A DNA stretch of 30,469 nucleotides, from positions 1 to 30,469 of the IMG/VR virus record IMGVR_UViG_3300043468_002023. One strand, written 5' to 3'. A model generated the notes under the pieces. That model was not told where the DNA came from. It saw nothing but the letters and a program-made list of their open reading frames with translations, and did not search any database. A program made the translations under genes and the position numbers. Positions 1 through 30,469 of this stretch are shown piece by piece (the first letter of the stretch is position 1; each line of letters starts with the position of its first letter). Source of the DNA: a virus.

Positions 1-1
1 C

Positions 2-1168
2 ATTGACGAAGATGGTTTGTTCAGTGGCACTCCTGGAACGGTGTTGGAAAAATTCCCATACCTTAGCAAAGCAAGCGACGCCAAGAAAAGCGATGGCAGC
101 TCTGCATACTATAAAGATGTGCTAAGAGACCAGAGTGGATATGTGTATGCCATTGCACATCCAGCATCAGCCAACCTAGCACCAGGAGCAAATACAGCCT
201 GGGGTACTACAGTTGTTAGCACTACTTTTGGTAACCTCATAACAGCAGTAACATCAAGCTTTGTTGGTGGTGCTCTTGGTACTCCAACCGACGGTGATGT
301 AACTACTGCATACGACGAGTTCAAGCAAGACGGTTTATATGACCTAAGTTTGGTACCCATTGGTAGTTATGGTGCTAACGTAATAAGCTATGTAGTAAAT
401 AACATCTGTGAAGTGCGCAAAGATTGTGTAGCGTTCTTTGGACCACCTCTTAGCAATGTATTGAACCGTACCAGCACAACTGTTGCTACTACTGCAGTTA
501 CTGGCTACAGAGATGCCATTAACCTTAATACCAGCTATGCTGTCATGGACAGTGGTTGGAAATATCAGTACGATCGTTACAATGACACTTATCGTTGGGT
601 TCCATTAAACGGCGATATTGCTGGTTTATGCGCCAGAACAGATTTTGTAGCTGATCCATGGTATAGCCCTGCAGGTTATAGTCGCGGCGTTATCAAGAAC
701 GTAGTCAAGTTGGCATACAGCCCAACACTTACCGATCGTGATAACCTCTATAAGAAGGGCGTTAACCCTGTTGTTAGCTTCCCTGGTCAAGGTACGGTAT
801 TGTTTGGTGACAAGACTCAGCTTACCAAGCCCAGTGCATTTGATCGCATCAACGTTCGTAGATTGTTCATTGTGCTAGAAAAAGCCATTGCGACCGCAGC
901 CAAGTATCAGCTGTTTGAGTTCAATGATGCATTTACACGTGCACAGTTCCGCAATCTCGTAGAACCATTCCTGCGTGATGTACAGGGTCGCAGAGGCATT
1001 ACGGACTTCAAGGTAGTTTGTGACGAAACAAACAACACCGGTGAGGTCATAGATCGTAATGAATTTGTGGCTGACATCTTCATCAAGCCAGCTCGTTCCA
1101 TCAACTTCATTACCCTGAACTTCATTGCTACCCGCACAGGCATAGCATTCGAAGAAGTTGGCGCCTAA
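2..1168 (+). CDS. 18: Tail sheath protein gp18, C-terminal part (5' truncated)
   Basis: This is the contractile tail sheath subunit, which polymerises around the tail tube and contracts to drive DNA injection. The reading frame is open from the first complete codon of the window (positions 2-4), so the true start lies upstream; the TTG at 17 is not a real start. About 388 residues are visible. The last ~100 residues carry the conserved T4-type sheath C-terminal domain: a segment reading FLRDVQGRRGITDFKVVCD, then a stretch on unassigned new residues, then FIKPARSINFITLNF. The gene is followed after 10 nt by the tail tube gene, the standard T4 order 18-19-20. The identification is sure from family resemblance and synteny. 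Confidence 0.95.
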   Translation: MDEDGLFSGTPGTVLEKFPYLSKASDAKKSDGSSAYYKDVLRDQSGYVYAIAHPASANLAPGANTAWGTTVVSTTFGNLITAVTSSFVGGALGTPTDGDVTTAYDEFKQDGLYDLSLVPIGSYGANVISYVVNNICEVRKDCVAFFGPPLSNVLNRTSTTVATTAVTGYRDAINLNTSYAVMDSGWKYQYDRYNDTYRWVPLNGDIAGLCARTDFVADPWYSPAGYSRGVIKNVVKLAYSPTLTDRDNLYKKGVNPVVSFPGQGTVLFGDKTQLTKPSAFDRINVRRLFIVLEKAIATAAKYQLFEFNDAFTRAQFRNLVEPFLRDVQGRRGITDFKVVCDETNNTGEVIDRNEFVADIFIKPARSINFITLNFIATRTGIAFEEVGA

Positions 1169-1178
1169 GGAGATATAG

Positions 1179-1763
1179 ATGTCCACCGTATTTAACGTAG
1201 ATAGATTCAAGGCTGCGCTGACAAACGGTGGGGTTCGCCCCAACCAGTTTGCCGTGTTCCTTAGCTTTCCGACCTATGTTGGAGCACAGGCCGTTGCAGT
1301 TGCACGTGCTCCATTCCTGGTAACTGCTGCTGAGCTGCCAGGTCAGGACATTGGTCCGGCCACAGTATTTTACCGTGGTCGTGAAGTTAAGTTTGCTGGC
1401 GATCGTATATTTGCTCCCTGGACCATCACAGTATTGAATGACTCAGATTTCAGCATTCGTACTGCCATGGAACAGTGGATGAACGGCATGGAAGACTTGG
1501 TCAACAAGTCCGGCCGTTTGAACCCATCAACCTATCAGCGCGATTTGGATGTATTCCAACTGGATCGCAATGGTGCGGTGCTTAAGGGTTATAAGCTAGT
1601 CAGCGCATTCCCCTCAAACCTTGCTCCAGTACCTCTGGACTTTGGTGCCAATGACCAGATCAGTAACTTTACTGTGACCTGGCAGTATCAGCACTTTACT
1701 GTGACCAATGCCAGCACTACGCAGACACTTAGCATTGCCAGTGTCTTTAGTGGTGCTCTTTAA
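1179..1763 (+). CDS. 19: Tail tube protein gp19
   Basis: This is the major tail tube subunit; stacked hexamers form the channel for DNA inside the sheath. It has 194 residues, somewhat longer than T4 gp19 (163). The start is an ATG preceded by AAGGAGATATAG, a strong ribosome site. Visible family features are an N-terminal FNVDRFKAAL segment, a central segment on the tube-fold beta strands ending FAPWTITVLNDSDF, a helix (AMEQWMNGM) and a final strand pattern FTVTWQYQHFTV. It lies between sheath and portal genes, as in T4. A second protein of similar fold is encoded at 8163. Confidence 0.95.
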   Translation: MSTVFNVDRFKAALTNGGVRPNQFAVFLSFPTYVGAQAVAVARAPFLVTAAELPGQDIGPATVFYRGREVKFAGDRIFAPWTITVLNDSDFSIRTAMEQWMNGMEDLVNKSGRLNPSTYQRDLDVFQLDRNGAVLKGYKLVSAFPSNLAPVPLDFGANDQISNFTVTWQYQHFTVTNASTTQTLSIASVFSGAL

Positions 1764-1779
1764 TTAGTTTGGATTAGTT

Positions 1780-3408
1780 ATGGCCATATCATTGTTTGGT
1801 TTTACCATCAGCCGTGCAAGTCCGGAGGATACGACCAATAGAGCCCAAAGCTTTATTACGCCGACTCCGGATGACGGCGCCAGTACCGTGCAGGCCGGCG
1901 GTTACTTCGGCACCTTTGTTGATTTAGATGCAACGGCCAAGTCAGAGTCAGAACTCATAACACGTTATCGCGAAGCCAGCATGTATCCGGATTGCTCCAG
2001 TGCCATTGACGAAATTGTCAGTGAAGCCATAGCAGCCGTAGATGATGAAAATCCTGTTGACATCAACCTCGACGAAATTGATCTGGACGAAGGCATCAAG
2101 AAAACCATAAGCAAAGAATTCAAAGAAGTATTGCGTTTGCTGGAATTCAACAGCAAGGGATTCGACATCTTTCGTCGTTGGTACATCGATGGCCGCCTGT
2201 ATTTTCAGAAAGTCATTGACATTAAAGCACCCAAACGTGGTGTGCTAGAACTTAGACAGATCGATCCACGCAAGATTCGCAAGGTTCGAAATGTCAGCAA
2301 AGAAAAGTTGCCTACAGGTGTTGAAGTCATCAAGAACATCGAAGAATTTTTCATATACAATGATAAAGGCATTCAGTTCAATGCCAACTATTTTTCCGGT
2401 GGACCCAGCCATACCAATCAGGGCATCAAGATTGCACCGGACAGCATTACCTTTGTTCCCAGTGGATTGCTGGACCTGGAAAAGAACGTAGTTCTAAGCT
2501 ATTTGCACAAGGCCATCAAACCCGTAAACCAGTTGAAGATGATGGAAGACGCTCTGGTCATCTATCGCCTCAGCCGTGCACCGGAACGCAGAATATTCTA
2601 TATTGATGTGGGTAACCTGCCCAAGATCAAGGCCGAGCAATACATGAAAGACATCATGGCTCGGTATCGCAACAAAATCATCTATGACTCCAGCACCGGT
2701 GAAATACGTGATGATCGCAAAGTCATGAGCATGCTGGAAGACTTTTGGTTGCCTCGCCGCGAAGGTGGACGTGGCACAGAAATTACTACCTTGCCTGGCG
2801 GTGAAAATCTGGGCCAGATCGATGACATTAACTACTTTCAGAATAAACTTTATCAGTCTCTGAATGTACCCGTAAGTCGCATGCAATCACAGACTGGTCT
2901 GAATTTTGGTCGTGTTGCCGAAGTTACCAGAGACGAACTAAAATTTGCCAAATTTGTCAGCAGACTTCGTAAAAAGTTTAACGATCTATTCAATGATGTG
3001 CTGAGAACACAGCTCATACTCAAGGGCATCATTACACAAGCTGACTGGGAAATCTTACAAGAAGGCATACAGTATCAGTATGCGCAGGATCAGTATTTCC
3101 AAGAACTCAAAGAAGCCGAGACCATGCGCAACCGCATCGATCTGCTCAATCAAGTACAGCCCTATGTTGGCTTTTACTTTAGCAAGAAATACGTACAGCG
3201 CAACATCTTGCGTCTAAGTGATGACGACATCGAGGACATGGACGAAGAGATTGGTGAAGAACCTCAGATGGTGGCACCTGCAGATGGTGCACCTTTACCC
3301 TCGGCTACAGCAGTGCAAGCAGCCAGCTCAGAAAACCGGCCTGCGAGCCAAATAAATACTCAGAATGAATCAGTTGCGGAGAATGTAAAATGGATTTCAG
3401 CCAAGTAA
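1780..3408 (+). CDS. 20: Portal vertex protein gp20
   Basis: This is the dodecameric portal at one capsid vertex. It nucleates prohead assembly, docks the terminase and connects to the tail. It has 542 residues, close to T4 gp20 (524). Conserved portal features are YREASMYPDCSSAIDEIVSE near residue 65, a segment reading EDFWLPRREGGRGTEI near residue 320, and QSLNVPVSRM near residue 363. The C-terminal ~60 residues are acidic and then Ala/Pro/Ser-rich, likely flexible. The 3' end contains a late-promoter-like AATAAATA and overlaps the gp67 start by 19 nt, so head-core expression can be boosted from inside this gene. Confidence 0.96.
   Translation: MAISLFGFTISRASPEDTTNRAQSFITPTPDDGASTVQAGGYFGTFVDLDATAKSESELITRYREASMYPDCSSAIDEIVSEAIAAVDDENPVDINLDEIDLDEGIKKTISKEFKEVLRLLEFNSKGFDIFRRWYIDGRLYFQKVIDIKAPKRGVLELRQIDPRKIRKVRNVSKEKLPTGVEVIKNIEEFFIYNDKGIQFNANYFSGGPSHTNQGIKIAPDSITFVPSGLLDLEKNVVLSYLHKAIKPVNQLKMMEDALVIYRLSRAPERRIFYIDVGNLPKIKAEQYMKDIMARYRNKIIYDSSTGEIRDDRKVMSMLEDFWLPRREGGRGTEITTLPGGENLGQIDDINYFQNKLYQSLNVPVSRMQSQTGLNFGRVAEVTRDELKFAKFVSRLRKKFNDLFNDVLRTQLILKGIITQADWEILQEGIQYQYAQDQYFQELKEAETMRNRIDLLNQVQPYVGFYFSKKYVQRNILRLSDDDIEDMDEEIGEEPQMVAPADGAPLPSATAVQAASSENRPASQINTQNESVAENVKWISAK
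3351..3358 (+). promoter_or_regulatory. Late promoter candidate (AATAAATA) inside the end of gp20
   Basis: It matches the T4 late consensus TATAAATA at 7 of 8 positions. It lies 31 nt before the gp67 start codon, similar to the spacing of the other candidates before gp22, gp23 and the methyltransferase. It lies in coding sequence, so chance cannot be excluded. Confidence 0.5.
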
Positions 3409-3593
3409 TCGACACCATGGTCACAGACATCATGAACAATAGCAGCTCAGATGCGCGTTCTAAGTTCAATGATGTTATGGCATCTAAACTGACCGATGCC
3501 CTTGATGCCAAAAAACAAGAACTACAACAGACGTTGTACAGAAGCGAACCCGCAGCAGCCGAACCGGAGTCCACTGAAAATGTTCCAGCTTAG
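3390..3593 (+). CDS. 67: Prohead core protein, gp67-like
   Basis: This small protein of 67 residues lies directly after the portal gene, where T4 has gene 67 (prohead core/internal protein precursor, cleaved during maturation). It starts at an ATG 9 nt downstream of a GGAG ribosome site and overlaps the portal stop. The N-terminal half (MDFSQVIDTMVTDIMNNSSS and on) looks helical. A coiled helix follows (DALDAKKQELQQTLY), and the last ~17 residues are an acidic Ala/Pro/Glu tail. The assignment rests on size, position and the look of the first 50 residues; there is no enzymatic motif. Its last 14 nt overlap the next gene. Confidence 0.72.
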   Translation: MDFSQVIDTMVTDIMNNSSSDARSKFNDVMASKLTDALDAKKQELQQTLYRSEPAAAEPESTENVPA

Positions 3594-3801
3594 AGATTTC
3601 AGACAACTACAGATTGAAAAAGAACTCGAAGGACTGGATGAGCTCTTAGAAAAGCTCAAGCCTTCGGATCCTACCAGCAAGTATATTCACGATTTCGTTC
3701 ATAGTGACAATCCAAAGTTTGCTGGCAAAAGCAAAAAGGAACGCATTCGCATGGCCTTGGGTGCCAAGTATGGCGCCATGCGCAAGATGAAACAAGGATA
3801 A
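3580..3801 (+). CDS. Small conserved protein in gp68 position
   Basis: This is a 73-residue basic/charged protein. I chose the ATG at 3580, which overlaps the gp67 end by 14 nt; upstream in-frame starts would run through gp67 in another frame. The protein begins with an amphipathic Glu/Leu-rich helix (residues ~7-28). It ends with a motif on FVHSDNPKFAGKSKKERIRM followed by ALGAKYGAMRKMK, a basic helix seen in many small phage proteins. T4 gene 68 (prohead core) occupies this place but is about twice as long, so homology is uncertain. Possible roles are prohead core component or nucleic-acid binding; no function can be assigned from sequence alone. Confidence 0.6.
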   Translation: MFQLRDFRQLQIEKELEGLDELLEKLKPSDPTSKYIHDFVHSDNPKFAGKSKKERIRMALGAKYGAMRKMKQG

Positions 3802-3805
3802 AAAA

Positions 3806-4201
3806 ATGCCTCAGCACATCCTAAAAAAGGTCAGACAACAGGCCGTAGTACAGTACATAGGTTCAGGTTCTAGTACTGTGGACCTAGCAGCCTTGGCCTT
3901 GGCTGATGAAACTTTCGATAGAGCCAACAGTAAAGTAACTCTGGCCCATGTATATTTTAACTTTGTAACCGCAGGCAACATACAAAGAGCCGATGGTACA
4001 ACCATTCTAGAAGTTGGTGCAGGTGCTCTGGATAACTGGGACATGAGCCAGCAAGGCGGATTTGTACTAAGCCAAAGTGCCAACACCAATGTCATTGTTA
4101 ACATGGGTGCTAGTGCTGGTACTGTCATACTTACCCTGCATAAATCTGCAGGCTATGCTGAGCCAGATAATCAATCCAGAACAACCGCCAATAAGTGGTA
4201 A
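3806..4201 (+). CDS. Unknown protein, probably a virion structural component
   Basis: This 131-residue protein is not recognised by function. It starts with ATG four nt after the preceding stop; the weak upstream AAGGATAA may serve as ribosome site. The sequence is rich in Ala, Gly, Thr and Val in alternating hydrophobic patterns (for example VILTLHKSAGYAEP near the end), typical of beta-sandwich surface or decoration proteins. It sits inside the head gene block between the gp67/68-like genes and the gp21 protease. A head decoration or minor capsid role is therefore plausible, but this is inference from context. T4 itself has no gene of this type here. Confidence 0.6.
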   Translation: MPQHILKKVRQQAVVQYIGSGSSTVDLAALALADETFDRANSKVTLAHVYFNFVTAGNIQRADGTTILEVGAGALDNWDMSQQGGFVLSQSANTNVIVNMGASAGTVILTLHKSAGYAEPDNQSRTTANKW

Positions 4202-4204
4202 GCC

Positions 4205-4855
4205 ATGAAACTAATCAGAGAAAGTACTCAGGAACTGCAGTACATTACCGAAGATGCCAAAAGTGGCGGCAAAAGCTACTTCATCGAAGGTATCTTCATG
4301 CAGTCCGATCAACAGAACAGAAATGGTCGAGTATATCCTTACTCGGTCATGGAAAAAGAGCTCCAGCGTTATCAGAACATGATAGCCGAAAAGCGAAGCT
4401 TGGGTGAATTAGGACATCCTGACAACCCTAGCATAAACTTAAATCAGGTAAGCCACCTGATCACCAGCCTAAAATTCGAAGGCAAGGACGTCATAGGTCG
4501 TGCTAAGATTTTAGAAACACCCATGGGCAAGATTGCCCGCAACTTTATTGATGAGGGTGTGCGCCTTGGTGTTAGCAGTCGTGGACTAGGTAGTCTCAAA
4601 GAGAACAGGGATGGCATCATGGAAGTGCAGGATGATTTTCATCTTGCTACTGTAGACATTGTTGCTGATCCTAGTGCTCCAGATGCCTTTGTTGCTGGCA
4701 TCATGGAAGGCAAGGAATGGATTCTGGAAAATGGTCGTTGGACCAGCGTGCAGGTAGAAAAAGCACAGGCGACCATTAAAAAAGCATCCAAGGCAGCATT
4801 GGACGAAACCAAGATTAAAATCTGGGAACAGTTCATGGCAGGCCTTTCAAGGTAA
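4205..4855 (+). CDS. 21: Prohead core maturation protease gp21
   Basis: This serine protease of the prohead core (herpesvirus-assemblin-like fold) cleaves scaffold and capsid proteins after glutamate during maturation and then destroys itself. It has 216 residues, near T4 gp21 (212). The family catalytic His is visible as H71 in SLGELGHPDNP. The nucleophile Ser lies in the motif GVSSRGLG (S124/S125). VDIVADPSAPDAF around residue 150 is also typical. It is followed by the scaffold gene it processes. A matching cleavage site is visible in gp23 (L51-T-E53). The assignment is firm. Confidence 0.95.
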   Translation: MKLIRESTQELQYITEDAKSGGKSYFIEGIFMQSDQQNRNGRVYPYSVMEKELQRYQNMIAEKRSLGELGHPDNPSINLNQVSHLITSLKFEGKDVIGRAKILETPMGKIARNFIDEGVRLGVSSRGLGSLKENRDGIMEVQDDFHLATVDIVADPSAPDAFVAGIMEGKEWILENGRWTSVQVEKAQATIKKASKAALDETKIKIWEQFMAGLSR

Positions 4856-4862
4856 TCATTCT

Positions 4863-4870
4863 TATAAATA
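4863..4870 (+). promoter_or_regulatory. T4-type late promoter TATAAATA before gp22
   Basis: This is a perfect match to the T4 late promoter element, recognised in T4 by gp55-programmed RNA polymerase. It lies in the 48-nt gap between gp21 and gp22, 33 nt before the gp22 start. It is followed by an AT-rich stretch and the strong ribosome site TTAGGAGAC. Confidence 0.8.
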
Positions 4871-4903
4871 AACAATAGCAAAAAATCATTTAGGAGACTC
4901 TAA

Positions 4904-6061
4904 ATGTCGGTAGATAGTAAAATTAAACAGTTGCTGGAGCGTCTAGAGGCTCGCAAACTTGATGAGGCCGAAACCATGGGTGCCGGAAGCGTTACCAAGG
5001 ACAGCACAATGAAGACTCAAGTATCAGGCGATGCAACTAACCCCATGCAAGGTTCTAGCGAAAAGGCTAGCTTTGAAACCAGGGATGAAAAAGAGCCCAA
5101 TCAAGGTGCCGTTGCTGCTAAGCCACTGGGCATGAAGAATACACTTACGGCTCAGGGACCTGGCCAAGCTCCTAACTTTACAACAGTTGCCAATCAGCCA
5201 GCCAATGCGGTGAATCAATCCACCAGTAAGGGCAATGTTCATCAGGAAGAAACCGAAGTAGAAGCTGATCTCGTCGAAGAAATTACCGACGATGAAGTAG
5301 CTGCTAGCGCCGAAACAGCTGAGCCAACCCAGGTACAGGCCATCGACCTTAGCCCAATCTTTGGTGCTGATCTTAGCGAAGAATTCAGAGAAAAAGCAAC
5401 CAGCATTTTTGAAGCTGCTGTTGTTGCTCGTGTAAACCACGAAATGGAAAAAATCAATGCAGCCCTCGATGAGAAGTTTGCCGAGGATGTAGCTGAATTC
5501 CAGAAACAAATCGTGGAAAAAGTAGATTCCTACCTCAACTATGTGGTAGAAAATTGGATGAAGGAAAACGAAGTTGCGATTGAACAAGGTCTCCGCACCG
5601 AAATCGCCGAGGACTTTATCCAAGGTCTCCAGGTACTATTCAAAGAACACTATATTGAAGTGCCTGAAGAAAAATATGATGTACTAGGTGAACTAGAAGC
5701 AACAGCATTGGAACTTCAGACTCAAGTAGACGAAGTCATGAACGAAAATGTTGAGCTCAAACAACAGGTTGTTGAGATGCAACGCCTGGCTGTTATTGCC
5801 GAGATGAGCAAAGATCTCGCCGACACCGAAAAGTCAAAGCTGAACAAGCTCTTGGAAGGTGTTCAATTCGAAGATGAGCAGTTATTCAAAGACAAAGTAA
5901 ATGTCATCAAAGAAAATTACTTTCCTAAGAATGCACCTGCTGCAGCATCGTCAGTTCAGAATCTGGTCGAAGACGCTTCACAAGCACCGGCCAACATGAG
6001 TGCTGATAGTGTTGTAAACCAGTATGCTCAGGCTCTCTCAAGAACCGTCAAGAAAAAGTAA
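4904..6061 (+). CDS. 22: Prohead core scaffold protein gp22
   Basis: This is the major internal scaffold of the prohead, degraded by gp21 before DNA packaging. It has 385 residues, longer than T4 gp22 (269). The extra length comes mostly from a low-complexity, Ala/Thr/Gln/Glu-rich N-terminal part (residues ~20-150). The C-terminal ~230 residues are highly acidic and alpha-helical with long coiled-coil character (for example around residues 260-320), as expected of this scaffold. It has its own late promoter and the ribosome site TTAGGAGAC before ATG 4904. It lies between gp21 and gp23 in canonical order. Confidence 0.92.
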   Translation: MSVDSKIKQLLERLEARKLDEAETMGAGSVTKDSTMKTQVSGDATNPMQGSSEKASFETRDEKEPNQGAVAAKPLGMKNTLTAQGPGQAPNFTTVANQPANAVNQSTSKGNVHQEETEVEADLVEEITDDEVAASAETAEPTQVQAIDLSPIFGADLSEEFREKATSIFEAAVVARVNHEMEKINAALDEKFAEDVAEFQKQIVEKVDSYLNYVVENWMKENEVAIEQGLRTEIAEDFIQGLQVLFKEHYIEVPEEKYDVLGELEATALELQTQVDEVMNENVELKQQVVEMQRLAVIAEMSKDLADTEKSKLNKLLEGVQFEDEQLFKDKVNVIKENYFPKNAPAAASSVQNLVEDASQAPANMSADSVVNQYAQALSRTVKKK

Positions 6062-6063
6062 GT

Positions 6064-6071
6064 AATAAATA
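6064..6071 (+). promoter_or_regulatory. Late promoter candidate AATAAATA before gp23
   Basis: This is a 7 of 8 match to TATAAATA. It lies in the short gap just after the gp22 stop, 26 nt before the gp23 start, and is followed by TTTAGGAGACC as ribosome site. The same arrangement is seen before gp22. Confidence 0.7.
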
Positions 6072-6097
6072 TTACAAAGATCCTTTAGGAGACCTTA

Positions 6098-7396
6098 ATG
6101 TTTTTGTCCGAACAACTTCAAAGCAAATGGGCACAGATTCTGGACCATCCAGATCTCCCCGAAATCAAAGACAGCTATAAGCGTCAAGTAACCAGTGTTC
6201 TTCTTGAGAACCAAGAAAAAGCACTGCGTGAAGAGCGTAGCTCAATGTTGACCGAAACTCCTGCTAACAGCATTGGTGACGGTACAGTTGGTGTTGCCAA
6301 GTATGACCCCATCCTTATTGGATTGGTTCGTCGTGCCATGCCTAACCTCATGGCCTATGACATCTGCGGTGTTCAGCCCATGACTGGTCCTACGGGCCTG
6401 ATTTTTGCAATGCGTGCCATGTATGGTTCAAACCGTACAGCCACCGACCGTGGTCAGTACGAAGCACTGTACAACGAAGCCGACACCGACTTCAGTGGTG
6501 ACGCAACTAGCACCCACAGTGGTTCTATTAGCAACATCCTGGCAACTGGCAGCTATACCACTGGTACAGCTAATAGCACAGCCAACATGGAAGCTGCTCA
6601 AGACTACAATGAAATGTCTTTTGCAATTGACAAGACAACTGTTACTGCCAAGAGCCGTGCGCTTAAAGCAGAATACACAGTTGAACTTGCTCAGGACCTG
6701 AAAGCCATTCATGGTTTGGATGCTGAGGCTGAGCTAAGCAACATCCTTAGCCAAGAGTTCATGTTTGAGATCAACCGCGAAGTAGTTCGTTTGATCTACA
6801 AAGTAGCCAAAATTGGTAGCCCAGCTACTGCAGCTCCTGGTACTTTTGACCTTGACGTTGATTCCAACGGTCGTTGGAGCGTAGAGCGTTTCAAAGGTCT
6901 GTTGTTCAACATTGAGCGTGATGCCAACCATATTGCCCAAGACACACGTCGTGGCAAAGGTAACATCATTGTTTGCTCTGCAGACGTAGCTAGCGCCCTG
7001 GCCATGGCTGGTGTGCTTGATTATGCTCCTGCACTGAGCACCAACCTCACAGTTGACGATACAGGCAATACTTTTGCTGGTGTATTGAACGGTCGTTTCC
7101 GTGTATACATCGACCCATATACTGGCAACCTTGGTGCTGCTAACCAGTTTTACATGGTAGGTTATAAGGGTGCAAGTCCTTATGACGCTGGTATTTTCTA
7201 TTGCCCATACGTGCCTCTGCAAATGGTTCGTGCCATCGATCCTAACAGCTTCCAGCCAAAGATTGGCTTCAAGACTCGTTACGGTCTAATCGCTAACCCA
7301 TATGTAACTGCTGCTAACGGTGCTAACGATGCAGATAGCTTCACCGCTAACCGCAATCAGTACTATCGCAAGACCCGTGTTGTAAACCTCATGTAA
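6098..7396 (+). CDS. 23: Major capsid protein gp23
   Basis: This HK97-fold capsid subunit forms the hexamers of the head. It has 432 residues, shorter than T4 gp23 (521) but like many marine T4-like phages. The N-terminal ~53 residues form a charged helical prosequence ending in LTE (51-53), which fits the gp21 rule of cleavage after (L/I)-x-E; the mature protein would start at T54. Conserved stretches include GLVRRAMPNLMAYDICGVQP, FAMRAMYG, and the C-terminal KIGFKTRYGLIANPYV. It has a strong ribosome site and its own late promoter. Tandem TAA TAA stops end it, followed by hairpins and a terminator, as expected for a very highly expressed gene. Confidence 0.97.
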   Translation: MFLSEQLQSKWAQILDHPDLPEIKDSYKRQVTSVLLENQEKALREERSSMLTETPANSIGDGTVGVAKYDPILIGLVRRAMPNLMAYDICGVQPMTGPTGLIFAMRAMYGSNRTATDRGQYEALYNEADTDFSGDATSTHSGSISNILATGSYTTGTANSTANMEAAQDYNEMSFAIDKTTVTAKSRALKAEYTVELAQDLKAIHGLDAEAELSNILSQEFMFEINREVVRLIYKVAKIGSPATAAPGTFDLDVDSNGRWSVERFKGLLFNIERDANHIAQDTRRGKGNIIVCSADVASALAMAGVLDYAPALSTNLTVDDTGNTFAGVLNGRFRVYIDPYTGNLGAANQFYMVGYKGASPYDAGIFYCPYVPLQMVRAIDPNSFQPKIGFKTRYGLIANPYVTAANGANDADSFTANRNQYYRKTRVVNLM

Positions 7397-7400
7397 TAAA

Positions 7401-7442
7401 GTTGGTCTTGCGGGACCGACTATGAAGTCGACACAGATCGAC
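7401..7442 (+). other. Alternative hairpins in the gp23 3' untranslated region
   Basis: Three overlapping inverted repeats lie between the gp23 stop and the terminator. GTTGGTC (7401-7407) pairs with GACCGAC (7414-7420) through one G-U pair. CGAC (7417-7420) pairs with GTCG (7427-7430). GTCGA (7427-7431) pairs with TCGAC (7438-7442). The second shares bases with both others, so the structures compete. They may protect the 3' end of the gp23 transcript; no known RNA family is recognised. Confidence 0.4.
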
Positions 7443-7446
7443 GATT

Positions 7447-7471
7447 GGGGCGCTTAGGCGCCCCTTTTTTT
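7447..7471 (+). terminator. Rho-independent terminator after gp23
   Basis: A perfect 7-bp GC-only stem, GGGGCGC (7447-7453) with GCGCCCC (7458-7464), closes a four-base loop TTAG and is followed directly by seven T residues (7465-7471). This is a textbook intrinsic terminator on the + strand. It ends the head gene transcript and separates it from the methyltransferase. Confidence 0.93.
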
Positions 7472-7474
7472 CAA

Positions 7475-7482
7475 TATAAATA
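7475..7482 (+). promoter_or_regulatory. T4-type late promoter TATAAATA before the methyltransferase
   Basis: This is a perfect eight-base match, four nt after the terminator T-tract and 24 nt before ATG 7507. A ribosome site TTAGGAG lies in between. Terminator plus promoter make the next gene start a new transcription unit. Confidence 0.8.
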
Positions 7483-7506
7483 TTGATATTACATTAGGAG
7501 ATTTTT

Positions 7507-8163
7507 ATGCTATGGCGTAATGATTTGGTAAAAGATATAAGATTTCATGATTCAGATGATGATGTTGATGAACCCCTACGTGCAAGAATGAATGTATCTT
7601 GGAATATTCCGCCCGATCAGGCTGGACCATATTCGCACTTTACATTGGATAATCACAGAGCTTTGCAGTTTTCCATAGATAACTTCAAACAACGAACTGG
7701 CAGACCTCTTAGAACAATTTTAGAAATTGGTGTTGGTATAAAGTTTTTCATGGATCATGGATCAGCATCTACTTCGACTCTTTTGAAAAACCTAGATGCT
7801 GATGGTAAGTATTTGGGTATCGATATTCAAGATTCAAGTCATGTGCATGATCCCAACAAGGGGATTCATACCATGATTGTTAGGTCTGAAGACATAGCAA
7901 CAGTTCGTAAAAAAATGCTAGAAATTGGTATCAATGAAATTGATTATTTGTTTATTGATGGATGGCACAGTATTAATCAGGTTTTAAAAGAATGGGAATA
8001 TACACAATTCCTTAGTCCTGGCGCTGTAGTCGGCTGGCACGATACCAAGGCTCATCCTGGACCATATTTGTTTTTGCGAAATCTAGATAAAAACAAATGG
8101 GTGTCCTATGAAAACCTATGCCCAAACGACTATGGATTTGGATACTGCTATAGAAAGAATTAA
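7507..8163 (+). CDS. Class I SAM-dependent methyltransferase
   Basis: This 218-residue protein has Rossmann methyltransferase features: ILEIGVG at ~71-77 (SAM motif I), then YLGIDIQ (motif II acidic end), and IDYLFIDGWHS with LSPGAVVGWHDT near residues 145-178. The last pattern is typical of the methyltransferase_24/sugar-biosynthesis O-methyltransferase group, so a sugar or small molecule is a likelier target than DNA; no DNA-methylase catalytic motif (NPPY, PCQ) is seen. Its codon use differs from its neighbours: of 13 serine codons, 10 are TCN and 3 AGY, while the phage core prefers AGY. With its own terminator-promoter flank, it looks like a recently gained 'moron'. It overlaps the next gene as TAATG. 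Confidence 0.8.
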   Translation: MLWRNDLVKDIRFHDSDDDVDEPLRARMNVSWNIPPDQAGPYSHFTLDNHRALQFSIDNFKQRTGRPLRTILEIGVGIKFFMDHGSASTSTLLKNLDADGKYLGIDIQDSSHVHDPNKGIHTMIVRSEDIATVRKKMLEIGINEIDYLFIDGWHSINQVLKEWEYTQFLSPGAVVGWHDTKAHPGPYLFLRNLDKNKWVSYENLCPNDYGFGYCYRKN

Positions 8164-8732
8164 TGTACACAAGCAACGCCACAATAATCAAAGAAAATTG
8201 GACACGCACACGTCCAAGTACGGTCAATTTCCTTAGACCGAATAGTTTTCTATTCAGCATCAAAGATTTGCCCAATACCAATTTTACATGTCAGAGTGCT
8301 AACCTACCGGCCTTGAATTTAGGCTTTGCAGTTCAATCGACACCTTTTACGGACTTGCCTAGAATAGGCGATAAGATAAATTTTGGAGAATTTACTGTTC
8401 GTTTCATCATAACCGAAGACATGGGCAATTATCTTGAGCTCTATCGTTGGCTCATAGCTCTTGGTTTTCCCTATGACTTCAACCAATTTGGTAGTTTTGT
8501 TCAATCGCGTCGCGACATCTTCCCATTCAATACTGGTGATGGTGGAGCCTATAGTGACGGTACTTTGACCATACTAAATAGTAGTAACCTACCACAGACC
8601 AGAATTTTGTTCAGGGATTTATTCCCTATTAGCCTAGAAGCACTTGACTTCGATGTCACAGGTGCTACACTAGAGTATTTTACTGCCATTGCATCATTCA
8701 AATATAAGTATTTTGATGTAGAGGTTCTTTAG
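8163..8732 (+). CDS. Tail-tube-fold virion protein (gp3/gp54-like position)
   Basis: This 189-residue protein has the strand pattern of T4-like tail-tube relatives: an N-terminal FLFSIKDLP strand, CQSANLPALNL, PRIGDKINFGEFTVRFIITEDM around residues 65-90, a helix on YLELYRWLIAL, and a final strand pair ATLEYFTAIASFKYKYFDVEV. It resembles the region of gp19 that forms the tube but is distinct from the gp19 at 1179. Between gp23 and uvsY, marine T4-like phages carry a tail-completion gene, so a tail terminator (gp3) or baseplate tube initiator (gp54) role is plausible. The fold family is fairly sure; the specific role is not. It starts at the ATG that overlaps the methyltransferase stop. Confidence 0.65.
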   Translation: MYTSNATIIKENWTRTRPSTVNFLRPNSFLFSIKDLPNTNFTCQSANLPALNLGFAVQSTPFTDLPRIGDKINFGEFTVRFIITEDMGNYLELYRWLIALGFPYDFNQFGSFVQSRRDIFPFNTGDGGAYSDGTLTILNSSNLPQTRILFRDLFPISLEALDFDVTGATLEYFTAIASFKYKYFDVEVL

Positions 8733-8754
8733 TTATTTTTGAATTGGAGATATT

Positions 8755-9678
8755 ATGTCTGATCAAGTTCCTACCTCTGTCCCGCCAGTAGAGGTAAGTA
8801 GTTTCCCACCAGGTTTTACGCCTGAAGAATTCAAACAAGCCACACCACAACTCCCCCCGGCCCCAGGTCAAAATACCATTCAGGTCAATATTGGTGATCT
8901 ACAGAAAGAGCGTATCTTCGTAGCAACTCCTTGTTATGGTGGTGCTTTGACCGAACCCTACTTCCGTAGTACGGTAAAATTGTTGACTTTCTGCAATCAA
9001 CATAAAATTCCCCTGGCTTTTGGTACCATTGCCAACGAGAGTCTGGTGACTCGTGCTCGTAATGTTTTGGTTGCATATTTCCTGCAGTCTAACTTTACCA
9101 AGCTCTTGTTCATTGATGCTGATATCGAATATCAGATCGAAGATGTCATCAAGCTCATGTATCACGACAAAGATATTGTTGTTGGTGCCTATCCCAAGAA
9201 AGGCGTCAACTGGCAGCGCATCAAGGAAGCTGTATCAGACCAGAAAGATGTACGGCACGATGATCGTCAAATTGCTGCTTTTGGTTCGGATTATGCCATC
9301 AACTTTCAGTTTGTAAATCGTGATCTTAAACAGATTGCCATTGAGCGTGGACTCATTAAATTGCATGATGCTGGAACAGGTTTCATGATGATCAAACGTA
9401 CAGCCATTGACAAGATGATAGCTGCATATCCTGAACTCAAATACAACAACGACCTCAACATCGGTCAGGATTTGAATGACATGTTCTATGCGTTGTTCGA
9501 TACCATGATTGATCCCAAGGATCGCCGTTATCTGAGTGAGGACTATACATTCTGTCGTCGTTGGCAGAGCATGGGTGGTGATATTTGGTTGGATCCTAGC
9601 ATCAGTCTTAACCATTATGGCAGCTTCTGCTTCCAGGGCAATCCTGCTCAGATCATTAACTTTGGTCCGCAGTCATAA
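8755..9678 (+). CDS. Glycosyltransferase, GT-A fold
   Basis: This 307-residue protein starts at an ATG after TTGGAGATATT. The first ~45 residues are Pro/Gln-rich and probably disordered. The catalytic domain begins at ERIFVATPCYGG (~52). It has a conserved RARN motif (~100-103), the metal-binding DxD-type motif in LLFIDADIEYQ (DADIE at 121-125), then DIVVGAYPKKG, and an acceptor-side segment LSEDYTFCRRW near residue 263. This is the phage group of GT-A transferases related to GT2. The sugar donor and acceptor cannot be read from sequence; virion or DNA glycosylation are options. It is placed between tail-type and recombination genes. Confidence 0.78.
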   Translation: MSDQVPTSVPPVEVSSFPPGFTPEEFKQATPQLPPAPGQNTIQVNIGDLQKERIFVATPCYGGALTEPYFRSTVKLLTFCNQHKIPLAFGTIANESLVTRARNVLVAYFLQSNFTKLLFIDADIEYQIEDVIKLMYHDKDIVVGAYPKKGVNWQRIKEAVSDQKDVRHDDRQIAAFGSDYAINFQFVNRDLKQIAIERGLIKLHDAGTGFMMIKRTAIDKMIAAYPELKYNNDLNIGQDLNDMFYALFDTMIDPKDRRYLSEDYTFCRRWQSMGGDIWLDPSISLNHYGSFCFQGNPAQIINFGPQS

Positions 9679-9693
9679 TTTTGCTTTTTTGTT

Positions 9694-10134
9694 ATGAAAC
9701 TCAGTGAACTCCAGGATGCCTGGTCCCAAGATAGTCGCATTGACGAAACCAATTTAGGTCGCGAAGCAGTTCGTACACCACAACTGCATGCCAAGTACCT
9801 AAATTGGCTGGGCAGCGCCAGGCTCAATCTCCGCAAAGCCGAAAGTGACTACCTAAATCTTCGTAGAAAAAAGTATAAGTATTACAGAGGTGAAATGACT
9901 CGTGAAGAGCTGGCTGCCGAAGAATGGCAGCAGTTTCAGGGCAACAAACCGCTCAAGAACGAAATGGATGAGATCCTAACCACCGATGCCGATCTCATTG
10001 CTCTGGAAGACAAGGTAGAATATTTTAAAACTGTTCTGAATCAACTAGAACAAATTGTGCGCAGCATCAACAGTCGAACCTGGGACGTTAAAAACAGCAT
10101 AGAATGGCATAAGTTTACCAATGGCATGATCTAA
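9694..10134 (+). CDS. uvsY: UvsY recombination mediator
   Basis: UvsY loads the UvsX recombinase onto single-stranded DNA coated by gp32, starting recombination-dependent replication. It has 146 residues, near T4 UvsY (137). It is wholly helical and charged, with the signature C-terminal segment on EQIVRSINSRTWDVKNSIEW followed by KFTNGMI. The gene directly precedes uvsW with a one-base overlap (TAATG), the conserved T4 pairing. No upstream promoter is evident; a run of T residues lies just before the ATG. uvsX is not in this window. Confidence 0.93.
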   Translation: MKLSELQDAWSQDSRIDETNLGREAVRTPQLHAKYLNWLGSARLNLRKAESDYLNLRRKKYKYYRGEMTREELAAEEWQQFQGNKPLKNEMDEILTTDADLIALEDKVEYFKTVLNQLEQIVRSINSRTWDVKNSIEWHKFTNGMI

Positions 10135-11612
10135 TGATTCGAGTTCGACAAAAAGACGCAGTCTACATACAAATCGATACAGACCCAGGCATTAGCCAAG
10201 AGCTAAATGATCATTTCAGTTTCGAAGTACCTGGAGCAAAATTTCATCCCCTGTACAAGTCCAGAATGTGGGATGGACGTGTTCGATTGTTTAGTATGTT
10301 TACTCGCGAGCTTTATGTGGGTCTTCTGCCCTATGTCAGAAAATTCTGCAAGGAAAGAGACTATGAACTCGATGAATCCGAACTTATTATTCCAACAGAC
10401 GCTCCTAGTCGTGAAGAAGTTGAAGAATTTTGTCGTGGCCTAAATCTTGGTTCCCGTGGATCCACTCTGGACATACGAGACTATCAGATCGATGCAGTGT
10501 GGATGGCTCTTAGTGAAGGTCGGAAACTCTTGCTCAGTCCTACAGGGTCGGGCAAGAGTCTGATCATCTATAGTCTGATGCGTTGGAATCTAGAACGTAA
10601 TCGCAATCAACTTATCATTGTTCCAACTACCAGTCTGGTAGAACAGTTATTTGCTGACTTTCAGGACTATAGTTGCCTGAACAATTTCAAAGTTCCAGAT
10701 CATGTCTATAGAATCTATGCTGGACATGAACGTTCTAATCTTTATCCTGTGGTGATCAGTACCTGGCAGAGCCTCTACAAATTACCCAAGGCATTCTTTG
10801 CACCCTTCCATTGTGTGTATGGTGATGAGGCGCATTTATTCAAAGCCAAAAGCCTTAGCAACATCATGCACAAGTGTGTGAATGCCCACCATAGATTTGG
10901 TACTACGGGTACATTGGATGGTTCTAAAACTCATAAACTGGTGCTAGAAGGTTTGTTCAATCCAGTCTATAAGGTCACCACCACCAAAAAGCTCATGGAC
11001 AACCAACAGTTGGCTGAGCTAAAAATCTACAACATCATTCTAGAATATCCCGATGACGTTCGAAAGGCTGTCAAAGACCACAGCTATCAGGAAGAAATGG
11101 ATTTCATAGTCCAACACGAACGTCGTAATCGGTTTATTCGTAACCTGGCTCTGGATCAAAAGGGCAATACTCTGGTATTGTTTCAGTTCGTAGAAAAACA
11201 TGGCAACATACTCTATGACATGATTGCAGGCAAGGCCGATGCCAACCGTATGATAAAATTTGTCTATGGTGGTACCGAAACCGAACAAAGAGAACAGGTA
11301 CGGCAATTGACAGAAACTGCGTCGGATGCCATAATAGTAGCAAGTTTTGGGACCTTTAGCACGGGAATAAATATTCGTAACCTGCATAATATTATCTTTG
11401 CCAGCCCTAGCAAGAGTCGTATCCGAAACCTCCAGAGCATTGGTCGTGGTCTGAGAACCAGTGAGAGCAAGACCAGTTGCAACCTATATGACATCGCCGA
11501 CGACCTAAGTTGGAAGTCTCGTAAAAACTATACATTATTACATATGATTGAACGAATTCGCATATACAACGAAGAATCCTTCGACTATAATCTAGTAAAG
11601 GTGCAACTATGA
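10134..11612 (+). CDS. uvsW: UvsW DNA helicase (superfamily 2)
   Basis: UvsW unwinds branched DNA, R-loops and stalled forks, and helps shift T4 from origin- to recombination-dependent replication. It has 492 residues, near T4 UvsW (503). Motifs in order: RDYQ (115-118, Q-motif-like), Walker A SPTGSGKS (135-142), Ia region IIVPTTSLVEQ, DEAH (231-234), motif III TTGTLDG (~256), then in the second RecA domain NTLVLFQF, and motif VI QSIGRGLRT (~446-454). The N-terminal ~90 residues carry the small UvsW-specific domain. It overlaps the next gene by four nt (ATGA). Confidence 0.95.
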   Translation: MIRVRQKDAVYIQIDTDPGISQELNDHFSFEVPGAKFHPLYKSRMWDGRVRLFSMFTRELYVGLLPYVRKFCKERDYELDESELIIPTDAPSREEVEEFCRGLNLGSRGSTLDIRDYQIDAVWMALSEGRKLLLSPTGSGKSLIIYSLMRWNLERNRNQLIIVPTTSLVEQLFADFQDYSCLNNFKVPDHVYRIYAGHERSNLYPVVISTWQSLYKLPKAFFAPFHCVYGDEAHLFKAKSLSNIMHKCVNAHHRFGTTGTLDGSKTHKLVLEGLFNPVYKVTTTKKLMDNQQLAELKIYNIILEYPDDVRKAVKDHSYQEEMDFIVQHERRNRFIRNLALDQKGNTLVLFQFVEKHGNILYDMIAGKADANRMIKFVYGGTETEQREQVRQLTETASDAIIVASFGTFSTGINIRNLHNIIFASPSKSRIRNLQSIGRGLRTSESKTSCNLYDIADDLSWKSRKNYTLLHMIERIRIYNEESFDYNLVKVQL

Positions 11613-12073
11613 CACAACCATCATCGTTGTTCTGCAAATACATCAAATTCTCCAATGGCGACAACATTGTGTGTCTGACCGATGATAACTGCGATGATCT
11701 TGGAAATTTACGCAGCATCGTAGTCATGGAACCCATGAGCGTTGTTCCCATACGCATACCTAGATTTGGTAAACTCATGGAAACCTATGTATTGCATCCC
11801 TGGTTGCCCTTGACTGATGAGAAGGTAGTTGAAATAAGCACTGGCAGCATCATCAGTGCTGTTGAAGCTCGTAATTCTTTCAGGGAACAATACGAGCAAT
11901 TCATAGAACAACAAAACCAATCTCCGGACATTGAAGAAAATCAAGAACTTGAAATCGAAGAAGACCTATCACGCGCACAAGAACTTTTGAAAACACTTGC
12001 CACAACCGAACACGAGGAAGATGATGACAACGACGACGGACACTGGAATCCAACCAGTAGAACCCTCCACTAA
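11609..12073 (+). CDS. Unknown protein with beta-rich N-terminus and acidic tail
   Basis: This 154-residue protein is not firmly recognised. The N-terminal ~85 residues have strands of an Sm-like small barrel type (CKYIKFSNGDNIVCLTDD, then RSIVVMEPMSVVPI, then MHETY-like PWLPLTDE). The C-terminal ~60 residues are Glu/Gln/Asp-rich and probably disordered. Proteins of this look occur next to uvsW and gp55 in marine T4-like phages, always without known function. It is translationally coupled to uvsW by ATGA, and its 3' end overlaps the start of gp55 by ~50 nt in another frame. A role with replication or late transcription is only a guess from context. Confidence 0.6.
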   Translation: MTQPSSLFCKYIKFSNGDNIVCLTDDNCDDLGNLRSIVVMEPMSVVPIRIPRFGKLMETYVLHPWLPLTDEKVVEISTGSIISAVEARNSFREQYEQFIEQQNQSPDIEENQELEIEEDLSRAQELLKTLATTEHEEDDDNDDGHWNPTSRTLH

Positions 12074-12614
12074 AAAAGCCAATGCACATTATGTTGACAA
12101 CAAGAAATTCTATGATGCTCTTGTTGACTACAGAAACCAAGTCATAGCTGCATTGAGCGAAGGGCGTGAAAAACCTCAGATTAGCAATTACCTAGGCGAT
12201 TGTTTCATAAAGATTGCCACGCATTTGAGCTACAAGGCAAACTTCATTAACTATACCTTTAAAGATGACATGATCAGCGACGGCATAGAAAATTGTCTGG
12301 CGGCTGCTGATAAATTTGATCCCACAAAAAGCACCAATCCTTTTGCCTATTATACGCAGATCGTTTACTTTGCCTTTATTCGAAGAATTCAGAAGGAAAA
12401 GAAACAGCAAGCCACCAAATACAAGATCATAGAAAATCTGGATCTAGAAGATCTTTTGAACAACGAAACTGATTTAAATGAATTCAATAACCAGTTTCTT
12501 GACTACATGAAGAAACAATTGGATCAGGTAGACATTGAAAAGCGCATCATCAAGAAACCAAAAAATAATGTTTTGGCAGAAGAAATAGATACACCCATTG
12601 ACAACGACAACTAA
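12024..12614 (+). CDS. 55: Late transcription sigma factor gp55
   Basis: gp55 is a minimal sigma70-family factor that directs host RNA polymerase to TATAAATA late promoters, usually with the sliding clamp gp45 and gp33. About 196 residues from the chosen start (T4: 185). Two consecutive ATG codons lie at 12021 and 12024. I prefer the second because GAGGA (12014-12018) then has five-nt spacing; an upstream TTG at 11997 is unlikely. The family region-2-like core reads DGIENCLAAADKFDPTKSTN, then PFAYYTQIVYFAFIRRIQKE, which contacts the beta' coiled coil and -10 element. Perfect TATAAATA elements at 4863 and 7475 fit its presence. Confidence 0.93.
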   Translation: MTTTTDTGIQPVEPSTKKANAHYVDNKKFYDALVDYRNQVIAALSEGREKPQISNYLGDCFIKIATHLSYKANFINYTFKDDMISDGIENCLAAADKFDPTKSTNPFAYYTQIVYFAFIRRIQKEKKQQATKYKIIENLDLEDLLNNETDLNEFNNQFLDYMKKQLDQVDIEKRIIKKPKNNVLAEEIDTPIDNDN

Positions 12615-12617
12615 ATA
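12610..12617 (+). promoter_or_regulatory. Weak late-promoter-like element before queE
   Basis: ACTAAATA matches TATAAATA at 6 of 8 positions. It ends 32 nt before the queE start, the same range as the stronger candidates. It overlaps the gp55 stop codon. A chance match is quite possible. Confidence 0.25.
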
Positions 12618-12636
12618 TACTACAATTCAGTATATT
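12614..12636 (+). promoter_or_regulatory. Hairpin directly before the queE ribosome site
   Basis: AATATACT (12614-12621) and AGTATATT (12629-12636) form a perfect 8-bp stem with a seven-base loop (ACAATTC). The stem ends one base before AGGAGATATAT, the queE ribosome site. It has no T-tract, so it is not a terminator. It could stabilise the mRNA 5' end or bind a regulator; no known riboswitch (for example preQ1) is recognised. Confidence 0.4.
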
Positions 12637-12649
12637 CAGGAGATATATT

Positions 12650-13495
12650 ATGAGCAAGATTAAAATATCAGAATTATTCTATAGCATTCAAGGTGAAGGT
12701 CGATTCATGGGTGTGCCCAGTGTGTTCTTGAGAACCTTTGGATGTAATTTTACCTGTGATGGCTTTGGCATGCCCCGAGGAGAAAAAAGTGACGAGCGAG
12801 AAATCATTGCACAACATGCGGATCAGTACAAAAATTATAAATCTTTGCCTCTGGTTACTACAGGTTGTGATAGTTACGCTAGTTGGGATGTTAGGTTCAA
12901 GCATCTTAGCCCTGTTGTGTCTGTTGATGTTATTGTTGATGCCATTCTACATATGCTACCTCATGGCAAGTGGACAAGTGAGCATCTCGTTATTACAGGA
13001 GGAGAACCACTGCTTGGGTGGCAAAGGTCGTATCCTGATCTCCTCTCGCACCCCGATATGGTCAATCTTCAAGAACTCACATTCGAGACCAACGGAACCC
13101 AAAAACTAGAACCTAAATTTTCTGAATATCTCAAGACTCATTGGCGCAAGGGCTGGGATCGACTTACTTTCAGTGTGAGTCCCAAACTAAGTGTCAGTGG
13201 TGAGAAATGGTCGGATGCCATCAAGCCCGAAATAATCATGCAGTATCAGGAACATGGGTTTGTATATCTGAAGTTTGTTGTAGCCACCGAAGATGATGTC
13301 GCCGAAGCATCCCAGGCAGTTCAGGAATATGTTGATGCAGGGTTTACGGGTCCTGTGTACCTCATGCCCGTAGGTGGTGTTGAATCAGTTTATGCCATGA
13401 ACAATAAAAATGTCGCGCTCATGGCCATGAAGAAAGGCTGGCGATATTCAGACAGACTTCAGGTGCCATTGTTTAAGAATGAATGGGGTACCTGA
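12650..13495 (+). CDS. queE: 7-carboxy-7-deazaguanine synthase (QueE family, radical SAM)
   Basis: QueE converts 6-carboxy-tetrahydropterin to 7-carboxy-7-deazaguanine using SAM and a 4Fe-4S cluster. The 281-residue protein has the family start ISELFYSIQGEGRFMGVPSV, then the cysteine motif RTFGCNFTC (C32, C36). The third cluster cysteine, normally two residues after the second, is instead probably C73 in TTGCDSYASW, so ~36 residues are inserted within the CxxxCxxC loop. TGGEPLLG (116-123) is the SAM-binding GGEP motif. ELTFETNGTQ follows. It is the first gene of the 7-deazaguanine cluster, preceded by AGGAGATATATT and a hairpin. The stop overlaps the next small gene (TGATG). Confidence 0.9.
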   Translation: MSKIKISELFYSIQGEGRFMGVPSVFLRTFGCNFTCDGFGMPRGEKSDEREIIAQHADQYKNYKSLPLVTTGCDSYASWDVRFKHLSPVVSVDVIVDAILHMLPHGKWTSEHLVITGGEPLLGWQRSYPDLLSHPDMVNLQELTFETNGTQKLEPKFSEYLKTHWRKGWDRLTFSVSPKLSVSGEKWSDAIKPEIIMQYQEHGFVYLKFVVATEDDVAEASQAVQEYVDAGFTGPVYLMPVGGVESVYAMNNKNVALMAMKKGWRYSDRLQVPLFKNEWGT

Positions 13496-13632
13496 TGCAA
13501 CGTTTTCCGAGTTACTGTTGCCAAAAGTGTGGAGAACATATAGGTTGGTTAGGCAGATTTTTTAACGCTCTTTTACCCGGGTGGCACAAGTGTCCACCAA
13601 CTGAAAGAGATTCAAACAATTGGGGTATTTAA
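13495..13632 (+). CDS. Small Cys-rich protein (45 residues, zinc-ribbon-like)
   Basis: This short frame fills the queE-folE gap. Its ATG overlaps the queE stop and its TAA overlaps the folE ATG, so it is coupled on both sides. It reads MQRFPSYCCQKCGEHIGWLG, then a hydrophobic basic middle (RFFNALLPGW), then HKC, and a Ser/Asn tail. Cysteines C8/C9, C12 and C33, with H31 nearby, could form a zinc-ribbon-like site (CxxCG then HxC), but a full four-ligand pattern is not certain. No function is assigned. The gapless coupling at both ends is the main argument that it is translated. Confidence 0.55.
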   Translation: MQRFPSYCCQKCGEHIGWLGRFFNALLPGWHKCPPTERDSNNWGI

Positions 13633-14366
13633 TGAGTAATAAACTAGTAGAACAAGCACCATATCATCCAGGCTACGAAGGTGCTGTGTTTGGTCGTCCC
13701 ATGAGTGAAGTCATCCGTGAACGCATTCAACAAGGGCAGGCAAGATTTTTCGCCAATGACAACATTTCTCCATTTATTCATGATGAAGAAGAAATCGATC
13801 GGTTGGTAGATGAAGTAGCCGATAAGTTTCAAGGCGTATTACGCAGTCTCATCATTGATACCAGCAACGATCATAACACGCAAGATACTGCACGTCGTGT
13901 AGCCAAGATGTTTGTTCGTGAAACATTCAGTGGTCGATATGCCAATCCACCCAAGGTAACTGCTTTTCCTAACGTAACAGAATACGATCAGCTTTATGTC
14001 ACAGGTCCTATCACTATTCGGAGCACTTGCGCGCATCATTTCCAAAATATTGTTGGCAGGGCTTATATTGGTGTTTTTCCTGGTCGCAATGTTATTGGGC
14101 TTAGTAAGTTTAATCGTATAACCGATTGGATTGCTAGCCGCCCACAGATCCAGGAAGAAATGACCGTACAGATTGCCGATGCCATTGAGCGCGAAACCGA
14201 AGCCGATGGTGTAGCAGTATTGATTCAAGCCGAGCATCATTGCATGACTCATCGTGGAGTCAAAGAGCATGAATCAGACATGACCACCAGTGTCATGCGT
14301 GGCAAGTTCCGTGACGACCATGCCCTCAAGCAGGAATTTTTCAGCATTGTTGGAAAGATGAAATGA
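13632..14366 (+). CDS. folE: GTP cyclohydrolase I (FolE)
   Basis: FolE converts GTP to 7,8-dihydroneopterin triphosphate, the first step to 7-deazaguanines and folates. I use the ATG at 13632 (244 residues), which overlaps the preceding stop; a TTG at 13620 is less likely. Zinc ligands are visible as C133 and H136 in STCAHHF and C204 in EHHCMTHRG, as in the family (Cys-xx-His plus Cys). TTSVMRGKF near residue 218 is the conserved C-terminal GTP-binding segment. The N-terminal ~60 residues are extra and divergent. With QueE, QueD and DpdA nearby, it most likely feeds base modification rather than folate. It overlaps the exonuclease gene by four nt (ATGA). Confidence 0.93.
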   Translation: MSNKLVEQAPYHPGYEGAVFGRPMSEVIRERIQQGQARFFANDNISPFIHDEEEIDRLVDEVADKFQGVLRSLIIDTSNDHNTQDTARRVAKMFVRETFSGRYANPPKVTAFPNVTEYDQLYVTGPITIRSTCAHHFQNIVGRAYIGVFPGRNVIGLSKFNRITDWIASRPQIQEEMTVQIADAIERETEADGVAVLIQAEHHCMTHRGVKEHESDMTTSVMRGKFRDDHALKQEFFSIVGKMK

Positions 14367-14866
14367 CGCAAGTCATGATTGACCTAGAAACGCTAAGTAC
14401 GCAATACAATGCCACCATACTTAGCATAGGCGCCGTAAAGTTCCAGGATCAAAGTATCCTGGATACTTTTTACGTAAACATAGATCCGGCTTCGTGCAAA
14501 CAAGCCGGTCTGCATGTGGAACGTAAGACCATAGAATGGTGGAGCAAGCAAAACGCCGAAGCCCGCAAAGCCATCATGAAGGACCAACGGTCATTGACAG
14601 ATGCGCTCAAAGCATTTAGAATCTGGTATGGTAGCCAAAGCGTACCAACCTGGGGCAACGGAGCAGCATTTGATCTGGTCATCATGACCAGCGCATTTCG
14701 CAGCATCGATACCGAACCTCCCTGGAAGCCCTGGGAAGAACGCTGCTACAGAACCATCAACGCCATTGTAAAGATACCGCAAGATGAACGGCAAGGAACA
14801 TACCATAATGCACTTGATGATGCTCTGCACCAGACACGTCATCTCATGAAGATTCTAGGAAGTTAA
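14363..14866 (+). CDS. DEDDh 3'-5' exonuclease (DexA/Rv2179c-like)
   Basis: This 167-residue protein is a stand-alone DnaQ-fold exonuclease. Acidic catalytic residues are visible: D7 and E9 in MIDLETL (Exo I), D104 in GNGAAFDL (Exo II) and H148 plus D152 in YHNALDDA (Exo III), giving the DEDDh class. It most resembles the T4 DexA / PF16473 group, which trims single-stranded DNA or RNA from 3' ends; the T4 enzyme is longer (227). It starts four nt inside folE. In this place it could degrade host nucleic acid to supply GTP and nucleotides, or process phage ends; context does not decide. Confidence 0.88.
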   Translation: MTQVMIDLETLSTQYNATILSIGAVKFQDQSILDTFYVNIDPASCKQAGLHVERKTIEWWSKQNAEARKAIMKDQRSLTDALKAFRIWYGSQSVPTWGNGAAFDLVIMTSAFRSIDTEPPWKPWEERCYRTINAIVKIPQDERQGTYHNALDDALHQTRHLMKILGS

Positions 14867-14867
14867 C

Positions 14868-16157
14868 ATGTACGAATACGTAGCCAGTGGTACCAGCTAT
14901 TTCAAGCTCATGTACCAGGAAAGTTATAGACGAGAGAATCTCGAAGTCTTTGAAAAGACCTTTGCCAGTCTCAATGGACAGCATAAGCACAACATCAGTC
15001 TATTGTACAATGCCTTTACGGAATCCAGGACCGGTCCACGCATCAGAGAAAACTATGGATCAATGATTCATAGTGTGCATGCAGACTCCGGTGGCTTGCA
15101 GGTCATCACTCTAGGCAAGCAGATTACCCCAGAGCTCAAAGAGCAGGTCTATGCCAATCAGGCTCTGAATTCCACCATTGCCATGTGCTTTGACATGATT
15201 CCAGTATCTACCCGAAGTGGCGATCGCAGTGGTCGATTGGATTTAGAAAATCGTTATTTTGATCATGACAAGCTGGAAGCCTGTGCACGTGAGACCGGAA
15301 AGAACCTAAGACGTCAGATTGACCATTTCGATGAGAAAAAGAGTCAGGCTCGCCCCATGCTCATTGCACAGGGCAACTGTTATGACACCTACATGCGTTG
15401 GGTGGACTATATTGTTCAAGAATTAACTCCCTATCACATAAGTCGCATCGGCGGCATAGCCATGGGAGCTGCGGCTCTGGGCAAAGGTCCTCTGGAGGAC
15501 ATCAAGCGAGCATTTTACTTTACCAAGTTGCCCATTGAACTACAGAGTCCGCACATGCACTTGTTGGGCGTGGGCAGTGTTTATAGACTGTTGCCCAACA
15601 TCATATTCTTTCAGAACGGACTATACGAAGGCGTTGAACTAAGCTATGACAGCACAACGCATACCAGCGGAGTAACGCAGGGTCGTTATTACTTGACTGG
15701 TGATAGAGTCATCAATGGCAAGTATCGTACCAGCGAATATCAGTTGTCGTTCACCAGAACCTTTGACGATAACTATAGAATCGTCTGGGAAGATATCTGC
15801 GCAATCTTTCCGTTCATGTCTCGTTACAGTCTCAACACCTTTTATGAAGTTCTTCAGATCAGCGCTCGTGATTACGAAGCCAAACATGGCAGCATAGATC
15901 CCAGCATTCAGATCTATATTGCCTATGTCAGTGCCTGCATCAAGAACTTCATGCGGCACGTAGAGCATGTTACTGAGAGTCGTGAAAATCTCATAGACTT
16001 TGCTCGCGGTGATGACAAGAATGCGTTTCATTTTCTATACGAAGTACAAAGCACCGATGATTTCAATCATTGGCTAAACAACATAGGCAAGACCATTGAT
16101 AGTGAACCCGTAGCTGTCTCACAATCAAGCGTCGATTTAATGGAGATGATGTCATGA
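14868..16157 (+). CDS. dpdA: DpdA-type DNA 7-deazaguanine transglycosylase (TGT paralogue)
   Basis: DpdA enzymes replace guanine in DNA with a 7-deazaguanine by base exchange; the tRNA-guanine transglycosylase is the RNA paralogue. It has 429 residues. TIM-barrel TGT motifs are visible: HADSGGLQ (D73 aligns with the general Asp of DSGGFQ in TGT), a GGIAMG loop at 195-200, MHLLGVGS at ~230, and SYDSTTHT with D261 at the nucleophile position. The Cys-x-Cys-xx-Cys zinc site of classical TGT is absent. Coupling with FolE, QueE, QueD and a YhhQ transporter makes DNA (not tRNA) modification the natural reading. The next gene overlaps by four nt. The family is fairly sure; the exact base inserted is unknown. 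Confidence 0.82.
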   Translation: MYEYVASGTSYFKLMYQESYRRENLEVFEKTFASLNGQHKHNISLLYNAFTESRTGPRIRENYGSMIHSVHADSGGLQVITLGKQITPELKEQVYANQALNSTIAMCFDMIPVSTRSGDRSGRLDLENRYFDHDKLEACARETGKNLRRQIDHFDEKKSQARPMLIAQGNCYDTYMRWVDYIVQELTPYHISRIGGIAMGAAALGKGPLEDIKRAFYFTKLPIELQSPHMHLLGVGSVYRLLPNIIFFQNGLYEGVELSYDSTTHTSGVTQGRYYLTGDRVINGKYRTSEYQLSFTRTFDDNYRIVWEDICAIFPFMSRYSLNTFYEVLQISARDYEAKHGSIDPSIQIYIAYVSACIKNFMRHVEHVTESRENLIDFARGDDKNAFHFLYEVQSTDDFNHWLNNIGKTIDSEPVAVSQSSVDLMEMMS

Positions 16158-16558
16158 ATATCCGTAGATGGATCGAAGTAAGTTTTCAGAAAGAAGGTAT
16201 ACACAAGTATCCTGCAGCAGCCGAAGATCCCAAACTAGCTACTGGCGGTTGGGATGATGTTAGTTTCCTGGCAAATCCACATCGTCACATGTTCCATTTC
16301 AATGTTAGGCTCGAAGTAGAACACAACGATCGCGATGTTGAATTCATTCAGTTCAAGCGCTGGCTGGAGAGGCTGTATTCACAGGGTACGCTGGAGCTTG
16401 ATTATCACAGTTGTGAAATGATGGCCGAAGAACTAATCGAACAAATCATGACGACCTATCCAAATCGTGACATTGAGGTTCGAGTATTCGAAGATGGTGA
16501 AAATGGCGCCATACTGACTGCCAGTCGCGATCGTCAGTGGAGAATTGTTGAACTATGA
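16154..16558 (+). CDS. Unknown protein, possibly T-fold (QueD-like)
   Basis: This 134-residue protein has no firm family. Its order of features is reminiscent of a tunnelling-fold (QueD/PTPS) protein. A strand ANPHRHMFHFNVRLEVEH (residues ~40-57, with H43, H45, H48) recalls the HGHNY strand. DVEFIQFKRWLERLY (61-75) recalls the D-F-x-x-L-K helix. SCEMMAEELIEQI (86-98) recalls the T-x-E-N-L-A helix, and DIEVRVFEDGENGAIL (106-121) the V-x-V-x-E strand. The match is by eye and catalytic residues are not conserved. It starts inside the dpdA stop (ATGA) and its stop overlaps the cupin gene, so it may act with DpdA, for example in substrate handling. Confidence 0.6.
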   Translation: MNIRRWIEVSFQKEGIHKYPAAAEDPKLATGGWDDVSFLANPHRHMFHFNVRLEVEHNDRDVEFIQFKRWLERLYSQGTLELDYHSCEMMAEELIEQIMTTYPNRDIEVRVFEDGENGAILTASRDRQWRIVEL

Positions 16559-16926
16559 TAGCCGAACCAATGACCGATGACTTTAGCATCGAAGGACATA
16601 AGGTTGTTAGAGTTGCCAGGAATTGGGGGCACTACAAAGTATTGCAGGAGTATCCTGGCGTAAAGGTCAAAGAACTTCTGGTTGAGCCCGGTCAGAGTCT
16701 TAGCCTGCAACGGCATTTCCACAGAGCAGAATTTTGGATTGTAGTTGATGGTAACGGTATGCTAGAACTAGACAATAAAAAACTAGAGCTCAAGCCACAG
16801 ACAACCGTTACCATTAAACCACTCCAATGGCACAAATTGTGGAACACCAGCAATCGACTTTTACGCCTAGTTGAGATACAATATGGGTCTGAATGTGACG
16901 AAGCCGATATTGAAAGGAAAACATGA
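16555..16926 (+). CDS. Cupin, mannose-6-phosphate isomerase type II-like
   Basis: This 123-residue single-domain cupin resembles the C-terminal isomerase domain of bifunctional mannose-1-phosphate guanylyltransferase/mannose-6-phosphate isomerase (ManC/XanB). Signature: VKELLVEPGQSLSLQRHFHRAEFW with metal ligands H54, H56 and E59, then H93 in PLQWHKLWN, and the ending EIQYGSECDEADIER. It would interconvert fructose-6-phosphate and mannose-6-phosphate. The guanylyltransferase half is absent here. With the GT-B transferase and GDP-mannose dehydratase that follow, it forms a GDP-mannose-derived sugar cassette. It overlaps genes at both ends by four nt. Confidence 0.85.
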   Translation: MIAEPMTDDFSIEGHKVVRVARNWGHYKVLQEYPGVKVKELLVEPGQSLSLQRHFHRAEFWIVVDGNGMLELDNKKLELKPQTTVTIKPLQWHKLWNTSNRLLRLVEIQYGSECDEADIERKT

Positions 16927-18002
16927 AGAACTTTTATATTGTGGACATTGAGCCCTTGGATAATAGGTACACCAAGCAATGGCGTACCTGGATTCCTAAG
17001 GTCGCCCAAGAGTATCTGGGCGAAGGGTTCAAAGTGGTGAACATAGCCGGCGAAGAAGGTGAATACAAGAAGCCCGAACCCGGCGCATTTTTTGACTTTT
17101 TAGGTACTTGCAAATACAAGGCCAGTCAGACCATTCGTATTGCCGAGCTCTTTGAGCAAGGCAAAGTTCGGGATGGTGATATCTTCTACTTTACTGATGC
17201 CTGGAATCAGACCATTCACTTCCTGAAGTACATGGCTGAACTCAAAGACATACAAATCTATACTGCAGGTATCTGGCATGCTGGTGCCTATGATCCTACA
17301 GACATCTTGGGTGTTAAGATCAAGAATAAGCCCTGGGTCTATGGTTTTGAAGCATCTAGTTATTATGCTTTTGACATTAACTTCTTTGGTTCACATTACA
17401 ATAAAAACCTTTTCTTGCAAACACTAGGGCTGGAATCCCAAGAAAGAGTACTAGGTAGATGTGTAAGTCCTGGAGCCTATTGTCTGGAATGGATTCGTGA
17501 CCTTAAGAACGACCATGCCAAAGAGAACATAGTTGTATTTCCGCATCGGCTGAATTACGACAAAGCACCCTATGTGTTCGATGAAATTGCTGCTGAAGTG
17601 CAAAAGACCAGACCTGATATTCGGTTCATCAAGACACAAGAACAGAACTTCAGCAAAGAAGAATACTATGACTTCCTCAAGACCTGCAAGGTAATCTTTA
17701 GTGCCAACAAGCACGAAAATCTTGGCATTGGTACCTTCGAAGCCATGTGCTCGGGTTGCATTCCCTTGTTGCCTGACAAACTAAGCTATCATGAAATGTA
17801 TGATCCAGTTTTCAAATATGAAGTTCAAGATAACCTTTATGACGTTGGTGCCAACAGAGAATATCTAGCACGTCGCATCATTTACTATGTTGACTACTAT
17901 GAAAATTATAGAGCCGACTTAAATAATAACATCGATAGGCTTCATGACACCTATTTCAGTGGTCGTAACATGTTTGAAATTATGAAAAGGACCTTTGTAT
18001 GA
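16923..18002 (+). CDS. Glycosyltransferase, GT-B fold (GT4-like)
   Basis: This 359-residue protein has a C-terminal nucleotide-sugar-binding domain typical of GT4-like enzymes: VVFPHRLNYDKAP (~200-212), then CKVIFSANKHENLGIGTFEAMCSGCIPLLPD (~258-288). The E-N-x-G-x-x-x-x-E-A-M-x-x-G-x-x-P core corresponds to the EX7E region that contacts the donor. The N-terminal half is an unrelated-looking Rossmann acceptor domain. The neighbouring cupin and GDP-mannose dehydratase suggest a GDP-linked donor such as GDP-mannose, GDP-rhamnose or GDP-fucose, by inference. The acceptor is unknown. It overlaps its neighbours by four nt each side. Confidence 0.82.
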   Translation: MKNFYIVDIEPLDNRYTKQWRTWIPKVAQEYLGEGFKVVNIAGEEGEYKKPEPGAFFDFLGTCKYKASQTIRIAELFEQGKVRDGDIFYFTDAWNQTIHFLKYMAELKDIQIYTAGIWHAGAYDPTDILGVKIKNKPWVYGFEASSYYAFDINFFGSHYNKNLFLQTLGLESQERVLGRCVSPGAYCLEWIRDLKNDHAKENIVVFPHRLNYDKAPYVFDEIAAEVQKTRPDIRFIKTQEQNFSKEEYYDFLKTCKVIFSANKHENLGIGTFEAMCSGCIPLLPDKLSYHEMYDPVFKYEVQDNLYDVGANREYLARRIIYYVDYYENYRADLNNNIDRLHDTYFSGRNMFEIMKRTFV

Positions 18003-19018
18003 GAGCAGTAATTACGGGCGTGACCGGCCAGGATGGAGCCTATCTAGCCAAACTACTTCTAGAGAAAAACTATAAGGTCTATGGAGCCTATAGGCGTACA
18101 AGTACTCCAAACTTTCATCGCATGCAAGAATTGAACATTCTTGATCATGAAAATTTAAAACTTGTAGAATGCGATTTGACAGATCTAGGAAGTTGCATAA
18201 GACTTTTGGATCAGGCCAAACCCAAAGAGGTCTATAATCTTGCAGCACAGAGTTTTGTGGGAGCTAGCTTCAACAGTCCAGCAACCACAACACTCATCAA
18301 TACCATGGGCCCGTTGAATTTGCTGGAAGCCATTCGTACCCTGGATCGCAAGATTAAATTCTATCAGGCCAGCACCAGTGAAATGTTTGGCAAAGTACAG
18401 ACTGTACCACAGAACGAACATACGCCTTTCTATCCTCGCAGTCCCTATGGTGTCAGCAAACTCTATGGACATTGGATTACAGTTAATTATCGAGAAAGCT
18501 ATGACATTCATGCCAACAGCGGCATCTTATTCAATCATGAAAGTCCCTTGCGCGGTCTGGAATTTGTAACCAGAAAAATTACCGATGGCCTGGCTAGAAT
18601 TCACAACAGGCAACAGCAGGTGCTTAAGTTAGGGTTCCTGGATGTCAAGCGAGATTGGGGGCACGCCGAAGATTATGTCCATGCCATGTGGCTCATGCTC
18701 CAACAATCCCAACCACGAGACTTTGTTGTATCCACTGGAACACAATACAGTGTAAGGCAATTCTGTGAAGCCAGTGCACGTGCTCTGGATTATGACCTTA
18801 TCTGGGAAGGCAGCGGTGTTGACGAAGTTGGCATCAATGCCAAGTCCGGCAAAGTAGTTATTCGCATTGATCCAGAATTCTATCGTCCAGCCGAAGTAAA
18901 TACCCTGTTGGGTGATAGTTCCGAAGCTCGAAAAGTCCTGGGCTGGATGCCCAAGCATACTTTTGATAGTATGGTTACCAGCATGGTCGAAGCTGACCTT
19001 CGACGCACTGCTAAATAA
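17999..19018 (+). CDS. gmd: GDP-mannose 4,6-dehydratase
   Basis: Gmd converts GDP-mannose to GDP-4-keto-6-deoxymannose, the precursor of GDP-fucose, GDP-rhamnose and related sugars. It has 339 residues, close to the usual ~345-370. It is an extended short-chain dehydrogenase with NADP-binding GVTGQDG (7-13), the family marker YRRTSTPNFHR (31-41), catalytic S125/T126 in QASTSEMFG, and Y150-xxx-K154 in RSPYGVSKLYGHW. NHESPLRGLEFVTRKI is typical of Gmd. A reductase to finish the sugar is not seen here, so the host or another phage gene may supply it. It ends the sugar cassette; a 74-nt gap follows. Confidence 0.95.
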   Translation: MRAVITGVTGQDGAYLAKLLLEKNYKVYGAYRRTSTPNFHRMQELNILDHENLKLVECDLTDLGSCIRLLDQAKPKEVYNLAAQSFVGASFNSPATTTLINTMGPLNLLEAIRTLDRKIKFYQASTSEMFGKVQTVPQNEHTPFYPRSPYGVSKLYGHWITVNYRESYDIHANSGILFNHESPLRGLEFVTRKITDGLARIHNRQQQVLKLGFLDVKRDWGHAEDYVHAMWLMLQQSQPRDFVVSTGTQYSVRQFCEASARALDYDLIWEGSGVDEVGINAKSGKVVIRIDPEFYRPAEVNTLLGDSSEARKVLGWMPKHTFDSMVTSMVEADLRRTAK

Positions 19019-19049
19019 CAGAAGCGGCCTTAAGACGCTCATCCCGCTC

Positions 19050-19057
19050 TATAAATT
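19050..19057 (+). promoter_or_regulatory. Late-promoter-like TATAAATT before queD
   Basis: This is a 7 of 8 match to TATAAATA in the 74-nt gap between gmd and queD (19019-19092), 35 nt before the queD start. The gap holds nothing else recognisable apart from the AGAGGCAAGAG ribosome region. No sigma70 -35/-10 pair is clear. Confidence 0.4.
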
Positions 19058-19092
19058 CTGCGTGTCATCAAACTTACTCCAAGAGGCAAGAG

Positions 19093-19599
19093 ATGGCTTT
19101 AATAAATACATCACATCCTTACAAATACGTTAGTACCAAAGAATATCATGATGCATTTCCCTGCGCATATCGCCAATGGCGAGCCGACAGTCATTGCAAC
19201 ATGATTCATGGTTATAGTTTTAGCATGAAATTTTACTTTGGTACCGATGATCTCGATGTTCGTAACTGGGCAGCTGATTATGGCGGCCTAAAAGAACTAA
19301 AAAAGATTCTCGAAGACCAATTCGATCATACCCTGTTGGTTGCCGAAGATGATCCTGAACTAGAAACCTTTAAACTCCTGCAAGCCAAGAAGATGGCTAA
19401 ACTAACTATACTACCAAGACTGGGTTGTGAAGGTTTGGCTGATATGTTATATAAGTATGTCAATGGTGTTTATATACCAGATATGTGGGGCCTGGGCGAA
19501 CACAATCGCTTATGGTGTTTCCGAGTAGAAGTTCGCGAAACACAAGCCAACATGGCCTATCGTGAAGGTCACAGACATTGGAACGAACAACTACTCTAA
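19093..19599 (+). CDS. queD: 6-carboxy-tetrahydropterin synthase (QueD/PTPS family)
   Basis: QueD turns dihydroneopterin triphosphate from FolE into 6-carboxy-tetrahydropterin, the QueE substrate. The 168-residue T-fold protein shows AFPCAYRQWRADSHCNMIHGYSF (residues 21-43) with the catalytic-type C35 and H39. The second His of the usual HGH is Tyr (Y41), so the zinc site may use H34 or H19. The helix DYGGLKELKKIL (62-73), DHT (78-80) and VEVRETQANMAY (145-156) are family features. This RQWRADSHC subgroup also occurs in other phages and some bacteria. It follows the gmd gap and leads into the transporter gene nine nt later. Confidence 0.87.
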   Translation: MALINTSHPYKYVSTKEYHDAFPCAYRQWRADSHCNMIHGYSFSMKFYFGTDDLDVRNWAADYGGLKELKKILEDQFDHTLLVAEDDPELETFKLLQAKKMAKLTILPRLGCEGLADMLYKYVNGVYIPDMWGLGEHNRLWCFRVEVRETQANMAYREGHRHWNEQLL

Positions 19600-19608
19600 G
19601 GAACCATT

Positions 19609-20232
19609 ATGCTCAGTAAATTATTAGACGGTGTAGATCGAAGTTTAGTATATAAGTTGATGGCAGCTCATGTCATCATCATAGCCATTAGCAATTACAT
19701 AGTTCAGTTCAAGATCGATGTCCTGGGGCATCCTCTGGCTCTGGCTGCGTTTACTTTCCCTCTGGTTGTTGTTCTTACTGACCTAACAGTTAGGTTGCTG
19801 GGCAAACAGACCGGTAGAGCTGTCATTGGTCTGGCGTTCATCCCTGCTATCCTGGTCAGCATGGCTGTTGTTAAACTAGGCGGCGCACCAGACTCAGTGG
19901 CATTCAGAATTGGCTTGGGCAGTGGCATGGCCTATTTTGTAAGCAATCTGCTGGATGTCTATGTGTTCCAATACTTCAGAGAAAAGTATACATCATGGTG
20001 GATTGCTCCTGCTTTAAGTTGCATAGTCAGTACTTTTATTGACACCTATGTATTCTTCTTTACGGCCTTTGCCTATGGCGCCAACGAATTCATGGCAGCA
20101 AATTGGCACATTGTAGCGACCAACAATAGTTGGGCAAAGATTTTAGTCAGCCTCCTGGTCATTTTACCATCATATGGCATCTTGCTGAGCCATTTGCAAA
20201 AGAAATTGAGCCATGAGCAAGCAACAGCATAA
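19609..20232 (+). CDS. yhhQ: YhhQ-type queuosine precursor transporter
   Basis: This 207-residue integral membrane protein has about six hydrophobic segments (roughly 17-34, 43-62, 70-90, 98-118, 131-155, 176-197) and short loops, the layout of the VUT/YhhQ (PF02592) family. Family-like repeats are seen: SNLLDVYVFQ (112-121) and STFIDTYVFF (141-150), along with FPLVVVLTDL in segment 2. YhhQ in E. coli imports preQ0/preQ1. In a phage next to queD and in the same region as DpdA, it would load the infected cell with base precursor across the inner membrane. Ribosome site AAGGAACC. It overlaps the next gene by 20 nt. Confidence 0.88.
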   Translation: MLSKLLDGVDRSLVYKLMAAHVIIIAISNYIVQFKIDVLGHPLALAAFTFPLVVVLTDLTVRLLGKQTGRAVIGLAFIPAILVSMAVVKLGGAPDSVAFRIGLGSGMAYFVSNLLDVYVFQYFREKYTSWWIAPALSCIVSTFIDTYVFFFTAFAYGANEFMAANWHIVATNNSWAKILVSLLVILPSYGILLSHLQKKLSHEQATA

Positions 20233-20566
20233 CGTTAAATGGGAACGTTACGACACCATTAACTTTGTTGCTGACCAAGAAGTTTTGGTCAGCAATACCC
20301 GTGAGTACGTTGATCGTGCCTATGATTTTTGTCGTAACAATAACATAGACAATCCTTCGGCCATCATAAGTTGTGCAATCATGACGGCTGCTTGGGTGTA
20401 TAGCAACATGGGCTATGTTCTGAGCAAAGGCATCATACCAGACATTCTGGGTCTCAAAGAATATGAACCCAATCCCAATGCCGTCATACATCTAAGCAAG
20501 AAGTACCAGGATATGTCGCACGATGAATTGCTGGCATGTGTCATAGAAGCTTTTTATGAAGGATAA
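20213..20566 (+). CDS. Unknown protein after the transporter
   Basis: This 117-residue protein of unknown function starts 20 nt inside the transporter gene and ends five nt before the FAD enzyme. It is mostly helical with no signal peptide. Visible features are a helix around EYVDRAYDFC (residues ~27-36), a hydrophobic helix IISCAIMTAAWVY (~49-61), and PDILGLKEYEPNPNAVIHL (~74-92). No metal or nucleotide motif is recognised. Its place between yhhQ and the oxidoreductase suggests a link with them, but nothing in the sequence shows one. Confidence 0.65.
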   Translation: MSKQQHNVKWERYDTINFVADQEVLVSNTREYVDRAYDFCRNNNIDNPSAIISCAIMTAAWVYSNMGYVLSKGIIPDILGLKEYEPNPNAVIHLSKKYQDMSHDELLACVIEAFYEG

Positions 20567-20571
20567 AGATC

Positions 20572-21744
20572 ATGAAAGTACTCGTAGTAGGTGCTGGTAT
20601 TACGGGTGTGATGTTGGCATACTATGCCTACAAAAAGGGCTTTGATGTTACCATAGTAGACCAACACGGCATAGCTACCAAGTGTAGTTATGCCAACGGT
20701 GGTCAAATCAGTGTATGCAATAGTCAGGTTTGGAATACCTGGAGTAACTTGGCCAAAGCCATAACCTGGCTAGGTCGAGAAAATGCTCCATTGTTGATTA
20801 GGCCTGATCTTGATCTAGAAAAATATTCTTGGCTCATGAAATTCTCCCGGGAAATCATCATGGGCACAGCCGATGTCAATACAGCTCGCACCATAGATCT
20901 TGGCCTACAGAGTCGCAAACTGTATGCTGAAATCATGCTGGAAATAGACAAACTTGAACAGCTAAGCAACATAGAATACAATGGCATCCTGCACATCTAT
21001 ACTGATCTTGCAGACTACAAACAGGCTCTAAATCGAACTACATTCTTCAAAAATCTAGGACTGTCCTGGCAAGACGTGCCAGCCAGCAAACTTAGCAAAA
21101 TAGAACCTTCGCTCATAGGGTTCGGCAGTAACTTGATGGGTGGAATTTTTACGCCCGAAGATTTTACTGGTGACATACATAGATTCTGTGTGCATGTTCT
21201 TACCTGGCTACAGGCCAAGGGCGTAAGATACATACCTGCCATGATAAGCACCAAAGATGAATTGCTGGATAAGTTTCCAAGCAACTTTTACATATTGAGC
21301 ACTGGAACCGAACTTCAACAGCAGGCTCAATGGTTTGATACTAATTTGGATATCTATCCAGTCAAAGGATATAGCCTAACCATTGAAGCTCCAGCCAACA
21401 ACATACCTAAGGTCAGCCTGCTTGATGAAAAGGCCAAGATCGTAAGCAGCAGATTGGGCAATAGATTTCGTGTAGCCGGTACCGCAGAGTTTACTGGGCA
21501 CAATGATGCCATTAATTCAAATCGTCTTAAACCTTTGTATGCATGGGTGCAAAAGAACTTTTCGCTTATAGATACTAGTAAGGCCAAGGAATGGGCCTGT
21601 CTAAGACCCATGCGTCCCAACATGTTGCCTGTGTGGGGCAAATTCAAATCTAGTAGCAATGTATTTTATCATGGCGGTCATGGACATTTGGGCTGGACTC
21701 TGGCACCCGCAACTGCAAAGAATTTAATTGATCAACTATTATGA
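20572..21744 (+). CDS. FAD-dependent D-amino acid dehydrogenase-like oxidoreductase (DAO/DadA family)
   Basis: This 390-residue flavoenzyme starts with a Rossmann FAD motif (VVGAGITG, residues 5-12) and an aspartate at the end of strand two (D30). SYANGGQIS (~42-50) and the C-terminal FYHGGHGHLGWTLAPATAKNLI are hallmarks of the small DadA subunit. DadA deaminates D-amino acids; relatives in the DAO superfamily include glycine oxidase ThiO and the oxidase domain of MnmC, which acts on a modified tRNA base. Such enzymes are unusual in phages. Located right after the 7-deazaguanine genes, it could act on an amino-acid or aminomethyl adduct of the base, or be an auxiliary metabolic gene; the sequence does not decide. 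Confidence 0.88.
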   Translation: MKVLVVGAGITGVMLAYYAYKKGFDVTIVDQHGIATKCSYANGGQISVCNSQVWNTWSNLAKAITWLGRENAPLLIRPDLDLEKYSWLMKFSREIIMGTADVNTARTIDLGLQSRKLYAEIMLEIDKLEQLSNIEYNGILHIYTDLADYKQALNRTTFFKNLGLSWQDVPASKLSKIEPSLIGFGSNLMGGIFTPEDFTGDIHRFCVHVLTWLQAKGVRYIPAMISTKDELLDKFPSNFYILSTGTELQQQAQWFDTNLDIYPVKGYSLTIEAPANNIPKVSLLDEKAKIVSSRLGNRFRVAGTAEFTGHNDAINSNRLKPLYAWVQKNFSLIDTSKAKEWACLRPMRPNMLPVWGKFKSSSNVFYHGGHGHLGWTLAPATAKNLIDQLL

Positions 21745-22799
21745 AAATTGCCTTGATTACGGACACCCATTTCGGTGCCCGAAGTGATAATCTGACCTTT
21801 GATGGCTTCTTTAGGGACTTTTATACACATGTATTTTTTCCGACGCTCGAAAAAAACAACATCGACACCATCATACACCTGGGTGATATCTTTGATCGTC
21901 GCAAGTATATCAATTTTAATACCCTAAAAAATTGTCGTGAATATTTCTTCGACGAACTACAGCGTCGTGGAATCTTCATGCATCTGCTGGTAGGCAATCA
22001 CGATACCTTCTTTAAGAACACCAACGACGTAAACAGTCCAGGCTTGTTGCTGGACAGTTACGACAACATCAAATGCTACGCAGAACCTTTTGAGTTGGTA
22101 GGACTCAAAGACAACATCTTGCTCATGCCCTGGATTTGTTCTGATAACTATCAGCAGTGCATGGACATGATTGAACGCACCGAAGCCAAACGATTGTTCG
22201 GTCATTTGGAAATAGCAGGCTTTGTCATGCATCGTGGTCAGGAAAGCGAAGGTGGCTTTGACCCCAAAATCTTTGCCAAGTTTGAACAGGTTTTTAGCGG
22301 GCACTTTCATCATCGCAGCACCAAGGGCAACATTACCTATCTGGGCAATCCCTATGAAATGACCTGGAATGATTATGATGATCCGCGAGGGTTTCATCTT
22401 TACGATACCAAAACACATGAACTTGAGTTCATAGAAAACCCTTATAGAATGTTTCATAGAATCGTCTATGATGATAGCAACGACATCAACAAGAACATGG
22501 AACTTAGTAACCTGAAAGAACGCATGGTGAAATTAGTGGTTGCCAACAAGACAGATTTTTCGGAATTCGATAGGTTTGTGGATCGACTCTATGCACAGAA
22601 TCCCTTAGAATTAAAAATCATCGAAGACTTTTCAGAGTTTGAATCCGAAGCACTAGACGAAGAAAATTTAAATCTCGAAGATACCATGACACTGTTAAGT
22701 CAATACGTAGACAGTCTAGAGACCGATGCCAACAAGGATCGCATAAAAACCATTCTAAAAACTCTATATGTCGAAGCACAGGATTATGAAGGCGCATGA
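21741..22799 (+). CDS. 47: Recombination endonuclease subunit gp47 (Mre11/SbcD-like)
   Basis: This is the nuclease subunit of the gp46/47 complex, which resects DNA ends for UvsX-dependent recombination and helps degrade host DNA. It has 352 residues (T4: 339). It is a calcineurin-like phosphoesterase with metal-binding motifs DTHFG (D8, H10), LGDIFDRR (D49), VGNHD (84-88) and later SGHFHHRS (near residue 187). It overlaps the preceding gene by four nt and gp46 by four nt (ATGA), keeping the subunits coupled as in T4. Confidence 0.95.
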   Translation: MKIALITDTHFGARSDNLTFDGFFRDFYTHVFFPTLEKNNIDTIIHLGDIFDRRKYINFNTLKNCREYFFDELQRRGIFMHLLVGNHDTFFKNTNDVNSPGLLLDSYDNIKCYAEPFELVGLKDNILLMPWICSDNYQQCMDMIERTEAKRLFGHLEIAGFVMHRGQESEGGFDPKIFAKFEQVFSGHFHHRSTKGNITYLGNPYEMTWNDYDDPRGFHLYDTKTHELEFIENPYRMFHRIVYDDSNDINKNMELSNLKERMVKLVVANKTDFSEFDRFVDRLYAQNPLELKIIEDFSEFESEALDEENLNLEDTMTLLSQYVDSLETDANKDRIKTILKTLYVEAQDYEGA

Positions 22800-24511
22800 T
22801 AAAATTTTCCAAAATACGCTGGCGAAACTTTCTAAGTACTGGCAGTAACTTTACTGAGATACAACTAAATCGCAGTCCTAGCACTCTGATCATAGGTGAG
22901 AATGGAGCCGGTAAAAGCACCATATTGGATGCCATTTGTTTTGCATTGTTCGGAAAACCCTTTCGCAGCATCAACAAGCCACAGCTGGTAAACAGCATCA
23001 ACGGTAAAAATTGCGAAGTAGAAATAGAATTCAGCATAGGCAGAAAAAACTATAGCATTGTTCGTGGCATCAAGCCTGCGATTTTTGAAATTACCTGTGA
23101 TGGTGAAGTGCTTAATCAGGATGCTGCCAGCCGGGACTATCAAAAGATTCTCGAAGAACAAATACTAAAATTAAACTATAAGTCTTTCACACAGATTGTC
23201 ATACTAGGCAGTGCCAGCTTTACACCCTTCATGCAGTTGCCACCATCGCACAGACGCGAAATCATCGAAGACATTTTGGATATTCAGATCTTTACGGTCA
23301 TGAATACTGTGCTAAAAGATAAAATAAGCATTGTCAAGGACAGCATCAAAACCATTGATGGTCAGATCGAAGTAGGCAAGCAAAAAGTCAAAGTTCAAGG
23401 CGAGTATGTAAAAAAGTTAGAAGATGACAAAAAGAAACGAGAAGCAGATGCAAACCTGGCCATCACCGAATCACAAGCAACTATTAATAGATTACAACAA
23501 GAGGCAGCGCAGCTGGCTGAAAATCTACAGACTCTCAAAGAATCAACAGCGGACGAGTCAACTGTCTCGCAAAGAAGAACTGAGATGGTTACTTTACTTA
23601 AATCACTCAATCAGCGTATCAACTCTGCCAGGGATCAGATTACCTTCTACGAGGAACATGATAATTGTCCAACATGCGCTCAGCTTCTTACTGGAGAGCT
23701 TAAGTCTACAGCGATTGAGAAACACTCGCATAAAATCGAAGAAATCAACGCGGCACTTGATTCCCTTAACCATAAAATCTCAGAAGTTGAAGCAAGAATT
23801 GATGCAATATCTGCTATCAAAAACACGATTGCCGATGTACAGGATTCGATCGTTGACATCAACAGTAAAATTATCAGCGAGCAAACCTTTATCCGTAAGA
23901 TACAGACTGAAGCAGAGAAATCGGTTGATACAGAAAACAGTTTGGATAGCGCTAAATCAACCCTCAAAGAACTTGCCAAAGAAGTTGTATCGGCGTCAGA
24001 AAGTAAAAGTAAGTTCCGCGAGGACTCGTATTATCTTGAAGCCTGTGCCACGTTACTCAAGGATACTGGAATCAAAACTAGAATTATAAAACAGTATCTG
24101 CCCGTAATCAACAAGCTGGTAAATAAATATCTAGCAGCCATGGACTTCTTTGTGAGCTTTGAGTTGGATGAAACCTTCAAAGAAGTCATTCGCAGTCGTC
24201 ACCGAGACGATTTTAGCTATGCCAGCTTTAGTGAAGGGGAAAAGCAACGCATTGACCTTGCTCTCCTATTCACCTGGCGTACCATAGCCAAGATGAAGAA
24301 CAGTGCAGCCACCAACCTTCTCATACTCGATGAAGTATTCGATTCTAGTCTTGACAACAACGGTACTGATTACGTCATGGGTCTTTTGAACACTCTGGGC
24401 GAAGAAACCAATACATTTGTCATTAGCCATAAAGGTGATCAGCTCTTTGATAAGTTTAGAAGTCTGATCAAATTCGAAAAACACCAAAATTTTAGCCAGA
24501 TGAAATTATGA
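22796..24511 (+). CDS. 46: Recombination endonuclease subunit gp46 (Rad50/SbcC-like)
   Basis: This is the ATPase subunit of the gp46/47 complex. It has 571 residues (T4: 560). Walker A GENGAGKS is at 34-41, a Q-loop region follows (YKSFTQIVILG), then coiled coil flanking a zinc hook CPTC at 291-294. The second ATPase half has the signature FSEGEKQRIDLALLF and Walker B LLILDEVFDSS, followed by the switch His in VISHK. The central coiled-coil segment (about 23460-24040) has different codon use from both ends: serine codons are TCN 17 to AGY 6 there, against strong AGY preference on either side, a sign of a recombined patch. The reading frame is intact. Confidence 0.96.
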   Translation: MIKFSKIRWRNFLSTGSNFTEIQLNRSPSTLIIGENGAGKSTILDAICFALFGKPFRSINKPQLVNSINGKNCEVEIEFSIGRKNYSIVRGIKPAIFEITCDGEVLNQDAASRDYQKILEEQILKLNYKSFTQIVILGSASFTPFMQLPPSHRREIIEDILDIQIFTVMNTVLKDKISIVKDSIKTIDGQIEVGKQKVKVQGEYVKKLEDDKKKREADANLAITESQATINRLQQEAAQLAENLQTLKESTADESTVSQRRTEMVTLLKSLNQRINSARDQITFYEEHDNCPTCAQLLTGELKSTAIEKHSHKIEEINAALDSLNHKISEVEARIDAISAIKNTIADVQDSIVDINSKIISEQTFIRKIQTEAEKSVDTENSLDSAKSTLKELAKEVVSASESKSKFREDSYYLEACATLLKDTGIKTRIIKQYLPVINKLVNKYLAAMDFFVSFELDETFKEVIRSRHRDDFSYASFSEGEKQRIDLALLFTWRTIAKMKNSAATNLLILDEVFDSSLDNNGTDYVMGLLNTLGEETNTFVISHKGDQLFDKFRSLIKFEKHQNFSQMKL

Positions 24512-25098
24512 TTATAATCCGTAAAGACCTAATCAACATTGTTGATCCTGCTAGCGACATCATGCGTACTCCCTTGCAGGACTTTAATTTTGATGAACAC
24601 GCTCAAGCTGAAATCGACATGATGGTAAATGTTCTAACCAATAAAATGGTAGAGCTTGGTGGTGTTGGTCTTAGTGCCAACCAGGTTGGTTTGCCATATA
24701 GAGTGTTCGTCATGGGCATCAAAGAATATCATGGAGCATTTTTCAATCCTCGAATCATTGAAACCATTGGTGAGCCCCAGGCTTTCAAGGAAGGTTGTCT
24801 AAGTTATCCCGGCCTGTTCATGTACATCAAACGTCCAGATTCAGTGCGTGTAGGTTATCAGAATCAACGAGGAGAGCATCGTGAAACTACATTTTCAGGT
24901 TTGACGGCAAGAATTTTTCAACATGAATATGATCATATGGAAGGCAGAGATTTTACCATGGGCGCTAGCAAGCTAAAAATGAAAATGGCCAAGGATCGAT
25001 ACGAAAAGAAAAAGAAGCAACTAATCAGGCAACATGCCATAGCCACCATGCGAAAGGCCATCGAAGATGGACACCAAGAAAATACTAAAGCAGTATGA
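24508..25098 (+). CDS. def: Peptide deformylase
   Basis: The enzyme removes the formyl group from N-terminal methionine of new proteins. It has 196 residues, close to bacterial enzymes (~170). All three motifs are present: GVGLSANQ (52-59; the usual Gly-Leu-Ala is Gly-Leu-Ser here), EGCLS (95-99, metal ligand C97) and QHEYDH (138-143, H139, E140, H143). Unlike the shortened cyanophage enzymes, it has a basic C-terminal helical extension (~155-196, rich in Lys). It is coupled to gp46 by ATGA. Phage deformylases are thought to support rapid translation of phage proteins. Confidence 0.95.
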   Translation: MIIIRKDLINIVDPASDIMRTPLQDFNFDEHAQAEIDMMVNVLTNKMVELGGVGLSANQVGLPYRVFVMGIKEYHGAFFNPRIIETIGEPQAFKEGCLSYPGLFMYIKRPDSVRVGYQNQRGEHRETTFSGLTARIFQHEYDHMEGRDFTMGASKLKMKMAKDRYEKKKKQLIRQHAIATMRKAIEDGHQENTKAV

Positions 25099-25342
25099 AG
25101 AACATGACTTCGGTTTCACGACCGAAGACGACCTCGAAGAAAAATTAGACAATCTTCATGGTCAATATCTGGACGAAGTGTCGGCTCTCAAGGCCGACAT
25201 TCAACAATTAGAAAAGTTAATCATGCCCTTGCTGGTCAATCTCATGAAGAACCCCGACAAGCCTACCATTAAATGGCCTAATCGCAAGGAACAGATCGAA
25301 GGGCAAATTGAGAAAATCCTAGCCATAACGAGGAAATCATGA
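25067..25342 (+). CDS. Unknown small coiled-coil protein
   Basis: This 91-residue charged helical protein overlaps the def 3' end by 32 nt. A heptad-like helix runs from about residue 20 to 58 (LEEKLDNLHGQYLDEVSALK onwards), then a Pro-containing turn (NPDKPTIKWPN) and a second helix. No catalytic motif is visible. It belongs to a run of three small coupled genes between def and the VWA gene. Its function is unknown. Confidence 0.6.
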   Translation: MDTKKILKQYEEHDFGFTTEDDLEEKLDNLHGQYLDEVSALKADIQQLEKLIMPLLVNLMKNPDKPTIKWPNRKEQIEGQIEKILAITRKS

Positions 25343-25539
25343 ATCACGAAGTTGAAAAATACGAAGGTGAACTAAGGGAATTACGCGAACAAGTAAGAAT
25401 GTTATGCACAGAAAACAAGGACTATGTTCTCATAGCTGCCAACAAAAAAATGATAAGGTACAATTCTAATCGTCCTATCAAACAAATTTTAGCTGACTTG
25501 CCCTATGAAGTCACCGAGGTTTATGCGAGGATCCTATAA
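25339..25539 (+). CDS. Unknown small protein
   Basis: This 66-residue protein overlaps the genes on both sides by 1-4 nt (ATGA, then TAATG). An N-terminal Glu/Arg-rich helix (residues 1-25) is followed by a more hydrophobic part with strand-like YVLIAAN and a C-terminal YEVTEVYARIL. A ribosome site, GAGGAAATC, lies at the end of the previous gene. No function is recognised. Confidence 0.55.
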   Translation: MNHEVEKYEGELRELREQVRMLCTENKDYVLIAANKKMIRYNSNRPIKQILADLPYEVTEVYARIL

Positions 25540-25859
25540 TGGCAAATCAATTATTGATGTGGGATCTGGATCATGGTACTAAGGTTACATATGAAACTTT
25601 GGCCATCAAAGGAAGCATGCAGACTGTTGAGTACTATCTTAGTAATACGCAATTAGTACAGTTTGAAGATGATGATGAAGCCAAACGCTATGTAAAGGAG
25701 GAGCTTGCCAAGCTTGTAGCTAAACAGATCATGGAAAACCAAGATTTGGTTAGCTTTGTAAAATCCGAAGATTATAACCAGGGCATAACCAGGTACAAGG
25801 CAAGGTTTTGTTTGGTACCTGGAGAAATGGTTCAAGAAATGATAAAGTTAAAACATTGA
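25539..25859 (+). CDS. Unknown small protein
   Basis: This 106-residue protein starts as TAATG with the previous gene; GCGAGGATCC upstream may be a ribosome site. It has an alpha/beta mix: LLMWDLDHGTKVTYE, a strand on QTVEYYLSNT, an acidic turn EDDDEAKRY, a helix on KEELAKLVAKQIM, and a final helix on EMVQEMIKL. It is the last gene before the sigma70-type promoter at 25881, so it probably ends the def transcription unit, though no terminator is seen. The function is unknown. Confidence 0.6.
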   Translation: MANQLLMWDLDHGTKVTYETLAIKGSMQTVEYYLSNTQLVQFEDDDEAKRYVKEELAKLVAKQIMENQDLVSFVKSEDYNQGITRYKARFCLVPGEMVQEMIKLKH

Positions 25860-25880
25860 TTTCAAAGCAGAAAATAGTGC

Positions 25881-25909
25881 TTGACTCTAGGTTGCAAAGG
25901 TGCTAGAAT
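25881..25909 (+). promoter_or_regulatory. Sigma70-type promoter before the VWA gene
   Basis: TTGACT (-35, 25881-25886), a 17-nt spacer, an extended TGC and TAGAAT (-10, 25904-25909). It lies in the 72-nt gap before ATG 25932. The -10 is centred in the palindrome TGCTAGAATAGCA. A nearly identical promoter lies before the AAA+ gene at 28148. The next gene has the ribosome site AAGGAGAA. Confidence 0.85.
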
Positions 25910-25931
25910 AGCAGTATAGTAAGGAGAACAC

Positions 25932-28151
25932 ATGGAAAACCGAGGTATTCTAGCCCGTCTCATGGCTGTGGAGAACATTACAGTCGAACATCGCAACATC
26001 GAAACTGCTAGTTTCGATGTACTAAATCGTGTGCTCACCCTTCCGACCTGGAAGGCCATGAGCCCCGAGCTCTATGACATGTTGAGAGCTCATGAAGTTG
26101 GTCATGCTCTGGAGACGCCTGCACAGGGTTGGCATGGTACGGTCATTGCTGATCGACGCCTAAAAAGTTTCCTCAACGTAGTCGAAGATGCTCGCATTGA
26201 ACGTTTGATCAAGAATCGTTTTCCTGGTCTGCGTCCTAGTTTCGTCAAAGGCTACAAGGAATTGTACGACCAAGACTTTTTTGGTACGGCCAATAAAAAA
26301 CTAGACACTCTGCTGCTGGTTGACCGCATCAATTTGCATTTCAAGATTGGCAGTCATCTAAATGTTCCCTTTGACGACTACGAACAGACCATTGTCGATC
26401 GTGTAGCACAAGCTCGTACCTGGGATGATGTTGTGGCCCTGGCCAAGGAAATCTATGACTTCGATGCCGAAGAGCTCAAGCGTCAAATCGAAGAAAGTCT
26501 TGATGCTCAACGCATGCTTTCGGATGGTTTGGGTGATTTGGAATACGACGAAGATGCCGAAGGCCTAGAATCCGAAGAAGAAGCCGAAGGCGAAACTTCC
26601 GATGAACGCCACAAGGTTGGCGGCGATGGTGCCAGTGGTAATGTACATACTCCTGGTCGCAAGGTACTAGATGATTGGTATGAGTTTAGAAGCGAAACTG
26701 ATGGTCCAGAAAGCATGACCGACACCATATTCAGACAACGCGAAACAGAACTGCTGGATGAAAAAACTCTGCCCAGAATCTATGTTGACGTTCCAACGGC
26801 TAACCTAGACAACATCATTGTTCCGCATAAAGTCGTAGCCGATCAATTTAAATTTGTTGCTCTGGAAGGCGCAGAAATTGACCAGCATCTCAAGAACAAC
26901 TTGAAATTTCCAGAGTACAAGGCAGACTTCATGTTGCGCAACAGTAGATTTGTTGATCACATGGTGCGCGAATTCGAGATCAAACGCAATGCTCGTCAGA
27001 TGGCCAGAGCCGGCAGTGCCAAGACAGGTGCATTGAACCTCAAGAAGGTACATCAATACAAGTTGACCGATGACCTGTTCCAACGGCTAACAGTTGTACC
27101 CAAAGGCAAGAATCATGGCATGATCATGATGTTTGATCAGAGCGGCAGCATGGGCGAATACTATGGCCAGACTTTGGAACAGATAGTTGTACTCAGCATG
27201 TTCTGTCGTAAGATTAATGTACCATTCCATGTCTATGGGTTTACCGACAATACCGATCATCTTCCCAACAACCAAAGATATGTTGAGCGTGCAAGTTTCT
27301 CAAGCAACGTTGGTGAAATTGCTTTCCATGGTCGGAATTATTTTACTCTGCGCGAATATTTTTCACATACACAGACATCAACAGAATTCAAAGCCATGGT
27401 GGACAGAGTTTTGATATTGGCTGCTAGTTGGCGTAGGCGTAGTAGCTACATGGTTAGCATGTTGCCCTTGAGCGAACGTCTGTGTGGTACTCCCTTGAAC
27501 GAAGCCATTGCCAGTCTCATAGAAATGGTTCCGGCCTTCAAAAAAGCTCATAGGTTGGACATTGTAAACACCATTCTGCTTACCGATGGTGAAAGCAACA
27601 ATGCTCTGAGTTCTTTTGTTGCCAATACAGATACCACTGAAAATTCACGACCCAAGACCGCAAACTATGTACATCGTTATGCTGGCTCAACTTATCTTTG
27701 CTTTAGGCACAAGGTCAGCAAATTAGAAGTGCAGACTTTGACCCATCACGACAATCGTGATGCAAGAACTACTGCGGCCTTGCTGCGGTTGATGTCCTCA
27801 ATTACGGGTGCCCGTACCATTGGCTACTTTATTTCCGAAGGACACCGCAATCGTTTGCGTGAATGGTACAAAAGCAATCATGAACTATCCAATCCTAATT
27901 CCGAAGAAACTTTTGCCGAGTCAGCCGCTCTTGAAATTAGAAAACATGGTTATTGGTTATCCAAGGATGAACTGTTGACTGGTTACAAGAACTATTTCAG
28001 AGTAAGCGGTAAGTTCCTGGACTTCAAAGAAGAATCGTTGGAAGTTGATAGTGCAAATACCAAGGATCTTCGCAAGGCATTTGCCAAGTTACATGGTGAC
28101 AAACGCAAGCATCGTTTACTTCTTAGTAATTTTATTGAGCAGATTGCTTGA
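25932..28151 (+). CDS. VWA-domain protein with N-terminal HEXXH motif (CobT/MoxR-partner type)
   Basis: This large 739-residue protein begins with a zincin-like segment: LRAHEVGHALETP (HEVGH at 54-58), then VVEDARIERLIKNRFPG (~83-99), which could supply further active-site residues. An acidic low-complexity stretch follows (~180-235). From ~395 it has a von Willebrand factor A domain with the MIDAS start FDQSGSMGE (D402, S404, S406) and a later LLTDGESN (D552). This layout recalls CobT-like proteins that work with MoxR/CobS AAA+ ATPases, and such an ATPase is the next gene. No cobalt-chelatase activity is implied. Protease or chaperone-type remodelling of a target is a plausible role. It has its own sigma70 promoter. 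Confidence 0.85.
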   Translation: MENRGILARLMAVENITVEHRNIETASFDVLNRVLTLPTWKAMSPELYDMLRAHEVGHALETPAQGWHGTVIADRRLKSFLNVVEDARIERLIKNRFPGLRPSFVKGYKELYDQDFFGTANKKLDTLLLVDRINLHFKIGSHLNVPFDDYEQTIVDRVAQARTWDDVVALAKEIYDFDAEELKRQIEESLDAQRMLSDGLGDLEYDEDAEGLESEEEAEGETSDERHKVGGDGASGNVHTPGRKVLDDWYEFRSETDGPESMTDTIFRQRETELLDEKTLPRIYVDVPTANLDNIIVPHKVVADQFKFVALEGAEIDQHLKNNLKFPEYKADFMLRNSRFVDHMVREFEIKRNARQMARAGSAKTGALNLKKVHQYKLTDDLFQRLTVVPKGKNHGMIMMFDQSGSMGEYYGQTLEQIVVLSMFCRKINVPFHVYGFTDNTDHLPNNQRYVERASFSSNVGEIAFHGRNYFTLREYFSHTQTSTEFKAMVDRVLILAASWRRRSSYMVSMLPLSERLCGTPLNEAIASLIEMVPAFKKAHRLDIVNTILLTDGESNNALSSFVANTDTTENSRPKTANYVHRYAGSTYLCFRHKVSKLEVQTLTHHDNRDARTTAALLRLMSSITGARTIGYFISEGHRNRLREWYKSNHELSNPNSEETFAESAALEIRKHGYWLSKDELLTGYKNYFRVSGKFLDFKEESLEVDSANTKDLRKAFAKLHGDKRKHRLLLSNFIEQIA

Positions 28152-28176
28152 CAGTCGAAGAAATTCGTGCTAGAAT
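28148..28176 (+). promoter_or_regulatory. Sigma70-type promoter before the AAA+ gene
   Basis: TTGACA (-35, 28148-28153) overlaps the TGA stop of the VWA gene. A 17-nt spacer with an extended TGC precedes TAGAAT (-10, 28171-28176). The 14-nt segment around the -10 is identical to that of the promoter at 25881. The AAA+ start lies 26 nt beyond. Confidence 0.88.
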
Positions 28177-28202
28177 AGCATTACATATATCATGGAGCCT
28201 GT

Positions 28203-29384
28203 ATGAAATACACTGATCTTAGCAAAAAGTCCCTGGTTGAAAAGCTTCTTTCGGACAATGGTCCCAGGGTCGATCGCCGTACCATCGAAGCCGCAGCCCA
28301 GGCCATGGGCTTGCCTTTTCCCAGATTCATCATCGACAACAACAATCTTAAGGTTGGTCGTGGCATTTGGGATCTTGGTAATTTTGATCCCGCTGTCCCT
28401 GCACCTGTTGCTAGTTATGAGCAACTAGCTGCACCAGCCCTGGCTGCTTCGGTTACGGCCATTGAGACTGTGCGCCAAAAGCGACTCATGAATGAGTTTG
28501 TTGATCTAGTTCCCGAAGAAGATGCTAACTTTGTTAGCCATGGCTTCTTCAGGGACCTTACTCAGATCATTCGCAGCAAGGATTTCTTTCCGGTGTTCAT
28601 TACGGGCCTGAGCGGCAATGGCAAAACCAGCATGGTTGAGCAGGTATGTGCTCGCCTAAAACGCGAAATGTTTCGTGTGAACATCAGCATTGAGACCGAC
28701 GAAGACGATCTCATTGGTGGTGCTACGCTGGTGGATGGTAACGTTGTATATCGTGAAGGTCCAGTGTTGACTGCCATGCGTCGTGGTGCAGTGTTGTTGC
28801 TTGACGAAGTCGATCGTGGCAGCAACAAGTTGCTTTGCTTGCAGAGTGTGCTAGAAGGTAAGTCCTACCTGAATAAAAAGACTGGTGAAGTAGTTCGTCC
28901 AGCTCCGGGCTTTACGGTGGTTGCCACAGCCAATACCAAGGGTCGTGGTACTGAAGATGGCAAGTACATTGCTGCGCAGATCCTGGACGAAGCATTCCTG
29001 GAGCGTTTCAGCATCACAGTCGAGCAAGAATATGCTGAACCCAAGGTAGAGAAAAAGATAGTCATGAACTACATGGCTAAATACAACATATCAGATGAAG
29101 ATTTTGCTTCGAAGCTTGTGGCTTGGGCCGATATCATTCGCCGTACTCATTCCGAAGGCGGTGTGGATGAAATTATTAGTACCCGCCGTCTGGTGGATGT
29201 GGTCAAGACCTTCAGTAAGTTCAATGATCGTAAAAAAGCCATTGAGCTCTGTACCAACCGTTTCGATGAAGAAACCAAGTTAGCCTTCCGTGAACTGTAT
29301 GCCAAATTGGAAGCTCCTCCGGTCCCCGAAGAAGTTGCTCCAGCAGCTCCTTCTGTAGACCCCAGTGTAGAGATTCCTTTCTAA
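28203..29384 (+). CDS. MoxR/CobS-type AAA+ ATPase
   Basis: This 393-residue ATPase has an N-terminal helical part (1-110), then a AAA+ core: Walker A GLSGNGKT (135-142), ETDEDDLIGG (~164-173), Walker B VLLLDEVDR (~197-205), sensor-1 VVATANTKGRG, and ILDEAFLERF with the arginine of the ERF box. The C-terminal end is Pro/Ala/Glu-rich. It resembles CobS and other MoxR ATPases that pair with VWA proteins. Similar genes in T4-like cyanophages are often labelled 'cobS', though cobalamin synthesis is not shown. It has its own strong promoter and forms a two-gene unit with the preceding VWA gene. Confidence 0.92.
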   Translation: MKYTDLSKKSLVEKLLSDNGPRVDRRTIEAAAQAMGLPFPRFIIDNNNLKVGRGIWDLGNFDPAVPAPVASYEQLAAPALAASVTAIETVRQKRLMNEFVDLVPEEDANFVSHGFFRDLTQIIRSKDFFPVFITGLSGNGKTSMVEQVCARLKREMFRVNISIETDEDDLIGGATLVDGNVVYREGPVLTAMRRGAVLLLDEVDRGSNKLLCLQSVLEGKSYLNKKTGEVVRPAPGFTVVATANTKGRGTEDGKYIAAQILDEAFLERFSITVEQEYAEPKVEKKIVMNYMAKYNISDEDFASKLVAWADIIRRTHSEGGVDEIISTRRLVDVVKTFSKFNDRKKAIELCTNRFDEETKLAFRELYAKLEAPPVPEEVAPAAPSVDPSVEIPF

Positions 29385-29392
29385 GGAGTATT

Positions 29393-30109
29393 ATGCAAAG
29401 TCTTAAGAATGATAAACATGTTCTGACGGTCATCACGCCCACCATTGGGCGTGATATTTTGGATCGTCAGATTGAGAGCATTGATGCACAGACCGTAGCC
29501 GGTCAAATTTTTCACCTCATCATGTGGGATGAAAAGCGAATCGATGCAGGCATAGACCCCATGTCCTACAACGGTCCCAATCGTTACAGCATGGTCTTGC
29601 CCTGGGGGTTGGGACGGTACAAAGGAGCTCCAGGATCTAGTTTGAGAGCCGTAGCACTCATGGCTGCTAATACTACTTGGGTAACATTCGCTGACGATGA
29701 TGTAGTATGGCGACCGACGCATGCTGAAAGCATGCTTAGAGCTGCCAACGGCCATCATTGGGCCGCTTGTCTGCGTCACATCTATGCACCAGGATCAGGT
29801 ACCAGATTCCAAGAACAAGGGCGTGGTGAATATCTGGGCATAGACAGATTTGAGAGTGTGGGCGATGATCCAAATCGCAACGTACCCTATGAAATGATAG
29901 ATAATAATTGCCTGATGTTCAATCGCATTCTGGGTGTGCATGCTGCACATCTGTATCGCCTGATCGAAGGTCCTGGTGATGACCGACACTTTTATGCCTT
30001 CATGAAGCAAAATGCCGGACCCTTGGCACGTACCAACGAAGCCACCATCGAACATACATGCCCAGACCATCTCATAGACTTCTTTAGTCAAAACTGCAGC
30101 AAGGAATAG
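29393..30109 (+). CDS. GT2-type glycosyltransferase
   Basis: This 238-residue protein starts at ATG 29393 after AAGGAGTATT. It has the GT-A family 2 start VITPTIGRDILDRQIESI (~12-29), an acceptor-side variable stretch, and FADDDVVW around 100-107 with the DxD metal motif. No transmembrane segment is seen, so it is soluble, unlike host cell-wall GT2 enzymes. It is likely transcribed from the AAA+ promoter, as the gap is only eight nt. The sugar and acceptor are unknown. The next gene starts two nt after its stop. Confidence 0.82.
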   Translation: MQSLKNDKHVLTVITPTIGRDILDRQIESIDAQTVAGQIFHLIMWDEKRIDAGIDPMSYNGPNRYSMVLPWGLGRYKGAPGSSLRAVALMAANTTWVTFADDDVVWRPTHAESMLRAANGHHWAACLRHIYAPGSGTRFQEQGRGEYLGIDRFESVGDDPNRNVPYEMIDNNCLMFNRILGVHAAHLYRLIEGPGDDRHFYAFMKQNAGPLARTNEATIEHTCPDHLIDFFSQNCSKE

Positions 30110-30111
30110 AC

Positions 30112-30469
30112 ATGTCCAACAAATACATTTGCTATAGCTTCTGGGGAGAAGACGAGCGTTTCAGTCTAGGCGCAGTTAAAAATGCCGAACTAGCTCGTAC
30201 ACATCTGCCAGACTGGCAGGTCATCATGTATCATGATGACACTGTTCCCACCAAGTATATTCGTATACTTAACAACATGAGTCATGTAGAGGTTCGCAAC
30301 ATAGCCACCATAGATCCAGGCTATAAGATGGTGCACGGAGCATTCTGGCGTTTCTTGCCCATGTTTGAACGCGAAGGCCATTTTATCATGCGAGACACCG
30401 ACAGCCGACTGACCAAGCGTGAAGCAAGGGCCGTTGAAGAATGGGTGAGCTCGGATCGTACCTTTCATG
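30112..30469 (+). CDS. Glycosyltransferase-like protein, N-terminal part (runs off the window)
   Basis: The frame is open from ATG 30112 to the window end, 119 complete codons. It reads MSNKYICYSFWGEDERFSLG at the start. It then has the pattern HGAFWRFLPMF (~77-87) and IMRDTDSRLTKREARAVEEW (~93-112), the acidic D-x-D centre of nucleotide-diphospho-sugar transferase-like proteins. It is coupled to the GT2 gene by a two-nt gap. The ribosome site AAGGAATAG lies in the preceding stop region. The assignment to the transferase group is by motif and context only. Confidence 0.68.
   Translation, partial: MSNKYICYSFWGEDERFSLGAVKNAELARTHLPDWQVIMYHDDTVPTKYIRILNNMSHVEVRNIATIDPGYKMVHGAFWRFLPMFEREGHFIMRDTDSRLTKREARAVEEWVSSDRTFH

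Follow-up and report, generated by a model that had tools for sequence, protein, structure and literature searches.

A MoxR-class AAA+ ATPase and a VWA protein with a predicted metallopeptidase domain: a T4-like phage gene pair labelled CobS/CobT

Introduction

In marine cyanophages cobS is regarded as a core auxiliary metabolic gene, and surveys take it for a vitamin B12 gene and also employ it as a community marker (PMC3037559, PMC9301287, PMC9983427). Does this gene, together with the VWA-domain gene that accompanies it, serve B12 synthesis, or do the two products act on proteins? If cobS were the motor of a proteolytic remodelling system, a much-cited metabolic story would change, and a gene pair that is abundant in ocean viruses but uncharacterised would become directly testable. 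We addressed this question on such a pair in IMG/VR record IMGVR_UViG_3300043468_002023; the whole stretch analysed, 30,469 nucleotides, is called the window below. A preliminary description of this DNA had read the two genes as a MoxR-VWA remodelling system whose VWA partner carries a zinc-protease-like motif.

Results

The gene pair and its neighbourhood

By its gene content the window is a fragment of a T4-like myovirus. Its left part holds tail sheath, tail tube, portal, prohead protease, scaffold and major head genes, its middle a helicase gene and genes of the 7-deazaguanine pathway, and gp47-like, gp46-like and peptide deformylase genes lie immediately 5' of the pair. The two ORFs of the preliminary description were both recovered on the + strand:

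25932..28151, + strand: metallopeptidase-VWA gene, 739 aa (PHROG 459, 'peptidase')
28203..29384, + strand: MoxR/CbbQ/CobS-class AAA+ ATPase gene, 393 aa (PHROG 249, 'porphyrin biosynthesis / CobS')

The PHROG 459 profile aligned with residues 2-739 of the VWA protein over profile positions 5-736 of 736 (E 7.5e-181), and the PHROG 249 profile with residues 86-371 of the ATPase, which covers the AAA+ core (E 2.4e-107). Both families are common in T4-like cyanophages and pelagiphages, and homologues of the VWA protein were found in 463 database phages, nearly all of them cyanophages, plus three Pelagibacter phages. In HTVC008M and in Ochrobactrum phage OC the pair is flanked by the replication genes gp47/gp46 and gp45/gp44, and in P-SSM2 by gp47/gp46 and gp45. 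An ATPase gene was present downstream of the VWA gene at 89 of 103 loci; at six of the others the contig left no room for it, and at eight no ATPase was found within the stretch fetched. For the question of pairing the records longer than 100 kb are informative, shorter fragments without an ATPase being uninformative, and a search of these whole records revealed the ATPase in nine out of nine, in one case at a non-adjacent position about 10 kb away.

The ATPase and the VWA domain

The following elements were identified in the ATPase and in the C-terminal half of its partner:

28605..28628, + strand: Walker A, GLSGNGKT, residues 135-142 of the ATPase (motif, alignment)
28794..28808, + strand: Walker B, LLLDE, residues 198-202 of the ATPase (alignment)
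27099..28148, + strand: VWA domain, residues 390-739, with MIDAS residues D402/S404/S406, T520 and D552 (alignments, structure matches)
27135..27152, + strand: MIDAS motif DQSGSM, residues 402-407 (alignments)

The ATPase matched AAA_5 (E 7e-20, 71.9 bits for a curated cut-off of 22) and CbbQ_C (E 3e-5, 24.7 bits for a curated cut-off of 20.6), and its profile matched the structures of midasin, CobS, CbbQ and NorQ. Conservation in the VWA protein was followed in a set of 17 sequences, the window's own and those of relatives retrieved with patterns that left the HExxH motif out, and in a larger set of 38 proteins. The complete MIDAS of the VWA protein (D402-x-S404-x-S406, T520, D552) was invariant in both; in the ATPase, Walker A, Walker B and the arginine of ERF were invariant or nearly so in 17 relatives. 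In a full-length model the best matches of the VWA half were NorD bound to NorQ (Z 16.8) and the MIDAS domain of midasin (Z 15.0), while a search of PDB sequences with the VWA profile returned low-complexity matches only. With AAA_5 and CbbQ_C above their cut-offs and a VWA domain with a full MIDAS, the assignment of the two proteins to a MoxR-VWA pair was borne out.

An invariant HExxH motif in the N-terminal domain

The N-terminal half of the VWA protein could be divided as follows:

25932..26471, + strand: predicted gluzincin-like domain, residues 1-180 (model, PDB matches, conservation)
26091..26105, + strand: HEVGH, residues 54-58, with H54/E55/H58 (invariant in relatives)
26175..26201, + strand: NVVEDARIE, residues 82-90, with E85 as proposed third zinc ligand (alignments)
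26472..26891, + strand: acidic, poorly conserved linker, about residues 181-320 (identity 0.20; low pLDDT at 199-256)

The HEVGH motif noticed earlier in the VWA partner was confirmed, and its H54, E55 and H58, together with N82, E85, D86, R88 and I89, proved invariant in the 17 sequences. The same residues remained invariant in the 38 proteins, at 20-44% identity, and HExxH with the downstream NxxEDxRI was invariant across 59 divergent phage N-termini; in these larger sets the invariance is partly ascertained, as EDxRI was used in part of the second search for relatives. HExxH itself was never a search criterion in the viral scans, and it was present in 101 of the 103 homologous ORFs, far beyond chance; in the remaining two the motif region is missing, at least one of them being cut by a contig end. 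With H54, E55, H58 and E85 invariant, the family displays the sequence pattern of gluzincins, HExxH plus a conserved downstream Glu, and H54, H58 and E85 may form a zinc site. Mean pairwise identity was highest in this N-terminal domain (0.47), against 0.28 in the VWA region and the 0.20 of the linker. Pfam and NCBIfam searches assigned no family to the VWA protein. PADLOC gave no match for the VWA protein, which is therefore absent from its list of defence proteins, and matched the ATPase only weakly.

The structure prediction that the preliminary description had proposed for residues 1-180 returned a gluzincin-like domain around H54 and H58, rather than a fold lacking a candidate zinc site there. 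In the model, built from the 59 sequences (mean pLDDT 90.3), HExxH lies in a helix spanning residues 45-61 and E85 in a helix spanning residues 75-96. Its PDB matches were mostly gluzincin metallopeptidases: ZMPSTE24 (Z 7.4), ArdC (7.0), BepA (6.7) and abylysin (6.5), as well as BlaR1, IrrE and selecase. Most of the strong matches are zincins, although the best Z of 7.4 falls, taken alone, in the inconclusive range of the tool, and the Foldseek E-value was 0.047; the reading as a gluzincin-like fold comes from the consistency of the match list, each score being modest. Viral structures that share the N-terminal domain were found among actinophage and halovirus proteins annotated as CobT or VWFA.

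Proteins with the arrangement HExxH...NxxEDxRIE-VWA also occur in cells, in Vibrio hepatarius, Desulfallas, Pelotomaculum, Acidiphilium, Desulfacinum and Methylocaldum. These proteins were retrieved with the second motif; their HExxH variants HENGH, HEAGH, HESAH and HEAAH lie outside the pattern used to search for the first. At five of the six cellular loci an ORF with a Walker A motif was present within about 3 kb upstream, and AAA_5 was detected in all three that were tested against Pfam.

Promoters of the pair

Each gene of the pair is preceded by a sigma-70-type promoter:

25881..25909, + strand: promoter of the VWA gene, TTGACT, 17 nt, TAGAAT, with extended -10 TG
28148..28176, + strand: promoter of the ATPase gene, TTGACA, 17 nt, TAGAAT, with extended -10 TG

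The second overlaps the stop codon of the VWA gene. Both were top-ranked in a 10-kb scan, and comparison with shuffled sequences gave p=0.005 for the promoter at 25881 and p<0.005 for that at 28148. Late NATAAATA motifs occur in the window before gp22, gp23 and ORF 7507, and none was found in the window upstream of either gene of the pair. Among relatives, promoters scoring at least 11 of 13 preceded 52 of 89 VWA genes (58%, against 0.2% of shuffles) and 49 of 80 ATPase genes (61%, against 0.7% of shuffles), the relatives in these counts not being phylogenetically independent, while late motifs upstream of their pair genes were at or below background. The strong host-type promoters attributed to both genes therefore held up: their placement is kept in relatives, and late promoters are absent. 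Cyanophages lack MotA, and their middle genes are thought to combine early and late promoters (PMC2984593); for this reason we word the timing as early or early/middle. Judged by its promoters, the pair would be made in that phase of infection. An inverted repeat common to both promoters, TGCTA-GAA-TAGCA, had suggested an operator; it was absent from 98 strong promoters of relatives, and the idea was dropped. No published infection transcriptome naming the two genes was found in the literature text searched.

Discussion

We propose that the pair encodes an ATP-driven remodeller, made early or early/middle in infection, in which a MoxR/CbbQ-class AAA+ ring works with a VWA partner that has an active-type gluzincin metallopeptidase built into it; we give this reading a probability of roughly 0.6. 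On the model of NorQ-NorD, CbbQ-CbbO, RavA-ViaA and midasin, the MIDAS of the VWA domain would dock a target, or an adaptor, onto the ATPase ring, and ATP hydrolysis by the ring would remodel the docked target, a MoxR-VWA mechanism that is here borrowed from distant families. The HExxH domain would then cleave or trim the remodelled target, the acidic linker acting as a tether between the two halves of the VWA partner. The target would be a protein, either of the host or made early by the phage, and not a tetrapyrrole, and a role in host takeover is possible.

The label carried by most relatives implies a different function, in which the pair would cooperate with the CobN of the host in cobalt insertion into the corrin ring, and B12 levels would rise. 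The CobS/CobT annotation of the pair is widespread, and it has been suggested that viral CobST hijack the host CobN, the cyanophage gene being a CobT 'mistakenly annotated as a peptidase' (PMC8651126). Distant homology is real on both sides: the motif region aligned with CobT in hhalign (E 6.8e-7), and the ATPase matched the CobS model TIGR01650. A Prochlorococcus genome does carry CobN-type subunits. However, the ATPase reached only 91.2 bits for a TIGR01650 cut-off of 558.55, and the NCBIfam search gave no match at E <= 1 between the VWA protein and the CobT model TIGR01651. Moreover, not one of the 33 CobT equivalogs, all taken from Alphaproteobacteria (one of them extracted without its N-terminus), showed HExxH in the region that carries the invariant motif in the phage proteins; they typically read RHHDxxxH ... 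VEQARCE there. The PDB CobT chains 9uka and 21vu were not among the structural matches listed, which says nothing about the fold. Pair-bearing relatives infect Pelagibacter, and no CobN was detected in the SAR11 order, either with PF02514 (0/25) or with TIGR02257 (0/20), this being the host order of the pelagiphage relatives and possibly not that of the present virus. The search was repeated with TIGR02257 and a class-wide control because PF02514 gave no hit in several CobT-bearing Alphaproteobacteria; of the 58 members of this class in the control, 20 had a CobN above the TIGR02257 cut-off. The reference genome was assigned to SAR11 because its full-length 16S gene contains a signature which we take to identify that group. 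We consider a cobaltochelatase role very improbable. The phage 'B12' gene label is probably mistaken, as the preliminary description had suspected, since the cut-offs are not reached and CobT lacks HExxH, and the zinc-motif result favours a published description of such proteins as metallopeptidase-vWA (PMC7824862) over that as CobT.

That description came from group 2.2 T4-like jumbo phages, in which a MoxR protein accompanies a metallopeptidase-vWA fusion and a role in virion assembly was proposed (Viruses 2021, PMC7824862), and on this model the pair would be a chaperone-peptidase for phage structural proteins. The architecture is the same, the proposal draws on a MoxR-vWA system that an archaeal virus requires for its tails (PMC7824862), and the heads of T4-like phages mature by proteolysis. 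On the other hand, the head genes of the window carry late NATAAATA promoters, whereas the pair and its relatives have sigma-70 promoters without a late motif, which weakens the assembly proposal; the pair sits amid replication genes in HTVC008M, Ochrobactrum phage OC and P-SSM2; and the phage already encodes a gp21 prohead protease. Early genes can nevertheless serve assembly, as does T4 gp31, and we regard this role as unlikely, though worth keeping in mind. The N-terminal domain might also bind metal structurally, or keep a zincin fold as a docking module, the pair then remodelling its target without cleavage. The homologous N-terminal region of CobT lacks the catalytic motif, so that a non-catalytic role of the domain is conceivable, and other MoxR-VWA pairs function without a peptidase. 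Against this, the catalytic-type E55 is invariant along with the histidines, although a site with a structural role alone could dispense with this glutamate; we consider such a site distinctly unlikely.

The remodeller with a built-in metallopeptidase thus remains our preferred reading. A bolder form of it, which we offer tentatively and hold to be somewhat doubtful, is that the core cyanophage gene 'cobS' is not a B12 gene but encodes the motor of a target-specific metalloprotease which is powered by ATP, works early and acts on a host or early phage protein, CobT being a degenerate relative that has lost the protease site. The interpretation given in the preliminary description stands for the pair itself, the predicted gluzincin-like domain, the promoters and the suspected mislabelling; the metallopeptidase-vWA plus MoxR architecture is not new, having been described in 2021 (PMC7824862). 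New evidence is provided here by the invariant HExxH and NxxEDxRI, the fold model, the CobS/CobT tests and the conservation of the promoters.

Comparison with known systems

The phages of PHROG families 459 and 249 carry homologues of the pair in the same gp46/47 and gp45 neighbourhood, but the VWA protein shares only about 28-38% amino-acid identity with those of database phages and about 43% with its closest environmental relative. NorQ-NorD, CbbQ-CbbO and midasin resemble the pair in ATPase profile and VWA fold; within the VWA protein the likeness is confined to its VWA half, and the N-terminal domain with HExxH is an addition of the phage protein. For that domain the counterparts are gluzincins (ZMPSTE24 and BepA of M48, abylysin and selecase, ArdC, BlaR1 and IrrE), in which a helix with HExxH is likewise followed by a Glu-bearing helix, whereas the phage domain matches them at Z 7.4 or less and has no assigned Pfam family. 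CobS-CobT of the aerobic cobaltochelatase is also a pair of AAA+ and VWA proteins, and its distant homology reaches the N-terminal domain; unlike the phage family, CobT has no HExxH, and the phage proteins fail the equivalog cut-offs of both CobS and CobT. The architecture is shared with the jumbo-phage pair, in which a MoxR gene accompanies a vWA protein carrying a metallopeptidase domain at its N-terminus (PMC7824862), and to which the present pair is likened by description; here the pair lies on a fragment, and its promoters point to early or middle rather than late expression.

Other genes of the window

Two window proteins, encoded at 1179-1763 and 8163-8732, matched the tail-tube family PHROG 45, and these matches flank the head genes, one on each side. 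The region 12650-19596 contains a gene set of 7-deazaguanine type, which possibly serves phage DNA modification:

12650, QueE-like radical SAM protein
13620, GTP cyclohydrolase
14868, queuine tRNA-ribosyltransferase-like protein (weak)
19093, PTPS/QueD-like protein

An Rv2179c-like 3'-5' exoribonuclease was also detected at 14363-14866 (E 7e-47). A peptide deformylase gene (24508-25098) adjoins gp46; in Ochrobactrum phage OC, the peptide deformylase gene likewise stands before a CobT-like gene.

Shared repeat in the two promoters

The promoters of the HExxH-VWA gene and of the AAA+ ATPase gene have in common a perfect 13-mer, TGCTAGAATAGCA, located at 25901-25913 and 28168-28180, respectively. 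It forms an inverted repeat around the -10 element of both promoters. No conservation of this repeat was observed in relatives, of which 98 strong promoters were examined.

Cellular relatives

The alphaproteobacterial genomes examined frequently lack CobN where CobS/CobT equivalogs are present. A CobN match over the cut-off was missing from 16 of the 33 CobT-positive genomes. Caulobacter vibrioides, used as a control, has CobT and lacks CobN, and in SAR11 genomes ATPases at the level of CobS are encoded but CobN is missing. Several of the genomes are possibly incomplete. In cells, too, the name CobST may conceal a function other than cobaltochelatase.

The Vibrio hepatarius genome encodes two HExxH-VWA proteins. 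The shorter one (554 aa, on sequence L148) displays the motifs HEAAH and NIIEDVRIE. The other is encoded on L137 (4655-10001), where genes for a MoxR-like ATPase, a DUF3150 protein and the HExxH-VWA protein are consecutive; this gene row is a three-gene cellular counterpart of the phage pair.
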